A program made the translations under genes and the position numbers. From positions 909,001 through 973,000 of the forward strand of contig NZ_CP052859.1 in assembly GCF_012935695.1 (NCBI RefSeq): DNA of 64,000 nucleotides. Direction: 5' to 3'. The DNA is from Pseudomonas sp. ADAK18 (lineage in GTDB: Bacteria; Pseudomonadota; Gammaproteobacteria; Pseudomonadales; Pseudomonadaceae). The notes under the pieces were generated by a model. The model worked only from the letters and a program-made list of their open reading frames with translations, searched no databases and was not told where the DNA came from. Of this stretch, positions 1 to 64,000 are shown one piece after another (the first letter of the stretch is position 1; every line of letters begins with the position of its first letter).

Positions 1-350
1 CGTCGTTCTACACCCAGCCGTGGTTCTGGGACATCGTCAAGCAAGTACTGGGTGTATTGTTCATCCTGGTGCTGGTGTTCGGTGTACTGCGTCCGGTGCT
101 CAACAACATCACCGGCCACGGCAAGAAACAGTTGGCCTTGAGTGGCAGCGACGTTGAGTTGGGCGGCATGGGCGGCCTGGATGGCGAACTGCGCAACGAC
201 CGGGTCAGCCTTGGCGGCCCGCAAAGCATCCTGTTGCCAAGCCCGAGCGAAGGCTATGACGCTCAGTTGAACGCAATCAAGAGTCTGGTGGCAGAAGACC
301 CGGGTCGTGTGGCCCAGGTCGTGAAAGAGTGGATTAACGCAGATGAATGA
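1..350 (+). CDS. fliF: Flagellar MS-ring protein FliF, C-terminal part (5' end outside window)
   Basis: Open from the window edge (codons start at base 3), giving the last 115 residues. It shows the second transmembrane helix (WDIVKQVLGVLFILVLVFG) and the cytoplasmic tail that in the family binds FliG. FliF forms the MS ring in the inner membrane around the export gate. The stop lies 8 bases inside fliG, which indicates translational coupling. Identity follows from the TM-plus-tail layout and the fliG-fliH-fliI genes downstream. Confidence 0.93.
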   Translation, partial: SFYTQPWFWDIVKQVLGVLFILVLVFGVLRPVLNNITGHGKKQLALSGSDVELGGMGGLDGELRNDRVSLGGPQSILLPSPSEGYDAQLNAIKSLVAEDPGRVAQVVKEWINADE

Positions 351-1359
351 TCGAGCCGCTGTTGCCAAGCTCTCCCGGGTCGACAAAGCCGCTGTATTGC
401 TGCTGTCCCTGGGCGAAACCGACGCAGCACAAGTGTTGCGCCATATGGGCCCCAAGGAAGTCCAGCGGGTCGGCGTCGCCATGGCGCAAATGCGCAACGT
501 ACACCGCGAGCAAGTCGAGCAGGTGATGAGCGAATTCGTCGAGATCGTCGGCGACCAGACCAGCCTCGGCGTCGGCTCCGACAGCTACATCCGCAAGATG
601 CTCACCTCTGCCTTGGGCGAGGACAAAGCCAATGGCCTGATCGACCGCATCCTGCTGGGTGGCAACACCAGTGGCCTCGACAGCCTGAAATGGATGGAAC
701 CGCGGGCCGTGGCGGACGTGATCCGCTACGAGCACCCACAAATCCAGGCCATTGTTGTCGCCTATCTGGACCCGGACCAGGCCGGTGAAGTGCTCGGCCA
801 TTTCGACCACAAGGTGCGCCTGGACATCATCCTGCGGGTCTCGTCGCTGAACACCGTGCAGCCGGCGGCCTTGAAGGAACTGAACACCATTCTCGAGAAG
901 CAATTCTCGGGTAATTCCAATGCCTCGCGCACCACCCTGGGTGGTATCAAGCGTGCGGCGGACATCATGAACTTCCTCGACAGCTCGATCGAAGGCCAAT
1001 TGATGGACTCGATCCGCGAGGTCGACGACACCCTGTCCGGTCAGATCGAAGACCTCATGTTCGTCTTCAACAACCTGTCCGATGTCGACGACCGTGGCAT
1101 CCAGGCCTTGCTGCGTGAAGTCTCCTCCGATGTGCTGGTGCTTGCCCTTAAAGGCTCGGATGAGGGCGTCAAGGAGAAGATCTTCAAGAACATGTCCAAG
1201 CGGGCTTCCGAACTGTTGCGCGACGACCTCGAGGCCAAGGGCCCGGTGCGCGTCAGCGACGTGGAAACTGCGCAGAAGGAAATCCTCACCATTGCCCGCC
1301 GTATGGCCGAAGCCGGAGAAATCGTTCTCGGCGGGAAGGGCGGCGAAGAAATGATCTAA
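343..1359 (+). CDS. fliG: Flagellar motor switch protein FliG
   Basis: 338 residues, the usual FliG length. It forms the upper C-ring and is the torque-bearing partner of the stator. The EHPQ motif of the middle domain is at residues 130-133, and the C-terminal charged torque helix (around KGSDEGVKEKIF...RDDLEAKGPV) is intact. The ATG overlaps the end of fliF and the gene is followed 10 bases later by fliH, so it is part of one operon. Long reverse-strand reading frames over this gene are GC-driven shadows. Confidence 0.98.
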   Translation: MNDRAAVAKLSRVDKAAVLLLSLGETDAAQVLRHMGPKEVQRVGVAMAQMRNVHREQVEQVMSEFVEIVGDQTSLGVGSDSYIRKMLTSALGEDKANGLIDRILLGGNTSGLDSLKWMEPRAVADVIRYEHPQIQAIVVAYLDPDQAGEVLGHFDHKVRLDIILRVSSLNTVQPAALKELNTILEKQFSGNSNASRTTLGGIKRAADIMNFLDSSIEGQLMDSIREVDDTLSGQIEDLMFVFNNLSDVDDRGIQALLREVSSDVLVLALKGSDEGVKEKIFKNMSKRASELLRDDLEAKGPVRVSDVETAQKEILTIARRMAEAGEIVLGGKGGEEMI

Positions 1360-1369
1360 GGCGCCGCAC

Positions 1370-2146
1370 ATGTCGAACAAAGATGAGACGCCCAGCGATC
1401 TGATTCGCGCCCGGGACGTCGGCGGGTTCGACGTCTGGTCACTGCCCAGTTTCGACCCGCATCAGCCTGAACCAGAGCCTGAGCCTGTGGAAGAAGCACC
1501 GGCGCAGATGGAAGAGGTGCCGCTGGAGGAAGTCCAGCCATTGACCCTGGAAGAGCTCGAGAGCATCCGTCAGGAGGCTTACAACGAAGGTTTTGCCACC
1601 GGTGAGAAAGAAGGCTTCCACAGCACCACCCTCAAGGTGCGCCAGGAAGCTGACGCCGCCTTGAGCGTCAAGCTGGCCAGCCTGGAAACACTGATGGGCA
1701 GCCTGTTCGAGCCCATCGCCGAGCAAGACTCGCAGATTGAAAAGGCTATGGTCGGGTTGGTGGAGCACATCACTCGCCAGGTGATCCAGCGTGAGCTGGT
1801 ACTGGATTCCAGCCAGATCGAAAGCGTGATGCGCGAAGCCCTCAAGCTGTTGCCCTTGGGCGTCGGCAACGTGCGGCTGTACATCAACCCCCAGGATTTC
1901 GAGCAGGTCAAAGCCCTGCGCGAGCGCCATGAGGAAACCTGGCGCATCGTCGAAGACGCTTCGTTGCAGCCAGGTGGTTGCCGGGTGGAAACCGAACACA
2001 GTCGGATCGACGCAACGGTAGAGACGCGCATCAGCCAGATCATGGCCAAGCTCTTTGATCAGTTGCACGAGCAGGCGCTGCATCCGGCGGCGGCGGATCT
2101 GCATCTTGAGTTGGGCGACGACCTGGACACCCCTGATGCGCCTTGA
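1370..2146 (+). CDS. fliH: Flagellar export ATPase regulator FliH
   Basis: 258 residues. FliH is the cytoplasmic stalk that holds the FliI ATPase and links it to the C-ring. The N-terminus has Trp-containing sequence ([11 protein letters not shown]), then an acidic Pro/Glu stretch (about 30-60), then the FliH/HrpE-type helical and C-terminal domain (about 85-245). The stop overlaps the fliI start by 11 bases. Placement between fliG and fliI makes the call secure although the family is divergent. Confidence 0.96.
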
Positions 2147-3494
2147 CCGCACCAGCTTTGCCAAGCGCCTGGGAGGCTACGCTGAAGCCACCCAGTTGCC
2201 TGGCCAGCCGATCCTTGAAGGTCGGCTGCTGCGTATGGTCGGCCTGACCCTCGAAGCCGAAGGCCTGCGCGCCGCCATGGGCAGTCGCTGCATGGTAATC
2301 AACGACGACAGCTACCACCCGGTGCAGGTGGAAGCGGAAGTCATGGGCTTTTCCGGCAGTAAGATTTTCCTGATGCCCGTGGGCAGTCTCGCCGGCATCG
2401 CTCCTGGCGCACGGGTTGTGCCGCTGGCCGACACTGGCCGCCTGCCCATGGGCATGAGCATGCTCGGCCGAGTCCTTGATGGCGCCGGGCGTGCCCTCGA
2501 CGGCAAGGGTGGGATGAAGGCTGAAGACTGGGTGCCGATGGACGGCCCCACCATCAACCCCCTCAAGCGCAACCCCATCAGCGTGCCGCTGGACGTGGGT
2601 ATTCGCAGCATCAACGGTTTATTGACGGTCGGTCGCGGTCAGCGCCTGGGCCTGTTCGCCGGTACCGGCGTGGGCAAAAGTGTGCTGCTGGGCATGATGA
2701 CGCGCTTTACCGAGGCCGACATCATTGTGGTGGGGCTGATCGGCGAGCGGGGCCGCGAGGTGAAGGAGTTCATTGAACACATCCTCGGCGAAGAAGGCCT
2801 CAAGCGTTCCGTGGTGGTCGCGTCACCTGCGGATGACGCGCCGCTGATGCGCCTGCGCGCGGCGATGTACTGCACGCGGATTGCCGAATATTTTCGCGAC
2901 AAGGGCAAGAACGTCCTGCTGCTGATGGACTCCCTGACCCGTTTCGCCCAGGCCCAGCGGGAAATCGCCCTGGCCATCGGCGAGCCGCCGGCCACCAAGG
3001 GTTATCCGCCCTCAGTGTTCGCCAAACTGCCGAAGTTGGTGGAGCGGGCCGGTAACGCCGAGGCGGGTGGTGGCTCCATCACCGCGTTCTACACCGTGTT
3101 GTCCGAAGGTGATGACCAGCAGGATCCGATTGCCGACTCGGCCCGGGGCGTGCTCGACGGCCACATTGTGCTGTCCCGCCGTTTGGCGGAGGAGGGGCAC
3201 TATCCGGCCATCGACATCGAAGCGTCCATCAGCCGGGTGATGCCGTCGGTGGTCACGCCCGAGCACATGATCCGCGCCCAGCAGTTCAAACAGTTGTGGT
3301 CGCGTTACCAGCAGAGCCGTGACCTGATCAGCGTCGGCGCCTATGTGGCTGGCGGTGATCGCGAGACCGACCTGGCAATCGCCCTGCAACCGCAACTGGT
3401 GACCTACCTGCGCCAGGGCCTGAACGACAACATCAGCATGGCCGAAAGCGAGGCGCACCTAGCCTCGATCTTTGCGCCGGCACCTGGCGGTTAA
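2136..3494 (+). CDS. fliI: Flagellum-specific ATP synthase/export ATPase FliI
   Basis: 452 residues from ATG 2136 ([12 protein letters not shown]); an upstream in-frame start at 2055 lies inside fliH and is not used. Hexameric ATPase that powers unfolding and delivery of export substrates. Walker A (AGTGVGKS) is at about 175-182, Walker B is in [11 protein letters not shown], and the FliI/YscN signature [18 protein letters not shown] follows. It is closely related to F1 beta, but the flagellar context excludes an ATP synthase. Confidence 0.98.
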
Positions 3495-3497
3495 GCC

Positions 3498-3947
3498 ATG
3501 GCAACCAGTCGCGCCGCCCGCCTTGCGCCCGTGGTGGAGATGGCCGAAACCACCGAGCGCACCGCCGCCCAGCGCCTGGGGCATTTCCAGGGGCAAGTGC
3601 GCTTGGCCCAGAGCAAGCTGGGGGACCTGGAAGGCTTTCGCGGCGAATACCAGCAACAGTGGATCAGTCGCGGCAGCCAAGGCGTTTCCGGGCAATGGCT
3701 GATGAACTACCAGCACTTCCTCAATCAACTGGAAACCGCTGTCGGCCAGCAGCGCCAAAGCCTGGCCTGGCACGAGGCCAACCTCGACAAGGCTCGCGAC
3801 AGCTGGCAGCAGGCCTACGCCCGCGTTGAAGGCCTGCGCAAGCTAGTGCAACGCTACATCGACGAAGCTCGAGCGCTGGAAGACAAGCGCGAGCAGAAGC
3901 TGCTGGATGAGCTGTCCCAGCGCTTGCCGCGCCAAGACCACTACTGA
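3498..3947 (+). CDS. fliJ: Flagellar export chaperone FliJ
   Basis: 149 residues, almost entirely helical with heptad-like spacing, as expected for FliJ, the coiled-coil rod that sits in the FliI hexamer and contacts FlhA. It starts 3 bases after the fliI stop. Sequence conservation in this family is weak, so the assignment rests on length, coiled-coil character and position. It closes the first flagellar operon segment before a REP-like spacer. Confidence 0.93.
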   Translation: MATSRAARLAPVVEMAETTERTAAQRLGHFQGQVRLAQSKLGDLEGFRGEYQQQWISRGSQGVSGQWLMNYQHFLNQLETAVGQQRQSLAWHEANLDKARDSWQQAYARVEGLRKLVQRYIDEARALEDKREQKLLDELSQRLPRQDHY

Positions 3948-3961
3948 CCCTGTGCGGTCTT

Positions 3962-4015
3962 GTAGCCGCTGATGGTTCTGTAGCCGCTGACGAGGTACGA
4001 GGCTGCGATGGGTTG
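3962..4015. repeat. Decayed REP-type element between fliJ and hsbA
   Basis: TGTAGCCGCTG occurs twice, followed by CGAGGTACGAGGCTGCGAT. This is the same sequence family as the large palindrome at 28461-28607, but without a full partner arm. It is probably a fragment of a REP singlet. Confidence 0.55.
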
Positions 4016-4075
4016 CCCATCTTCCCATGAGCTGCTAAACCTTGTGCCTATTGCCAATGACAAGGAAGCAGTCGT

Positions 4076-4381
4076 ATGTCAGTTGATTCAGCAGTGTCCC
4101 TGGATGGGAAAAAGTTGACGATCGCGGTCAAGGGGCGGTTCGACTTCGGCAGTCACCAGGCTTTTCGTGATGCTTACGAGCGGTTCTACAAGGTGCCCGA
4201 GACCTACGTGGTGGACATGAAAGAAACCACCTACGTGGACAGCTCTGCCTTGGGTATGCTCCTGCTGTTGCGCGATCATGCGGGTGGCGATGAGGCTGAG
4301 GTGCAGGTGATCAATAGCAACTCTGACGTGCGCAAGATCCTCGCCATCTCTAACTTCGACAAACTGTTCGACATCAGTTGA
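4076..4381 (+). CDS. hsbA: STAS-domain anti-anti-sigma factor HsbA-like
   Basis: 101 residues, a single STAS domain. The phospho-acceptor loop reads YVDSSALGM with Ser56 (the position phosphorylated in P. aeruginosa HsbA) and Ser57. In P. aeruginosa, HsbA partners with FlgM or the diguanylate cyclase HsbD depending on phosphorylation, linking the HptB pathway to motility and biofilm. The stop overlaps the TTG start of the next gene (TTGA), so the two are coupled. Naming rests on the hsbA-hsbR-hptB order and the conserved serine. Confidence 0.88.
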   Translation: MSVDSAVSLDGKKLTIAVKGRFDFGSHQAFRDAYERFYKVPETYVVDMKETTYVDSSALGMLLLLRDHAGGDEAEVQVINSNSDVRKILAISNFDKLFDIS

Positions 4382-6096
4382 GCACCCTGGTGCCAGTCCT
4401 TGAAACCCTCACCGTACTGATCGCCGAAGACAGCGCGGCCGACCGGTTATTGCTGTCGACCATCGTGCGTCGTCAAGGGCATGCCGTGCTGACCGCCAGC
4501 AACGGTGAGGAAGCGGTGCACGTGTTCACCCGTGAGCGCCCGCAGCTGGTGTTGATGGATGCGCTGATGCCGGTGATGGACGGCTTTGAGGCTGCCCGTC
4601 AAATCAAGCAGTTGGCGGGTGAGGAGCTGGTGCCGATCATTTTCCTCACGTCGTTGAGCGAGAGCGAGGCCCTGGCCCGTTGCCTGGACGCCGGTGGCGA
4701 CGACTTTCTGCCCAAACCTTACAACCAAGTGATTCTGGCGGCGAAGATCAACGCCATGGATCGCCTGCGCCGTTTGCAGGCCACCGTACTGCATCAGCGG
4801 GACTTGATCGCCCGACACCACGATTACCTGCTTCATGAGCAGCGTGTGGCCAAGGCGGTGTTCGACAAGGTTGCCCATTCCGGCTGCCTGAACGCGGCCC
4901 CCAACATCCGCTACCTGCAATCGCCCTATGCCTTGTTCAATGGTGATCTGTTGTTGGCGGCGTACACACCGTCGGGCGACATACACGTGCTGCTTGGGGA
5001 CTTCACCGGGCATGGCTTGCCCGCAGCAGTGGGGGCGATGCCCCTGGCGGAAGTGTTCTACAGCATGACGGGCAAGGGCTACGGCCTGGGGCAAACCCTG
5101 CGAGAGATGAACGCCCGGCTCAAGCGCATCCTGCCGGTGGACATGTTCTGCTGCGCCACGTTGTTGTGCCTCAGCACGGAGCGACGGGTGGTGGAGGTGT
5201 GGAACGGCGGTATGCCCGATGGCTATGTGCATGAGGTGGCTAGCGGGCGACGTACGCCATTGGTGTCACGGCATTTGCCCCTTGGTGTGTTGTCGGCAGA
5301 GGCCTTCGATGATCGTACCGAGGTTTGGCCCATGGCCTTGGGTGACCGGATCTTCCTGCTGTCCGATGGCGTGCTGGATACCGCGGATGCCAATGAGCAG
5401 TTGTTTGGTGTCGAGCGCCTGCAGCAGGTGTTCGCCGCCAACCGCCATCCGGATCATTTGTTCGAAGAGATTGAGCAGGCGCTGGCACGCTTTCGCGGCC
5501 AGGTGCGGGATGACATCAGCATGGTGGAAATCAGCCTCTCGCTGGATCAGCCGTTGCGCTCGCCAACCCTGGTCTATTCCGACAGCGGTCAAGCGAGCCC
5601 GCTGGATTGGTCGGTGAGTTTCGAGTTTCGTGCCGAAACCCTCAAGCACTACAATCCGCTGCCGTATTTGCTGCAACTGCTGCTGGAAATCCACGGCTTG
5701 CGCGGGCAGAGCGGGGCGCTGTATAGCGTGATGGCCGAAGTGTATTCCAATGCTCTGGAGCATGGCGTGCTGGGCCTCGACTCAAGCCTCAAGCGCGATG
5801 CCCGAGGGTTTGCCGATTATTACCGTCAGCGTAATGAGCGCCTGGCGCAATTGAGCAGCGGTTATGTGCGGGTGCATATCCAAGTGCTGCCCACCGCCGT
5901 GGGCGGTTGCCTGACATTGCGCGTCGAGGACAGCGGAGCGGGATTCGATGTGGAGAAGGTTCTGGCCCAGCCGCAGGAAGTCGACCGCTTGTCCGGTCGT
6001 GGCCTGAGTCTGGTGCGCCAACTCAGCAGCACTGTGAGCTGGTCGGACGGAGGGCGTAGTGTCTGCGTGGAGTTTTGCTGGGAGGCTCTGGCATAA
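4378..6096 (+). CDS. hsbR: Response regulator/PP2C phosphatase/anti-sigma kinase HsbR-like
   Basis: 572 residues with a TTG start overlapping hsbA. Domains: receiver (1-130; acidic pocket ED at 17-18, phospho-Asp61, KP loop), PP2C/SpoIIE-type phosphatase (about 165-395; GDFTGHG with Asp208, SDGVLD with Asp330, RDDIS), and a C-terminal GHKL anti-sigma kinase domain (N-box Asn458 in NALEHG, G1 Asp518 in DSGAGF). The phosphatase and kinase act in opposite directions on the STAS partner HsbA, under control of receiver phosphorylation from HptB. The order matches P. aeruginosa PA3347-PA3345, but here it is embedded in the fli cluster. Confidence 0.92.
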   Translation: MSTLVPVLETLTVLIAEDSAADRLLLSTIVRRQGHAVLTASNGEEAVHVFTRERPQLVLMDALMPVMDGFEAARQIKQLAGEELVPIIFLTSLSESEALARCLDAGGDDFLPKPYNQVILAAKINAMDRLRRLQATVLHQRDLIARHHDYLLHEQRVAKAVFDKVAHSGCLNAAPNIRYLQSPYALFNGDLLLAAYTPSGDIHVLLGDFTGHGLPAAVGAMPLAEVFYSMTGKGYGLGQTLREMNARLKRILPVDMFCCATLLCLSTERRVVEVWNGGMPDGYVHEVASGRRTPLVSRHLPLGVLSAEAFDDRTEVWPMALGDRIFLLSDGVLDTADANEQLFGVERLQQVFAANRHPDHLFEEIEQALARFRGQVRDDISMVEISLSLDQPLRSPTLVYSDSGQASPLDWSVSFEFRAETLKHYNPLPYLLQLLLEIHGLRGQSGALYSVMAEVYSNALEHGVLGLDSSLKRDARGFADYYRQRNERLAQLSSGYVRVHIQVLPTAVGGCLTLRVEDSGAGFDVEKVLAQPQEVDRLSGRGLSLVRQLSSTVSWSDGGRSVCVEFCWEALA

Positions 6097-6126
6097 TCCG
6101 CTGATTCTTGATCAAGGAGAGAGCAA

Positions 6127-6471
6127 GTGGCTGTGGATCATCTGGACAAAGACGTGTTGACGCATCTACGTGATGTCATGGAAGGCGAGTACCGCACATT
6201 GCTGGATACTTTTCTGGAAGACTCGCAAGAGCGTGTCGAAGCCCTGCGCAAGGCCAGGGATACCAAGGTGTTGGGCGAGATTGCCCACAGTTTCAAAGGC
6301 AGTAGCAGCAACCTGGGAGCAATACGCCTGGTTGAGTTGTGCCACCGCCTGGAAACCGAAGCGGCGAATCAGTCGCTGCAGGCCCTGGAGCCGCTGGTGG
6401 ATGAAATTGGCGATGAGTTCGCCTTTGTACGACCGCTCTATGAGCTGGAGCGGCAACGGTATCCGTTCTGA
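6127..6471 (+). CDS. hptB: Histidine phosphotransfer protein HptB-like
   Basis: 114 residues, a stand-alone HPt four-helix bundle with a GTG start preceded by AAGGAGAG. The phospho-histidine is His54 in AHSFKGSSSNLG. In P. aeruginosa, HptB receives phosphate from hybrid kinases (PA1611, RetS, ErcS', SagS) and passes it to HsbR. Located 30 bases after hsbR, it completes the relay. The ligand kinases are not in the window. Confidence 0.9.
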   Translation: MAVDHLDKDVLTHLRDVMEGEYRTLLDTFLEDSQERVEALRKARDTKVLGEIAHSFKGSSSNLGAIRLVELCHRLETEAANQSLQALEPLVDEIGDEFAFVRPLYELERQRYPF

Positions 6472-6494
6472 TCAAATCGGGCCTGATGCAAAGC

Positions 6495-6510
6495 TGGCCC
6501 GACTTTTGCT
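6495..6510 (+). promoter_or_regulatory. Sigma-54 -24/-12 promoter ahead of fliK
   Basis: TGGCCCGACTTTTGCT has the invariant GG and GC with exactly 10 bases between them, matching TGGCACG-N4-TTGCW at most conserved positions. It lies 50 bases before the preferred fliK ATG (6561) and overlaps a possible earlier start at 6486, arguing against that start. FleQ/RpoN control of fliK is expected in Pseudomonas. Confidence 0.7.
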
Positions 6511-6560
6511 CCACCCTCTCTTACTGTGCCCTCGACCCTGTGCAGTGGAGACCCTTATTT

Positions 6561-7901
6561 ATGCCTCTTGCCCCGAATTCGCTCCTTCAGGCTGCCCCTG
6601 CGGCCAAGCCTCAAGCCCCCGTTGCCAACTCACCGGCACCGGCTGCGGACCCGCGGAACAAGGCCCCGGCCTTCGCTCAGGTGTTCGCCAAGCAGGCCTC
6701 TTTGCCTGTAGCCAAGTCCACCGACATCACCAGCAAGCCTGCGCGTGACAAGGCGGTTGATACTAACGCCAAGCCAGTTGCCAGCAACGATAAGCCTGCC
6801 GCCGACGCTCCAGCGGTTGCCGATAGCGGCAAGACCTTGCCTGCCAACCCGCCGGCCAAGACAGACACGTCGGCCAGCAAGGACGATGATGCCGCCACGG
6901 ATCCAACGGCGGCGCAGCCTCCGGTCGATCCGACGGTCGACCCTGCGCTGATGGCCGCAGTGGTTGCACCGGTCCCCTTGCCGGTGCCGGCTGCAACACC
7001 GGCTCCGGTGGCTGCCACCGATGAGAATACCCAGCCTGCTGTCGCGGCGGTGCCGCTGGCACCGTCCGATGAAACCAAGCCAGCCTTCGACCCCGAAGCC
7101 GACCCGCTGGATGCATTGCCGGCCGTGCGCTTGGCGATGGAGCAGGGCGGACATGTCTCGGCGAGCAGTCAGGCGCCGCAAAAGAATGCTGCGACTCAGG
7201 ATCAGCCGACCGCTGCACAGAACTTCACTAACGGCCTGGCTGCCATGGTGGATCAACAGGCCACCAAAGACAGCACCGATCAGGGCGGTGACAAGGCGTT
7301 CAGCGGTCTGATCGACGACGGCCTCAAAGACCTGAAAAACGCCAGCAGCGACACCCGTGTCGACGACTTTGCCAATCGCCTGGCCGCCTTGACTCAGGCC
7401 GCCACCCCGAAAACCGCCAACGCCTTGCCGCCGGTAGCCAATGCGCCATTGGCCATGCATCAGAGTGGTTGGACCGAGGAGGTGGTGAATCGGGTGATGT
7501 ACCTGTCCAGCGCCAATCTCAAGTCGGCAGACATCCAGTTGCAACCGGCTGAGTTGGGGCGCCTGGATATTCGCGTGAACATCACGGCGGACCAACAGGC
7601 CCAGGTCAACTTCATGAGTGGCCATGCGGTCGTTCGGGAAGCATTGGAAAGCCAGTCGGGCCGCCTGCGGGAGATGTTCGCCCAGCAGGGGATGGGGCAG
7701 GTGGACGTGAATGTCTCTGACCAGTCTCGCGGATGGCAGGGGCAAGGGCAGGATCAACAGCAGAGTCAGAGCCGTGGCGTCAGTGGCAATGGCGAACGCG
7801 ATGATGGGCGTGACGGTGGTATGGCGGCAGATGTGGCTGAAGTCGCAGCGCCTGTTACCCGAACCGTGATCGGCTCCAGTGCTGTGGACTATTACGCCTG
7901 A
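6561..7901 (+). CDS. fliK: Flagellar hook-length control protein FliK
   Basis: 446 residues from ATG 6561 (MPLAPNSLLQAAP); the in-frame ATG at 6486 would overlap the sigma-54 site and is rejected. The long N-terminal half is Ala/Pro/Asp-rich and low-complexity, the ruler part of the family. The C-terminal substrate-switch domain (about 305-395) contains LQPAELGRLDIRVNI and REALESQSGRLREMF, followed by a Gln/Gly-rich tail. FliK is secreted while the hook grows and switches FlhB specificity to filament-type substrates. Confidence 0.95.
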   Translation: MPLAPNSLLQAAPAAKPQAPVANSPAPAADPRNKAPAFAQVFAKQASLPVAKSTDITSKPARDKAVDTNAKPVASNDKPAADAPAVADSGKTLPANPPAKTDTSASKDDDAATDPTAAQPPVDPTVDPALMAAVVAPVPLPVPAATPAPVAATDENTQPAVAAVPLAPSDETKPAFDPEADPLDALPAVRLAMEQGGHVSASSQAPQKNAATQDQPTAAQNFTNGLAAMVDQQATKDSTDQGGDKAFSGLIDDGLKDLKNASSDTRVDDFANRLAALTQAATPKTANALPPVANAPLAMHQSGWTEEVVNRVMYLSSANLKSADIQLQPAELGRLDIRVNITADQQAQVNFMSGHAVVREALESQSGRLREMFAQQGMGQVDVNVSDQSRGWQGQGQDQQQSQSRGVSGNGERDDGRDGGMAADVAEVAAPVTRTVIGSSAVDYYA

Positions 7902-7925
7902 TTCCAGGGTAGAGCACCGATCAAA

Positions 7926-8049
7926 AATGTGGGAGCGGCGGTGCGACGATTCGACTTGCTCGCGAAGGCGGTGGGTCAGTTAATACATGTGCTGACTGAC
8001 ACACCGCCTTCGCGAGCAAGTCGAATCGTCGCACCGCCGCTCCCACATT
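7926..8049. repeat. REPIN between fliK and fliL
   Basis: Two inverted REP arms (AATGTGGGAGCGGCGGTGCG... and its complement ending CCGCTCCCACATT) enclose a short loop. The arms match almost perfectly over about 50 bases. It belongs to the same family as 30486-30595, and the fliL promoter follows immediately. Confidence 0.9.
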
Positions 8050-8083
8050 GGTTTTGTGGTGCTGCCGACATCCGTGACAACTC

Positions 8084-8099
8084 TGGCATAACACTTGCT
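8084..8099 (+). promoter_or_regulatory. Sigma-54 -24/-12 promoter of fliLMNOPQR-flhB
   Basis: TGGCATAACACTTGCT is nearly consensus (TGGCAC-N5-TTGCW) with GG-N10-GC spacing. It lies 51 bases before the fliL ATG and downstream of the REPIN, giving the fliL operon its own RpoN-dependent start. Confidence 0.8.
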
Positions 8100-8149
8100 C
8101 TTGCCTTGCCGTGGATCTGTGAAAACCCGAATAGTGACGGATTATTGGC

Positions 8150-8650
8150 ATGGCAAAGAGTGATGAAGCAGCGCAAGAACCCGCAGGCAAGGGCAAGCTC
8201 AAGCTTATCCTGCTGATTGTCCTGGCTTTGCTCCTGGCGATCGGCTTGTCCGTGGGGGCTACCTGGTACTTCATGCACAGCGCCCAGAGCACAGCGCCCG
8301 TTGCTGGCGAGGTCAATCCTAACGTCAAGCAACCGGCAATCTTCGAGCCGATGCTCCCGGCCTTTGTCGCCAACTTCAATCAGAACGGCCGTCAGCGTTA
8401 CTTGCAGGTGAGCATTACCCTGCTGGCACGCAACCAGGCGGACCTGGATGCCCTCAAGGTGCACATGCCAGTGATCCGCAACAACCTGGTGATGCTGTTC
8501 TCCGCGCAGAGTTTCGACACCCTGGCCACCCCGGTAGGCCAGGAAATGCTGCGCCAGAAAGCCACTGCCAGCGTGCAGGAAGTGGCTCAGAAGGAAGTCG
8601 GTAAAGTCGTGGTCGAGCAGTTGCTCTTCACTAATTTCGTATTGCAGTAG
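8150..8650 (+). CDS. fliL: Flagellar basal body-associated protein FliL
   Basis: 166 residues: a short charged cytoplasmic N-terminus (1-20), one transmembrane helix (KLILLIVLALLLAIGLSVG, about 21-42) and a periplasmic domain. FliL surrounds the stator and supports motor torque. It is the first gene of the RpoN-type operon. The periplasmic part ends in the usual FTNFVLQ motif. The next gene, fliM, starts 9 bases later. Confidence 0.96.
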   Translation: MAKSDEAAQEPAGKGKLKLILLIVLALLLAIGLSVGATWYFMHSAQSTAPVAGEVNPNVKQPAIFEPMLPAFVANFNQNGRQRYLQVSITLLARNQADLDALKVHMPVIRNNLVMLFSAQSFDTLATPVGQEMLRQKATASVQEVAQKEVGKVVVEQLLFTNFVLQ

Positions 8651-8659
8651 GATCACGAC

Positions 8660-9628
8660 ATGGCCGTGCAGGACCTGCTGTCCCAGGATGAAATCGATGC
8701 GCTGCTCCATGGTGTCGACGATGGTCTGGTACAGACCGAAATGGCTGCCGAGCCCGGCAGCGTCAAAAGCTACGACCTGACCAGCCAGGATCGCATTGTC
8801 CGCGGACGCATGCCGACCCTGGAAATGATCAACGAGCGTTTTGCGCGCTACACCCGCATCAGCATGTTCAACATGCTGCGTCGTTCGGCGGACGTGGCGG
8901 TGGGCGGCGTTCAGGTGATGAAGTTTGGTGAGTACGTGCACTCGCTGTACGTGCCGACTAGTCTGAACCTCGTAAAGATCAAGCCGCTGCGCGGCACCGC
9001 GCTGTTCATCCTCGACGCCAAGCTGGTGTTCAAGCTGGTGGACAACTTCTTCGGTGGTGACGGTCGTCACGCCAAGATCGAAGGGCGTGAGTTCACCCCG
9101 ACCGAACTGCGTGTGGTGCGCATGGTGCTGGAACAGGCCTTTATCGATTTGAAAGAAGCCTGGCAGGCGATCATGGAAGTCAATTTCGAGTACATCAACT
9201 CGGAAGTGAACCCGGCCATGGCCAACATCGTCGGCCCCAGCGAAGCCATTGTGGTTTCCACGTTCCATATCGAACTCGATGGCGGCGGCGGCGACCTGCA
9301 CATCACCATGCCGTACTCGATGATCGAGCCGGTGCGGGAGATGCTCGATGCGGGCTTCCAGTCCGACCTGGACGATCAGGACGAGCGTTGGGTCAAGGCA
9401 CTGCGCGAAGACTTGCTGGACGTCGACGTGCCGCTGAGCGCCACCGTGGCCCGACGTCAGTTGCGCCTGCGGGACATCTTGCACATGCAGCCGGGGGACG
9501 TGATTCCCGTCGAGCTGCCGGACGAGTTGATCATGCGCGCCAACGGCGTACCGTCGTTCAAGGTCAAGTTGGGCTCCCACAAGGGCAATCTGGCGTTGCA
9601 AGTGATCGAGCCGATCAACCGTCGCTGA
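8660..9628 (+). CDS. fliM: Flagellar motor switch protein FliM
   Basis: 322 residues. The N-terminal CheY-P-binding peptide is intact (LSQDEIDALLHG, residues 6-17), followed by the CheC-like middle domain that contacts FliG and a C-terminal SpoA domain that contacts FliN. FliM is the C-ring subunit that converts CheY-P binding into a change of rotation. The N-terminal peptide resembles repeats in CheA and the tail of CheZ in this same window. Confidence 0.98.
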   Translation: MAVQDLLSQDEIDALLHGVDDGLVQTEMAAEPGSVKSYDLTSQDRIVRGRMPTLEMINERFARYTRISMFNMLRRSADVAVGGVQVMKFGEYVHSLYVPTSLNLVKIKPLRGTALFILDAKLVFKLVDNFFGGDGRHAKIEGREFTPTELRVVRMVLEQAFIDLKEAWQAIMEVNFEYINSEVNPAMANIVGPSEAIVVSTFHIELDGGGGDLHITMPYSMIEPVREMLDAGFQSDLDDQDERWVKALREDLLDVDVPLSATVARRQLRLRDILHMQPGDVIPVELPDELIMRANGVPSFKVKLGSHKGNLALQVIEPINRR

Positions 9629-9670
9629 TCCACCCTAACTCATGAATCAATGCTGCACCGAGGACATGTA

Positions 9671-10138
9671 ATGGCTACCGAACACGAAAACACTTCTGCC
9701 GAAGACCAGGCCCTGGCTGATGAGTGGGCGGCTGCCCTGGAAGAAACCGGTGATGTCGGCCAGGACGATATCGATGCCCTGTTGGCGGCCGATGCTGCTA
9801 CTGCGCCGGCTGGCAATCGCCTGCCCATGGAAGAGTTCGGCAGTGTGCCGAAGAATAACGACCCGGTGACCCTGGACGGTCCGAACCTGGACGTGATCCT
9901 CGATATTCCGGTGTCGATTTCCATGGAAGTGGGCAGCACTGAAATCAACATCCGCAACTTGCTGCAGCTCAACCAGGGCTCGGTGATCGAGCTTGACCGC
10001 TTGGCCGGCGAGCCGCTGGACGTACTGGTCAACGGCACACTGATCGCCCATGGCGAAGTGGTAGTGGTCAATGAGAAGTTCGGTATTCGCCTGACTGACG
10101 TGATCAGCCCGAGCGAACGCATCAAGAAGCTGCGCTGA
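9671..10138 (+). CDS. fliN: Flagellar motor switch protein FliN
   Basis: 155 residues from ATG 9671 (MATEHENTSA); an upstream ATG at 9650 has no better support. The acidic N-terminal extension (1-75) contains GQDDIDALLAAD, similar to the FliM N-terminal peptide. The C-terminal SpoA domain (about 75-150; VSISMEVGSTEINIRNLLQLNQGSVIELD) forms the base of the C-ring and docks FliH. The gene is within the fliL operon. Confidence 0.97.
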   Translation: MATEHENTSAEDQALADEWAAALEETGDVGQDDIDALLAADAATAPAGNRLPMEEFGSVPKNNDPVTLDGPNLDVILDIPVSISMEVGSTEINIRNLLQLNQGSVIELDRLAGEPLDVLVNGTLIAHGEVVVVNEKFGIRLTDVISPSERIKKLR

Positions 10139-10139
10139 T

Positions 10140-10589
10140 ATGAAGCGTCTGCCGTTGGGTAAAGGGCTGGTGGGGCTGCTATGGGCGCTGCCGTTGAGCG
10201 TCCTGGCCGCGGAGCCTGTGGCCCCGGTTGCCGCTGTGGCGCCGGTCAGTGGCATGGCCGGGCAATTGACTCAGTTGGTGCTTGGCCTGCTGCTGGTGGT
10301 CGGACTGATCTTCGTCCTGGCCTGGCTGTTGCGCCGGGTGCAGCGCATTGGCCCGGGCAACGCCCAAGTCATCGAGCTGGTGGGTTCGCGAGCCCTGGGG
10401 CCGCGTGATCGGTTGGTGCTGGTGCAAGTGGGTGAAGAACAGATTCTGCTGGGCATCACGCCCGGCCGTATTACCCCGCTGCATGTACTCAAGACGCCTG
10501 TGGAAGCGGCCCAGACTCAGCCGGCCACGCCGGAGTTCGCCCAGCGCCTGATGGAGCTGTTGGGCAAGGACCAGAAGGATAAGAAGTAA
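10140..10589 (+). CDS. fliO: Flagellar protein FliO
   Basis: 149 residues: a cleavable or hydrophobic N-terminal segment ([17 protein letters not shown]), a second hydrophobic helix (about 45-62, [19 protein letters not shown]), then a cytoplasmic domain with [19 protein letters not shown]. FliO helps assemble the FliP pentamer of the export gate. The start is 1 base after the fliN stop and the TAA stop overlaps the fliP ATG. Confidence 0.95.
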
Positions 10590-11332
10590 TGCGCGTTCTA
10601 TTGACGCTCATGCTGTTGCTGGCGGCGCCATTGGCGTTTGCGGCAGACCCGTTGTCGATCCCGGCGATCACGCTGGGCACTAACGCGGCGGGCGCGCAGG
10701 AATATTCGGTCAGCCTGCAGATCCTGCTGATCATGACCGCGCTGAGCTTTATCCCGGCGTTTGTCATGCTGATGACCAGCTTTACCCGGATCATCATCGT
10801 CTTCTCGATCTTGCGCCAGGCCCTGGGCCTGCAGCAGACACCGTCGAACCAGATCCTCACCGGCATGGCGCTGTTCCTGACCCTGTTCATCATGGCGCCA
10901 GTGTTCGACAAGGTGAACCAGCAAGCCCTGCAACCTTACCTGGCTGAGAAAATGACGGCCCAGGATGCAATCGACAAGGCCCAGGGCCCGATCAAGGATT
11001 TCATGCTGTCCCAGACCCGTTCCAGTGACCTGGAGCTGTTCGTGCGCTTGTCCAAGCGCACCGACATCGCCAGCCCGGACCAGGCACCGTTGACCATTCT
11101 GGTGCCGGCGTTTGTGACCTCGGAACTGAAGACTGCGTTTCAGATCGGCTTCATGATTTTCATCCCGTTTCTGATCATCGACCTGGTGGTTGCCAGTGTG
11201 CTGATGGCGATGGGCATGATGATGCTCTCGCCGCTGATCATTTCCTTGCCATTCAAGATCATGCTGTTCGTGTTGGTGGATGGTTGGGCGCTGATTATCG
11301 GCACTTTGGCGGGCAGTTTCGGTGGGGTATAG
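10589..11332 (+). CDS. fliP: Flagellar export gate protein FliP
   Basis: 247 residues with an N-terminal signal peptide ([20 protein letters not shown]). The FliP/YscR signature is present ([21 protein letters not shown] and [16 protein letters not shown]). Several TM segments form the central gate with FliQ and FliR. It overlaps fliO by one base and is followed 3 bases later by fliQ. Confidence 0.98.
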
Positions 11333-11335
11333 GGC

Positions 11336-11605
11336 ATGACACCAGAAGTCGCAGTCGACCTGTTCCGCGAAGCCCTGTGGCTGACCACCATGATGGTCGC
11401 CGTGCTGGTGGTGCCCAGCCTGTTGGTGGGACTGCTGGTGGCGATGTTCCAGGCCGCGACGCAGATCAACGAACAGACCTTGAGCTTCCTGCCGCGCCTG
11501 CTGGTGATGCTGATTACCCTGATCGTCGCCGGCCCGTGGCTGGTGCGAACCTTCATGGAATACATCCTGCAGCTGTACGGCAGTATTCCGCAGCTGATCG
11601 GCTGA
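11336..11605 (+). CDS. fliQ: Flagellar export gate protein FliQ
   Basis: 89 residues, two transmembrane helices, the usual FliQ length. The conserved sequence MFQAATQINEQTLSFLP lies between the helices. FliQ surrounds the FliP/FliR core of the export gate. It is tightly packed between fliP and fliR in the operon. Confidence 0.97.
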   Translation: MTPEVAVDLFREALWLTTMMVAVLVVPSLLVGLLVAMFQAATQINEQTLSFLPRLLVMLITLIVAGPWLVRTFMEYILQLYGSIPQLIG

Positions 11606-11606
11606 G

Positions 11607-12392
11607 ATGAACTCCCTGTTGGCGTTGACCGATACCCAGATCAGCACCTGGGTGGCTTCGTTCATCCTGCCGTTGTTCCGGGTGACGGCGGTGCTGATGA
11701 CCATGCCGGTGTTCGGTACCACCCTGGTGCCGCGCCGCATTCGTCTGTACTTCGCGGTGGCGATCACAGTCGTCATTGTTCCGGGGCTGCCGCCGATGCC
11801 GCCGGTGAATGCCATCGACCTCAGCGCATTGCTGCTGATTGCCGAGCAGATCCTGATTGGCGCGCTGCTGGGCTTCTCCCTGACGCTGTTCTTCCAGGCC
11901 TTCGTGATCGCCGGGCAGATCATCTCGATCCAGATGGGCATGGGCTTCGCGTCCATGGTTGACCCCACCAACGGTGTGTCGGTGGCGGTGATCGGGCAGT
12001 TTCTGACGATGCTGGTGACCTTGCTGTTCCTGGCCATGAACGGTCATCTGGTGGTGTTCGAGGTGCTCACCGAGAGCTTCACCACTTTGCCGGTGGGGCA
12101 CGGGTTGGTGGTCAATCAGTTCTGGGAGTTGGTTGGGCGCCTGGGCTGGGTGTTGGGGGCGGCCTTGCTGTTGGTATTGCCGGCCATTACTGCGTTGCTG
12201 GTGGTCAACATTGCGTTTGGTGTGATGACCCGGGCGGCGCCGCAGTTGAATATCTTCTCCATCGGTTTCCCGTTGACCCTGGTGCTGGGCATGGGCATTT
12301 TCTGGGTCGGCATGGCTGACATTCTCAATCAGTATCAACCGCTGGCCAGTGAGGCCCTGCAGTTTTTACGTGACCTGGCCCGAGCGCGCTGA
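11607..12392 (+). CDS. fliR: Flagellar export gate protein FliR
   Basis: 261 residues with about six hydrophobic helices. The conserved FFQAFVIAGQIISIQMGMGFA region and FGVMTRAAPQLNIFSIGFPL near the C-terminus are typical of FliR/SctT. It completes the FliPQR gate. It starts 1 base after the fliQ stop and is followed by flhB after 3 bases. Confidence 0.97.
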   Translation: MNSLLALTDTQISTWVASFILPLFRVTAVLMTMPVFGTTLVPRRIRLYFAVAITVVIVPGLPPMPPVNAIDLSALLLIAEQILIGALLGFSLTLFFQAFVIAGQIISIQMGMGFASMVDPTNGVSVAVIGQFLTMLVTLLFLAMNGHLVVFEVLTESFTTLPVGHGLVVNQFWELVGRLGWVLGAALLLVLPAITALLVVNIAFGVMTRAAPQLNIFSIGFPLTLVLGMGIFWVGMADILNQYQPLASEALQFLRDLARAR

Positions 12393-12395
12393 GCC

Positions 12396-13532
12396 ATGGC
12401 CGAGAGCGAGAGTGGCCAGGACAAAACAGAAGACCCCACGGAGAAACGGCTAAAGGACTCCCGGGAAAAAGGCGAGATTGCCCGCTCCAAAGAGCTCAAT
12501 ACCCTGGCGATCATGCTGGCCGGTGCGGGTGGGTTGTTGGTCTACGGCGGCGGCCTGGCCATGGACCTGATGGAGTTGATGAAGCTCAATTTTTCCCTGC
12601 CCCGTGAAGTGCTGCTGAGTCCGGGCGCCATGGGCTTGTACCTGCTGCACTCAGGCAAAATCGCGATCCTGGCGGTACAGCCGGTACTGATCACCTTATT
12701 GCTGGCGGCATTGATCGGGCCGATCTCCCTCGGTGGCTGGTTGTTTGCGCCTGGCAGCATGGCGCCAAAGTTCAGCCGGATGAACCCGGGTGCCGGGCTC
12801 AAGCGGATGTTTTCATCCAAGGCGCTGGTGGAGCTGCTCAAGGCCCTGGCCAAGTTCGCGCTCATTCTGTTCGTGGCGCTGGCGGTGCTGTCGTCCGACA
12901 TCGATGACTTACTGCGCATTGCCCACGAGCCGCTGGAACTGGCGATCATTCACAGTGTTCAGGTGGTGGGTTGGAGCGCGTTATGGATGGCCTGCGGGCT
13001 GATCCTGATTGCGGCGGTGGACGCGCCGATCCAGCTGTGGGAAAGCCACAAGAAACTGCTGATGACCAAGCAGGAAGTGCGCGACGAACACAAGGACCAG
13101 GAAGGCCGGCCGGAAGTGAAGCAGCGCATCCGTCAGCTGCAGCGGGAAATGTCCCAGCGCAAGATGATGGCCGCCGTTCCTGACGCCGACGTGATCATCA
13201 CCAACCCGACCCACTATGCCGTGGCCCTCAAGTACGACCCGGAGAAGGGTGGGGCGCCGATGTTGCTGGCCAAGGGCAGCGATTTCATGGCACTGAAGAT
13301 TCGCGAAATCGGCGTGGCCAACAACGTGCTGTTGCTGGAATCGCCGGAGCTGGCCCGTTCGATCTTCTACTCCACCGAACTGGATCACGAGATTCCCGCC
13401 GGGCTGTACCTGGCTGTGGCCCAGGTGTTGGCCTACGTCTACCAGATCCGCCAGTACCGCGCGGGCAAGGGCAAGCGCCCGGATCCGCTGAAGGACCTGC
13501 CGATTCCACCGGATTTGCGCCGGGACTCCTGA
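12396..13532 (+). CDS. flhB: Flagellar export switch protein FlhB
   Basis: 378 residues. Four TM helices lie in the first 210 residues, then a cytoplasmic domain with the autocleavage motif NPTH at 270-273 (VIITNPTHYAVALKYD). Cleavage between Asn and Pro is needed for the substrate switch triggered by FliK. It ends the fliL operon. The neighbouring flhA, often directly downstream, is separated here by a 2.3-kb accessory insert. Confidence 0.98.
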   Translation: MAESESGQDKTEDPTEKRLKDSREKGEIARSKELNTLAIMLAGAGGLLVYGGGLAMDLMELMKLNFSLPREVLLSPGAMGLYLLHSGKIAILAVQPVLITLLLAALIGPISLGGWLFAPGSMAPKFSRMNPGAGLKRMFSSKALVELLKALAKFALILFVALAVLSSDIDDLLRIAHEPLELAIIHSVQVVGWSALWMACGLILIAAVDAPIQLWESHKKLLMTKQEVRDEHKDQEGRPEVKQRIRQLQREMSQRKMMAAVPDADVIITNPTHYAVALKYDPEKGGAPMLLAKGSDFMALKIREIGVANNVLLLESPELARSIFYSTELDHEIPAGLYLAVAQVLAYVYQIRQYRAGKGKRPDPLKDLPIPPDLRRDS

Positions 13533-13552
13533 GTCTTGCAACGCCCGATCGG

Positions 13553-13644
13553 GCCTCATCGCGGGCAAGCCCGGCTCCCACATTCGACCGAGTTTGCCTG
13601 CCCCGACTCGATCCAATGTGGGAGTCGGGCTTGCCCGCGATGGC
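13553..13644. repeat. REPIN downstream of flhB
   Basis: Inverted arms TCATCGCGGGCAAGCCCGGC...TCCCACATT and AATGTGGGAGTCGGGCTTGC...GATGGC. It lies immediately after the fliL operon and may act as its transcript end. The rest of 13533-13717 shows nothing recognisable. Confidence 0.88.
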
Positions 13645-13717
13645 GTCAGTCCCGGCAACCTATCCCTTCAGGCCAGTCTTGGAAGGGGGCTACCATTCGT
13701 CGTAATTCCCCGCCTAC

Positions 13718-13763
13718 CTGTCAACTTTGACAGTAGCCACCCGATTGCCTTCACGGTTTGATA
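13718..13763 (+). promoter_or_regulatory. LuxR-box-like palindrome and -10 region ahead of the csp gene
   Basis: CTGTCAACTTTGACAG (13718-13733) is a perfect 7+2+7 inverted repeat fitting the LuxR-type CT-N12-AG pattern. GTTTGATA follows 22 bases later (13756-13763). The same block with the same spacing precedes the FKBP gene (14219-14264). The regulator is unknown. Confidence 0.65.
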
Positions 13764-13821
13764 AGGCGGCGATGCTGCGTGTTTTGCGTAGATATTCGAA
13801 CTGGATGTAGGGAGAAGAGCT

Positions 13822-14025
13822 ATGGCAACGGGTACGGTCAAGTGGTTTAACGAGGACAAGGGCTTTGGGTTTATCAAGCCGGACGATGGAAGTGCTGATG
13901 TGTTTGTTCACTTTTCAGTAATTGAGGGTACAGGCATCTCAGTCCTTCACGAGAATCAAAAGGTGCAGTACAACCTCACGCAGGATCTAAAAGGACTTCA
14001 GGCAACGGATGTTCAGCCTCTATAG
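13822..14025 (+). CDS. Cold-shock domain protein (Csp family)
   Basis: 67 residues, one cold-shock OB-fold. RNP1 (KGFGFIKP) and RNP2 (VFVHFS) are intact, with the starting strand TGTVKWFN. Such proteins bind single-stranded nucleic acid and melt RNA structure. GGGAGAAG precedes the ATG. It lies in the flhB-flhA insert and shares its promoter block with the FKBP gene, which suggests co-regulation rather than cold control. It differs from the common Pseudomonas CspA type (C-terminus [13 protein letters not shown]), so no paralogue name is given. Confidence 0.93.
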
Positions 14026-14066
14026 CGATGATCGTTCCCGCGCAGGAGCGTGGGGCCGCCCCATCA

Positions 14067-14195
14067 ACCCTTGTGGCGAGCGGGCTTGCCCCGTGTTGGG
14101 CTGCGCAGCAGCCCTGAAACCAGCAACCGCGGTCTTTCTGGCGGATCACTGTGATCTTCATGGGGCCGCTTTGCAGCCCAGCGCGACGCCCGACC
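14067..14195. repeat. Decayed REPIN between csp and FKBP genes
   Basis: The left arm TTGTGGCGAGCGGGCTTGCC and the inner sequences (TGGGGCCGCTTTGCAGCCCA) match the REPIN at 26518-26649, but the right arm has degenerated. This fills most of the 295-base gap between the two genes. Confidence 0.7.
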
Positions 14196-14218
14196 GTTCG
14201 TCTTAAGCCAGGCCTTAC

Positions 14219-14264
14219 CTGTCAACTCTCACAGTAGCCACTGCCGCGACTTCGCAGTTTGATA
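14219..14264 (+). promoter_or_regulatory. LuxR-box-like site and -10 region ahead of the FKBP gene
   Basis: ACCTGTCAACTCTCACAGTA repeats the csp upstream block with two changes in the centre; the CTGT...ACAG ends are conserved. GTTTGATA follows after 22 bases, and GCGTGTTCTGCG further on matches the csp leader GCGTGTTTTGCG. Confidence 0.65.
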
Positions 14265-14320
14265 GGACGGGGTGCGTGTTCTGCGCCGTTCAAGTCTTCT
14301 CAGGGTTAAAGGAGTATCAA

Positions 14321-14659
14321 ATGAGCGTTATCACCACTGAAAGCGGTCTTCAATATGAGGATATAGAGGAGGGTATGGGTGACGTCGCAAAAGCTGGCCA
14401 GACCGTTGAGGTTCTCTACACCGGTTGGCTGGCGGATGGGACGGAATTCGACTCAAGCAAGAGTCGCGGCGAGTCGAGCACCTTCTCGCTGTACGCCGTA
14501 ATATCTGGTTGGAGGGAAGGAATACCAGGGATGAAGGTCGGAGGGAAACGCAAGCTGACAATCCCGCCTGAACTGGGTTATGGCGCGAAAGGAGCCGGAG
14601 GGGGGATCCCGCCGAATTCAACGCTTGTCTTTGATATTGAGTTGCTTGGGGTTGAATAG
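14321..14659 (+). CDS. FKBP-type peptidyl-prolyl cis-trans isomerase
   Basis: 112 residues from ATG 14321 (MSVITTESGLQYED) behind an AAAGGAG site; a start at 14276 lies in the conserved leader and is rejected. Single FKBP domain with the expected pocket residues: VLYTGWLADGTEFDSS, ISGWREGIPGMKVGGKRKL, IPPELGYG. No signal peptide, so probably cytoplasmic. The family catalyses cis-trans isomerisation of X-Pro bonds. It is a stand-alone accessory copy in the flhB-flhA insert with the csp-type promoter. Confidence 0.94.
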   Translation: MSVITTESGLQYEDIEEGMGDVAKAGQTVEVLYTGWLADGTEFDSSKSRGESSTFSLYAVISGWREGIPGMKVGGKRKLTIPPELGYGAKGAGGGIPPNSTLVFDIELLGVE

Positions 14660-14806
14660 CCTGGCATGGCGCAACTCCACTCATTAGTAAGTTCCCACTC
14701 GCGAACGATCTGCCCCTTCAAGCAAAAGTTCAGAGGAAAAGAGGGGAAAAGGGACTAATGCCGATCAGTTAAGCGAACACAAGACCTCAAGACAGAGAAG
14801 ATCAAA

Positions 14807-14918
14807 GGTGGGAGTTGTCGAGCCCCAGCGAGGCTGCGATAGCGGTGGGTCAGGCAGCATCAATGTTGACGGTGCCGACGCCATCGCAGCCTCGCTGGGG
14901 CTCGACAGCTCCCACATT
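14807..14918. repeat. REPIN downstream of the FKBP gene
   Basis: GGTGGGAGTTGTCGAGCCCC...GCTGCGATAG and its complement ending GGGGCTCGACAGCTCCCACATT form about 35-base arms around a 40-base centre. The gap 14660-14806 shows no gene. Confidence 0.88.
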
Positions 14919-14968
14919 GGATCTGCTTCGGTTGTTGGATCTCCATTCCTTAACTGACTGGCATTGGG

Positions 14969-15015
14969 AAAAGGGGATGCATTTATTTAATCGAAAATAA
15001 ATGCGTCCCCTTTTT
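14969..15015. terminator. Long bidirectional terminator-like palindrome
   Basis: GGGGATGCATTTATTT and AAATAAATGCGTCCCC pair across a 6-base loop, flanked by A-run and T-run on opposite sides, so it can end transcripts from both directions. It lies just after the leftward DUF3077-like gene. AAAAGGGGAC-type palindromes are also a known repeat type in Pseudomonas. Confidence 0.75.
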
Positions 15016-15019
15016 CGCC

Positions 15020-15346
15020 TCATGCGTGCATCGAAGTTGATTGCTCAACACCTTCCAGCACTCGATCAGCCTGTAACCGCGCCAGCTCAATCAACTGCGC
15101 GATCCCTAGCGCTCTCTCACGGCGCGATCCCTCCAGCTCAAAGGCCAGGTCGCAGATAAGCGCGTTGGCCGACGCCAGTGTTTCGCTGAGATTGACCAGC
15201 AAGTCTTCGGTGCCGATGCCGTCGGTCACGGTAAACATCTTGATGGGCGGATGGTTGGAGGGCTGCAAGTGAAAGTCGAGTGCCCGGTTTGCGGCTTTGC
15301 GCAAAGTGTCGGCGTTGAGCGGAGGGTTTGGGGTCGGTTTAATCAT
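15020..15346 (-). CDS. DUF3077/DUF6124-like small protein, copy 1
   Basis: 108 residues, leftward, with GAGGAGCTTCAC before the ATG. Layout: a conserved N-terminus (MIKPTPNPP), a helix with AANRALDFHL, a FTVTDGIGTEDLLVNLSETLASANAL core, and ARLQADRVLEG near the end. It is clearly paralogous to the protein at 40184-40516. Function unknown; the family is small and scattered in Pseudomonas genomes. Both copies have the same structured leader, so the mode of expression is conserved. No catalytic motif, TM segment or signal peptide is seen. Confidence 0.85.
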   Translation of the reverse strand: MIKPTPNPPLNADTLRKAANRALDFHLQPSNHPPIKMFTVTDGIGTEDLLVNLSETLASANALICDLAFELEGSRRERALGIAQLIELARLQADRVLEGVEQSTSMHA

Positions 15347-15399
15347 TGTGAAGCTCCTCAGGAAAGTGGAGCTGCCACTGATTCGCCGCGATGCGATGG

Positions 15400-15478
15400 G
15401 GTGGCAGCTGTGCGCAGGTTCGCGGACCGGTCCTAAGGCAACCCGGCATACCCGAAGGTATCCCGCGCACAGCCGCCA
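15400..15478 (-). ncRNA. C4-antisense-RNA-like structured leader, copy 1
   Basis: On the minus strand, GGCGGCTGTGC pairs with GCACAGCTGCC (11 pairs, one G-U) and encloses a C(UUCG)G-capped hairpin (GGGATACC/GGTATGCC) and a CCGG...CCGG helix with GACCGGTC. The 40571-40643 copy keeps every helix with compensatory changes. The layout resembles the phage/prophage C4 RNA family. It sits 54 bases before the DUF3077-like ATG. Confidence 0.6.
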
Positions 15479-15500
15479 TAGCGCCGCACAGTAGACGATA

Positions 15501-15536
15501 AAAAAGCGTCAACTGAAAGCGGGCGATAGCGCTTTT
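15501..15536 (-). terminator. Intrinsic-terminator-like hairpin upstream of C4-like leader, copy 1
   Basis: On the minus strand, AAAAGCG and CGCTTTTTT flank a 20-base loop and end in a T-run. A similar element lies at the same relative place in copy 2 (40661-40682). It would end transcripts arriving from further upstream. Confidence 0.5.
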
Positions 15537-15568
15537 GCTCTTAGAAAATCGCGGACCGCGAAGCCCGA

Positions 15569-15586
15569 CCGCTGCGTTTGCAGCGG
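15569..15586 (-). other. Conserved short hairpin upstream of DUF3077 cassette, copy 1
   Basis: CCGCTGC-gttt-GCAGCGG, a perfect 7-bp stem. Its counterpart in copy 2 is TCGCTG...CAGCGA (40716-40733). Role unknown. Confidence 0.45.
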
Positions 15587-15664
15587 TGTACGGAGACTAG
15601 AGAGCGGGTTTCCTAGGGGCAACCCCAAAACCCTGTCGGAAATTTCCTCGGTAGCAGCGGATGT

Positions 15665-15712
15665 ACACAAATCTAAATGTGGGAGCGAGCAAGCCCACAT
15701 TTGGATTTGTGT
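15665..15712. repeat. REP-like hairpin upstream of flhA
   Basis: ACAAATCTAAATGTGGG and CCCACATTTGGATTTGT pair around AGCGAGCAAG. This compact hairpin has REP-type core bases and lies about 80 bases before the candidate flhA sigma-54 site. Confidence 0.75.
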
Positions 15713-15788
15713 ATCCCCAGGAGGCTCGGTCGCTTGTAAAGGTCATCAACGCTCAAGCCTGCAGTGATCTGGCCGGGAAAGCAAAAGT

Positions 15789-15804
15789 TGGAAGGCTTCT
15801 TGCA
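15789..15804 (+). promoter_or_regulatory. Candidate sigma-54 promoter of flhA
   Basis: TGGAAGGCTTCTTGCA keeps GG-N10-GC and the -12 TTGCA but is weaker at -24 (AAGG rather than CACG). It lies 62 bases before the flhA GTG. RpoN/FleQ control of flhA is known in Pseudomonas. Confidence 0.55.
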
Positions 15805-15865
15805 ATACCGCCTCCAGGACGCCTCCCGGCGTCAAAAGTTTGCTTCAAGGACACGAGGAATACCG

Positions 15866-17995
15866 GTGGATCGCTCTCAAATGTTCAACAATGCCCGTGG
15901 CACGCTGACAGACCTTTCGCGAGGCAATCTGGGTGTGCCGCTGTTGCTGTTGGTCATGCTGGCAATGATGATGTTGCCGATGCCGCCGTTCCTGTTGGAC
16001 GTGTTTTTCACCTTCAACATTGCCCTGTCCATTGTCGTGCTGCTGGTCTGCGTGTATGCCCTGCGACCACTGGATTTCGCGGTCTTTCCGACCATTCTGC
16101 TGATCGCTACCTTGCTCCGGCTGGCGCTCAACGTGGCCTCCACCCGGGTGGTGATGCTTCACGGTCAGGACGGTCACGCGGCCGCGGGCAAGGTGATCCA
16201 GGCCTTCGGTGAGGTGGTGATCGGCGGTAACTACGTGGTCGGTATCGTGGTGTTCGCGATCCTGATGATCATCAACTTCGTGGTGGTGACCAAGGGCGCC
16301 GGGCGGATTTCAGAGGTGAGTGCGCGTTTCACCCTCGACGCCATGCCCGGCAAACAGATGGCCATCGACGCTGACCTCAACGCCGGCCTGATCGATCAGA
16401 GCCAAGCCAAGTCCCGCCGCCTGGAAGTGGCCCAGGAAGCCGAGTTCTACGGCTCCATGGACGGTGCCAGCAAATTTGTTCGCGGCGACGCCATTGCCGG
16501 CCTGCTGATTCTGTTTATCAACCTGATCGGCGGCATGGCGGTCGGCATCTTCCAGCACGGTATGACCTTCGGCGACGCAGGCAAGGTTTACGCCTTGCTG
16601 ACCATCGGTGACGGTTTGGTGGCGCAATTGCCATCACTGCTGCTGTCCACCGCTGCCGCGATCATGGTGACCCGTGCTTCCGGCTCCGAAGACATGGGCA
16701 AGCAGATCGGTCGGCAGATGTTCGCCTCGCCCAAGGCCTTGGCGGTAGCCGCTGGCCTGATGGCGGTGATGGGCGTAGTGCCGGGTATGCCCCATGTGTC
16801 CTTCTTGAGCATGGCGGCCCTGGCAGCTGGCGGCGCGTATCTGTTCTGGAAAAAACAGAACACCATCAAGGTCCAGGCCCAGCAAGAGGTCGCCCGTCAG
16901 CAGGAACTGCTGCCGTCCCCGGCTCGCGCCCAGGAAACCAAAGAACTGGGTTGGGACGACGTGACCCCGATCGACATGATCGGCCTGGAAGTGGGCTACC
17001 GTCTGATTCCCCTGGTGGATCGCAACCAGGGCGGCCAATTGCTGGCGCGGATCAAGGGCGTGCGCAAGAAGCTGTCCCAGGACCTGGGCTTCCTGATGCC
17101 CACCGTACACATTCGCGACAACCTCGACCTGGCGCCGAGTGCCTATCGTCTGACCCTGATGGGCGTGATCCTGGCCGAAGCCGAGATCTACCCGGACCGC
17201 GAACTGGCGATTAACCCGGGCCAGGTGTTCGGCACCCTTAACGGCATAACCGCCAAAGATCCGGCTTTCGGCCTGGAAGCGGTGTGGATCGAAGTCAGCC
17301 AGCGCAGCCAGGCACAGTCCCTGGGCTACACCGTGGTGGACGCCAGTACCGTGGTCGCCACCCACCTCAACCAGATTCTCTACAAGCACTCCCATGAGCT
17401 GATCGGCCACGAAGAAGTCCAGCAACTCATGCAATTGCTGGCCAAGGCCTCGCCGAAACTGGCCGAAGAGTTGGTGCCGGGCATTTTGTCGCTGTCGCAA
17501 CTGCTCAAGGTGCTGCAAGCGTTGTTGGCCGAACAGGTGCCTGTACGGGACATTCGCAGCATTGCCGAGGCTATCGCCAACAATGCCGCCAAGAGTCAAG
17601 ATACTGCCGCCCTGGTGGCTGCGGTGCGCGTCGGATTGTCGCGTGCCATCGTCCAAAGCATTGTAGGGCTTGACTCCGAGCTGCCTGTGATCACCTTGGA
17701 GCCCAGGTTGGAACAAATATTGCTCAACAGTATCCAGAAGGCCGGACTTGGCCAGGAAGAGGGCGTTCTGCTGGAGCCAAGCATGGCTGAAAAGCTGCAG
17801 CGCTCATTGATCGAGGCGGCACAACGCCAGGAAATGCAGGGCCAACCGGTGATTCTGTTGGTGGCAGGCCCGGTTCGAGCGATGTTGTCGCGGTTTGGAC
17901 GCCTGGCAGTACCGAATTTGCACGTTTTGGCTTACCAGGAAATTCCTGACAATAAGCAAGTGACTATCGTCGCGACAGTAGGGCCCAACGGCTGA
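15866..17995 (+). CDS. flhA: Flagellar export platform protein FlhA
   Basis: 709 residues from GTG 15866 (VDRSQMFNNARGTLTDLSRGNLGVP); the frame stays open upstream to 15764, but that sequence is non-homologous leader and contains the promoter. The N-terminal half has eight TM helices with the FHIPEP-type loop (SEVSARFTLDAMPGKQMAIDADLNAGLI); the C-terminal cytosolic domain (about 355-705) forms the nonameric docking ring for FliJ and chaperones. It is the first gene of flhA-flhF-fleN-fliA. Confidence 0.97.
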   Translation: MDRSQMFNNARGTLTDLSRGNLGVPLLLLVMLAMMMLPMPPFLLDVFFTFNIALSIVVLLVCVYALRPLDFAVFPTILLIATLLRLALNVASTRVVMLHGQDGHAAAGKVIQAFGEVVIGGNYVVGIVVFAILMIINFVVVTKGAGRISEVSARFTLDAMPGKQMAIDADLNAGLIDQSQAKSRRLEVAQEAEFYGSMDGASKFVRGDAIAGLLILFINLIGGMAVGIFQHGMTFGDAGKVYALLTIGDGLVAQLPSLLLSTAAAIMVTRASGSEDMGKQIGRQMFASPKALAVAAGLMAVMGVVPGMPHVSFLSMAALAAGGAYLFWKKQNTIKVQAQQEVARQQELLPSPARAQETKELGWDDVTPIDMIGLEVGYRLIPLVDRNQGGQLLARIKGVRKKLSQDLGFLMPTVHIRDNLDLAPSAYRLTLMGVILAEAEIYPDRELAINPGQVFGTLNGITAKDPAFGLEAVWIEVSQRSQAQSLGYTVVDASTVVATHLNQILYKHSHELIGHEEVQQLMQLLAKASPKLAEELVPGILSLSQLLKVLQALLAEQVPVRDIRSIAEAIANNAAKSQDTAALVAAVRVGLSRAIVQSIVGLDSELPVITLEPRLEQILLNSIQKAGLGQEEGVLLEPSMAEKLQRSLIEAAQRQEMQGQPVILLVAGPVRAMLSRFGRLAVPNLHVLAYQEIPDNKQVTIVATVGPNG

Positions 17996-18006
17996 GGTAG
18001 TGGGTT

Positions 18007-19323
18007 ATGCAAGTGAAGCGTTTTTTCGCCGCCGATATGCGTCAGGCCATGAAGCTGGTTCGTGATGAGCTGGGCGCCGACGCCGCGATTATCGGAAACC
18101 GCCGCATTGCCGGCGGTGTCGAGCTGACGGCTGCCCTGGATTACACACCCTCGGCGCTCGCGCCGCGGGTCCCGAACATGGAACTGGAAGACGAACTGCG
18201 CAAGACCGCCTCGCGCATTGTCTCGGCCCAGGCCGAATTGAGCATGCGTGGCGACAGCGACGCCAGCACCAACCGTCAGTTGTTTGCCGGCCTGCCGCTG
18301 ACCGCTGCCGAGCCTCTGGTAGAGCCGACGTTCGTCGAGCCGCCGCGTCCTGCTGCGCCGGCGCCGGCAGCCGCAGTTGATCAGCGGGTCTTCGACTCGA
18401 TGCGTTTCGAACTCAATGGCCTGCGTGAGCTGCTGGAAGTGCAGTTGGGCTCCCTCGCCTGGAACCAGTTGCAGGGCAGCAAGCCGCAACAGGCCAATCT
18501 CTGGCGTCGCCTGCAACGCATTGGCCTGTCTGGCCCGTTGTCCCGCGACCTGCTGGCGCTGACCACTGAAATTGAAGAACCTCGCCAGGCCTGGCGCATG
18601 TTGCTGGCCCACCTGGCGCGGATGATCGTTACCCCGGAAATTGAACCCCTGGAAGAAGGTGGTGTGATTGCCATGGTCGGCCCCGCCGGCATGGGCAAAA
18701 CCACTACTCTGGCCAAGCTGGCTGCCCGTTATGTGCTTAAGTACGGCGCACAGAACATCGCTTTGGTGAGCATGGACAGCTACCGCATCGGCGCCCAGGA
18801 ACAGCTCAAGACATTGGGCCGGATCCTCAACGTGCCGGTAACCCATGTCGACCCGGGCCAGTCCCTGGCCAACGCCCTCGATCCGCTGCTGCGCAAGCGC
18901 GTGGTGCTGATCGACACCGCCGGCCTGCAAGCCAGCGATCCGGCTCTGCGCATGCAGCTGGAAAGCCTGGCCGGGCGCGGGATCAAGTCCAGGAATTACC
19001 TGGTGCTGGCCACGACCAGCCAGAAGCAGGTACTCACCGCCGCCTATCACAGCTACAAACGATGTGGGCTGGCGGGCTGCATTCTGACTAAACTGGACGA
19101 AACGGCCAGCTTGGGTGAAGTATTGAGCCTGGCTATCAGTCATGAGTTACCGGTTGCTTACCTGACCGACGGGCCGCGGATCCCGGATGATTTGCATCTG
19201 CCGCGCCGTCATCAGTTGGTCAGCCGGGCAGTGAGTGTGCAAATGCAGGAAGAGCCGAGCGAGGAAGCGATGGCTGACATGTTTGCTGATCTGTACCACA
19301 GTCCGGCCAAACGGGTCGGCTGA
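18007..19323 (+). CDS. flhF: Polar flagellar placement GTPase FlhF
   Basis: 438 residues. N-terminal B domain (MQVKRFFAADMRQAMKLVRDELGADAAI), a variable Ala/Pro linker, then an SRP-type NG GTPase domain with the P-loop GPAGMGKTTT (Gly225-Lys231) and IDTAG. FlhF marks the old pole as the flagellar site and recruits the first basal-body parts. It lies 11 bases after flhA and upstream of fleN, the number-limiting partner. Confidence 0.97.
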   Translation: MQVKRFFAADMRQAMKLVRDELGADAAIIGNRRIAGGVELTAALDYTPSALAPRVPNMELEDELRKTASRIVSAQAELSMRGDSDASTNRQLFAGLPLTAAEPLVEPTFVEPPRPAAPAPAAAVDQRVFDSMRFELNGLRELLEVQLGSLAWNQLQGSKPQQANLWRRLQRIGLSGPLSRDLLALTTEIEEPRQAWRMLLAHLARMIVTPEIEPLEEGGVIAMVGPAGMGKTTTLAKLAARYVLKYGAQNIALVSMDSYRIGAQEQLKTLGRILNVPVTHVDPGQSLANALDPLLRKRVVLIDTAGLQASDPALRMQLESLAGRGIKSRNYLVLATTSQKQVLTAAYHSYKRCGLAGCILTKLDETASLGEVLSLAISHELPVAYLTDGPRIPDDLHLPRRHQLVSRAVSVQMQEEPSEEAMADMFADLYHSPAKRVG

Positions 19324-19357
19324 GGTGAATCTGAACACGCAACATAAAACGACAGTG

Positions 19358-19373
19358 CAATGTATCTACATTG
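19358..19373. promoter_or_regulatory. Perfect palindrome upstream of fleN
   Basis: CAATGTATCTACATTG is a 7+2+7 perfect inverted repeat in the 121-base flhF-fleN gap, 71 bases before the fleN ATG. It has no T-run, so it looks like a protein site rather than a terminator. Binding factor unknown. Confidence 0.45.
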
Positions 19374-19444
19374 ATGGCCTGCAAGCTCCTACCGCAGCCA
19401 ACCTATGTAGCCTGCGTCTAAGCAAGACAAGGTAAAGAACGAAC

Positions 19445-20278
19445 ATGGGCAGCATGCATCCCGTACAGGTGATCGCGGTGACCGGCGGCAAAGGTGGCGT
19501 CGGGAAAACTAACGTGTCAGTGAATTTGTCCCTGGCCCTGGCAGAGCTTGGCCGTCGCGTCATGCTGTTGGATGCCGACCTGGGCCTGGCGAACGTTGAT
19601 GTTCTGCTGGGACTGACACCCAAACATACCCTGGCCGATGTCATCGAAGGCCGCTGTGAGCTGCGCGACGTATTGTTGCAGGGCCCTGGTGGTATCCGCA
19701 TCGTGCCGGCTGCCTCAGGCACCCAGAGCATGGTGCATCTGAGCCCGGCGCAGCATGCCGGCCTGATCCAGGCCTTCAGTGACATTGGCGACAACCTCGA
19801 CGTGCTGGTGATCGACACCGCCGCCGGGATCGGTGAGTCCGTGGTCAGCTTCGTGCGCGCCGCGCAAGAAGTACTGCTGGTGGTGTGCGACGAACCCACC
19901 TCGATCACCGACGCTTACGCCCTGATCAAACTGCTTAACCGTGACTACGGCATGAACCGCTTCAGGGTGCTGGCCAACATGGCCCAAAGCCCGCAAGAAG
20001 GGCGAAACCTGTTCGCCAAGTTGACCAAGGTCACGGATCGCTTCCTCGATGTCGCCTTACAATACGTCGGCGCAGTTCCCTATGACGAGTGTGTGCGCAA
20101 GGCTGTGCAAAAGCAGCGTGCAGTCTATGAAGCGTTCCCTCGTTCGAAGTGCGCACTGGCGTTCAAGGCTATTGCCCAGAAGGTCGATACGTGGCCACTG
20201 CCCGCCAATCCCCGGGGGCATCTGGAGTTTTTCGTCGAGCGATTGGTGCATCAGACGAGCGCAGGACCGGTGCTATGA
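19445..20278 (+). CDS. fleN: Flagellar number regulator FleN (FlhG/MinD-like ATPase)
   Basis: 277 residues. Deviant Walker A (GGKGGVGKTN, Lys16 and Lys21), MLLDADLGLANVDVLLGL, and IDTAAGIGE are typical of MinD/FlhG. FleN restrains FleQ and keeps flagellar number at the polar set. The start may be ATG 19445 or 19454. The stop overlaps the fliA ATG (ATGA), which indicates coupling. Confidence 0.96.
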   Translation: MGSMHPVQVIAVTGGKGGVGKTNVSVNLSLALAELGRRVMLLDADLGLANVDVLLGLTPKHTLADVIEGRCELRDVLLQGPGGIRIVPAASGTQSMVHLSPAQHAGLIQAFSDIGDNLDVLVIDTAAGIGESVVSFVRAAQEVLLVVCDEPTSITDAYALIKLLNRDYGMNRFRVLANMAQSPQEGRNLFAKLTKVTDRFLDVALQYVGAVPYDECVRKAVQKQRAVYEAFPRSKCALAFKAIAQKVDTWPLPANPRGHLEFFVERLVHQTSAGPVL

Positions 20279-21015
20279 CATCCAGCGGCTACAACCTTTA
20301 CAAGAAGTCGGCACGTGACAGCCAAGGCGAATTGATCGAGCGCTATGCGCCACTGGTCAAGCGCATTGCCTATCACTTGCTGGCCCGATTGCCCGCCAGT
20401 GTCCAGGTCGAAGACCTGATCCAGGCCGGGATGATCGGCTTGCTTGAAGTGTCGACCAAATACGACGCGAGCAAGGGTGCGAGTTTCGAGACGTATGCGG
20501 GTATCCGCATCCGTGGTGCGATGCTCGACGAGGTCCGTAAAGGTGATTGGGCGCCGCGTTCGGTCCACCGCAATACCCGGATGGTGAGTGACGCCATTCG
20601 CTCAATTGAAGCAAAAACCGGTCGCGACGCTAAAGATCACGAAGTTGCGGCCGAACTCCAATTGAGTCTCGACGATTACTACGGGATTTTGAACGATACC
20701 TTGGGCAGTCGCCTGTTCAGTTTCGACGACCTTTTGCAGGACGGCGAACATGAGGGGCTGCACGAGGACGGCGCGAGTGCTCATCTCGAACCGTCACGCG
20801 ATCTGGAAGATGAACGCTTCCAGAGCGCACTGGCGGACGCGATTGCCAATTTGCCGGAGCGTGAGCGACTGGTGTTGGCGCTGTACTACGACGAAGAGCT
20901 GAACCTCAAGGAAATCGGTGAAGTCCTGGGGGTCAGCGAATCGCGGGTCAGCCAGTTACACAGCCAGTGCGCGGCCCGCTTGCGGGGGCGTTTGGGAGAG
21001 TGGCGAGCGCGCTGA
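20275..21015 (+). CDS. fliA: RNA polymerase sigma-28 factor FliA
   Basis: 246 residues from ATG 20275. Region 2 contains VEDLIQAGMIGLLEVSTKYD and SFETYAGIRIRGAMLDEVR; region 4 has LPERERLVLALYYDEELNLKEIGEVLG with the HTH VSESRVSQLHSQ. It directs late flagellar and chemotaxis promoters and is held by FlgM until the hook is complete. It overlaps fleN. Confidence 0.98.
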   Translation: MTSSGYNLYKKSARDSQGELIERYAPLVKRIAYHLLARLPASVQVEDLIQAGMIGLLEVSTKYDASKGASFETYAGIRIRGAMLDEVRKGDWAPRSVHRNTRMVSDAIRSIEAKTGRDAKDHEVAAELQLSLDDYYGILNDTLGSRLFSFDDLLQDGEHEGLHEDGASAHLEPSRDLEDERFQSALADAIANLPERERLVLALYYDEELNLKEIGEVLGVSESRVSQLHSQCAARLRGRLGEWRAR

Positions 21016-21018
21016 CAG

Positions 21019-21036
21019 GCAGTGTGGGGACACTGC
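21019..21036. other. Hairpin just after fliA
   Basis: GCAGTGT-gggg-ACACTGC, a perfect 7-bp stem starting 3 bases after the fliA stop, without a T-run. Possibly an RNA 3'-end stabiliser or weak attenuator between fliA and cheY. Confidence 0.4.
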
Positions 21037-21184
21037 GAATGATACCGTCCGGGCCAAAAGCCCTGGCGGTTTCAACCCGTGGTGCGCCTCAGTAGTCCTT
21101 ATTTGTAACGCCTGAATGATTGAAATGGCGCGCCCAGGTGCTGGACGCGTTTAAGACTGCTTGGAGGTCGAATTGGACAAGAAC

Positions 21185-21559
21185 ATGAAAATCCTCATCG
21201 TTGATGACTTCTCAACGATGCGGCGGATCATAAAAAACCTGTTGCGTGACCTTGGGTTCACTAACACGGTCGAGGCGGATGACGGCACCACGGCGATTCC
21301 GATCCTCAACAGCGGGAGCATCGACTTTCTGGTAACCGACTGGAACATGCCGGGCATGACCGGTATCGACTTGCTGCGCCACGTGCGCGCCGATGAAAAA
21401 CTGCGCAGCCTTCCTGTGCTGATGGTGACCGCCGAAGCCAAGCGTGAACAGATCATTGAAGCCGCCCAGGCTGGGGTCAACGGTTACGTGGTCAAGCCAT
21501 TCACTGCATTGGCCTTGAAAGAGAAGATCGAAAAAATCTTCGAACGCATCGGTCATTGA
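21185..21559 (+). CDS. cheY: Chemotaxis response regulator CheY
   Basis: 124 residues from ATG 21185 ([14 protein letters not shown]); the upstream TTG at 21161 is not favoured. A single receiver domain with Asp7-Asp8, phospho-acceptor Asp52 ([10 protein letters not shown]), a switch Thr (VTAEA) and Lys in VVKPF. CheY-P from CheA binds FliM and changes rotation. It is the first gene of cheYZAB. Confidence 0.97.
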
Positions 21560-21577
21560 TGTCGCCACGGGGGAGCT

Positions 21578-22366
21578 ATGGAGCATAACGAATCATCACA
21601 GGCCGACTTCGAGTCGACCCTGAAAAAGCACGCTCACCAGTTGGTTGAAAGCCTTGAAAAAGGCCAGTTCGGCGACGCGGTGCAGTTGATCCATGAGCTC
21701 AATCAGACCCGTGATCGTGGCCTGTACCGGGAAGTCGGCAAGCTGACACGCGAGTTGCACAGCGCCATCGTCAACTTCCAGATTGACCCGCACATGCCGC
21801 AGGCCGAGGAAGTCTCGCAGATCACCGATGCCACCGAACGCCTGTCTTATGTGGTCAGGCTGACTGAGGCGGCGGCCAATCGCACCATGGACCTGGTGGA
21901 AAACGCCACGCCGCTGGTCAATGGCATCGCCAACGAAGCCAAGGCCCTGAGCACCGACTGGGGCCGCTTCATGCGCCGGGAAGTGGGCGCCGAAGAGTTT
22001 CGCGAATTGGCACGGCGAGTCGAAGGCTTTCTGGCGCGCAGCGAGCAGGACAGCCGCACGGTGTCGAGCAACCTCAACGACATCCTGCTGGCCCAGGATT
22101 ACCAGGACCTCACCGGCCAGGTGATCAAACGCGTGACCCAACTGGTCACCGAAGTGGAGAGCAACCTGCTCAAACTGGTGCTGATGGCCAGCCAGGTCGA
22201 CCGTTTTGCCGGCATCGAACATGACCGCGAAGCGATCCTCTCGGAAAAAGATCCACAAAAACACCTCGCCAAGGGTGAAGGTCCGCAGATTCATGCCGAT
22301 AAACGTGAAGACGTTATGTCAGGTCAAGATGACGTAGACGATTTGCTGTCCAGTTTAGGCTTCTAA
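21578..22366 (+). CDS. cheZ: CheY-P phosphatase CheZ
   Basis: 262 residues, mostly a long helical hairpin. The active-site helix reads QDYQDLTGQVIKRV, with Asp177 and Gln181 corresponding to E. coli Asp143/Gln147. The C-terminal CheY-binding peptide DDVDDLLSSLGF is intact. It lies between cheY and cheA. Confidence 0.96.
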   Translation: MEHNESSQADFESTLKKHAHQLVESLEKGQFGDAVQLIHELNQTRDRGLYREVGKLTRELHSAIVNFQIDPHMPQAEEVSQITDATERLSYVVRLTEAAANRTMDLVENATPLVNGIANEAKALSTDWGRFMRREVGAEEFRELARRVEGFLARSEQDSRTVSSNLNDILLAQDYQDLTGQVIKRVTQLVTEVESNLLKLVLMASQVDRFAGIEHDREAILSEKDPQKHLAKGEGPQIHADKREDVMSGQDDVDDLLSSLGF

Positions 22367-22378
22367 GGAGCACGCAAT

Positions 22379-24571
22379 ATGAGCTTCGGCGCCGATGAAG
22401 AAATCCTTCAGGATTTCCTTGTAGAGGCCGGCGAAATTCTAGAGCAGTTGTCCGAACAACTGGTCGAGCTGGAAAGCCGACCGGATGATGCGAACCTGCT
22501 CAATGCAATTTTTCGCGGTTTTCACACTGTAAAAGGGGGCGCCGGCTTCCTCCAGCTCCACGAGCTGGTGGAGTGCTGCCATATCGCCGAGAACGTGTTC
22601 GACATCCTGCGCAAGGGTGAACGGCACGTCGACTCGGAACTGATGGACGTAATTCTCGAAGCACTGGATGCGGTCAACGGCATGTTCAGTGAAGTGCGCG
22701 AACGTGCACCGATCACGGCGGCCACCCCGGAACTGCTGGCGGCTCTGGCACGCCTTGCGGAACCGGCTGACAATGCGCCGGCCGCAGTGGCCGTCGTTAC
22801 GCCTGAACCTGCCGGTGATGTGACGGATAGCGAATTTGAACAACTGCTGGACTCGCTGAACGCCGTCAAGGCCCAGGCCGAAGCCCCAGCAGCAGTGGCC
22901 CCGGCGATGGTGCCGACCACCGAAGACATTACCGATGCCGAGTTCGAGTCCCTGCTCGACCAGTTGCACGGCAAGGGCCAGTTCGCCCCCGACGCGGTGG
23001 CCGCTGTGTCGGCGCCAACGGAAGCCGCAGCGCCCGTCAGCAATGAAATCACCGACGACGAATTTGAAGCCCTGTTGGACCAGTTGCATGGCAAAGGCTC
23101 ATTTGCCGCCGAGGCACTGCCAGAGGTAGCGGCTGCCGCTGCGCCAGCTGTTCCGGCGGCCAGCGCTGCCCCGGCTGCCGATGGACTGATCTCCGATCAC
23201 GAATTTGAAGCCCTGCTGGATGAGTTGCACGGCAAGGGCAAGTTCACCGAAGTTGCGCCTGCCGCCGTTTCCACGGCCGCCGTTGCTGCACCGCCACCGG
23301 TGGCTGCCGCGAAGGCGCCTGCGCCAGTGGCCGCCAAGCCGGCTCTAGCTCCAGCCCGGGCACCTGCCGCTTCGGCGCCAGACAAACAACCCGCCAGCGA
23401 AGCCGAAACCACCGTACGGGTCGATACCGCACGCCTGGATGACATCATGAACATGGTGGGCGAGCTGGTGCTGGTGCGTAACCGCTTGGTGCGCCTGGGC
23501 CTTAACAGCGGCGATGAAGCCATGCAAAAGGCCGTGTCCAACCTGGACGTGGTCACCGCTGACTTGCAAACCGCCGTCATGAAGACCCGGATGCAGCCGA
23601 TCAAGAAAGTCTTCGGCCGTTTCCCGCGCCTGGTTCGCGACCTGGCACGCCAGTTGAAGAAAGAGATCAACCTGGAATTGGTGGGCGAAGAAACCGACCT
23701 CGACAAGAACCTTGTCGAAGCCTTGGCCGACCCGCTGGTCCACTTGGTGCGCAACGCCGTCGACCATGGCATCGAAACCCCGCAAGAACGTGAAGCGTCG
23801 GGCAAGTCCCGTGGCGGCAAGGTGATTCTGGCGGCGGAACAGGAAGGCGACCATATCCTGCTGTCGATCACCGATGACGGCAAAGGCATGGACCCGAACG
23901 TGCTGCGATCCATCGCGGTCAAGCGTGGGGTGATGGACAAGGATGCCGCCGATCGCCTGAGCGACACCGAGTGCTACAACCTGATCTTCGCGCCGGGTTT
24001 CTCGACCAAGACCGAGATTTCCGATGTGTCCGGGCGTGGCGTGGGCATGGACGTGGTGAAGACCAAGATCAGCCAGCTCAACGGCTCGATCAATATCTAC
24101 TCGACCAAGGGTCAAGGCTCGAAGATCGTCATCAAGGTGCCGTTGACCCTGGCGATCATGCCGACGCTGATGGTGATGCTGGGCAACCAGGCGTTCGCCT
24201 TCCCGCTGGTCAACGTCAACGAAATCTTCCACCTCGACCTGTCGCGCACCAACGTGGTGGACGGCCAGGAGGTGGTGATCGTGCGCGACAAGGCGTTGCC
24301 GCTGTTCTACCTCAAGCGTTGGTTGGTGGCGTCGGCCAAGCATGAGGAGCAGCGCGAAGGCCATGTGGTGATTCTCTCCGTGGGCACCCAGCGCATCGGC
24401 TTTGTGGTCGATCAACTGGTGGGCCAGGAAGAAGTGGTCATCAAGCCTTTGGGCAAAATGCTGCAGGGAACCCCGGGCATGTCGGGCGCGACCATCACCG
24501 GTGACGGTCGGATCGCGCTGATTCTCGATGTTCCGAGCATGCTCAAGCGTTACGCCGCACGGCGTATTTGA
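22379..24571 (+). CDS. cheA: Chemotaxis histidine kinase CheA
   Basis: 730 residues. HPt domain P1 with His49 (FRGFHTVKGGAGF); a long Ala/Pro linker (about 130-340) carrying four copies of a [IV][TS]DxEFExLLDxL motif (148-160, 184-202, 224-242, 270-290), the last three followed by HGKGxF; then P3 dimerisation (VRVDTARLDDIMNMVGELV), P4 ATPase (N-box NAVDHGIE, GKGMD, GRGVGMDVV) and P5 CheW-like domain. No classical globular P2 is visible. It autophosphorylates and feeds CheY and CheB. Confidence 0.97.
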   Translation: MSFGADEEILQDFLVEAGEILEQLSEQLVELESRPDDANLLNAIFRGFHTVKGGAGFLQLHELVECCHIAENVFDILRKGERHVDSELMDVILEALDAVNGMFSEVRERAPITAATPELLAALARLAEPADNAPAAVAVVTPEPAGDVTDSEFEQLLDSLNAVKAQAEAPAAVAPAMVPTTEDITDAEFESLLDQLHGKGQFAPDAVAAVSAPTEAAAPVSNEITDDEFEALLDQLHGKGSFAAEALPEVAAAAAPAVPAASAAPAADGLISDHEFEALLDELHGKGKFTEVAPAAVSTAAVAAPPPVAAAKAPAPVAAKPALAPARAPAASAPDKQPASEAETTVRVDTARLDDIMNMVGELVLVRNRLVRLGLNSGDEAMQKAVSNLDVVTADLQTAVMKTRMQPIKKVFGRFPRLVRDLARQLKKEINLELVGEETDLDKNLVEALADPLVHLVRNAVDHGIETPQEREASGKSRGGKVILAAEQEGDHILLSITDDGKGMDPNVLRSIAVKRGVMDKDAADRLSDTECYNLIFAPGFSTKTEISDVSGRGVGMDVVKTKISQLNGSINIYSTKGQGSKIVIKVPLTLAIMPTLMVMLGNQAFAFPLVNVNEIFHLDLSRTNVVDGQEVVIVRDKALPLFYLKRWLVASAKHEEQREGHVVILSVGTQRIGFVVDQLVGQEEVVIKPLGKMLQGTPGMSGATITGDGRIALILDVPSMLKRYAARRI

Positions 24572-24619
24572 TTCTGGTGGGGCAGGGCGGTATTGCCCGT
24601 CCCGCCTAACGGAGTGTTT

Positions 24620-25750
24620 ATGGTAGTCAAGGTCCTGGTGGTGGACGATTCGGGTTTCTTCCGCCGCCGCGTCTCGGAAATTCTTTCAGCCGATCCAAGC
24701 ATCCAGGTGGTCGGTACGGCCACCAACGGCAAAGAGGCGATCGATCAGGCCCTGGCACTCAAGCCGGACGTGATCACCATGGACTACGAGATGCCGATGA
24801 TGGACGGCATCACAGCGGTGCGGCACATCATGCAGCGCTGCCCGACTCCGGTGTTGATGTTCTCCTCGCTGACCCACGAAGGCGCCCGTGTCACCCTGGA
24901 TGCGCTGGACGCCGGTGCGGTGGACTTCCTGCCGAAGAACTTCGAAGACATCTCGCGCAACCCCGAGAAGGTCAAGCAGATGCTCTGCGAGAAGGTGCAC
25001 AGCATCTCCCGCAGTAACCGTCGCAGCCTCTTCAGCGCGCCAACTCCTGCTCCTGCACCCATTGCGGCACCTGTGGCGCCGAGCCCCTTTGGTCGCCCGG
25101 CCCCTGCCCCGGTAGCGCGTCCCGCGGCTGCCCCCGTTCGTGTACCTGTAACCGCACCCAGCGCGCATTCGCCTGCGCCCAAGCGCAAAGCCTACAAACT
25201 GGTGGCTATCGGTACGTCCACCGGCGGCCCGGTGGCGCTGCAGCGGGTGTTGACCCAACTGCCGGCCAACTTCCCGGCGCCGATCGTATTGGTCCAGCAC
25301 ATGCCTGCCGCGTTCACCAAAGCGTTCGCCGAGCGCCTGGACAAGCTGTGCCGCATCACCGTCAAGGAAGCCGAGGACGGCGACATCCTGCGCCCTGGCC
25401 TGGCATTGCTGGCCCCAGGCGGCAAGCAGATGATGGTCGACGGCCGTGGCGCGATCAAAATCCTGCCGGGTGATGAGCGCCTCAATTACAAGCCTTGCGT
25501 GGATATCACCTTCGGTTCCGCTGCCAAGTCCTACGGCGACAAAGTTCTGGCGGTGGTGCTCACTGGCATGGGCGCCGACGGTCGCGAAGGCGCGCGCCTG
25601 CTCAAGCAGGGCGGCAGTGCGATCTGGGCCCAGGATGAGGCCAGTTGCGTGATCTATGGCATGCCCATGGCCATCGTCAAGGCGGACCTGGCAGACGCCG
25701 TCTACAGCCTGGATGACATCGGCAAGCACCTGGTGGAGGCCTGCCTCTGA
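24620..25750 (+). CDS. cheB: Chemoreceptor methylesterase/deamidase CheB
   Basis: 376 residues from ATG 24620; the earlier ATG at 24593 adds nine non-conserved residues. Receiver domain (phospho-Asp55), an extended Pro/Ala linker (about 145-185), then the catalytic domain with Ser200 (GTSTGGP), His227 (VQHMP) and Asp320 (TGMGADG). It removes methyl groups from receptors when phosphorylated by CheA. The stop overlaps the motC ATG. No cheR lies in this window. Confidence 0.96.
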
Positions 25751-26490
25751 TGGATGTATTGAGCCTGATTGGCATCATCATGGCCTTCGTCGCCATTATC
25801 GGTGGCAACTACCTCGAAGGCGGCCACCTTGGGGCCCTGGCCAACGGCCCGGCGGCGCTGATCGTGATCGGCGGCACCGTGGGCGCGGCATTGCTGCAGT
25901 CGCCCATGAGTTCGTTCAAACGTGCCATGCAGATCCTGGTGTGGATTATTTTTCCGCCACGGGTCGATCTGCCGGGCGGTATCGACCGTGTGGTCAACTG
26001 GAGCCTGACGGCGCGCAAGGAGGGCCTGCTGGGCCTGGAAGGCGTGGCCGATGCAGAACCCGACAGCTACGCGCGCAAAGGTTTGCAATTGCTGGTGGAC
26101 GGTGCCGAGCCGGAAGCTATTCGTAGCATTCTCGAGGTGGACTTCTACACTCAGGAAAGCCGTGACATCAACGCCGCCAAAGTCTTTGAGAGCATGGGCG
26201 GCTACGCGCCGACCATCGGTATCATCGGCGCGGTCATGGGCTTGATCCATGTGATGGGCAACCTGGCCGATCCCTCGCAACTGGGCAGCGGTATTGCCGT
26301 GGCGTTCGTCGCCACCATTTACGGCGTGGCCAGTGCCAACCTGGTGCTATTGCCGGTGGCCAGCAAGCTCAAGTCCATCGCCATGCGCCAGTCCCGTTAT
26401 CGTGAGATGTTGCTCGAAGGCATCCTGTCGATTGCCGAGGGTGAGAACCCGCGCTCCATCGAATTGAAGCTCCAGGGCTTCATGGATTGA
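25750..26490 (+). CDS. motC: Flagellar stator subunit MotC (MotA family)
   Basis: 246 residues with four hydrophobic helices and the MotA-type segment YAPTIGIIGAVMGLIHVMGNL followed by GIAVAFVATIYGVASANLVLLP. It is the proton-channel stator partner of MotD. Pseudomonas has two stators (MotAB and MotCD); this location next to cheB identifies MotC, the one important for swarming. It is separated from motD by a REPIN. Confidence 0.95.
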   Translation: MDVLSLIGIIMAFVAIIGGNYLEGGHLGALANGPAALIVIGGTVGAALLQSPMSSFKRAMQILVWIIFPPRVDLPGGIDRVVNWSLTARKEGLLGLEGVADAEPDSYARKGLQLLVDGAEPEAIRSILEVDFYTQESRDINAAKVFESMGGYAPTIGIIGAVMGLIHVMGNLADPSQLGSGIAVAFVATIYGVASANLVLLPVASKLKSIAMRQSRYREMLLEGILSIAEGENPRSIELKLQGFMD

Positions 26491-26517
26491 TGAACATGGG
26501 GATTTGCACGGCCCACC

Positions 26518-26649
26518 TGTGGCGAGCGGGCTTGCCCGCGTTGGGGCACGAAGCGGCCCTGAAAGCCGCAAGCCGGTTTCTTCTGGAGACGTGTGGCGAT
26601 TTTACTGGGGCCGCTTTGCAGCCCAACGCGGGCAAGCCCGCTCGCCACG
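26518..26649. repeat. REPIN inside the motC-motD operon
   Basis: Arms TGTGGCGAGCGGGCTTGCCC and GGGCAAGCCCGCTCGCCAC are perfect inverted copies around a centre shared with the decayed element at 14067-14195. It occupies most of the 199-base gap between two genes that must be co-expressed. Confidence 0.92.
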
Positions 26650-26689
26650 GATCTTGTGTGCATGGGAGTGGTGTGGGAGGTATCTGTCT

Positions 26690-27577
26690 GTGAGTCGTCG
26701 CCGCCGCGAGCCTGAAGAACACGTCAATCATGAACGCTGGCTGGTGTCCTACGCCGACTTCATTACGCTGCTGTTCGCGTTTTTCGTGGTGATGTATTCC
26801 ATCTCGTCGATCAACGAAGGCAAGTACAAGGTCATCTCCGAAGCGTTGGTGGGAGTGTTCAGTGATTCGGACCGTGCCCTCAAGCCGATTCCCATCGGTG
26901 ACGAGCGGCCCAAGACCGTGACCCCGGCCAAGCCGCTGGTCAAGGACAGCGACGAAACCGATGCTGGCCTCAGTGGTGCCAGCGACCCGTTGAAAAGCAT
27001 TGCCGACGACATCAGCGCAGCCTTTGGCGACCTCATCAGTTCCAACCAGATGACCGTGCGCGGCAATGAGTTGTGGGTCGAGATCGAGCTCAACTCCAGC
27101 CTGCTATTCGCCAGCGCCGATGCGATGCCCAGCGATCAGGCGTTTACCATCATCGACAAGGTGGCGGCGATTTTGAAACCCTTCGACAACCCGATCCACG
27201 TCGAGGGCTTTACCGATAACCTACCCATCAGTACGGCGCAGTACCCAACCAACTGGGAGCTGTCTTCTGCACGTTCGGCGAGTATCGTACGCATGCTGGC
27301 GATGCAGGGCGTGAACCCCGGGCGCCTGGCGTCGGTGGGGTATGGCGAGTTTCAGCCGGTGGCCAACAATGCCACTGCCGAAGGCCGTGCACGCAACCGG
27401 CGGGTAGTGCTGGTGGTGTCGCGCAACCTGGATGTGCGCCGCAGCCTGACGGGTACCGGCACCGCCAATGCGCGACCGGATGCCGCACTGAAGCGGGCTG
27501 GCACACAAACTGCACCGACGCCCGTAAAGCCGCCGGTACGTGAGAGCGCCGTCAATTCTCCGTCGCCGGCCCTATAA
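26690..27577 (+). CDS. motD: Flagellar stator subunit MotD (MotB family)
   Basis: 295 residues from GTG 26690 (VSRRRREPEEHVNHERWLVS); upstream in-frame sequence is REPIN and is rejected. Single TM helix with the proton-carrying Asp23 (SYADFITLLFAFFVVMYS), a linker, then an OmpA-type peptidoglycan-binding domain (HVEGFTDNLPI, LSSARSASIVRML, GRARNRRVVLVV). It anchors the MotC channel to the wall. Confidence 0.95.
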   Translation: MSRRRREPEEHVNHERWLVSYADFITLLFAFFVVMYSISSINEGKYKVISEALVGVFSDSDRALKPIPIGDERPKTVTPAKPLVKDSDETDAGLSGASDPLKSIADDISAAFGDLISSNQMTVRGNELWVEIELNSSLLFASADAMPSDQAFTIIDKVAAILKPFDNPIHVEGFTDNLPISTAQYPTNWELSSARSASIVRMLAMQGVNPGRLASVGYGEFQPVANNATAEGRARNRRVVLVVSRNLDVRRSLTGTGTANARPDAALKRAGTQTAPTPVKPPVRESAVNSPSPAL

Positions 27578-27628
27578 CCTCGTGCTATTTCTCGGTCGAG
27601 CTAAAGCCTTCCGGGAGGAACAATCCGA

Positions 27629-28417
27629 ATGAGAGTCTGGGCAGTTGCCAATCAAAAGGGTGGAGTCGGCAAGACCACCACCTCCATCGCCTTAGCCGGC
27701 TTGCTGGCCGAGGCGGGCAAGCGTGTGGTCGTGGTCGATCTGGACCCTCACGGCTCCATGACCAGTTATTTTGGCTACGACCCGGATGCCCTGGAACACA
27801 GTTGCTACGACCTGTTCCTGCACAAGGGCAGCGTGCCGGACGGCTTGCCCGGGCAACTGCTGATGCCCACCAGCAACGACAATATTTCGCTGTTGCCCTC
27901 CAGCACTGCCTTGGCCACCCTTGAGCGCCAGTCGCCGGGGCAGAGTGGCCTGGGCCTGGTGATCGCCAAGAGCCTGGCGCAACTGTGGAAAGACTTCGAC
28001 TACGCGATCATCGACAGCCCGCCGTTGCTCGGGGTGCTGATGGTCAACGCGTTGGCGGCCAGCCAGCAACTGGTGATCCCGGTGCAGACCGAACACCTGG
28101 CGGTCAAAGGCCTGGAGCGGATGGTCAGCACCCTGGCGATGATCAACCGCTCGCGCAAACAGGCGCTGCCGTTCAGCATTGTCCCCACCTTGTTCGACCG
28201 CCGCACCCAGGCGTCTCTCAGCACTTTGCGGGTATTGCGTGACGCGTATCCGGAGACTATTTGGCAAGGCTATATCCCGGTGGACACCCGTTTGCGCGAC
28301 GCCAGCCGAGCCGGGCTGACACCGTCGCAGTTCGACGGCAAGAGCCGTGGCGTGTTGGCGTATCGGGCGTTGCTCAAGCATCTGCTGTCCCAGCAGCTTG
28401 TTGCGCAGGTGGCTTGA
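27629..28417 (+). CDS. parC: ParA-family ATPase, chemotaxis array positioning (ParC-like)
   Basis: 262 residues, ParA/Soj type: deviant Walker A NQKGGVGKTTT (Lys15), VVVVDLDPHGSMT, IDSPPLLG. A GGGAGGA site precedes the ATG. The position between motD and the CheW-like gene matches P. aeruginosa PA1462 and Vibrio ParC, which places chemotaxis arrays at the pole and segregates them. No parS/ParB partner is nearby, in line with a protein-positioning rather than DNA-segregation role. Confidence 0.85.
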   Translation: MRVWAVANQKGGVGKTTTSIALAGLLAEAGKRVVVVDLDPHGSMTSYFGYDPDALEHSCYDLFLHKGSVPDGLPGQLLMPTSNDNISLLPSSTALATLERQSPGQSGLGLVIAKSLAQLWKDFDYAIIDSPPLLGVLMVNALAASQQLVIPVQTEHLAVKGLERMVSTLAMINRSRKQALPFSIVPTLFDRRTQASLSTLRVLRDAYPETIWQGYIPVDTRLRDASRAGLTPSQFDGKSRGVLAYRALLKHLLSQQLVAQVA

Positions 28418-28460
28418 GATGAGCACGGATAACACGCTGATTTCGCTTCACCGCAACCCC

Positions 28461-28607
28461 TGTAGCCGCTGGCGAGCCTGCGAGCCTGCGATCGAGCGCG
28501 AAGCGCTCGCAAAGCCCGACGCTATGCTGTTTCAGGTAAACCGAGAGCGCAGGTTTTACGGCCGCTGCGCAGCCGATCGCAGGCTCGCAGGCTCGCCAGC
28601 GGCTACA
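28461..28607. repeat. Large REP palindrome between parC and parP
   Basis: Arms TGTAGCCGCTGGCGAGCCTG... and its complement ending CGCCAGCGGCTACA pair over more than 30 bases. This family differs from the TGTGGGAGC and TGTGGCGAG types and is related to the fragment at 3962-4015. Confidence 0.9.
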
Positions 28608-28693
28608 AGGGTCGTATTGTATTCAAGTCGACGGGACATCAGGCCGATAACCTCTGAGTACAGAGGTAATGGGACTTGCGCGTGGGCATACAG

Positions 28694-29494
28694 ATGAATC
28701 GTCCAGTCGATCTCAAGACCCGGCCACAGCTGGCGCTGGAGTCCTACCTGGACGCCTTGCTGCAGGATGCGACCGAGGAGCAAATGCCGGAGCCGATTCT
28801 GGTTCTGGATGAAGTCGTTGAGCCAGAAACCACGCTGGATGACTTTCAACTGGCAGTGCTGGAAGAGCAGGCCCGCGATGCAGTGGTAGTGCCGGTCGCG
28901 ACCCCGGCCCCGGAGCCCGTTCAACCTGCGGTGCTGGTGATGCCCGCGGTGATCGCACCCGTGGTGGAAGTTCACCTGCCGCCGAGCATCACGCCACCAC
29001 CGGTTGAACGTGATGGCCGCCCGGCGTGGGCCGCTGAACCGTTCGAATGCCTGTTGTTTGATGTGGCCGGCCTGACCCTGGCAGTGCCGCTGGTGTGCCT
29101 GGGCTCGATCTACTCCCTGGAAGGCCAGGAACTGACGCCGCTGTTTGGCCAGCCCGAATGGTTCCTCGGGATTCTGCCGAGCCAGGCCGGCAACCTGAAG
29201 GTGCTGGACACCGCGCGCTGGGTGATGCCCGACCGTTATCGCGATGATTTCCGCCAGGGCCTGCAATACGTTATTTCGGTCCAGGGTTACGAGTGGGGGC
29301 TGGCGGTGCATCAAGTCAGCCGCTCGCTGCGTCTGGACCCCAACGAAATCAAATGGCGCAGCCACCGGGGCCAACGGCCATGGCTGGCGGGCACCGTGAT
29401 CGAACACATGTGCGCGTTACTGGATGTCGCCGAGCTGGCGGAGTTGATTGCCAGCGGAGCGGTGAAAGATATGCCGGGTAACAAACGTACTTGA
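28694..29494 (+). CDS. parP: CheW-domain array tether ParP-like
   Basis: 266 residues from ATG 28694 (MNRPVDLKTRPQLALESYLDALLQDA). A conserved N-terminal peptide, a Pro/Val-rich linker (about 70-110) and a C-terminal CheW-like domain (EPFECLLFDVAGLTLAVPL...). In Vibrio, ParP ties ParC to CheA and receptors at the pole; PA1463 is the Pseudomonas counterpart. The linker is acidic, as in that family. A start at 28676 is possible but less likely. Confidence 0.85.
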   Translation: MNRPVDLKTRPQLALESYLDALLQDATEEQMPEPILVLDEVVEPETTLDDFQLAVLEEQARDAVVVPVATPAPEPVQPAVLVMPAVIAPVVEVHLPPSITPPPVERDGRPAWAAEPFECLLFDVAGLTLAVPLVCLGSIYSLEGQELTPLFGQPEWFLGILPSQAGNLKVLDTARWVMPDRYRDDFRQGLQYVISVQGYEWGLAVHQVSRSLRLDPNEIKWRSHRGQRPWLAGTVIEHMCALLDVAELAELIASGAVKDMPGNKRT

Positions 29495-29503
29495 ACAAGC
29501 ATG

Positions 29504-29523
29504 AGCAGCACCTTCGTGCTGCT
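29504..29523. terminator. Hairpin between parP and cheW
   Basis: AGCAGCAC-cttc-GTGCTGCT, an 8-bp stem without a clear T-run, 10 bases after the parP stop. It probably tunes transcript ends rather than fully stopping them, since cheW follows. Confidence 0.4.
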
Positions 29524-29571
29524 TAGAGAGAACACACACCGTTACCAACGGTTTTTGAAGGGGTCAGGGGT

Positions 29572-30060
29572 ATGAACAAGTCAGCGTCCGCGTCCGCACA
29601 AGGTTTGGATGATCCGATCCTGCAATGGGTGACCTTCAAACTGGACAACGAGACCTACGGCATCAACGTGATGCGCGTGCAGGAAGTGCTGCGCTACACC
29701 GAAATCGCCCCGGTGCCGGGCGCGCCGAGCTATGTGCTGGGCATCATCAACCTGCGCGGCAACGTCGTCACCGTGATCGACACCCGCCAGCGTTTTGGCC
29801 TGGTGCCGACCGAAGTCAATGACAACACCCGTATCGTCATCATCGAAGCCGACAAGCAAGTGGTCGGGATCATGGTCGACAGCGTGGCGGAAGTGGTTTA
29901 CCTGCGCCAATCGGAAGTCGAAACCGCGCCGAACGTGGGCAATGAAGAATCCGCCAAGTTCATCCAGGGCGTGTGCAACAAGAACGGCGAACTGCTGATT
30001 CTGGTTGAGCTGGACAAGATGATGAGCGAAGAAGAGTGGCAGGAACTGGAGAGCATCTGA
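29572..30060 (+). CDS. cheW: Chemotaxis coupling protein CheW
   Basis: 162 residues, a single CheW domain (LQWVTFKLDNETYGINVMRVQEV, YVLGIINLRGNVVTVIDTRQRFG, VDSVAEVV). It couples receptors to CheA. The upstream AAGGGG site is good. The downstream DUF2802 gene begins directly after the stop. Confidence 0.97.
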   Translation: MNKSASASAQGLDDPILQWVTFKLDNETYGINVMRVQEVLRYTEIAPVPGAPSYVLGIINLRGNVVTVIDTRQRFGLVPTEVNDNTRIVIIEADKQVVGIMVDSVAEVVYLRQSEVETAPNVGNEESAKFIQGVCNKNGELLILVELDKMMSEEEWQELESI

Positions 30061-30453
30061 TTGATCCTTGAGCTGGCAGTGATTGTCCTGGCCATCCTAT
30101 GGGCCGGGACGTTGGGCTTTGTGCTGCGCTACGTGCGCCAGCAGCGCGAATTGGCGACGCAGCAGGCCGAGCGCGATACCGCGCGCGACCGGCGCTTTAT
30201 CGAATTGACCAAGCGCGTCGACCACTTTCAGCAGAGCGCTGTGCAGGTGGGGGATGAGGTGCATGAACTGCGCGCGATCATTGCCCCATTGCCGGACAAA
30301 TTGTCGGCGCTTGAGCAGCGCGATCCGTCGAGCCTGTCCTTCGCCCAGGCGGCGAAGCTGGTGGGCATGGGGGCCACGGTGGATGAGTTGACCCAGAGTT
30401 GCGGCTTGACCCAGGCCGAGGCGCAGTTGATGAGCAAGTTGCACAAGAACTGA
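30061..30453 (+). CDS. DUF2802 membrane-anchored protein of the chemotaxis locus
   Basis: 130 residues, TTG start (TGATTG) abutting the cheW stop. An N-terminal TM helix (LELAVIVLAILWAGTLGFVL), a coiled-coil stretch (about 25-85), and a C-terminal small helical motif (AAKLVGMGATVDELTQSCGLTQAEAQLMSKL) resembling a winged/HTH-like DUF2802 core. It matches PA1465, always next to cheW in Pseudomonas. Function unknown; coupling to cheW hints at the polar array. Confidence 0.85.
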   Translation: MILELAVIVLAILWAGTLGFVLRYVRQQRELATQQAERDTARDRRFIELTKRVDHFQQSAVQVGDEVHELRAIIAPLPDKLSALEQRDPSSLSFAQAAKLVGMGATVDELTQSCGLTQAEAQLMSKLHKN

Positions 30454-30485
30454 GCCGTGCGAGTCAATCCAGCCTTGCACGGCGC

Positions 30486-30595
30486 AAATGTGGGAGCGGC
30501 GGTGCGACGATTCGACTTGCTCGCGAAGGCGGTGGGTCAATTAACACCTCAGTGACTGACACTCCGCCTTCGCGAGCAAGCCCGCTCCCACATTT
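30486..30595. repeat. REPIN after the chemotaxis operon
   Basis: AAATGTGGGAGCGGCGGTGCG... and a complement ending GCCCGCTCCCACATTT. The left arm is identical to the fliK-fliL REPIN, while the right arm lacks its inner 20 bases. It separates the rightward chemotaxis operon from a leftward gene pair. Confidence 0.9.
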
Positions 30596-30608
30596 TAGTC
30601 TGCGTACA

Positions 30609-30938
30609 TCAGTAATCATCCCCTCTATCCGTCACATCCCGCTCCACCGGCCCCGCATCCGGGTCATACCCCACCGGAAACTTGCCCTTCAACGTCCAGG
30701 CAAACGCAATAATCTCGGCAACCGTGCGGTACAGCTCCTCGGGAATGCTGTCGCCCAACTCCATCCGTGCCAGTAATTTGACCAGTTCGGCATTCTCATA
30801 AATCGGCACTTCATGTTCCCGCGCCAACTTCAAGATGGCTTCGGCCAAGGCATCGTCACCTTTAGCGCTCAGGGTTGGCGCTTGCTGACCGTCATACTTG
30901 AGGGCGATGGCCTGACGGGGCGGATTAGCGTTTTTCAT
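30609..30938 (-). CDS. FlhB C-terminal-domain homologue
   Basis: 109 residues, leftward. The sequence matches only the cytosolic C-terminal part of FlhB/SctU after the cleavage site (AIALKYDGQQAPTLSAKGDDALAEAILKLAREHEVPIYENAELVKLLARMELGD split by conserved Gly and Pro), without TM helices. Such free FlhB_C proteins can replace the cleaved domain in some bacteria. Its ATG overlaps the stop of the FliK-like gene (4 bases), so they are co-translated. Confidence 0.88.
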   Translation of the reverse strand: MKNANPPRQAIALKYDGQQAPTLSAKGDDALAEAILKLAREHEVPIYENAELVKLLARMELGDSIPEELYRTVAEIIAFAWTLKGKFPVGYDPDAGPVERDVTDRGDDY

Positions 30939-32512
30939 GCGGTTTCATCCACCCAGCGTTGATCAAGCCCGGTTTTTGGACCTTGGGGTGGTGCGCCGAG
31001 GTGGCAATCGAGGTCGCCAACGTTGAGTCCCGAGGCCACCAGGCGTTCGCGCAGGTTACCCAGGTGACTTTCGATCAGGTTGGCGGTGTAGGGGCGGGTA
31101 GCCCACAACTGGCTGGATAACTTGCCCTGGCTCAGTTGCGCCTGGACCTGCAGCGGGCCCAGAGGCTCCATATCGAAGGCCAGTTCCACGCGCCAGAGTA
31201 TCTGCTTGGGTTCCTTATTGGCCTTGCGTTCGGGCTGTTCCTTGTCCGGTGCCGGTTCTTCGCGCTGGAACCTGACCTGAAGCGGCACGATGTCTTGCAA
31301 GGTGCGCATCGGGATCTCCAACTGCCAGGTGGTCAGCAGTTTGCCGTCGGCGGTGGTACCGGTTTGTTCCAGGCTCGACAGTTGATGACTCTGCAATCGG
31401 GAGATGGCTGCGGCAGCCAGGCGCAGCAGGTTTTCCAGGCTGTTTTCGCCGTCCAGGGATTGCATCAGCCGCTCCGGCAAAGGGAAACCGGCTGGAGCGG
31501 TGCGGGCGCCGACTTGGCCAAGTGTGCCCAACGGGCTGCGCACAAAGCTGGGCAGTACCTGGGCCAGGGTGTTGGCGGCGAGGATGGCATTCAGGTTGGT
31601 GCTGGCGGGCAGGGTGGGCAGTAATTGCGCCACCAGGCGCAGCAGGCTGCCTTTCATATCCGGCGGCTCCACCAGCGGGTTCTGCCCGGCCAATAGCTTG
31701 GCTTCCAGGAACACCCCACTGTTTTGCAGGGCCTGCGCCAGGCCCTTGGGGGTGCTGATCTGCGCCAGGTCCGGCAAGCCTGAGAGCAACCGTTCGACCG
31801 CTGCGCGCAGGTCGGCTGAGGTACTGTCGCTGCGGGGCAGGTTTTGCAAGGCGTTGAGTACGCTGTCCAGGGATCCCTGACGGCTTTGCTGGGTGGAGAG
31901 TTGCTGAGCGATGGCCAGTTGATCCTGACGCCCGCTCAGTGGCACGAAACTCAAGGTTTGCGCGTTCTGCACCACGGCACTGAGCAAGCTGCCGATGCGC
32001 AATGGTTGCGGGCTTTCAATCGCCAGGGTGCTCCCGCTCATAGCGCTGTTCAGCACACTGACCATGGAACGATAGAGGGTCGCCTGGCCCGTGCCTTGGG
32101 GCAGCGGTTGGGTGGTGATCACCTTGCCCTGCAGCAACGTACCCACCGGCAATTGGTTGGTGTCGATACGGGTCAGGGTGGCGACTGTGGAACTCAGGGC
32201 CTGTTGCAGGCTGATGGTCAGGTTGCCCGAGGGTGCCTGGCTGACCGCTACATTGCTGCCCAACGGCAGTGGCTGGTTGCTGGAGGCCTGGACCAGGGTC
32301 TGGCGGCCGCCTTCAAGGGTCAACTTGAGCAATAACTGAAAGGCATCGCCGCCTTGCTTGAGCGCCAGTACCTCGGCATTCGCGGTTTTTCCGGGGTCAA
32401 TCAGTCCGGTCTGGGGCTCCAGCAATTTCAGCAGTTCACCCACCGGCGGAGCAGGGCGAGGCGCGGCCGGGGGCGTCGGGGGAAGCACAGGAAGGTTGAT
32501 GTCACCGGTCAT
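30935..32512 (-). CDS. Second FliK-like hook-length control protein
   Basis: 525 residues, leftward. Gln/Leu/Ala-rich with a C-terminal FliK/Flg_hook-type domain (about 385-480: WQLEIPMRTLQDIVPLQVRF, WRVELAFDMEPLGPLQVQAQL), the region that contacts FlhB. The N-terminus (MTGDINLPVLPPTPPAAPRP) is Pro-rich. Paired with an FlhB_C protein, it is probably a flagellar secretion-specificity accessory module distinct from fliK at 6561. Confidence 0.82.
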   Translation of the reverse strand: MTGDINLPVLPPTPPAAPRPAPPVGELLKLLEPQTGLIDPGKTANAEVLALKQGGDAFQLLLKLTLEGGRQTLVQASSNQPLPLGSNVAVSQAPSGNLTISLQQALSSTVATLTRIDTNQLPVGTLLQGKVITTQPLPQGTGQATLYRSMVSVLNSAMSGSTLAIESPQPLRIGSLLSAVVQNAQTLSFVPLSGRQDQLAIAQQLSTQQSRQGSLDSVLNALQNLPRSDSTSADLRAAVERLLSGLPDLAQISTPKGLAQALQNSGVFLEAKLLAGQNPLVEPPDMKGSLLRLVAQLLPTLPASTNLNAILAANTLAQVLPSFVRSPLGTLGQVGARTAPAGFPLPERLMQSLDGENSLENLLRLAAAAISRLQSHQLSSLEQTGTTADGKLLTTWQLEIPMRTLQDIVPLQVRFQREEPAPDKEQPERKANKEPKQILWRVELAFDMEPLGPLQVQAQLSQGKLSSQLWATRPYTANLIESHLGNLRERLVASGLNVGDLDCHLGAPPQGPKTGLDQRWVDETA

Positions 32513-32564
32513 CGCGCGCGCCGTCTCAAGGGAAATTGCCCTCTTTAGAGTAGGGCATCACATG

Positions 32565-32570
32565 TATAAT
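32565..32570 (+). promoter_or_regulatory. -10 element of the ccm operon
   Basis: TATAAT is a perfect -10 hexamer 141 bases ahead of ccmA; a clear -35 was not found. The leader between contains AGAGAGC...GCTCTCT, which can form a 7-bp stem. Nothing else was recognised in 32513-32710. Confidence 0.45.
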
Positions 32571-32710
32571 GCCGCCCGTCTTCAAAGAGAGCGGCTAAAA
32601 CCTTACAACTATTTGATCCAGCTCTCTAAAACAGGCCGTCAAAGCATCTATTCTGCATCTCTTTAACGGCCGCTCCACCGCCGACTTGAACCGTAAAGGC
32701 ACGCGATCTC

Positions 32711-33346
32711 TTGACCAGCCCTCTTCTAGAAGCCGTAGCGCTCGCTTGTGAACGCGATCTGCGGATGCTCTTCGAACACTTCGAACTGCGTCTGGCGGGC
32801 GGCGACATGGTGCAGATCAGCGGGCCCAACGGCAGTGGCAAGACCAGCCTGTTGCGCCTGCTGGCCGGCTTGATGCAGCCGACGGCCGGGCAAGTACGCC
32901 TCAACGGCAAACCCTTGAACCAGCAGCGCACGGAACTGGCCCGCAATCTGGTATGGATCGGCCACGCCGCCGGGATCAAGGATGTGCTGACCCCTGAAGA
33001 AAACCTCAGCTGGCTCAGTGCCCTGCATCATCCAGCCACCCGTGACGCCATCTGGCAGGCCCTGGCTGCCGTTGGACTCAAAGGTTTCGAGGATGTGCCT
33101 TGTCACACCCTTTCAGCTGGTCAGCAGCGCCGTGTGGCCTTGGCCCGCCTGTATCTGGAGGGCCCGCCGCTGTGGATTCTCGACGAACCGTTCACTGCCC
33201 TGGATAAACAGGGTGTTGCGCAACTGGAAGAACACTTGGCCAAGCACTGCGAGCAGGGCGGCATGGTGGTGCTCACTACCCATCACACCCTGGCCCGGAT
33301 GCCCGCCGGTTACCGTGACCTTGATCTGGGCAGGTGGTCGGTATGA
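32711..33346 (+). CDS. ccmA: Heme exporter ATPase CcmA
   Basis: 211 residues, TTG start. ABC ATPase with Walker [18 protein letters not shown], signature [14 protein letters not shown] and Walker [13 protein letters not shown]. It powers release of heme-loaded CcmE in system I cytochrome c maturation. The stop overlaps the ccmB ATG. It is the first gene of ccmABCDEFGHI. Confidence 0.96.
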
Positions 33347-34011
33347 GTGTCTTCGCCCTGTTGGTTGCCCGTGAAGCACGCTTGCTGTGCCGTCGTCCGG
33401 CTGAATTGGCCAATCCACTGGTGTTCTTCGCGATTGTCATCGCCTTGTTCCCTTTGGCGGTCGGGCCCGAGACTAAACTGTTGCAAACCTTGTCCCCGGG
33501 ACTGGTCTGGGTAGCGGCCCTTTTGTCGGTCCTGCTCTCGCTGGATGGGCTGTTTCGCAGTGATTTCGAAGATGGTTCCCTTGAGCAGTGGGTCCTTTCG
33601 TCGCACCCCCTGCCTCTTCTGGTTCTGGCCAAGGTACTGGCACACTGGGCGTTTTCCGGCCTGGCGCTGGTATTGCTCGCGCCACTGCTGGCGATGATGC
33701 TGGGATTGCCCTCCGAGTGCCTGCCGGTGTTGCTCCTGTCATTATTGCTCGGCACTCCGGTGCTCAGCTTGTTGGGCGCTGTCGGTGCGGCACTGACCGT
33801 CGGTTTGAAACGGGGTGGCCTGCTGTTGGCCCTGTTGATCTTGCCTTTGTATATCCCGGTGTTGATCCTGGGCAGCGGCGCTTTACAAGCTGCGCTCCAG
33901 GGCATGCCGGCGACCGGTTACCTCCTGTGGCTTGGCAGCCTGGCCGCCCTGGCGGTAACCCTGACACCCTTTGCTATAGCGGCTGGCCTGAAGATCAGCG
34001 TCGGCGAATAA
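33343..34011 (+). CDS. ccmB: Heme exporter permease CcmB
   Basis: 222 residues from ATG 33343, overlapping ccmA by 4 bases. Six hydrophobic helices; the conserved [17 protein letters not shown] region early in the protein is typical. It partners with CcmA in the inner membrane. Confidence 0.95.
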
Positions 34012-34081
34012 TGAGGTCTGGCTAAGTTATTACTTAACCAGTAAAGACCCTTGGCTTCTTGCAACGACAAGAAGCACCGTG

Positions 34082-34849
34082 ATGGAAACAGCAATGAACT
34101 GGACCTGGTTTCACAAGCTCGGCTCGCCCAAGTGGTTCTATGGCATCAGTGGCAAACTGCTGCCATGGTTGAGCATCGCCGCCGTTTTGCTGATCGGCAT
34201 CGGCCTGGTGTGGGGCCTGGCCTTCGCGCCGCCGGACTATCAGCAAGGCAACAGCTTTCGCATCATCTACATCCACGTTCCTGCCGCGATGCTGGCCCAG
34301 TCCTGCTACGTGATGCTGGCGGTATGCGGCATCGTCGGCCTGGTGTGGAAGATGAAACTGGCTGACGTCGCCCTGCAATGCGCCGCGCCCATTGGTGCCT
34401 GGATGACGGCCGTGGCGCTGGCCACCGGTGCGATCTGGGGCAAGCCGACCTGGGGCTCGTGGTGGGTGTGGGATGCACGCCTCACGTCCATGTTGATCCT
34501 GCTGTTTCTGTACTTCGGCCTGATCGCACTGGGCAACGCCATCAGCAACCGCGACAGCGCCGCCAAGGCCTGCGCCGTGCTGGCCATCGTCGGTGTGATC
34601 AATATCCCGATCATCAAGTACTCGGTGGAGTGGTGGAACACCCTGCACCAGGGCGCGACGTTCACCCTCACCGAAAAGCCGGCCATGCCTGTGGAAATGT
34701 GGGCGCCGCTGCTATTGATGGTGCTGGGGTTCTACTGTTTCTTCGGCGCCGTGCTGCTGATGCGCATGCGCCTCGAAGTGCTCAAGCGTGAAGCCCGCGC
34801 CAGTTGGGTCAAGGCCGAAGTACACAACAGCCTGGGAGCCCGTGGATGA
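34082..34849 (+). CDS. ccmC: Heme handling protein CcmC
   Basis: 255 residues from ATG 34082 (a GTG one codon earlier and an ATG at 34094 are alternatives). Six TM helices with the tryptophan-rich heme motif [13 protein letters not shown] and conserved His residues ([17 protein letters not shown]). It attaches heme to CcmE. The stop overlaps the ccmD start. Confidence 0.95.
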
Positions 34850-35022
34850 GTTTTGCTTCTTTCAGTGATTTTCTCGCCATGGGGCATCACGGCCTGTACG
34901 TCTGGACGGCCTATGGCATCTGCCTGGCGGTGCTGGCCCTTAACGTCGCCGCGCCGATCCTGGCCCGCAAGCGTTACCTGCAACAAGAGGCGCGTCGTCT
35001 GCGCCGGGAGACCGATAAGTGA
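34846..35022 (+). CDS. ccmD: Heme exporter small subunit CcmD
   Basis: 58 residues from ATG 34846, one TM helix ([21 protein letters not shown]) then a basic tail ([18 protein letters not shown]). CcmD aids release of holo-CcmE from CcmABC. It overlaps ccmC and ccmE by 4 bases each. Confidence 0.93.
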
Positions 35023-35474
35023 ATCCGCTGCGTAGAAAGCGTCTGTTAATCATCCTAGCCATTCTGGCCGGCGTCGGCATTGCCGTGACCCTGGCTTTGA
35101 GCGCCCTGCGGGAGAACATCAACCTGTTCTACACCCCGACCCAGATCGCCAACGGCGAAGCACCGCTGGACACGCGCATTCGCGCTGGCGGCATGGTGGA
35201 GAAGGGTTCACTGCAACGTTCCGGTGATTCCCTGGACGTCAAATTCGTGGTCACCGACTTCAATAAATCCGTGACCATCACTTATCGCGGCATCCTCCCG
35301 GACCTGTTCCGCGAAGGCCAGGGCATCGTCGCCTTGGGCAAGCTCAACGCCGACGGCGTGGTGGTGGCTGATGAAGTACTGGCCAAGCACGATGAAAAAT
35401 ACATGCCGCCAGAAGTGACCAAAGCGCTGAAAGACAGCGGTCAATCAGCCCCAACCCCTGCCAAGGAGGGCTAA
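35019..35474 (+). CDS. ccmE: Periplasmic heme chaperone CcmE
   Basis: 151 residues, GTG start. An N-terminal TM anchor (about 9-28), an OB-fold periplasmic domain and the heme-binding His124 in [13 protein letters not shown]. It carries covalently bound heme from CcmC to CcmF/H. The start overlaps the ccmD stop. Confidence 0.97.
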
Positions 35475-35477
35475 GTG

Positions 35478-37466
35478 ATGACGTCTGCACTGTTTATTCC
35501 TGAGTTGGGCCAACTGGCGATGATCCTCGCCCTGTGCTTCGCCGTGGTCCAGGCCATCGTCCCGCTGCTGGGCGCCTGGCGCGGTGACCGCCTGTGGATG
35601 AGCCTGGCCCAGCCGGCCGCCTGGGGGCAGTTCGCCTTTCTGGCGTTTGCTTTTGGTTGCCTGACCTATGCCTTCATGACCGACGACTTTTCCGTCGCCT
35701 ATGTCGCCAACAACTCCAACAGCGCCTTGCCCTGGTACTACAAGTTCAGCGCCGTGTGGGGTGCCCACGAAGGTTCCCTGCTGCTGTGGGCCTTGATTCT
35801 CGGCGGCTGGACCTTCGCTGTATCGGTCTTCTCCCGGCAACTGCCGCAAGTGATGCTGGCGCGGGTGCTGGCAGTGATGGGCATGATCAGCATCGGCTTC
35901 CTGCTGTTCCTGATCATGACCTCCAACCCATTCACCCGCATCCTGCCGCAAATCCCGGCGGACGGGCACGACCTCAACCCGCTGCTGCAAGACATCGGCC
36001 TGATCGTCCATCCGCCGATGCTGTACATGGGTTACGTCGGTTTCTCGGTAGCCTTCGCCTTTGCCATCGCCGCCTTGCTTGGCGGGCGTCTTGATGCGGC
36101 CTGGGCACGCTGGTCGCGGCCGTGGACGATTGTTGCCTGGGCCTTTCTCGGTATCGGTATCACCTTGGGTTCGTGGTGGGCCTACTACGAACTTGGCTGG
36201 GGCGGCTGGTGGTTCTGGGACCCGGTGGAAAACGCCTCCTTCATGCCTTGGTTGGTGGGTACGGCGCTGATTCACTCGTTGGCGGTGACCGAGAAGCGCG
36301 GTGTGTTCAAGAGCTGGACGGTGTTATTGGCCATTGCTGCGTTCTCCCTGAGCCTGCTGGGTACCTTCCTGGTGCGCTCGGGCGTGCTGACGTCGGTGCA
36401 CGCGTTTGCCTCCGACCCCGAGCGAGGCGTGTTCATCCTGATCTTCCTGCTGTTTGTGGTGGGCGGTTCGTTGACGCTGTTCGCCCTGCGCGCGCCGGTG
36501 GTCAAGAGTCATGTCGGCTTCAACCTGTGGTCCCGGGAAACCCTGCTGCTGGGCAATAACCTGGTGCTGGTGGTGGCTGCGTCGATGATCTTGCTGGGCA
36601 CCCTGTATCCGCTGGTACTCGATGCCTTGACCGGCGCCAAGCTCTCCGTTGGGCCGCCGTATTTCAACGCGCTGTTCATCCCGCTGATGGGCTTGCTGAT
36701 GGTGGTGATGGCGATCGGCATGCTGGTGCGTTGGAAAGACACACCGGTGAAATGGCTGGTGGGCATGCTGACGCCTGTATTGTTGGGCAGCGCCGCCCTG
36801 GCCGTGGTTGCCGGGATCGCTTACGGCGACTTCAACTGGGCCGTGCTGGCGACCTTCATGCTCGCCGCCTGGGTATTGCTGGCCGGCGTGCGCGACATCT
36901 TCGACAAGACCCGCCACAAAGGCCTGATCAAGGGCCTGCCGAGCCTGACTCGCAGCTACTGGGGTATGCAGGTGGCGCACCTCGGCATCGCCGTTTGCGC
37001 ACTGGGCGTGGTGTTGTCCAGCCAGAACAGTGCCGAGCGCGACCTGCGCCTGGCCCCGGGCGAGTCCATGGACCTGGCCGGTTATCACTTCATTTTCGAG
37101 GGCGCCAAGCACTTCGAAGGGCCGAACTTCACATCGGACAAAGGTACCGTGCGCGTCGTGCGCAACGGCAAGGAAGTGGCCGTGCTGCACCCGGAAAAAC
37201 GCCTGTACACCGTGCAAAGCTCGATGATGACTGAAGCGGGGATCGACGCCGGGTTTACCCGAGATTTGTACGTCGCCTTGGGCGAGCCGTTGGGTGATGG
37301 CGCCTGGGCCGTGCGGGTCCACGTCAAACCGTTCGTGCGCTGGATCTGGTTCGGCGGTTTGCTCACCGGTTTTGGTGGATTGCTGGCCGCGATGGACCGA
37401 CGTTATCGGGTCAAGGTCAAGAGCCGGGTGCGTGAAGCCCTCGGCCTGCAAGGGGCAGCCGTATGA
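35478..37466 (+). CDS. ccmF: Cytochrome c heme lyase subunit CcmF
   Basis: 662 residues from ATG 35478 (a GTG lies one codon upstream). Multi-pass membrane protein with the WWD domain (ELGWGGWWFWDPVENASFM) and conserved His residues in VHPPMLYMGY and LIHSLAVTEKRG. It ligates heme to apocytochrome c with CcmH and CcmI. It overlaps ccmG at its end. Confidence 0.97.
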   Translation: MTSALFIPELGQLAMILALCFAVVQAIVPLLGAWRGDRLWMSLAQPAAWGQFAFLAFAFGCLTYAFMTDDFSVAYVANNSNSALPWYYKFSAVWGAHEGSLLLWALILGGWTFAVSVFSRQLPQVMLARVLAVMGMISIGFLLFLIMTSNPFTRILPQIPADGHDLNPLLQDIGLIVHPPMLYMGYVGFSVAFAFAIAALLGGRLDAAWARWSRPWTIVAWAFLGIGITLGSWWAYYELGWGGWWFWDPVENASFMPWLVGTALIHSLAVTEKRGVFKSWTVLLAIAAFSLSLLGTFLVRSGVLTSVHAFASDPERGVFILIFLLFVVGGSLTLFALRAPVVKSHVGFNLWSRETLLLGNNLVLVVAASMILLGTLYPLVLDALTGAKLSVGPPYFNALFIPLMGLLMVVMAIGMLVRWKDTPVKWLVGMLTPVLLGSAALAVVAGIAYGDFNWAVLATFMLAAWVLLAGVRDIFDKTRHKGLIKGLPSLTRSYWGMQVAHLGIAVCALGVVLSSQNSAERDLRLAPGESMDLAGYHFIFEGAKHFEGPNFTSDKGTVRVVRNGKEVAVLHPEKRLYTVQSSMMTEAGIDAGFTRDLYVALGEPLGDGAWAVRVHVKPFVRWIWFGGLLTGFGGLLAAMDRRYRVKVKSRVREALGLQGAAV

Positions 37467-37999
37467 AGCGTTGGTTGATGATGTTGCCGCTGGCCCTGTT
37501 TTTGGTGGTGGCCGTGTTCTTGTATCGCGGTCTGTATCTGGACCCCGCCGAGCTGCCGTCAGCGATGATCGGCAAGCCGTTCCCGGCGTTTTCCCTGCCG
37601 ACGGTGCAGGGCGACCGAACCCTGACCCAGGCCGATTTGCAGGGTAAGCCGGCACTGGTCAATGTCTGGGCCACCTGGTGCATTTCCTGCCGGGTCGAGC
37701 ATCCGGTGCTGAACAAGCTGGCCGAGCAGGGCGTGGTGATCTACGGCATCAACTACAAGGACGACAATGCGTCGGCCTTGAAGTGGTTATCGGAATTCCA
37801 CAACCCGTACCAGATGGATATCCGCGATGAGGACGGCAACCTCGGTCTCAACCTCGGTGTCTACGGTGCTCCGGAAACCTTCTTCATCGATGCCAAGGGT
37901 GTGATCCGCGACAAGTACGTAGGGGTGATCGACGAAGTGGTCTGGCGCGAGCAACTGGCCGCCAAGTATCAGGCGCTGGTCGACGAGGCCAAGCCATGA
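37463..37999 (+). CDS. ccmG: Thiol-disulfide oxidoreductase CcmG/DsbE
   Basis: 178 residues: an N-terminal TM anchor (MMLPLALFLVVAVFLY), then a thioredoxin fold with CISC at Cys73/Cys76 (ATWCISCRVEHP). It keeps the apocytochrome CXXCH thiols and CcmH reduced. The cis-Pro/Glu motif YGAPETFFID is present. The stop overlaps ccmH. Confidence 0.96.
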   Translation: MKRWLMMLPLALFLVVAVFLYRGLYLDPAELPSAMIGKPFPAFSLPTVQGDRTLTQADLQGKPALVNVWATWCISCRVEHPVLNKLAEQGVVIYGINYKDDNASALKWLSEFHNPYQMDIRDEDGNLGLNLGVYGAPETFFIDAKGVIRDKYVGVIDEVVWREQLAAKYQALVDEAKP

Positions 38000-38469
38000 A
38001 GCGTTGGTTAGCCGCTGCGGTATTGGGCTTGAGCATGGCCGGCGTGGCTCACGCCGCCATCGACACCTATGAGTTCGCTAAAGACGGTGACCGCGAGCGT
38101 TTTCGCGAATTGACCAAGGAACTGCGCTGCCCCAAGTGCCAGAACCAGGACATCGCCGACTCCAACGCGCCGATTGCCGCCGATCTGCGCAAAGAGATTT
38201 TTCGCATGCTGGGCGAGGGCAAGGACAATCAGCAGATCATCGACTTCATGGTCGACCGCTACGGTGATTTCGTCCGCTACAAGCCGGCGCTCACCGGCAA
38301 GACCGCGCTGCTGTGGTTTGGCCCCGCGGGGTTGCTGTTGGGTGGCCTGGTGGTCATCGCCGTGATCATCCGCCGTCGTCGCGCCGCTCCGGCCGAAGGC
38401 TCGGACTCGCTTTCCGCCTCCGAGCGTCAACGCCTCGACCAACTGCTGGACAAAAACACTGATGATTGA
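37996..38469 (+). CDS. ccmH: Cytochrome c maturation thiol protein CcmH
   Basis: 157 residues: a signal peptide (about 1-20), the LRCPKCQNQ motif with Cys45/Cys48, a three-helix domain and a C-terminal TM helix ([21 protein letters not shown]). It works with CcmF in thioether formation. It overlaps ccmG and ccmI by a few bases each. It lacks the TPR part, which is the separate ccmI. Confidence 0.95.
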
Positions 38470-39655
38470 TTTCTGGCTCGCAGCAGGTCTGCTGCTTTTG
38501 GTTGCCTTGAGTTTCCTGTTGATCCCGGTTTTGCGCGGACGTCGTGCCCAACGTGAAGAAGATCGCACCGCGCTGAACGTAGCGTTGTACCAGGAACGCG
38601 TGGCGGAATTGCAAACCCAGCAGGACGAAGGCGTGCTTGATGCCGCGCAGCTGGATAGCGGTCGCGCTGAAGCGGCCCGTGAATTGCTGGCCGATACCGA
38701 GGGTGTGGAAAAACCTCGGGAATCACGCCTTGGCAAGCCGTTGCCATTGCTGGCCGCGATTCTCGTACCGGTGTTGGGTCTTGGTCTTTACCTGCATTAC
38801 GGTGCCAGCGACAAGGTCGAGTTGACCCGCGAATTCTCCCAGCCACCGGTGTCCATGGAAGACATGACACGACGTCTGGAGCGGGCAGCAGCAGCGCAGC
38901 CGGATTCGCCGGAAGGCCTGTACTTCCTCGGTCGCGCCTACATGGCCCAGGACCGTTCGGCCGATGCCGCAAAAGTCTTCGAGCGCACGGTGGCATTGGC
39001 CGGTCGTCAGCCGGAGCTGCTGGGGCAGTGGGCTCAAGCACAGTACTTTGCCGACAACAAACAATGGTCGCCCAAGGTCCAGGCCTTGACCGATGAAGCG
39101 TTGAAGCAGGACCCGAAAGAAGTCACCAGCCTCGGGTTGCTGGGTATCGCGGCCTTTGAAGGCCAGCGTTATCAGGAGGCGATTGATTACTGGAACCGCC
39201 TGCTGGCGCAGTTGCCACCCCAAGACAACTCGCGTGCGGCACTGCAAGGCGGGATTGATCGGGCGGCGCAGAAGCTGAAAGAAAGCGGCGGTACTGTGGC
39301 GCCCGTTAAGGCACAAGCGCAAATGAAGGTCCGCGTTGACCTCTCAGCGGACATTAAAGCCAAGGCCTCGCCAAGCGACAGCGTGTTCATCTTTGCCCGC
39401 GCGGTAAACGGCCCGCCGGCGCCTTTGGCCGTCAAGCGTTTCACTGTGGCCGACCTGCCGGTCACCGTCGAACTGGGTGACGCTGATGCGATGATGCCGC
39501 AGTTGAAACTGTCCAACTTTCCCGAAGTCCAACTGGTTGCGCGCATATCCCGGGCCGGTCAACCGACCGCTGGCGAGTGGATCGGCCGCAGCCAACCCTT
39601 GGCCAGCAGCACCACGGCCTTGCAGCAACTGACCATCGACAGCCCGGATAAATAA
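38462..39655 (+). CDS. ccmI: Apocytochrome c chaperone CcmI
   Basis: 397 residues. Two N-terminal TM helices (about 3-20 and 95-115) flank a cytoplasmic loop, then periplasmic TPR repeats ([45 protein letters not shown]) that hold the apocytochrome C-terminus. The C-terminal beta domain (about 280-395) follows. It ends the ccm operon. Confidence 0.94.
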
Positions 39656-39670
39656 CGTGAGGAAGTGCCC

Positions 39671-40063
39671 ATGACCGCCATCGCTCGTATCACCCTGCTT
39701 AGCCTGGTTCTGGGCTTGAGTGCTTGTGCGGTTCATCGGCCTTCGGCGCCTACCGGCCCAACTATTCCACCGTCCGGGCCGTCAACCCATCCGAGTACTA
39801 AACCGTCCGGGCCGGTGACCGCACCGCCCAAGGCGCCACCGAGCACCTCCGCCACCTTCGCCCCGCCGCCTGGGGCTGCCAGCCATTGGGATGGGAAGAT
39901 GCAGGTGTATGTGCTGGAGGAGCAGCCGGACACGTTTTACCGCCAGCGCACGTACTACCGCTGGAGCAACGGCTGGAGTCGTTCCATCAGCCCTAATGGG
40001 CCTTGGGAAGAGACCGATATCCACGGCGTACCGCCGGGGTTGAGCAAGCAGTACGCGCAATGA
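39671..40063 (+). CDS. Small Pro-rich outer-membrane-type lipoprotein
   Basis: 130 residues from ATG 39671. A lipoprotein signal with lipobox LSAC (Cys19), then a Pro/Ser/Thr-rich linker (about 23-65) and a small C-terminal domain with Trp/Tyr-rich sequence (TYYRWSNGWSRSISPNGPWEE). It lies 15 bases after ccmI and shares the downstream terminator, so it is probably the last gene of the ccm transcript. Function unknown. Confidence 0.82.
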   Translation: MTAIARITLLSLVLGLSACAVHRPSAPTGPTIPPSGPSTHPSTKPSGPVTAPPKAPPSTSATFAPPPGAASHWDGKMQVYVLEEQPDTFYRQRTYYRWSNGWSRSISPNGPWEETDIHGVPPGLSKQYAQ

Positions 40064-40065
40064 CA

Positions 40066-40098
40066 AAAGGCGACCATCGGGTCGCCTTTTTTGTGCCT
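40066..40098 (+). terminator. Rho-independent terminator after the ccm transcript
   Basis: AAAAGGCGACC-atcg-GGTCGCCTTTTTT, a strong GC stem with A- and T-runs on both sides, so bidirectional; it can also end the leftward DUF3077-like transcript. Confidence 0.9.
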
Positions 40099-40132
40099 GT
40101 TTGGAATGTATTCTGAAGAGGGGCAAACACCT

Positions 40133-40161
40133 TGTGGCGAGGGGGCAAGCCCCTCGCCACA
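40133..40161. repeat. Single REP hairpin
   Basis: TGTGGCGAGGGG-gcaag-CCCCTCGCCACA, a perfect REP singlet 22 bases after the DUF3077-like copy 2 stop. Confidence 0.88.
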
Positions 40162-40183
40162 GGAACTCATTCCCACTCGGTAA

Positions 40184-40516
40184 TCAGGCTGCCGGATACT
40201 CTCTGTTCAGCGCCGCATCCACCAACAACTGTGCCATCTCGATCAACTGCACCACTGCCAGTACTTGCTTGCGGCTGGAGCCTTCAAGATGTCCGGTGCA
40301 GTCGTACGCGCTGACCGCCGCCGACTCAAGAATCTCGCTGGCATTGCTCAACGCTTCCTCGGTGCTGAGGCCGGTACGTACGGTGAAGAGTTTTTCTGAC
40401 GCAGGGGAGGCGGGTTGTGAGTGCAGTTCGTAATGCTTGAAGGCGCGCTGGGCGGCGTCGTGGAGTTTGCTGTCGTTCAAGGAGTAGGGCGGTGGGTTCG
40501 GGGTCACTTTTTTCAT
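40184..40516 (-). CDS. DUF3077/DUF6124-like small protein, copy 2
   Basis: 110 residues, leftward, with GAGGAGCTTCACC before the ATG. It shares with copy 1 the N-terminus (M..VTPNPP), a HDAAQRAFKHYEL-type helix, FTVRTGLSTEEALSNASEIL and QLLVDAAL near the end. Same structured leader. Function unknown. No signal peptide or TM segment. Confidence 0.85.
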   Translation of the reverse strand: MKKVTPNPPPYSLNDSKLHDAAQRAFKHYELHSQPASPASEKLFTVRTGLSTEEALSNASEILESAAVSAYDCTGHLEGSSRKQVLAVVQLIEMAQLLVDAALNREYPAA

Positions 40517-40570
40517 GGTGAAGCTCCTCTATGAGTAAGCACCTCCATCTCGCTACCACACGATGTAAGG

Positions 40571-40643
40571 AGGCGACTGTACACGGGGTGGTAGACCGGT
40601 CATAGAAACCCGGCAGGCCGAAGCCTCCCATGCACAGCCGCCA
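40571..40643 (-). ncRNA. C4-antisense-RNA-like structured leader, copy 2
   Basis: On the minus strand, GGCGGCTGTGC pairs with GTACAGTCGCC (11 pairs, two G-U), enclosing GGGAGGC-UUCG-GCCTGCC and CCGGGTT...GACCGGTC. Same helices as the 15400-15478 copy with compensating substitutions. It lies about 55 bases before the DUF3077-like ATG. Confidence 0.6.
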
Positions 40644-40660
40644 CAAAGCAGCCCGCACGA

Positions 40661-40682
40661 AAAAACGCCCTTGAGCGTTTTG
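40661..40682 (-). terminator. Intrinsic-terminator-like hairpin upstream of C4-like leader, copy 2
   Basis: On the minus strand, AAAACGC-tcaagg-GCGTTTTTT. It corresponds to 15501-15536 of copy 1 and would separate any upstream small transcript from the leader. Confidence 0.6.
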
Positions 40683-40715
40683 GGGTCTATGAAAGAACCG
40701 GGCTACCACACCCGT

Positions 40716-40733
40716 TCGCTGATTTTGCAGCGA
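40716..40733 (-). other. Conserved short hairpin upstream of DUF3077 cassette, copy 2
   Basis: TCGCTG...CAGCGA, the counterpart of 15569-15586. Role unknown. Confidence 0.4.
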
Positions 40734-40843
40734 CTCGCGAAGGTTCGCGGTGAGATCGACCGCAAGCAACCCTAAATCTGTGTGGGAACGGTCCCTCGGC
40801 CAGTTCCAACCTTTCACAAAACCTTAACCAAACCGTTTCACTC

Positions 40844-40861
40844 CCGTCATGTGCAAGTCAT
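40844..40861 (+). promoter_or_regulatory. Candidate PHO box ahead of phnC
   Basis: Two GTCAT repeats spaced 11 bases (40846-40850, 40857-40861) match the half-site spacing of PhoB boxes. They lie about 81 bases before the phnC ATG. Phosphate-starvation control of phn genes is well established. Confidence 0.55.
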
Positions 40862-40941
40862 AGGCCTGACACCTCCCGCGCCTACTGTCGTTTGAACTCA
40901 AATACAGCCACGGATGGCTGTTCAACCAGACAGAGAAGCCC

Positions 40942-41775
40942 ATGACTCCAGCTATCCATGTCGATCATCTGAACAAGACCTTTGCCAAGAAGTCCGCACT
41001 GGTCGACCTCGAACTCACCATTGCATCCGGTGAGATGGTCGCGCTGATTGGCGCTTCCGGCTCCGGCAAGTCCACCTTGTTGCGTCACCTCGCGGGCCTG
41101 GCCTGTTGCGACAAGGGCAACGGCGGCAGGGTCAAGGTGCTGGGCCGGGAAGTACAGGCCAGCGGGCGGTTGAATGGCAAGGTGCGGCGGTTGCGGGCGG
41201 ATATCGGCTACATCTTCCAACAGTTCAACCTGGTTAATCGCCTGAGTGTGATCGACAACGTACTGCTCGGTTGCCTGGGCCGCATGCCGCGCTGGCGTGG
41301 CAACCTCGGCTTGTTCAATGCCGAGGAAAAACAGTTCGCCATGGAGTCCCTGGCCCGTGTTGGTCTCGCCGACCTGGCTGCACAGCGCGCCTCGACGTTG
41401 TCCGGCGGCCAGCAGCAGCGGGTGGCGATTGCCCGGGCACTGACCCAGCGTGCCGAAGTCATCCTCGCCGACGAGCCCATCGCCTCCCTCGACCCGGAGT
41501 CGGCGCGCAAGGTCATGGAGATCCTCGCCGACATCAACGGCCGCGACGGCAAGACCGTGGTCGTCACCCTGCATCAAGTCGACTACGCCATGCGTTATTG
41601 CCCGCGAGCCGTGGCGCTCAAAGGTGGGCGGATTCATTTCGATGGCCAGGCCACGGAGATGAGCAGCCAGTTCCTCAATGATTTGTACGGTGCCGACGTC
41701 GACACCAGCCTGATGTTTTCCGACCAGACCCGCCGTACCGAGCCCCCCACTCGGCTGGCCCTGGCGCGCGCTTGA
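40942..41775 (+). CDS. phnC: Phosphonate ABC transporter ATPase PhnC
   Basis: 277 residues. Walker [18 protein letters not shown], signature [15 protein letters not shown], Walker [15 protein letters not shown]. The energising subunit of phosphonate uptake, followed by phnD. It is the first gene of a complete phosphonate locus. Confidence 0.96.
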
Positions 41776-41807
41776 AACCTCTCCCACGACCCACAGGAAT
41801 CCATTCC

Positions 41808-42809
41808 ATGTTGAACCGTATTGGTCACGTGTTTCTGTCTGCCGTCCTGTTGGCCAGTTGCGTTTTGGGCAACGCCCAGGCCGCCGACAAGGCCATCAAC
41901 TTCGGCATCATGTCCACCGAGTCTTCGCAGAACCTCAAGAGCATCTGGCAGCCGTTTCTGGATGACATGCACAAGAAAACCGGCCTGACCATCAACGCCA
42001 CCTTCGCCTCCGACTATGCCGGTTTGATCCAGGGCATGCGCTTCAACAAGGTCGACGTGGCTTGGCTGGGTAACAAGGCTGCCATGGAGGCAGTGGACCG
42101 TTCCAACGGTGAGATCTTCGCCCAGACCGCCGCTGCCAATGGTGCCGCCGGTTACTGGAGCGTGTTGATCGTGCGCAAGGACAGCCCGATCAACAACGTC
42201 GAAGACATGCTCAAGAACGCCAAGAACCTGACCTTCGGCAACGGTGATCCGAACTCCACTTCGGGCTACCTCGTGCCGGGCTACTACGTGTTCGCCAAGA
42301 ACCACGTCGATGCTGCCACCGCGTTCAAACGCACGCTCAACTCCAGCCATGAAGTCAATGCGTTGAGCGTGGCGAAAGGGCAGTTGGACGTCGCCACGTT
42401 CAACACCGAAAGCTGGGACCGCCTGGAAGTCACCCAGCCGGACAAAGCCGCTCTGCTCAAGGTGATCTGGAAGTCGCCGCTGATCCCCGCCGACCCAATG
42501 GTCTGGAGCAAGGCCCTGAGTGACAGCGAGAAAACCAAGATCCGCGATTTCTTCGCCAACTACGGTGACACCGACGAAGAGAAGGCGGTGCTGAAGAACA
42601 TGCAACTGGGCAAATTCCTCAAGTCCAGCGACGACCAGCTGTTGCCAATCCGCCAACTGGAACTGTTCAAGCAGCGCACCACCATCAGTGCCGACAGCAA
42701 GCTGGAAACCGCCGACAAGGCCAAGAAGCTCGCCGATATCGACGCCGACCTGGCCAAGCTGCAACAGCGCATCACCGAACTGGACAAGAAGACTGCCGCC
42801 AACGGCTAA
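41808..42809 (+). CDS. phnD: Phosphonate-binding periplasmic protein PhnD
   Basis: 333 residues from ATG 41808, signal peptide ending NAQAAD. The PhnD fold is supported by [20 protein letters not shown] and [23 protein letters not shown]-terminal coiled stretch ([20 protein letters not shown]) is typical of PhnD. It captures phosphonates for PhnCE. Confidence 0.96.
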
Positions 42810-42829
42810 CCCTTGTGAGAGCTGGCTTT

Positions 42830-42923
42830 TGTGGCGAGGGAGCTTGCTCCCGTTGGGGTGCGAAGCGCCCCCAAAAGTCGACGACTGCTGCGCAGCCGAA
42901 CGGGAGCAAGCTCCCTCGCCACA
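42830..42923. repeat. REPIN inside the phnD-phnE gap
   Basis: TGTGGCGAGGGAGCTTGCTCCC and its inverted copy CGGGAGCAAGCTCCCTCGCCACA around a GC-rich centre; a degenerate REP (CCCGCTCCCACACAAG) follows to about 42960. It sits within an operon. Confidence 0.92.
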
Positions 42924-42975
42924 ACAAGCCCGCTCCCACACAAGCCCGGTTCCCACATTTACTGAGAGTGACCCC

Positions 42976-43758
42976 ATGACTACGTTGCACGCTGAAGCCG
43001 TAGGCAAACGCACTTGGCCGCAATACCTCGGTTGGGGCCTGTTTCTGGTCCTGCTGGCCTGGGCCTGGCACGGCGCCGAAATGAACCCGCTGGCGCTGTA
43101 CCGCGATTCCGGAAACATGGCGACCTTCGCCGCCGACTTCTTCCCGCCTGACTTCCACGAATGGCGCTCCTACCTCAAGGAGATGATCGTCACCGTGCAA
43201 ATCGCCCTCTGGGGCACGGTGCTGGCGATTGTCTGTTCGGTGCCGCTGGGGATTTTGTGCGCTGACAACATCACGCCGTGGTGGATTCACCAGCCGCTGC
43301 GTCGGGTGATGGATGCCTTCCGTTCGATCAACGAAATGGTGTTTGCGATGTTGTTCGTCGTCGCCGTCGGCCTCGGTCCTTTTGCTGGCGTATTGGCCCT
43401 GTGGATCAGCACCACCGGCGTGCTTGCCAAGCTGTTCGCCGAAGCCGTGGAGGCCATCGACCCAGGCCCTGTGGAAGGTGTTCGCGCTACCGGCGCCAGT
43501 GCCTTGCAAGAGGTGATCTACGGCGTGATCCCGCAAGTCATGCCGCTGTGGGTCTCTTACGCGCTTTACCGTTTCGAAGCCAACGTACGCTCGGCCACGG
43601 TGGTGGGAATGGTCGGCGCTGGCGGTATCGGCGTGATCCTGTGGGAGAACATCCGCGCCTTCCAGTTCGTCCAGACCTGCGCGGTGCTGCTGGTGATCAT
43701 TGTGGTGGTGAGCCTGATTGATGTGCTTTCCCAACGACTGCGCAAGCAGTTCATCTGA
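42976..43758 (+). CDS. phnE: Phosphonate ABC transporter permease PhnE
   Basis: 260 residues from ATG 42976; upstream in-frame sequence is phnD tail in another frame and REPIN. Six hydrophobic helices with the inner-membrane EAA-type loop ([20 protein letters not shown]). It forms the channel with PhnC. Confidence 0.95.
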
Positions 43759-43768
43759 CGTCGGAGGG

Positions 43769-43790
43769 GTGCCCCTGGGCGCTTTTTTTT
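43769..43790 (+). terminator. Terminator-like hairpin between phnE and phnF
   Basis: GTGCCC-ct-GGGCGC followed by eight T residues, so phnCDE transcripts may partly end here, leaving phnF onward to a separate or read-through message. Confidence 0.65.
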
Positions 43791-43794
43791 AAGC

Positions 43795-44499
43795 ATGCAG
43801 TTGTCTAGACAAGATGAGCCGGTTTACCGCGAACTCGCGGATATCCTGCGCCGGGAACTGAGCAGCTACCAGGCCGGTGACTTTCTGCCGGGCGAGGTGC
43901 AGTTGGCCGAACGCTTCGGCGTCAACCGCCACACCTTGCGCCGGGCCATCGACGAGTTGGTGTTCGAAGGCAGTCTGTTGCGCTTGCAGGGCAAGGGCAC
44001 GCAGGTACTGGATCGGCCGTTGATTTACCCGATGGGCGCCGAGACCTCTTACAGCCAGTCGCTGTCGGCCCAGGGCGTCGGTGTGGAGGCGGTGCTGCTC
44101 AAGCGTCGCTATTGCTACGCCAGCCGCGACGAAGCCCAGCAGTTGGGCATCGCCGAGATGGCACCAATGATCGAGCTGCAAACCCTGCGCAAGCTCGACC
44201 ACCAGCCTGTCAGCCTGATCCGCCATCGCTATTGCGCCAGCCATGCGCCGCTCTTGGCGGACTACAACGGCGGCTCCCTGCGCCAGTACCTGCGTGAGCG
44301 CGACCTGCCGTTGACCCGCACCCAGAGCCTGATCGGTGCCCGTTTACCCAACCGTGACGAGGCCGCGCTGCTGCTGATGCCCCGGCATTTGCCAGCCTTG
44401 ACCGTGTTCACCCTTTCCCGCGATCGCGATGGCCGCCCGGTGGAGCTGGCGCAGTCCACCAGCCGTTCGGATCGCTTCCAGTACCAGGTGGTGACTTGA
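43795..44499 (+). CDS. phnF: GntR/HutC-family phosphonate regulator PhnF
   Basis: 234 residues. Winged HTH (PVYRELADILRREL, LAERFGVNRHTLRRAIDELVFEG) and a UTRA ligand-binding domain (about 85-225). It probably represses the phn genes in the absence of substrate. It lies between the uptake and C-P lyase parts; the stop overlaps phnG. Confidence 0.94.
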   Translation: MQLSRQDEPVYRELADILRRELSSYQAGDFLPGEVQLAERFGVNRHTLRRAIDELVFEGSLLRLQGKGTQVLDRPLIYPMGAETSYSQSLSAQGVGVEAVLLKRRYCYASRDEAQQLGIAEMAPMIELQTLRKLDHQPVSLIRHRYCASHAPLLADYNGGSLRQYLRERDLPLTRTQSLIGARLPNRDEAALLLMPRHLPALTVFTLSRDRDGRPVELAQSTSRSDRFQYQVVT

Positions 44500-44948
44500 T
44501 GGAGACCTTGATGAGCCCGTCTCAGCGACAACACTGGATAGGCGTGCTGGCCCGCGCCCGTCGCAGTGAATTGCAACCCCATGCAGACGCTTTGCGCGAT
44601 GTGGATTACCAACTGATTCGCGCCCCGGAAATCGGCATGACCCTGGTCCGTGGCCGCATGGGCGGGAATGGCGCGCCATTCAACGTCGGTGAAATGAGCG
44701 TGACCCGCTGCGTGGTGCGCTTGGCCGACGGTCGCACCGGCTACAGCTATCTGGCGGGGCGCGACAAGGTCCACGCCGAATTGGCAGCCCTGGCCGATGC
44801 GCATTTGCAAGGCACGCAACCGAGTCTTTGGCTCAGCGGATTGATCACCTCGCTGGCCGCTGCCCAGGTTGAACGCCGGGCGCAGAAAGAGGCGGATACC
44901 GCCGCCACCAAGGTCGAGTTCTTCACGTTAGTTCGAGGAGAAAACTGA
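44499..44948 (+). CDS. phnG: C-P lyase complex subunit PhnG
   Basis: 149 residues from ATG 44499 (an ATG at 44511 is an alternative). PhnG family (IGVLARARRSEL, PEIGMTLVRGRMGGNGAPFNVGEMSVTRC). Part of the PhnGHIJ core that makes ribose-1-phosphonate 5-triphosphate. It overlaps phnF and phnH. Confidence 0.95.
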   Translation: METLMSPSQRQHWIGVLARARRSELQPHADALRDVDYQLIRAPEIGMTLVRGRMGGNGAPFNVGEMSVTRCVVRLADGRTGYSYLAGRDKVHAELAALADAHLQGTQPSLWLSGLITSLAAAQVERRAQKEADTAATKVEFFTLVRGEN

Positions 44949-45538
44949 TGAATGCCCAACTCTTGCAACCGGCGTTTGTGGATCCGGTGCTGGACGCACA
45001 GCGTGGTTTTCGCGGGGCGCTCAAGGCGCTTGCCGAGCCTGGCCTGATCCAGTCGCTGCCTGCCGCACCCAACCTTGAGGGCTTGGCGCCGGCCACTTAC
45101 GCGCTGTGCCTGGCGCTGTTGGATGTAGACACGCCGTTGTGGCTGGCGCCGGCGTTCGACACGCCATTGATTCGCGCCAACCTGGCTTTTCACTGCGGTT
45201 GCCCGCTGACCGCTCGCCGAGAGGAGGCTGCATTCGCCTTGCTCGGTGAAAAGGACCTGTCGGACCTCGGTGGCTTCGACCACGGCAATGACCGCTATCC
45301 GGATCAGTCCTGCACCTTACTGGTCCAGTTGCCTGATCTGGAGTCAGGCGATGGCCTGAACTGGCGCGGTCCAGGAATCGAGACTGTGCGCCGGGTCAGC
45401 CTGCCGCTGCCCCATGACTTCTGGCAGGAACGCCAACGCCGCGAAGCCTTCCCTCGCGGCCTGGACGTGCTGTTCGCCGCCGCCCACCAACTGATCGGCC
45501 TGCCTCGCAGCACCCGCATCGCTGAGGAGCTTGCCTGA
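44948..45538 (+). CDS. phnH: C-P lyase complex subunit PhnH
   Basis: 196 residues. The PhnH fold is supported by FVDPVLDAQRGFRGALKAL and CTLLVQLPDL; it is a structural subunit of PhnGHIJ. The start overlaps the phnG stop; the stop overlaps phnI. Confidence 0.95.
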   Translation: MNAQLLQPAFVDPVLDAQRGFRGALKALAEPGLIQSLPAAPNLEGLAPATYALCLALLDVDTPLWLAPAFDTPLIRANLAFHCGCPLTARREEAAFALLGEKDLSDLGGFDHGNDRYPDQSCTLLVQLPDLESGDGLNWRGPGIETVRRVSLPLPHDFWQERQRREAFPRGLDVLFAAAHQLIGLPRSTRIAEELA

Positions 45539-46614
45539 TGTACGTAGCCGTCAAGGGTGGCGAACAGGCCATCGACAATGCCCACCGTCTGCTGGCGAAA
45601 AAGCGCCGGGGCGATACCTCCGTTACCGAGCTGGGTGTCGAGCAGATCCGCCAGCAGTTGCCCCTGGCCGTGGCCCGGGTGATGAGCGAAGGCTCGCTGT
45701 ACGACGAAGAACTGGCCGCGCTGGCAATCAAGCAGGCGGCAGGGGATCTGGTGGAAGCGATCTTCCTGCTGCGGGCCTACCGCACTACGTTGCCGCGCTT
45801 TAGCCCAAGCGTGCCGATTGATACGGCGCAGATGGTGCTGAGTCGGCGTTTGTCTGCCACGTTCAAGGATGTGCCCGGCGGCCAATTATTGGGCCCGACG
45901 TTTGATTACACCCATCGCCTGTTGGACTTTGCGCTGTTGGCCGACGGTGAATACCCAGGCCCGCAAACCACCACTGAGGCGAGCCTGGAACCGTGCCCAC
46001 GGGTCCTCGGCTTACTCGCGAAGGAAGGCCTGATCAAGAACGAATCCGACGACACCGGCAGCATCGCCGACATCACCCGCGACCCGCTGGAATATCCCGC
46101 CAGTCGCGCCCAGCGCTTGCAGGCCCTGGCCCGTGGCGATGAAGGTTTCCTGCTGGCGCTGGGGTACTCGACCCAGCGCGGTTACGGCCGCAATCACCCA
46201 TTCGCCGGTGAGATCCGCATCGGCGATGTCGAGGTGTGGATCGACCCAGAAGAACTGGGCTTTCCCGTCTGCCTGGGCAGTATCGAAGTGACCGAGTGCG
46301 AGATGGTCAATCAGTTCGTCGGCTCGGGCACGGAGCTGGCGCAATTCACGCGCGGTTATGGTTTGGCCTTCGGTCACGCCGAACGCAAGGCCATGGGCAT
46401 GGCGCTGGTGGACCGCTCGCTGCGTGCGGCGGAGTTCAACGAAGAAGTCGTCTCGCCGGCCCAGCAGGAAGAATTTGTCCTGGCCCACTGCGACAACGTC
46501 GAGGCCGCAGGCTTCGTCTCGCACCTCAAATTGCCTCACTACGTGGACTTCCAGTCCGAGCTGGAACTGATCCGCAAACTGCGCCAACCGGCCGAGAGCA
46601 CCCGCCATGAATGA
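45538..46614 (+). CDS. phnI: C-P lyase complex subunit PhnI
   Basis: 358 residues. MYVAVKGGEQAIDNAHRLL and a nucleosidase-type core (LDFALLADGEYPGPQ; GYGLAFGHAERKAMGMALVD) typical of PhnI, which replaces adenine of ATP with the phosphonate. It is coupled to phnH and overlaps phnJ by 8 bases. Confidence 0.96.
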   Translation: MYVAVKGGEQAIDNAHRLLAKKRRGDTSVTELGVEQIRQQLPLAVARVMSEGSLYDEELAALAIKQAAGDLVEAIFLLRAYRTTLPRFSPSVPIDTAQMVLSRRLSATFKDVPGGQLLGPTFDYTHRLLDFALLADGEYPGPQTTTEASLEPCPRVLGLLAKEGLIKNESDDTGSIADITRDPLEYPASRAQRLQALARGDEGFLLALGYSTQRGYGRNHPFAGEIRIGDVEVWIDPEELGFPVCLGSIEVTECEMVNQFVGSGTELAQFTRGYGLAFGHAERKAMGMALVDRSLRAAEFNEEVVSPAQQEEFVLAHCDNVEAAGFVSHLKLPHYVDFQSELELIRKLRQPAESTRHE

Positions 46615-47473
46615 CCTGACGCAAGCGCCTGTGCGTGACCCGGCATACAACTTCGCCTACCTGGATGAGCAGACCAAACGCATGATCCGCCGCGCCTTGC
46701 TCAAGGCCGTGGCGATCCCTGGTTACCAGGTGCCGTTCGGCGGCCGGGAGATGCCGTTGCCTTACGGTTGGGGCACCGGAGGTATGCAATTGACCGCCGC
46801 GATTCTGGGTGCTGATGACGTGCTAAAGGTCATCGATCAAGGTGCGGATGACACCACCAACGCTGTCTCCATCCGCCGCTTCTTCGCCCGCACCGCCGGC
46901 GTCGCCACCACCGAAAGCACACCTGATGCGACGGTCATCCAGACCCGCCACCGCATCCCGGAAACCCCATTGCAGGCCGATCAGATTATGGTCTACCAGG
47001 TGCCGATTCCCGAGCCGCTGCGCTTTATCGAACCCTCGGAAACCGAGACCCGGACCATGCACGCCTTGAACGATTACGGGGTGATGCACGTGAAGCTCTA
47101 CGAGGACATCGCGACCTTCGGCCATATCGCCACCAGCTACGCCTACCCGGTGATGGTCGATGAACGCTACGTGATGGACCCTTCGCCGATTCCCAAATTT
47201 GATAACCCGAAACTCGACATGAGCCCGGCGCTGATGCTGTTCGGCGCCGGGCGGGAAAAGCGTCTGTACGCGGTGCCGCCGTACACCCAGGTCATCAGTC
47301 TGGACTTTGAAGATCACCCGTTTGAAGCCCAGAAGTGGGAGCAATGCTGCGCCATTTGCGGCAGTCGCGATTCGTTCCTCGACGAACTGATTCTCGACGA
47401 TGCCGGTACCCAGAGTTTTGTCTGTTCCGACACCTGGTACTGCGCCCAGCGGGTCAAGGAGAACAACCAATGA
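46607..47473 (+). CDS. phnJ: C-P lyase radical SAM enzyme PhnJ
   Basis: 288 residues. The iron-sulfur ligands Cys248, Cys251, Cys273 and Cys279 (CAIC...FVCSDTWYC) keep the C-X2-C-X21-C-X5-C spacing of E. coli PhnJ. It cleaves the C-P bond. The stop overlaps the phnK ATG. Confidence 0.97.
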   Translation: MNDLTQAPVRDPAYNFAYLDEQTKRMIRRALLKAVAIPGYQVPFGGREMPLPYGWGTGGMQLTAAILGADDVLKVIDQGADDTTNAVSIRRFFARTAGVATTESTPDATVIQTRHRIPETPLQADQIMVYQVPIPEPLRFIEPSETETRTMHALNDYGVMHVKLYEDIATFGHIATSYAYPVMVDERYVMDPSPIPKFDNPKLDMSPALMLFGAGREKRLYAVPPYTQVISLDFEDHPFEAQKWEQCCAICGSRDSFLDELILDDAGTQSFVCSDTWYCAQRVKENNQ

Positions 47474-48243
47474 GCCAACCACTGTTGCAAGTACGTGACC
47501 TGTCGCTGCTATACGGCGAGGAGAAGGGCTGTCAGGGCGTGAGCTTTGATCTGTACCCCGGCGAAGTGCTGGGGATTGTCGGCGAGTCCGGCTCGGGTAA
47601 ATCCACCTTGCTTTCGCTGCTCAGCGGGCGCTTGCCGCCGCAGGGCGGGCACATTGGCTATCGCGGCAAGGATGGCGAATGGCTGGACCTCTACAGCGCC
47701 AGCGAAGCGGAACGCCGCACCTTGTTGCGCACGGAGTGGGGCTTTGTCGAACAGAACCCACGGGACGGCCTGCGCATGGGCGTCTCCGCCGGCGCCAATA
47801 TCGGTGAGCGCCTGATGGCCCAAGGCGTGCGCAACTACCAGCAACTGCGGGGCGCCGGGCTCGACTGGCTGAGCCAGGTGGAAATCGACCCGCTGCGCAT
47901 CGACGACTTGCCCCGGACCTTTTCCGGCGGCATGCAACAGCGCCTGCAAATCGCCCGCAACCTGGTGTCGAGCCCGCGTCTGGTGTTCATGGATGAGCCC
48001 ACCGGCGGGCTTGATGTGTCGGTGCAAGCGCGCTTGCTCGACCTGCTGCGCGGCTTGGTGCGCGAGCTGGACCTGGCCGTGGTGATCGTCACCCACGACC
48101 TGGCGGTGGCGCGCTTGCTGGCCGACCGCTTGATGGTGATGCGCCGCTCCCGTGTGGTGGAAACCGGGCTGACGGACCAGATCCTCGACGATCCACAGCA
48201 CCCTTACTCTCAACTGCTGGTGTCTTCGGTATTGCAGCCATGA
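47470..48243 (+). CDS. phnK: C-P lyase-associated ABC ATPase PhnK
   Basis: 257 residues from ATG 47470 (an earlier in-frame start at 47335 lies inside phnJ). Walker [19 protein letters not shown], signature [15 protein letters not shown], Walker [13 protein letters not shown]. It binds the C-P lyase core rather than a permease. It overlaps phnL. Confidence 0.95.
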
Positions 48244-48962
48244 TGAATGCCTTGATCGAGGTCCGTGACCTCTCGAAAACCTTCACCTTGCATCAGCAGC
48301 ACGGCGTGGTATTGAACGTGCTGCGCGGGGTGGAATTCAGTGTGCGAGGCGGCGAATGCCTGGTGCTGCATGGCCAGTCCGGCGCCGGTAAAAGCACATT
48401 GCTGCGCACTTTGTACGGTAACTATTTGCCGGCGAGCGGCAGCATTCGTGTGCAGCATGCCGGTGCCTGGCTGGAGTTGGTGGGCGCCGAGCCTCGGGAT
48501 GTGTTGCAGGTGCGTCAGCAGACCCTTGGCTACGTCAGCCAGTTTCTGCGGGTGATTCCCCGGGTGGCCTGCCTGGACGTAGTGATGGAGCCGGCCCTGG
48601 CTCGTGGGTGGTCCAAGGCTGATGCGCAAGCACGGGCCGAACACCTGCTGACCCGCCTCAATATCCCGCAACGTCTGTGGCAGTTGGCGCCCGGCACCTT
48701 CTCCGGTGGCGAACAACAGCGGGTCAACATTGCTCGCGGTTTCATGGTGGCCTGGCCGGTGATGCTGCTGGACGAGCCCACCGCATCGCTGGATGACAGC
48801 AACCGCCAAGTGGTGCTGGAACTGATGAACGAAGCCAAAGCCGGCGGCGCTGCGTTGATTGGTATCTTCCACGACCGCGCCGCCCGTGAGGCGGTCGCCG
48901 ACCGCCATTTCGACATGACTCCCACCGCCGTCGCCGAAGAGGAATACGCCCATGCCCGCTGA
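48240..48962 (+). CDS. phnL: C-P lyase-associated ABC ATPase PhnL
   Basis: 240 residues. Walker [17 protein letters not shown], signature [15 protein letters not shown], Walker [14 protein letters not shown]. It pairs with PhnK on the core complex. ATG 48240 overlaps the phnK stop; the gene overlaps phnM by 11 bases. Confidence 0.95.
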
Positions 48963-50097
48963 ACAGATCCTCAGCAATGCCCAACTGGTCACCGCTGATC
49001 GCGTGTTTCTCGGCACGGTGGTCCTGCGCGACGGGATGATCGTCGACCTGGCCGAAGGCCGCAGCCAGTTGCCTCAGGCCCAAGACCTCAACGGCGATTT
49101 TCTGCTGCCTGGCCTGGTGGAATTGCACACCGACAATCTGGAAAAACACATGACTCCGCGCCCCGGCGTGGACTGGCCTTCGACCTCGGCGGTGCTCAGC
49201 CATGATGCGCAGATCATCGCGGCCGGCATCACCACGGTGTTCGACGCGGTGTCCATCGGCGACGTCAATCCCAAGGGCAATCGCATGCAGAAATTACCGG
49301 CGATGCTCAATGCCATTGCCTCGGCAGAAGGTGCCGGCCTGACCCGCGCCGAGCACCGTCTGCACCTGCGCTGCGAGCTGTGCCACCCGGATACGCTGAG
49401 TGTGTTCCGCGACCTGGTGGAAAACCCGTTGGTGCAACTGGTATCGGTGATGGACCACTCGCCGGGCCAGCGCCAGTTCGTGCTGGAGTCCAAGTACCGT
49501 GAGTACTACATGGGCAAGTACCACTTGAACGACGAGACCATGGATGCCTTTATCGTGCTGCAAATGGCCAATTCCAAGGAATACAGCGACCGCTACCGTG
49601 CCGCCATCGTCGAGCACTGCCTGGCGCGCGGCCTGTCGGTGGCCAGCCATGACGACGCCACCTTGGCCCATGTCGAGGAGTCGGCCCGCTACGGCATGAC
49701 CATCGCTGAGTTCCCCACCACACTGGAAGCCGCCCGCGGCTGCCAGCAACTGAACATGAAAGTATTGATGGGGGCGCCCAACGTGGTGCGTGGCGGGTCG
49801 CACTCGGGTAATGTGGCTGCCGCCGGCCTGGCTGCGCAAGGATTGCTGGATATACTTTCCAGTGACTACTACCCGGCCAGCTTGTTGCAAGCGGCTTTTG
49901 CCCTGGCGGCACTGGACAATCATTGCGATCTGCCCCAGGCGGTCAAGATGATCAGCCTGGCGCCCGCACGAGCGGCGGGCTTGAGTGATCGCGGCGAAAT
50001 TGCCATTGGCCTGCGAGCGGATCTGGTACAAGCCAGGACCCAAGACGGCCTGCCAGTGGTCCAACAAGTCTGGCGACAAGCGAAGAGGGTGTTTTGA
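48952..50097 (+). CDS. phnM: Triphosphatase/diphosphatase PhnM
   Basis: 381 residues, amidohydrolase fold. [20 protein letters not shown] carries the metal ligands, with further His in SVMDHSPGQ and SHDDAT. It releases pyrophosphate from the ribosyl triphosphate intermediate. The stop overlaps phnN. Confidence 0.96.
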
Positions 50098-50660
50098 TGG
50101 CGGGCAGGTTGATCTATCTCATCGGGCCATCGGGTTCGGGCAAGGACAGCCTGCTGGATGCTGCACGTGCGCGGTTGGCCGAACGTGGCTGGCGCATTGT
50201 ACGTCGGGTTATCACCCGCTCGGCGGAAGCGGTAGGCGAGGCGGCTCAGGGTGTCAGTCCTGAACAATTTGTCGCGATGGACGCTGAGGGCGCGTTTGCC
50301 CTCAGTTGGCATGCCAACGGCTTGTCCTATGGGATTCCACGGGAAATCGATGATTGGCTGGCGGCGGGGGAAGACGTGCTGGTCAACGGCTCCCGTGCCC
50401 ACCTGGCGCAAACCCGGTTGCGTTATCCGACGTTGCTGGTGGTGTTGCTGACGGTCGATCAGGCGGTGTTGCGCCAGCGGTTGCTGGCGCGGGGCCGCGA
50501 ATCCATCGCTGATATTGACGAGAGGCTGGCGCGCAATGTGCGGTTCAGCGACAGCCTGACCGCTGCGCCAGACGTGTTCCTGCTCGACAACTCCGGCGCG
50601 CTGGCGCTCACCGTCGAGCGATTGCTAGGTTGCCTCGATGGACATCCCGCATGCGCCTGA
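50097..50660 (+). CDS. phnN: Ribose 1,5-bisphosphate phosphokinase PhnN
   Basis: 187 residues from ATG 50097. P-loop GPSGSGKDS (residues 10-18), guanylate-kinase-like fold. It makes PRPP from the C-P lyase product after PhnP. The gene overlaps phnP by 10 bases. Confidence 0.95.
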   Translation: MAGRLIYLIGPSGSGKDSLLDAARARLAERGWRIVRRVITRSAEAVGEAAQGVSPEQFVAMDAEGAFALSWHANGLSYGIPREIDDWLAAGEDVLVNGSRAHLAQTRLRYPTLLVVLLTVDQAVLRQRLLARGRESIADIDERLARNVRFSDSLTAAPDVFLLDNSGALALTVERLLGCLDGHPACA

Positions 50661-51400
50661 CTCTGCTGGGCACGGGTGACGCCCGCCAAGTTCCGGTCTA
50701 TGGCTGTGACTGCGCTGCCTGTGGGTTGGCCCGCAGTGATGAAAGCCTGCGCCGTCGGCCGTGCAGTGCGCTGATCGAGTGCGGCGACCAGCGTTGGCTG
50801 ATCGACAGCGGGCTGCCGGACCTGACCGAGCGTTTCCCGCCGCGCAGCTTCAATGGGATTTTGCAGACCCACTACCACGCTGACCATGCCCAAGGCCTGC
50901 TGCATCTGCGCTGGGGCCAGGGCCTGATCATCCCGGTCCACGGCCCGGTGGATCCCGAAGGCCTGTCGGACCTCTACAAACACCCCGGCATCCTCGATTT
51001 CAGCCAACCCTTTGCCGAGTTCGAAACCCGTCAGTTTGGCGAGATGAACGTCACCGCGTTGCCACTGCAACACTCCAAACCGACCCTCGGTTATTTGTTC
51101 GAAGGCCAGGGCCGGCGGATCGCTTATCTGACCGACACCGTCGGCCTGCCACCGGCCACTCGTGCCTGGTTGCAACGCGAACCGTTGGACGTGCTGGTGC
51201 TCGACTGCTCCATGCCGCCACAGCCCCAGGCACCGCGTAATCACAACGACCTGACGTTGGCGTTGCAGTGCATTGACGAAGTGAAGGCCGAGTTGGGGGT
51301 GCTGACCCATGTTGGGCATACGTTAGATGCCTGGTTGATGCAGCATCGCCGCGAGCTGCCGAGGCATGTCACGGTGGGTTGGGATGGGCGGGTGATCTAG
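50651..51400 (+). CDS. phnP: Cyclic ribose phosphate phosphodiesterase PhnP
   Basis: 249 residues from ATG 50651. A metallo-beta-lactamase fold with H74-x-H76-x-D78-H79 (THYHADHAQ) and a Zn-type cluster near the N-terminus (CDCAAC). It opens the 1,2-cyclic phosphate left by the C-P lyase reaction. It is the last phn gene; phnO is absent. Confidence 0.95.
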   Translation: MRLTLLGTGDARQVPVYGCDCAACGLARSDESLRRRPCSALIECGDQRWLIDSGLPDLTERFPPRSFNGILQTHYHADHAQGLLHLRWGQGLIIPVHGPVDPEGLSDLYKHPGILDFSQPFAEFETRQFGEMNVTALPLQHSKPTLGYLFEGQGRRIAYLTDTVGLPPATRAWLQREPLDVLVLDCSMPPQPQAPRNHNDLTLALQCIDEVKAELGVLTHVGHTLDAWLMQHRRELPRHVTVGWDGRVI

Positions 51401-51510
51401 CGGACTTCCAGGCAGCGCCTGCAGTTGATCTTCACTTCTCCGGTTAGATCTTCAGCCTTTTGTCGCCCCTGTTTCCCGTTTACTCTCAGCATCTTTTCGG
51501 GAGAAAACCC

Positions 51511-51945
51511 ATGGACGAACTGTTTTCCCACATCGCCCAATGGTTAGGCGAGTCCCATACGTCGTGGCGGGGGCGGACGTCTTATAACGTCGAGATAGTG
51601 TTGGCCATTGCGATGAGTATCGGCGGAGCCATCATTGCCAAGGACTATGCGGCGCAACGCAAAGCCAACCGGGAACGTACGCTTCTGGCCCTGTCATCGA
51701 TTGAGTTAGTGGCGACTTCGTTCTCCGGACAAGACGGCCAACGGGTCAAGTATAGGGGGACGTTGCGTCAGGAGAATGAAGCCTATACCGTCAGCATCCT
51801 TCGGCAAAGTGACCTCGAACGTACCGAAACACACAGCCAGCCTTTGCCGTCATTGGAGGCCGTTGAGGCCTATCTCACCAGCCAGACGGTCTTCGTTCTG
51901 GCCGATTTCAAAGAACCGCCTGCATCTCACCCGCAGGCCGGGTGA
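51511..51945 (+). CDS. Hypothetical protein downstream of phnP
   Basis: 144 residues from ATG 51511, preceded by CGGGAGAA. A hydrophobic stretch (VEIVLAIAMSIGGAIIA, about 28-44) may be a TM helix; the rest is polar with a short beta-rich segment (VKYRGTLRQENEAYTVSIL). I recognise no family. The last 38 bases overlap the leftward ArsR-type gene end. Codon use resembles neighbours. Likely real but of unknown function. Confidence 0.7.
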   Translation: MDELFSHIAQWLGESHTSWRGRTSYNVEIVLAIAMSIGGAIIAKDYAAQRKANRERTLLALSSIELVATSFSGQDGQRVKYRGTLRQENEAYTVSILRQSDLERTETHSQPLPSLEAVEAYLTSQTVFVLADFKEPPASHPQAG

Positions 51946-52648
51946 CGTCCACTCGGTCACTCCCTACCTCAATTCCAAACTGCTTGGCCAATGCTCTTTT
52001 TCCCTTGGCCGTCACTCCCAGTGCCCGACTATCCAGATCCTGCGTCAGCCATTGGCGGTCGAGGGTTATCTGCAGAAACGCCGCCCCCAGGGCCCCGGCC
52101 AGATGAGGACGACGCATGCTCCAGTCCAGGCAGGAACAGGCGAAGCGTCGGCGTTGTGCGCTGATAGTGGGAAGGTCTAGCCCGAGTCCGCTCATGGCTA
52201 CTTCACCTTTTTGGGTCAACTGATAGGTACTGTCGCCAACCAGCCAGCCGGCGTCGATGAAGTGGTCGTGCAGGCGCACCGCCAAGCTGCCGGCCATGTG
52301 GTCGTAGCAGGTGCGGGCGAGTTGCAGGCGGCTGGGTGTCGCGGAGACGAATCGGGAGGCAGTGTTGGCGCTGAGTACCATCAAGGTTTCCAGTGTCTGG
52401 GCCACCTGAGAACTGGCCAGGCTGTAGTAGCGATGCCGGCCCTGAGTGTAGAGCTTGACCAGGCCATCGTCCTTGAGCCTGGCCAGGTGGGCGCTGGCGG
52501 TTGAGGCGCTGATGTCGGCAATAACGGCCATTTCGGTGCTGGTGCGGGCGTGCCCGTCCATCAGCGAACAAAGCATTTTGGTCCTGGCAGGCTCGGCAAT
52601 CGCGCCGGCGATCCGGGACATGGCAGCATCATTGTCGTGGGAATCCAT
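51908..52648 (-). CDS. ArsR-like winged-helix transcriptional regulator
   Basis: 246 residues, leftward. The N-terminal ArsR-type HTH is recognisable (MSRIAGAIAEPARTKMLCSLMD, ISASTASAHLARLKDDGLVKLY, GRHRYYSLAS), followed by an unusually long C-terminal part (about 100-246) of unknown function. It faces away from the P450 gene with a 74-base gap, a common regulator-target arrangement. It lacks the Cys pair of metal-binding ArsR proteins in the HTH region, so a non-metal ligand is likely. Confidence 0.85.
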   Translation of the reverse strand: MDSHDNDAAMSRIAGAIAEPARTKMLCSLMDGHARTSTEMAVIADISASTASAHLARLKDDGLVKLYTQGRHRYYSLASSQVAQTLETLMVLSANTASRFVSATPSRLQLARTCYDHMAGSLAVRLHDHFIDAGWLVGDSTYQLTQKGEVAMSGLGLDLPTISAQRRRFACSCLDWSMRRPHLAGALGAAFLQITLDRQWLTQDLDSRALGVTAKGKRALAKQFGIEVGSDRVDVTRPAGEMQAVL

Positions 52649-52722
52649 ACTTCGCTCCTGGGCGAATCGTTACCGTGAAAGGTAGCTGATAGTAGCGGTT
52701 CTTTGTGAACAGGACGCCCGGA

Positions 52723-53865
52723 ATGACACCGCTGGAAGCTGCGACCCATGCTGATCCTTACCCCTATTACGCACGCCTGCGGCAGGAGGCGGGCTTGCGG
52801 TTCGACACCGAGCTTGGCTTGTGGGTGGCCAGCCGCGCCGAGACGGTGCAGGCTGTTTTGGCTCATCCCGATTGTCGGGTGCGCCCGACCGGCGAGCCGG
52901 TACCGGGGGCCATTGCCCAGGGCACGGCGGGGCAGGTTTTCGGCCGTTTGATGCGGATGAACGAAGGCGAGCGGCACCAATGTCCCAGGAGGGTGATCGA
53001 GCCAGCCTTGTCTGCCATGGCGACTGACACCATCGCCGACTCCGTGACGCACCTTGTAAGTACAGCCGATAGCCTGAACGAGCTGATGTTCAGCGTGCCG
53101 GTTTCGGTCATGGCGGTGCTGCTGGGCTTTGCGCCCAAGCAACTGCGGGAAGTCGCACAGCGCACACGGGACTTTGTCGCCTGCCTATCGCCGCTGAGCA
53201 ACGCGCTTCAACTGCGTAACGCCGATACCGCAGCGTCTCGCCTGGGCCAGATGTTCAGCGTATTGCTCGGGGACCCGGTGCAGCAAAGTGGCCTGCTCAA
53301 GGCGATCTGCCGCAACGATGCTGTCAGCACTTGGCAAGACCCTGAAGCCCTGGTCGCCAACCTGATCGGTTTGCTGTCCCAGACCTGCGAGGCCACCGCT
53401 GGCCTTATCGGCAATAGCCTGGTGGCGCTCCAGCGCCAACCGCAACGGTTTGAGGACATTCGACGGACACCCACCCTCGCCGTGGCATGGGTGGAGGAAG
53501 TGGCGCGCTACGACTCACCGGTACAAAACACCCGGCGATTTGTTGCCGAGCGTTGTGTGATTGGGCAGAGCGTGCTGGAAGCGGGGGATACCGTGTTGTT
53601 ATTGCTGGCATCTGCCAACCGGGACCCTGATGTGAATCCCGATCCCGATCGTTTTTTGCTCGAGCGCCAGTCACGGCGAATCTTCAGCTTCGGGTCGGGA
53701 AAACATCAGTGCCCAGGCCAGCATCTGGCGTTTACCATCGCCTCGCAGGTCCTCCAGGCATTACTGCATCGCCAGCCGGCCTTACTGGCTCGTCCCTTTA
53801 GTTATTGGCCGTCGCTGAATGGCCGCATCCCGCGGTTCCACGATGGTCAGGAGACCGCACAATGA
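52723..53865 (+). CDS. Cytochrome P450
   Basis: 380 residues from ATG 52723 behind AGGA (a GTG lies at 52705). Heme ligand Cys330 in FGSGKHQCPG, ExxR in EEVARYDSP, and the N-terminal HADPYPYYARLR of class I bacterial P450s. The I-helix region reads LSQTCEATAGLIGN, not the usual AGxxT, so substrate handling may be atypical. No ferredoxin or reductase gene lies beside it. It is coupled to the ABM gene by an ATGA overlap. Substrate unknown. Confidence 0.93.
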   Translation: MTPLEAATHADPYPYYARLRQEAGLRFDTELGLWVASRAETVQAVLAHPDCRVRPTGEPVPGAIAQGTAGQVFGRLMRMNEGERHQCPRRVIEPALSAMATDTIADSVTHLVSTADSLNELMFSVPVSVMAVLLGFAPKQLREVAQRTRDFVACLSPLSNALQLRNADTAASRLGQMFSVLLGDPVQQSGLLKAICRNDAVSTWQDPEALVANLIGLLSQTCEATAGLIGNSLVALQRQPQRFEDIRRTPTLAVAWVEEVARYDSPVQNTRRFVAERCVIGQSVLEAGDTVLLLLASANRDPDVNPDPDRFLLERQSRRIFSFGSGKHQCPGQHLAFTIASQVLQALLHRQPALLARPFSYWPSLNGRIPRFHDGQETAQ

Positions 53866-54206
53866 TTGCCGTCATTTTTGAAGCTTGGCCGCATGAAGAG
53901 CAGTACGAGCGCTATCTGGACTTGGCTGCGGAGCTGAAGCCGTTGCTGGCGCAAATCGAGGGTTTTATTTCCATTGAGCGGTTTCAAAGTTTAAGTGAAC
54001 CGGGGAAGGTTCTGTCGTTGTCCTTTTGGCGTGACGAGGACGCTATCCAGCAATGGCGCAGCGTTGAGTTACACCGCGCTGCCCAGGCCGCAGGGCGCGG
54101 GCGAGTTTTTGAGGACTACCACCTGCGCATTGCCCAAGTGGTACGAGATTACAGCCTTGAGGACAGGGCGCAGGCGCCGAAGGACAGTCGGCAAGCTCAT
54201 GGGTAA
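53862..54206 (+). CDS. Antibiotic-biosynthesis-monooxygenase (ABM)-domain protein
   Basis: 114 residues from ATG 53862, overlapping the P450 stop. Ferredoxin-like ABM/YgiN fold (MIAVIFEAWPHEEQYERYLDL, IEGFISIERFQSL, VLSLSFWRDEDAIQQWR). The translational coupling makes it a likely partner of the P450, for oxidation or isomerisation of the same substrate. The C-terminal 25 residues are polar and non-conserved-looking. Confidence 0.87.
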   Translation: MIAVIFEAWPHEEQYERYLDLAAELKPLLAQIEGFISIERFQSLSEPGKVLSLSFWRDEDAIQQWRSVELHRAAQAAGRGRVFEDYHLRIAQVVRDYSLEDRAQAPKDSRQAHG

Positions 54207-54224
54207 GGGGAGTTGGCGTGAGCG

Positions 54225-54803
54225 TTAAGCCAGCAACCCTTGCACATACTCGACAAACGCCCGTGCCTTGGCGCTCGCCATCCGCCCGGTGGGGAACACC
54301 GCCCAAAGATCCCTGGGCGGCAGTTCCCAGTCGGTCAATACTGCCTTGACCTCGCCGCTGGCCAGCTCCGGAGAAAACATCCATTGCGATGCCATGGCCA
54401 GGCCCTGATGCGCCAGGACCGCAGCCCGCACGCCCTCGGCCGCCGTTACGCGCACACGACCCTTGGCGATCACTGGTTGCTCGTCCTTGCCTTGGGTGAA
54501 GTCCCAGCGTGCACCGCCGCCCAGGCTGTAGATCACTGCTTGGTGCTTGAGGATGTCTACCGGCGTCTGCGGCTCACCGAAGCGCTCGAAGTAGGTCGGC
54601 GTGCCGAGGATCAGGCAGGCGCTCTGGCCGATCTTGCGGGCGGTTAGGCTGGAGTCGCTCAGCGTGCCCATGCGCAGTGCGACGTCGATACCTTCTTCCA
54701 CCAGATTCACGCTGTGATCGTTGAGGATTACGTCGATATTCAGGCCCGGGTGTTGGTCGAGGAACGGGCCCAGATGGGGAATGATGTGCAACCGGGCGAA
54801 GGT
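54225..54803 (-). pseudogene. LysR-type regulator remnant (effector domain only)
   Basis: Leftward. From TFARLHIIPHLGPFLDQHPGL to the stop it is a clear LysR substrate-binding domain (VNLVEEGIDVALRMG; LGTPTYFERFG; WVFPTGRMASAKARAF-type end), about 193 residues. The whole N-terminal HTH is missing; upstream of about 54803 the sequence becomes antisense to a HicB remnant. The reading frame happens to run on, but that part is not LysR. It is a 5'-deleted gene. Confidence 0.85.
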
Positions 54804-54809
54804 GTCGAA

Positions 54810-55088
54810 GTCGCTCACATCATGCTGCAAGAGATAGCCGCCGAAGGCCGGGCGATTCCGATGCCAACCTCGGTTGCCGCACACCACAGCAACGAGGAGT
54901 ACGCCGGGATGGGCTGGGGAATGTTGGAGCTCGACATTTCGCCTTATCTGGGCAAGACCGAGAAGGTCAATGTGACCCTGCCGGGGTATGTCATCCAGCG
55001 CATTGACCGTTATGTGCGCGAGCACAAAGTGAAAAGCCGCTCGTCATTTCTGGCGGATGCGGCATTGGAGAAGTTGGTTCGATCGTAG
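54810..55088 (+). pseudogene. HicB-family antitoxin remnant (N-terminus and hicA lost)
   Basis: Rightward. HIMLQEIAAEGRAIPMPTS, LDISPYLGKTEKVNVTLPG, IDRYVREHKVKSRSSFL match the second half of HicB antitoxins, including the C-terminal RHH/HTH-like DNA-binding part. The first half of the family is absent; the frame continues upstream only into the LysR remnant in antisense. No hicA toxin is adjacent. The fragment could still be translated from a start at 54714. Confidence 0.8.
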
Positions 55089-55623
55089 TTCGGCATAATA
55101 TTTCAGTATTTAGAGGCGTTTTTGGTTGTTGGAAAAATCTTTGGTTGAAGTATGAGCGGTGAATAGTATGTGTAAGGAGTTTTACTAGGATTTAATTTTA
55201 AGGAATACAACTTTTTAAGTGTATGAATTTTCCGGTGCAGATGTGATTCTTTGTTTTTTTGAGTGTATGACCAATGCGTGAAATGCAGGTGCCGAAATAG
55301 AGAATGTAGAGTTTGTGTTTCCTTATGGGTGATCTTGATATTTTTATTGGTGTTAGTTTTTTGTTTTAAATCAATGTTATATTTTATTGTTTTTATTAAT
55401 GGCTCTGGAAAATATTGCAAGGGTAAATGTATTTTGTTAGTGGGGAAAACAAATGGGTAGGCACGTTTCAGCAAGAACTAAATATAAGGTGGTGTGATAG
55501 TTTTCTGCATGAAAGATTAAATGGGTATAGGAATTCTCTGATAGGAACCTGCCGCTGAGTGGTCAGCTATCAGCCTTGAATCCTGTCGTTTCAACCCTTT
55601 ACTCGATGCGGAGAGTTACAGTT
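55089..55623. other. AT-rich, T-biased spacer before the metalloprotease gene
   Basis: 535 bases without a supportable gene. The + strand is strikingly T-rich and C-poor (runs such as TTTTGTTTT, TTTTATTG), unlike the surrounding high-GC DNA. Two short frames here (55103-55474 minus, 55263-55460 plus) have low-complexity, Lys- or Val/Ile/Leu-rich products and no homology I recognise. Such tracts in Pseudomonas are typical targets of MvaT-type silencers and often mark acquired DNA. Confidence 0.7.
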
Positions 55624-57132
55624 ATGAATGAAGTAGGCAAAACCTCCATTAAACTGGCTTCATATCCTGCGGTAATAGACGAATCAGATAACCAGCTGTT
55701 TTCGTCGGCCCCAACGTTCACTGATAACTATGCAAGGCGCTCTTTCACCACGGATCAAGCAGCGACTCACCTCACTCGAAGCGGCGCACGCTTCTACGAC
55801 CGTAACGGCGACAGTAAAACGGATGTCTCTTTCCGGCTCGAAGGCTTTAACGAGCAACAGAAACACTGTGCCCGGCGGGCTTTGCAGTCTTGGCAGGACG
55901 TCGCCACTATCCGTTTTCAGGAGAACGCCCAAGGGCCTGACGGATCGATCCAACTGACCGGCAGTAATCGAATGACCAGTGGTGTCGCCTGGGGGCCTAC
56001 TCGGCAAAATCCTGCGGCCAGGGCGATGATCGGCACGCAGCCAGCGGAGAATGCCAACAAAATTGGCAGTTACTTCACGAATCTGCTTGTGCATGAGATC
56101 GGTCATTGCCTGGGCCTGGCCCACCCAGGTGAGTACAACGGCGGTGGCTCCTATGAGCGGGATGCGGTCTTTGTGCAAGACACCAGGGCCGGCAGTGTCA
56201 TGAGCTACTGGTCCGAGAGAAAGCAGGCGGGCCACAATTTCAAGAACATGCAACCTTCGGCTCCAATGATGTATGACATTGCCGCGATTCAGAAACTGTA
56301 CGGAGCCAACCTCAAGACCCGCGATACGGACACCACCTACGGCTTCAACTCCAATAGCGGGCGTGAAGCCATGAGCCTGGCAAACGCCGCAGACTCTGCG
56401 GTTTTCTGCGTATGGGACGGTGGTGGAAACGATACGCTGGATTTTTCCGGGTATCGGCAGGATCAGAGCATCAACCTCAATGCCGAGTCGTTCTCCGATG
56501 TGGGCGGGATGAAAGGCAACGTTTCCATTGCCAAGGGCGTTACGCTGGAAAACGCCGTGGGAGGGGCAGGCAACGACACGCTGACAGGCAATGAGGCGAA
56601 TAACCGACTCAAAGGCGGTACCGGTGCGGACCGGTTACGAGGTGGGGGCGGCGCCGACACGTTTGTGTATGACAAGATCGCCGACTCTACACCGCTGAAT
56701 ACCGACCTGATCCTGGATTTCACCAGTGGCACCGACAAAGTCGATGTCTCTGGAGCGATGAAAGAGGCAGGGATCAAGGCCCTTAATTTCACCGACCGAT
56801 TCAGTGGTCGTGCCGGTGATGCGGTGCTGAGCCACGATCCGAAGACGGGTCGCTCAAGCCTGGCCATTGATATGTCTGGCAGTGGCAAGGCCGACTTGCT
56901 GGTGGCAAGCCAGGGGGAAATGAAGTCGACGGATATCCTGGGGGGCGACCAGGTACCGACCCCGACCCCAGGCCCGGTGCCGCCCCATCCAGCACCGGAG
57001 ATGGACCTGCTCGCGAGGTTGGTGAACTTTGTCGATGATGCGCTTGCGACGATTCAGCCGATATTGAGCATGTTCGAGAAGGTCCTGAGGCTGTTCTCTG
57101 GTAGTGGCGCTGGTAGAGAGCAGCACCCATAA
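55624..57132 (+). CDS. Serralysin-family (M10) metalloprotease with C-terminal extension
   Basis: 502 residues from ATG 55624 behind GGAG; no signal peptide. Zinc site HEIGHCLGLAH (His157, His161, His167), Met-turn Met193 (SVMSYW), then RTX nonapeptide repeats (GGAGNDTLTG, GGTGADRLRG, GGGGADTFVY) and the serralysin C-terminal beta-roll (DLILDFTSGTDKVDVSG). Typical family members end near the DLLVASQ...STDILGG point (about 440); here a Pro-rich linker and about 63 extra residues follow. No type I transporter (aprDEF) or inhibitor lies beside it. Probably a secreted protease, route uncertain. Confidence 0.92.
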   Translation: MNEVGKTSIKLASYPAVIDESDNQLFSSAPTFTDNYARRSFTTDQAATHLTRSGARFYDRNGDSKTDVSFRLEGFNEQQKHCARRALQSWQDVATIRFQENAQGPDGSIQLTGSNRMTSGVAWGPTRQNPAARAMIGTQPAENANKIGSYFTNLLVHEIGHCLGLAHPGEYNGGGSYERDAVFVQDTRAGSVMSYWSERKQAGHNFKNMQPSAPMMYDIAAIQKLYGANLKTRDTDTTYGFNSNSGREAMSLANAADSAVFCVWDGGGNDTLDFSGYRQDQSINLNAESFSDVGGMKGNVSIAKGVTLENAVGGAGNDTLTGNEANNRLKGGTGADRLRGGGGADTFVYDKIADSTPLNTDLILDFTSGTDKVDVSGAMKEAGIKALNFTDRFSGRAGDAVLSHDPKTGRSSLAIDMSGSGKADLLVASQGEMKSTDILGGDQVPTPTPGPVPPHPAPEMDLLARLVNFVDDALATIQPILSMFEKVLRLFSGSGAGREQHP

Positions 57133-57143
57133 GTGGGTTGCTG

Positions 57144-58340
57144 TCAGGCACTCACCGCGGCGGCCAGTCGGGGGGCACTCAAAAACCGCAACAACGCTAC
57201 CAGCGGGAACGCACTGCCCACCAGCATCACTCCCAGCCAGCCGCCGTGTTCGTACACGCTGCTGGCAATCGCTGAACCGAAGGCGCCGCCGATGAAGATG
57301 CTGGTCATGTACAGCGCGTTCAGGCGGCTGCGGCTGTGGGCGTCGAGGGCGTAGACGGCGCGTTGGCCGAGGACCATGTTCATCTGCACGCAGAAGTCCA
57401 GGACCACGCCGGTCACCGCCAGGCCAATCACGCTGTAGAGCGGATGGATGAAAGCCGGCAGGAAGCTCAAGGCGGCAAACAGCATCGCCAGCAGTGAGGC
57501 TTTGTGGGTGTGGCCGGCATCCGCCAGGCGTCCGGCGATGGGGGCGGCGATGGCGCCGATGGCACCCACCAGGGCGAAGATGGCTATCTGGGTTTGGCTC
57601 AGGCCGTGGTTGCGTACCAGCTCCAAAGGGGCGGCGGTCCAGAACAGGCTGAAGGTGGCAAACAGGCAGCCTTGATAAAACGCGCGCTGGCGCAGTACTG
57701 GCTGTTGACGCAACAGCGTGCCCAGAGAGCGCAGCAACTGGCCGTAACTGGCGGAGTGATCGGGTTGGCGCTTGGGAATGGTCAACAACAGCACCACGCT
57801 GATCACCGCCATCAAGGCCGCTGCCGCCATGAACATCGCACGCCAGCCGAAGTGGTCGGCCACCACGCTGGACACGGGTCGTGCCAGCAGGATACCCAGC
57901 AGTAGGCCACCCATGATGCTGCCGACCACCCGACCACGGGATTCAGCCGGTGCAAGGTGCGCCGCCAATGGGATCAGGATCTGCACCGAGACTGAACTGA
58001 AGCCGATCAGCAACGACACCAGCAGGAACAGATTCGGCTGTTCGGTGAACGCCGCACCCAACAGGCTGGCGATAGCCACCACGGTCGTGATGATCATCAA
58101 CCGGCGGTTTTCCAGCAAGTCGCCCAACGGCACCAGGAAGAAGAGGCCCAGGGCATAACCGATCTGCGTCAGGGACACGATCAGGCTGGCCAGCGTCGGG
58201 CTTATACCGATGTCCGGGGCGATCAGTTCGATGATCGGTTGTGCGTAGTAGATGTTGGCGACGATGGCGCCGCAACAGAACGCAAACAGCATCACCATTC
58301 CTCGGGTCATGGTGCTTGCAGTGTGAGGCGTGGCGTTCAT
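57144..58340 (-). CDS. MFS efflux transporter
   Basis: 398 residues, leftward, from ATG 58340 (MNATPHTASTMTRGMVML). Twelve hydrophobic helices; motif-A-like loops LVPLGDLLENRRLM and IAGRLADAGHTHKA. Belongs to the sugar-efflux/YnfM-like major facilitators (drug/H+ or metabolite exporters). Substrate cannot be told. It converges on the metalloprotease gene with an 11-base gap. The frame's upstream extension to 58475 is promoter region. Confidence 0.88.
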   Translation of the reverse strand: MNATPHTASTMTRGMVMLFAFCCGAIVANIYYAQPIIELIAPDIGISPTLASLIVSLTQIGYALGLFFLVPLGDLLENRRLMIITTVVAIASLLGAAFTEQPNLFLLVSLLIGFSSVSVQILIPLAAHLAPAESRGRVVGSIMGGLLLGILLARPVSSVVADHFGWRAMFMAAAALMAVISVVLLLTIPKRQPDHSASYGQLLRSLGTLLRQQPVLRQRAFYQGCLFATFSLFWTAAPLELVRNHGLSQTQIAIFALVGAIGAIAAPIAGRLADAGHTHKASLLAMLFAALSFLPAFIHPLYSVIGLAVTGVVLDFCVQMNMVLGQRAVYALDAHSRSRLNALYMTSIFIGGAFGSAIASSVYEHGGWLGVMLVGSAFPLVALLRFLSAPRLAAAVSA

Positions 58341-58518
58341 GGCGTTCTCATAAAAGCGAAGGGAGATGGCGAGCGAGAATAGAGGCTGGACCCTGACGGG
58401 AGTAGGCCGTTTACGGTGATAACACTCATGCCGGGCATTAATGACTGAAACGTTAACTTTCGGGCCGTAGCTCAATGATACATTCAGTCACAACTGCAAA
58501 AACAGGAAATCGACTGCC

Positions 58519-59133
58519 ATGAAGATGACATTCAACACAATGCTCCTGGCCTCAAGCCTGGCCGCGTTCATGACCCTGGGCGTCGCCCAGGCCCAGGACG
58601 CCCCACGTATTGGCGTACGCGGTGCCATTACGGCAATGGACGGCGATGCCATGCACGTCAAGGTCAACAGCGGTGAAGACGTCACCGTGCACCTGACCAA
58701 AGACACCCAGGTGCGTGCCGTGACCCTGGCCAAAATCGAAGACATCAAGCCTGGCAGTTACATTGGCTCGGCGGCCATGCCTAACGCAGATGGCACCCTG
58801 ACCGCGCTGGAAATTCATGTGTTCCCACCCGCGATGGCGGGCACGGGGGATGGTCACCGGGCCTTCGACCTGAAAGAGGGCAGCAGTATGACCAACGGCA
58901 CCGTGGGTGATCTGGTGGTCAGTAACGGCCGCACCCTGACTGTGAAGTACAAAGGTGGCGAGCAGAAAATTGTAGTGCCGGATGATGTGCCGATCGTCAA
59001 CCTGGAACCTGGGGATCGCAGTTTGTTGAAGGCGGGGGTGAAGGTGGTGATGTTTGCGGCCAAGGGCGCTGATGGGACGATCACCGCTCAGGCTATCTCG
59101 GCTGGCAAGGATGGCGTGACGCCGCCGATGTAA
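58519..59133 (+). CDS. Periplasmic DUF5666-like protein
   Basis: 204 residues with a signal peptide (MLLASSLAAFMTLGVAQAQD). Two similar beta-rich halves: GVRGAITAMDGDAMHVKVNSGEDVTVHL and NGTVGDLVVSNGRTLTVKYKGGEQKIVV, each an OB-like DUF5666 unit. Probably exported to the periplasm. Divergent from the MFS gene. Function unknown. Confidence 0.85.
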   Translation: MKMTFNTMLLASSLAAFMTLGVAQAQDAPRIGVRGAITAMDGDAMHVKVNSGEDVTVHLTKDTQVRAVTLAKIEDIKPGSYIGSAAMPNADGTLTALEIHVFPPAMAGTGDGHRAFDLKEGSSMTNGTVGDLVVSNGRTLTVKYKGGEQKIVVPDDVPIVNLEPGDRSLLKAGVKVVMFAAKGADGTITAQAISAGKDGVTPPM

Positions 59134-59150
59134 CGGCCAGGCCCGGAAAA

Positions 59151-59240
59151 AATGTGGGAGCTGGCTTGCCTGCGATAGCATCACCTCGGTCTACCTGATA
59201 CACCGAGGTGATGCTATCGCAGGCAAGCCAGCTCCCACAG
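59151..59240. repeat. Near-perfect REPIN between DUF5666 gene and sbp
   Basis: GTGGGAGCTGGCTTGCCTGC... and its complement form about 37 paired bases around a loop of about 10. It lies between convergent genes and probably serves as a shared transcript end. Confidence 0.93.
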
Positions 59241-59268
59241 TGGACTGCATTTCTTCAGTTAGAGCTGA

Positions 59269-60273
59269 TTATTGCCCGGTGTAGATCTGGTCAAACACCC
59301 CACCATCATTGAAGTGGGTCTTCTGCACCGTGCGCCAGTCACCAAAGGTCTTCTCCACCGACAAAAAGTCGACTTTCGGGAAGCGGTCGGTGTACTTGGC
59401 CAGCACTGCCGGGTCACGTGGACGCAGGTAGTTGTTGGCAGCGATTTCCTGGCCTTCTGGTGACCACAGGTACTTCAGGTAGTCCTCGGCGGCAGCGCGA
59501 GTGCCTTTCTTGTCGACCACCTTATCGACCACCGACACCGGCGGCTCGGCTTCGGCGGAGACGCTTGGGTAGATCACTTCGAACTGATCACGGCCGAATT
59601 CACGGGCAATCATTTCTGCTTCGTTTTCAAAGGTCACCAGCACGTCGCCGATCTGGTTGGTCATGAACGTGGTGGTGGCTGCGCGGCCGCCGGTGTCCAG
59701 CACTGGTGCGTGTTTGAACAGGTCGCCCACAAACTTCTTGGCCTTCTCCTCGTCACCGCCGTTCTTCAGCACGTAGCCCCAGGCCGACAGGTAGGTGTAG
59801 CGGCCGTTACCCGAGGTTTTTGGGTTAGGCACGATGACTTGCACGCCATCCTTGAGCAGGTCCGGCCAGTCTTTCAGGGCTTTGGGGTTGCCCTTGCGCA
59901 CGATGAATACGGTGGCCGAAGTAAACGGCGCGCTGTTGTTCGGCAGGCGGGTGACCCAGTTGTCCGGCACCAGTTTGCCGTTGTCCACCAGAGCGTTGAT
60001 GTCGGTCGCCATGTTCATGGTGATGACGTCAGCCGGCAGGCCGTCGATCACCGAGCGCGCCTGTTTGCTCGAGCCGCCAAAAGACATCTGCAAGGTGAGC
60101 TTGTCGTCCGGGTGTTCGGCTGCCCAGTGCTTCTGGAAGGCGGCGTTGTAGTCTTTGTAGAAGTCGCGCATCACGTCGTAGGAGACGTTGAGCAGGGTGG
60201 TCGGTGCGGCCTGGACGGCGCCAGCCAAGGCGAGGCCGGCGGTCAGAAGAGAGGCGCTAAGGAGTTTTTTCAC
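59269..60273 (-). CDS. sbp: Sulfate ABC transporter substrate-binding protein
   Basis: 334 residues, leftward, signal peptide ending AVQAAP. Sulfate-binding protein motifs: TLLNVSYDVMRDFYKDYN, QMSFGGSSKQARSVIDGL, NPKTSGNGRYTYL, QIGDVLVTFENEAEMI. It binds sulfate for a CysTWA permease that is not in this window. In P. aeruginosa the gene in this context is called cysP (PA1493). Confidence 0.95.
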   Translation of the reverse strand: MKKLLSASLLTAGLALAGAVQAAPTTLLNVSYDVMRDFYKDYNAAFQKHWAAEHPDDKLTLQMSFGGSSKQARSVIDGLPADVITMNMATDINALVDNGKLVPDNWVTRLPNNSAPFTSATVFIVRKGNPKALKDWPDLLKDGVQVIVPNPKTSGNGRYTYLSAWGYVLKNGGDEEKAKKFVGDLFKHAPVLDTGGRAATTTFMTNQIGDVLVTFENEAEMIAREFGRDQFEVIYPSVSAEAEPPVSVVDKVVDKKGTRAAAEDYLKYLWSPEGQEIAANNYLRPRDPAVLAKYTDRFPKVDFLSVEKTFGDWRTVQKTHFNDGGVFDQIYTGQ

Positions 60274-60366
60274 TGCTCATTCCTTGTTGTTGGGTTACGT
60301 GAGGGCAATATGCCACCGACTATAGCTGTGCCTGCATAGTCGTTTAAAGATTAAAAAGAACTTTGC

Positions 60367-61191
60367 TTATTCCATTTTCTTGAAAAGCCCATTACCGCAG
60401 CGCGAACAAAACGCTGCGTTCGGTTCGTGGGTGTCTTTCTTGCACACTGGGCAGTCGTGTTGCAGCAGTTCGCCGCGCATGGCATTGGCCAGTTCGGCGG
60501 TGAAAATCCCGGTGGGCACGGCGATGATCGAGTAACCGGTGATCATCACCAGCGACGAAATCACCTGGCCTAGCGGGGTGACGGGCACGATGTCGCCAAA
60601 ACCCACGGTGGTCAGGGTGACGATTGCCCAATAGATGCCCTTGGGGATGCTGGTAAAGCCGTGCTCCGGGCCTTCGATCACGTACATCAACGTGCCGAAC
60701 ACCGTCACCAGGGTGCAGACGCTGAGCAGGAACACCACGATCTTCTGTTTGCTGCCTCGCAGCGCCGACATCAGGTAATTGGCCTGCTTGAGGTACGGGC
60801 CGAGCTTGAGCACGCGGAAGATCCGTAGCATCCGGATGATGCGGATGATCAGCAGGTACTGGGCATCGCTGTAGTACAGCGCGAGGATCCCGGGGACGAT
60901 CGCCAGCAAGTCCACCAGGCCATAAAAGCTGAAGGCATAGCGCCACGGTTTGGGCGAGCAATACAGCCGCAGCCCGTACTCGATAGCGAAGATGATGGTG
61001 AAGCCCCACTCGATGTAGGCCAGCACGTTGGCGTAGTTATCGTGGACCGACTGGATGCTGTCGAGGATCACGATCACAAGGCTTGCGAGGATGATCAGCA
61101 ACAGGGTGCTGTCAAAACGTCGGCCGGCCGCAGTGTCGCTTTGGAACACCATCACGTAGAGCCGTTCACGCCAATGTTTGTTGCTGTCCAT
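60367..61191 (-). CDS. Voltage-gated-type potassium channel with C-terminal zinc ribbon
   Basis: 274 residues, leftward. Six TM segments with an S4-like helix (RIIRMLRIFRVLK, Arg117/120/123/126), pore filter TVGFGD at 195-200, and S6 GYSIIAVPTGIF. The C-terminus has CPVC (Cys247, Cys250) and CSRC (Cys262, Cys265), a small zinc ribbon. It matches the PA1496 family. Role unknown; may sense voltage or redox. Confidence 0.92.
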   Translation of the reverse strand: MDSNKHWRERLYVMVFQSDTAAGRRFDSTLLLIILASLVIVILDSIQSVHDNYANVLAYIEWGFTIIFAIEYGLRLYCSPKPWRYAFSFYGLVDLLAIVPGILALYYSDAQYLLIIRIIRMLRIFRVLKLGPYLKQANYLMSALRGSKQKIVVFLLSVCTLVTVFGTLMYVIEGPEHGFTSIPKGIYWAIVTLTTVGFGDIVPVTPLGQVISSLVMITGYSIIAVPTGIFTAELANAMRGELLQHDCPVCKKDTHEPNAAFCSRCGNGLFKKME

Positions 61192-61222
61192 GAAAATCGC
61201 CTGAATCGAAGATCCGAGAAGC

Positions 61223-62098
61223 CTAGGGGGATTCGAACGGGCTGTCCACGCTGGCCCGCTGCATCAGCCTGCGGCTGGCGTGGACGAGCCAGCAGGCGAG
61301 GATAAACGGTGCGGTCAGCGCAGGTAGATTCAGGGCGGCGAAGCCAGGGGTGAGGATGATTGACAGGAGGATGCCGATCAGCGGCAGCCAGGGTTGGCGG
61401 CGTTGCTGACTGAGGGCCAGTGCCGCCAGTGCCGGGTTATAGCTGTTCAGGCCGAGCAGGGCGCTGGCGGGTTCGCCCAAGAGCAGGGCGATCAGTACGC
61501 CGAGGCTGGCGCCGATCAGCGCCCACAACGCGGCGCGGCGGTTGGCGAGCAGCAAACCGAGGGCGATCAGCAGCCCGGCCAAGGGTTGATCCAGCAGGAT
61601 GATTTGCGCAAGCCCAGTGAATGGCGCACTGAGCAACGTCCATGTGTCAGGCTCAATGGCTACCAAAGCCGTCGCCGGGGACGCGCCGAGCAGCAACCAA
61701 CCCAATGCGACAAAGGGCAGGGTGTAGGCGGGCAAGTCATCGGGATGCTTCGCGCGTTTGAGCCACTGGCGAATGAGGATCGCACTGAGGCCGCCGCTGG
61801 CGAGAATCAACGGCGGCAACAGGGCAGACCAGGCGAAATGCTGGCTGATCAGCAAACCCAGCAGCACACCGTTGTAGCTATAGAGCCCGGCCTGGCGCTC
61901 TGCTTTGGGATAGCCTCGGCGCTGGGCGGTGAGCAGGCCGGCAACCCCGCCCAGCAGTGCGCCGCCGAGTAAGCCCGGGGCGCCTATCAGGATGGCCAGC
62001 AAACAGAGCAAACCGCACAGGGGGTGACGCTGGAGGAAGATCTGGCTGAAGCCGTTGAGCAAGGCTTCGGCCCAGTCGGGGCAGGATTGGTTGGGCAT
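61223..62098 (-). CDS. Urea transporter (UT family)
   Basis: 291 residues, leftward, from ATG 62098 (MPNQSCPDWAEALLNGFSQ); a longer start at 62152 lies in REP DNA. About ten hydrophobic helices. Features of the UT family: GFSQIFLQ-type start, YSYNGVLLGLL and GLNSYNPALAALAL, the two homologous selectivity-filter regions. It probably conducts urea or similar small amides. No urease genes lie next to it. Confidence 0.85.
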   Translation of the reverse strand: MPNQSCPDWAEALLNGFSQIFLQRHPLCGLLCLLAILIGAPGLLGGALLGGVAGLLTAQRRGYPKAERQAGLYSYNGVLLGLLISQHFAWSALLPPLILASGGLSAILIRQWLKRAKHPDDLPAYTLPFVALGWLLLGASPATALVAIEPDTWTLLSAPFTGLAQIILLDQPLAGLLIALGLLLANRRAALWALIGASLGVLIALLLGEPASALLGLNSYNPALAALALSQQRRQPWLPLIGILLSIILTPGFAALNLPALTAPFILACWLVHASRRLMQRASVDSPFESP

Positions 62099-62126
62099 GG
62101 TGGTGAGTCTGTGAGACCGAGTTGTC

Positions 62127-62203
62127 CCCTTCGCGAGCAAGCCCGCTCCCACATTTGATTGGGTTTACAAATCAAAATGTGGGAGCTGGCTTGCCTGCGA
62201 TGA
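62127..62203. repeat. Two inverted REPs of different subtypes
   Basis: CCTTCGCGAGCAAGCCCGCTCCCACATTTG faces AAATGTGGGAGCTGGCTTGCCTGCGATGAGG in opposite orientation around a short centre; only the TGTGGGAGC cores pair. It lies between pyk and the urea-transporter gene. Confidence 0.85.
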
Positions 62204-62217
62204 GGCCTGAGCAGGCG

Positions 62218-63633
62218 CTAAACCAATGTCTCTATACGCAACGAGTTAGTAGACCCGGGCTGCCCAAACGGCACCCCTGCGGTAATCACCAACGTATCCC
62301 CACGCTTCGCCATGCCTTGGGCCTGGGCAATTTCCAGCGCCGTGGAGCACACCTCGTCCACCTGCCGCAGCCGATCATTGACCACCGAATGCACGCCCCA
62401 CGCCACGCTCAAGCGACGCGCCGTCGACAGGTTTGGCGTCAGGTTGAGGATCGGAACCGACGGCCGTTCCCGTGCCGCCCGCAGGCTGGATGCACCGGAC
62501 TCGCTGTAGTTCACCAACACCGCCACCGGCAGGATGCTGCTGATACGGCGGATCGCACAGCTGATGGCGTCGGACACCGTGGCATCGGCCTTGGGCCGGC
62601 TGACATCCAGTTGAGTCTGGTAGTCCGGGCCGTTCTCTACCTGACGGATGATCTTGCTCATCATCTCCACCGCTTCCAACGGGTAATCCCCGGAAGCGGT
62701 TTCCGCCGACAGCATCACCGCATCGGCGCCTTCGGCCACGGCGTTGGCCACGTCGGTGACTTCGGCGCGGGTCGGGGCCGGTGAGAAACGCATGGATTCG
62801 AGCATCTGCGTCGCCACCACCACCGGTTTGCCCAACTGGCGACAGGTGCTGATGATGTCTTTCTGGATCTGCGGCACACTTTCGGCCGGGACTTCCACGC
62901 CCAGATCCCCTCTGGCGACCATAATCGCGTCGCTCAACGCGGCGATTTCCTGTAGGTGCTCAACCGCCGAGGGCTTCTCGATCTTCGCCATCAAGAAGGC
63001 CTTGTCGCCGATCAATCCGCGGGCCTCACGAATATCTTCCGGGCGCTGCACAAACGACAGCGCCACCCAGTCCACGCCCAGCTCCAGGCCGAAGCTCAGG
63101 TCGCGGCGGTCCTTGGCGGTCAGCGGGCTTAATTCCAGCAAGGCCTGGGGCACGTTCACCCCTTTGCGATCCGACAGCTCGCCACCATTGAGCACCGTGG
63201 TGTCGATGGCGTCGGCATATTTGGTGATCACCCGCAGGCGCAGCTTGCCGTCGTCCAGCAGCAGGTCCATGCCGGGTTCAAGGGCGGCGATGATTTCCGG
63301 GTGGGGCAGGTTGACCCGGCGCTGGTCGCCGGGTGTTTCGTCCAGATCCAGGCGCAGGGCTTGGCCACGAATCAGTTGCACCTTGCCGGCGGTAAAACGC
63401 CCGACCCGCAACTTTGGCCCTTGCAGGTCCATCAAGATGCCGAGAGGATAGTTGAGCTGTTTTTCCACCTCGCGAATCCACTGAAAGCGCTGGGCATGGT
63501 CGGTGTGTTCGCCATGGCTGAAGTTGAGGCGAAAGATGTTCACCCCGGCTTTTACCAGGTCGCGGATGTCTTCAAGGCTGTCGGTGGCCGGGCCCAGGGT
63601 GGCGAGGATTTTGACTTTCTTGTCAGGCGTCAT
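62218..63633 (-). CDS. pyk: Pyruvate kinase
   Basis: 471 residues, leftward. Pyruvate kinase motifs: KILATLGPATDS, FRLNFSHGEH, GILMDLQGPKLRVG, FLMAKIEKPSA, IMVARGDLGVEVP, PVVVATQMLESM. It converts PEP and ADP to pyruvate and ATP. The ATG overlaps the end of the ttuD gene by 11 bases. The arrangement matches PA1498-PA1499 (pykF, ttuD), so it is the glyoxylate/glycerate-linked isozyme. Confidence 0.97.
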   Translation of the reverse strand: MTPDKKVKILATLGPATDSLEDIRDLVKAGVNIFRLNFSHGEHTDHAQRFQWIREVEKQLNYPLGILMDLQGPKLRVGRFTAGKVQLIRGQALRLDLDETPGDQRRVNLPHPEIIAALEPGMDLLLDDGKLRLRVITKYADAIDTTVLNGGELSDRKGVNVPQALLELSPLTAKDRRDLSFGLELGVDWVALSFVQRPEDIREARGLIGDKAFLMAKIEKPSAVEHLQEIAALSDAIMVARGDLGVEVPAESVPQIQKDIISTCRQLGKPVVVATQMLESMRFSPAPTRAEVTDVANAVAEGADAVMLSAETASGDYPLEAVEMMSKIIRQVENGPDYQTQLDVSRPKADATVSDAISCAIRRISSILPVAVLVNYSESGASSLRAARERPSVPILNLTPNLSTARRLSVAWGVHSVVNDRLRQVDEVCSTALEIAQAQGMAKRGDTLVITAGVPFGQPGSTNSLRIETLV

Positions 63634-64000
63634 GTTCAGGGGACTCTCTTTCAGGGCTCTCGAGGATCAAAATGGCGCGGAAGTCGTTGACGTTGGTACG
63701 GGTCGGCTCGGTGATGATCAACCCGTCGAGTGCGGCGAAGTAGCCATAGCCATTGTTGTTGTCCAGCTCGTCGCTGGCCGACAGGCCGAGGGCTTCGGCG
63801 CGGGCATAGCTGGTTGGGGTCATGATCGCCCCGGCGTTGTCTTCGGAGCCGTCGATGCCGTCGGTGTCACCGGCCAGGGCGTAGACGCCGGGCAGGCCCT
63901 TGAGGCTGTCGGTCAGGCTTAGCAGGAATTCGGCGTTACGCCCGCCACGGCCATTGCCGCGCACGGTGACGGTGGTTTCGCCGCCGGACAGAATCACGCA
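63623..64000 (-). CDS. ttuD: Glycerate 2-kinase/hydroxypyruvate reductase TtuD, C-terminal part (5' end outside window)
   Basis: The last 125 residues of a MOFRL-family protein: GGETTVTVRGNGRGGRNAEF and ALAGDTDGIDGSEDNAGAIM are the family signature. The family acts on glycerate/hydroxypyruvate in glyoxylate or tartrate use, feeding pyruvate kinase next door. The 5' end lies beyond the window. Confidence 0.93.
   Translation of the reverse strand, partial: CVILSGGETTVTVRGNGRGGRNAEFLLSLTDSLKGLPGVYALAGDTDGIDGSEDNAGAIMTPTSYARAEALGLSASDELDNNNGYGYFAALDGLIITEPTRTNVNDFRAILILESPERESPEHDA

Follow-up and report, generated by a model that had tools for sequence, protein, structure and literature searches.

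Private loop–target pairs suggest that Pseudomonas turned a phage repressor RNA, C4, into a set of silencers for small chromosomal genes

The DNA analysed here is a 64,000-nucleotide stretch of the genome of Pseudomonas sp. ADAK18 (the window; contig NZ_CP052859.1, positions 909,001 to 973,000). On its minus strand, a gene for a DUF6124 protein of 108 amino acids (15020..15346; PF19619, 88.4 bits) is preceded by a C4 antisense RNA (15397..15483) that lies 50 nt from the start codon. This unit, copy 1, has a relative on the same strand, copy 2, in which a C4 RNA (40566..40648) precedes a gene of 110 amino acids (40184..40516) matching both DUF6124 (PF19619, 72.6 bits) and DUF3077 (PF11275, 27.5 bits). 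The first-pass annotation had named the gene of copy 1 DUF3077-type. That description suits copy 2; copy 1, however, matches DUF6124 alone, with no DUF3077 match at E ≤ 1. The DUF6124 protein is predicted to fold into a small helical hairpin.

The closed RNA structure that had been described on the minus strand of copy 1 is real. In a covariance-model search with RF01695 (gathering score 45 bits), positions 15483-15397 align with the entire C4 model (1-87 of 87; 81.8 bits, E 1.7e-14) and positions 40648-40566 score 68.1 bits, so that the Rfam scan proposed in the annotation places both copies over the cut-off. The folding energies of both RNAs are better than those of 200/200 dinucleotide shuffles (z −3.7 for copy 1 and −5.2 for copy 2). 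Covariation over many leaders, the other check proposed, was followed across the 19 C4 RNAs of the ADAK18 genome: 98.0% of cells are paired, and 10 of the 27 pairs of the three-helix scaffold change on both sides (32 cells), a level reached by 0/500 shuffles. The claim of a conserved RNA structure, drawn from pairs that change together, is thereby borne out. Two details need correction. The outer helix exists but has a length of 17 bp in the Rfam model instead of the 11 bp given, and the UUCG hairpin is absent from the single-sequence minimum-energy fold of copy 1 but recovered across the 19 genome copies, where five of its five pairs change on both sides. At the level of sequence, fold and family membership are established. 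The structure at copy 1 is a true C4 antisense RNA, and the earlier wording that it resembles C4 captured the likeness but was too weak, since copy 1 belongs to the family and carries the set of target sites known from P1.

These sites fill the rest of the stretch 15347-15590 (a1/b1, a terminator-like hairpin, a2 and b2) and were absent from the first-pass annotation. Following the naming in P1, the hairpin loop is b′ and the linker before the closing strand is a′. In copy 1, b′ (GUUGCCUUAGGA, 15431..15442, minus strand as are all features below) is the variable 'barcode' and is unique among the 19 loops of the genome; a′ (UCCGCGAA) lies at 15419..15426. Both are complementary to sites on either side of the RNA. 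Downstream, a′ faces site a2 (15385..15391; duplex −10.6 kcal/mol), and b′ faces site b2 (15353..15363; −14.0 kcal/mol), which contains the Shine–Dalgarno sequence UCCUGAGGAGC and so sits at the ribosome-binding site; the best run in the loop–b2 duplex holds only four contiguous Watson–Crick pairs, or eight with G-U pairs. Upstream, a′ faces a1 (15554..15564; −13.1 kcal/mol) and b′ is partly complementary to b1 (15535..15548; −11.0 kcal/mol, own site ranking 6 of 19). The model of c4-a1b1, a family made up of C4 target sites, scores 41.8 bits at 15548-15600 of this locus (L006), under its cut-off of 46.7. Between b1 and C4 stands a hairpin with a seven-pair stem and a T run (15500..15536), a putative terminator, and a putative promoter −10-like box (CTCTAGTCT, 15594..15602) lies ahead of the a1 hairpin; similar boxes were seen by eye in several units of the same genome. 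Downstream of the DUF6124 gene, two inverted repeats were noticed by eye at 14840-15015 of the window, and the AT-rich one at ~14965-15015 is possibly the terminator of that gene.

Copy 2 has the same order of sites as copy 1, namely a1, b1, terminator-like hairpin, C4, a2, b2 and gene. Its loop b′ (GUUUCUAUGA, 40600..40609) pairs with b2 at the Shine–Dalgarno sequence (40526..40535) in a 9-bp duplex of −8.3 kcal/mol, and its linker a′ (UCUACCACCCC, 40585..40595) with a2 (40552..40561; −10.4 kcal/mol). The upstream part contains a c4-a1b1 element over the cut-off (40695..40747; RF03163, 49.8 bits against 46.7) with a1 at 40701-40711 (a′–a1 duplex −16.0 kcal/mol), followed by b1 (40684..40694; −7.2 kcal/mol) and a terminator-like hairpin with a T run (40660..40680).

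The neighbours of copy 1 are FlhB-type and FlhA-type genes, one on each side and both on the other strand; those of copy 2 are a phosphonate-type ABC transporter and a gene for cytochrome c biogenesis. Among nine neighbours scanned around the two copies, none was recognised as a phage gene (seven belong to flagellar, cytochrome c biogenesis or transport functions and two have no Pfam match), and a tblastn search for the copy 2 protein in 50,697 phage records found nothing. By these two measures the window units, unlike a P1-type operon, do not lie in a phage. The first-pass view of a phage-type RNA ahead of a small bacterial gene holds.

The ADAK18 genome (one contig, 6.47 Mb) contains 19 C4 RNAs over the cut-off, 14 DUF6124 matches and eight DUF3077 matches. 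A same-strand C4 lies within 800 nt upstream of 13/14 DUF6124 and 5/8 DUF3077 matches, and 13 of the 14 DUF6124 matches start 89-192 nt after it. Seen from the RNA, a DUF6124/DUF3077 gene follows C4 in 15/19 units. The exceptions are L002 and L011, where ORFs of 89-91 amino acids have no Pfam match over the cut-off, L005, where no ORF was found behind C4, and L015. In L015 the small gene has seemingly been lost, and the next ORF is a different one, membrane-protein-like by eye. The sole DUF6124 match without a C4 in this genome (L028, G000:C1:3051820) adjoins a PrrF RNA.

Across the genus, C4 was found in 36 of 40 sampled genomes (35 over the cut-off), with 667 matches in all and a maximum of 42 per genome, and DUF6124 in 32/40. 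The counts of the two rise together (Spearman 0.85, not corrected for relatedness), with C4 far exceeding DUF6124 in some genomes (38 vs 2 in G009, 28 vs 3 in G025). At the level of the class, at least 20 of 276 genomes, ADAK18 included, carry C4, and the highest count among the others is at least 10; 15 candidates were scored per genome, and these class-level counts are lower bounds. Copy 1 is thus one of a large set of barcoded chromosomal Pseudomonas units.

The relation between loop and target was examined in 134 of the 667 matches, mostly the best-scoring ones, including all 19 of ADAK18 (G000) and 30 of the 42 of genome G019; start codons were picked by a simple rule. When b′ was compared with the 75 nt after C4, the mean energy was −13.20 kcal/mol for the unit's own stretch and −7.50 kcal/mol for those of other units, and 0/10000 permutations reached the former. 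The own target was within the best 10% for the loop in 125/134 units, and, when ranked within the genome, in 17/19 units of ADAK18 and 27/30 of G019. For copies 1 and 2 the own target ranks first of 19; weak ranks in ADAK18 are those of L008 (7th) and L014 (15th of 19). In the 115 units with a start codon 40-60 nt after C4, the duplex has a median of 10 bp and extends from −17 to −8 relative to the start codon (medians). Runs of at least eight pairs occur in 93/115 own pairs versus 8.0% of non-own pairs, and in ADAK18 in 14/16 versus 15/240; in G019 such runs among non-own pairs (62/812) are not rare. The linker a′ has its own site in the best 10% in 122/134 units upstream and 97/134 downstream. 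Loop b′ does so for the upstream sites in 91/134, pairing with b1 being weak in some units. Further, the loops are all distinct within a genome, both in ADAK18 (19/19) and among the 30 units taken from G019 (30/30). Because the loops diverge in step with their targets, control in most units would be directed mainly at the unit itself.

One place on the chromosome allows this divergence to be seen between genomes. A G017 unit has its flank in common with copy 1 (89% over 1.27 kb). Five of the seven differences between the two C4 RNAs fall in the loop, and the Shine–Dalgarno region has changed too. The loop of copy 1 binds its own target better (−14.0) than that of G017 (−10.2 kcal/mol), while the G017 loop binds its own target and that of copy 1 about equally (−13.6 and −13.1 kcal/mol). 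Specificity at this place is therefore only moderately private, and weak for the G017 loop. In the corresponding unit of G004, the segment containing the Shine–Dalgarno sequence and the start has been lost.

Based on these observations, each unit is probably a single transcript carrying a self-specific antisense silencer. Judged from its sequence, the C4 RNA of copy 1 most likely silences its own gene by pairing of its loop with the ribosome-binding site. A promoter before a1 would give an RNA containing a1-b1, in some units a terminator-like hairpin, and then C4, a2, b2 and the gene. The 5′ end of C4 would probably be cut by RNase P, as in P1, where C4 is trimmed from a longer transcript to about 77 nt as reported in PMC5320573. 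The released RNA would act in trans, with b′ pairing with b2 and covering the Shine–Dalgarno sequence and a′ pairing with a2, and translation of the first ORF is proposed to be blocked as a result.

The first-pass annotation had suggested that the RNA may have been adopted as a cis element. Its placement of a phage-type RNA ahead of a small bacterial gene stands, but the anatomy (promoter- and terminator-like signals, a self-contained 87-nt fold, paired sites on both sides) is at least as compatible with an antisense RNA excised from the shared transcript, as in P1, as it is with a pure cis leader. In the latter, C4 would stay in the mRNA, its loop would form a long-range pseudoknot with the Shine–Dalgarno sequence, a1-b1 would compete, and the whole would be a self-contained translational switch. 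Loop and target do lie on the same strand within ~100 nt and change together, and the IsrK study invokes alternative folds of one long RNA in addition to a trans isoform (PMC4825925). However, the closed 17-bp C4 scaffold has been kept, which is more than cis pairing would seem to need; the C4 of P1 is annotated as a separate RNA in the same layout; and C4 RNAs of A. baumannii give processed read patterns (PMC5320573). We regard the pure cis leader as unlikely.

The part upstream of C4 adds a possible way to relieve the proposed silencing. In ADAK18, the c4-a1b1 model matches before C4 in 18/19 units (E ≤ 0.05; seven over the cut-off of 46.7), and the isrK model matches the stretch before C4 in 10/19 units (E ≤ 0.05), with only L004 over the cut-off. 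In the window units the scores for IsrK (RF01394) stay below its cut-off of 50, with 48.3 bits at 40660-40734 in copy 2 (L016) and 38.9 bits in copy 1. A terminator-like hairpin lies within 75 nt before C4 in 50/134 units against 2.0 expected from shuffles that preserve single-base content only, and in eight of the 19 units of ADAK18. In Salmonella, PMC4825925 describes a short IsrK that acts in trans to turn on translation of a blocked mini-ORF, the antirepressor then being translated by coupling to that mini-ORF. By analogy, transcription that stops at the terminator would yield a short RNA with a1-b1, which could soak up C4 because a1-b1 resembles a2-b2, and with C4 so occupied the gene would be translated, as with IsrK. 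We infer such a decoy for the terminator-bearing units; as the hairpin occurs in just 50/134 units, the step would not be general.

The genes behind C4 were tallied in 130 of the 134 units (no ORF was found in L005 and L110, and L015 and L134 were left out), using the second ORF in 17 units with a short first ORF. At Pfam E ≤ 0.01, which is not the curated cut-off and allows one member to match two families, there were 74 DUF6124, 28 DUF3077 (some both), three Bro-N and two QslA proteins; of the last, L151 is over the cut-off (32.2 bits) and L108 just under (24.9 vs 25). Two of the Bro-N proteins were examined and both are over the cut-off; one of them was also compared with phage families and matches antirepressors. 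The chromosomal C4 units with antirepressor-like Bro-N cargo include L046 and L164. No antirepressor gene lies under C4 in the window units, where the gene is DUF6124; elsewhere, Bro-N cargo occurs in 3/130 scanned units.

Some units carry a mini-gene before the main one. In 14/134 units (L004, L043, L044, L047, L049, L052, L054, L058, L062, L068, L102, L133, L137 and L154), a first ORF of 52-54 amino acids, directly behind C4, shares exactly four bases with a second, variable ORF; one further unit has an ORF of 57 amino acids whose overlap with the second is eight bases. The mini-ORFs of L044 and L058 have no PHROG match, and that of L044 has no Pfam match either. In units with such a 52-54 amino acid mini-gene and an ATGA overlap, the second gene would be blocked through coupling.

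A cargo family of known role is QslA, a LasR antiactivator (PMC13043044). It was found in 40 of 198 genomes of the family, and 30 loci were examined, the best one each from 30 of the 40 genomes with a match. C4 is present at 26/30 of them (L276-L305), upstream and on the same strand in 26/26. In these 26 units, the loop pairs with its own target at −15.79 and with others at −10.09 kcal/mol; 20/26 loops have their own target in the best 10%, and 0/10000 permutations reach the mean. The loop tends to match the first ribosome-binding site behind C4; in L299-L301 this site belongs to the qslA-like ORF itself, and in many other units a small leader and one more ORF precede the qslA-like ORF. L299 matches the sequence of the solved QslA structure 4ng2 (E 4e-27), and a C4-bearing locus of P. 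panipatensis is identical to it. Homology of QslA with DUF6124/DUF3077 was considered and rejected on profile similarity (hhalign probability 0.1). In another genus of the family, L192 shows C4 with c4-a1b1, a small ORF and then, by eye, an ORF resembling a LuxR-type receptor.

Small proteins, many copies and private antisense RNAs could also be expected of units akin to toxin–antitoxin systems, in which the small protein would be harmful and C4 its RNA antitoxin, with the logic of P1 icd; indeed, P1 Icd, encoded at the same place, is annotated as an inhibitor of cell division. However, a search of a defence library with six unit proteins gave no match at E ≤ 0.1, the repressor seems to be expressed from the promoter of the gene, and QslA, found under the same type of RNA, is described as an antiactivator (PMC13043044). 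We consider this reading very unlikely.

Relatives of these RNAs occur on mobile elements. C4 RNAs 82-84% identical to that of copy 1 were found in four of the 50,697 phage records. In the three of these that were examined, AlpA- and Rha-type regulators lie beside the C4 of phiAH14b, an integrase and a primase beside that of U10, and mainly unnamed genes beside that of Phipami28; 12 plasmid records match the C4 of L001. Such company would suit chromosomal units that are decaying relics, immunity modules of integrated satellites or phages since lost and now lacking function, and the gene or start has indeed been lost in some units (L005, and the unit of G004 that corresponds to copy 1 in position). 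This is highly improbable: loop–target pairing is kept in 125/134 units while the loops diverge, C4 and DUF6124 counts rise together over the 40 genomes (the uncorrected correlation given above), and the place of copy 1 is common to G017 and G004.

A further possibility is that chromosomal C4 RNAs form an immunity library, kept to silence incoming satellites, phages or plasmids with the same loop and target, the small gene being secondary. When four mobile C4 RNAs from named records were compared with chromosomal ones, the loops of phiAH14b and U10 were identical to a chromosomal loop and that of pBT2101 was one base off; the Phipami28 loop had no such match. For viral contigs, 82 C4 RNAs were read from 80 loci retrieved out of 102 matching stretches. 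Fourteen of their 28 distinct 12-nt loops equal a chromosomal one, whereas 2000 column shuffles gave a mean of 0.61 and a maximum of 4. Sharing between units of different cargo, in classes defined by text patterns and not by profile matches, amounts to 2/21 against 0.16 expected (~1% of shuffles). In ADAK18, L003 has a loop that binds its own target (−11.5 kcal/mol) less well than the ribosome-binding sites of two viral-contig units (L349 and L385; −18.8 and −17.6 kcal/mol). However, much of the sharing joins units of the same cargo, 26 of the 82 viral-contig units having DUF6124/DUF3077-like genes by simple patterns, so that it can be put down to shared ancestry or to prophage calls that extend too far; there is no clear cross-cargo excess at up to one mismatch (3/21 vs 2.02); and both window loops are absent from the shared ones. 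With part of the sharing due to descent and the cross-cargo excess gone at one mismatch, we call a role in immunity possible and go no further, and judge the immunity library itself quite unlikely. A combined proposal, in which barcoded C4 RNAs taken over from phages and satellites make up a growing library that both silences each unit's own small regulator gene (QslA in some lineages) and gives immunity to elements of the same specificity, their arrival possibly being sensed via loss of free C4, appears decidedly improbable.

Collectively, the private silencer remains our preferred reading, and the data suggest that a repressor RNA of phages has become, in Pseudomonas, a collection of silencers that are each private to their gene. 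If this is true, Pseudomonas commonly silences genes in this private manner with an RNA studied for decades as a repressor in phage lysogeny, and one chromosome can hold dozens of C4 copies that recognise themselves. Such a collection would be a natural set of largely blind antisense pairs in which to study how RNA specificity diverges. It would also hint at where the targets of the Acinetobacter C4-like RNAs may lie, give a handle on the unstudied DUF6124/DUF3077 genes, and link C4 RNAs to the LasR antiactivator QslA, a family whose role is known.

Among the closest known systems is the c4-icd-ant immunity region of P1 and P7. In the P1 record, used as a positive control, the annotated sites run a1, b1, C4, a2, b2, the last lying immediately ahead of icd; icd starts 51 nt after the annotated end of C4 and overlaps ant1 by the four bases ATGA. 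The Pseudomonas units share the RNA family, the site order, b2 at the ribosome-binding site and a start about 50 nt after C4, and 14/134 of them share the ATGA overlap to a second gene. Unlike P1/P7, they are chromosomal, reach 42 matches per genome, carry mostly DUF6124/DUF3077 cargo and have loops that all differ within the two genomes checked. In plasmid antisense copy control (RNAI, CopA), loop changes create mutually blind specificity groups; the Pseudomonas units resemble these in their loop-based specificity but do not control replication.

In A. baumannii, many C4-like RNAs (Group 1 sRNAs) have a variable loop and processed read patterns, as described in the available part of PMC5320573. 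The number of C4-type RNAs per genome and the variable loop recall Pseudomonas; that part of the source names no target, whereas the Pseudomonas loops were compared with the gene directly behind them. IsrK-orf45-anrP of the Salmonella Gifsy-1 prophage is similar in its short upstream RNA ending at a terminator, its blocked small ORF and its coupled second gene (PMC4825925), and the isrK model matches the corresponding stretch of ten of the 19 ADAK18 units, differing in that L004 alone is over the cut-off; the terms 'C4 antisense' and 'bacteriophage P1' have no occurrence in the available text of PMC4825925. Weinberg (2010; PMC2864571) lists c4 and c4-a1b1 in Proteobacteria and phages, and in the section available their rows read Y, N, N, the second of which we take as cis-regulation. 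The Rfam family c4-a1b1 (RF03163) is the upstream element of the Pseudomonas unit, as seen at 18/19 loci of ADAK18, and no gene is linked to it in that section of PMC2864571. Similarly, among open-licence papers, including the available parts of PMC2864571 and PMC12189769, none was found to tie C4 to DUF6124/DUF3077 genes. The RNA class is thus a known one, and what is new is its multiplication together with private loop–target pairs, DUF6124, DUF3077 and QslA cargo and an IsrK-like front part.
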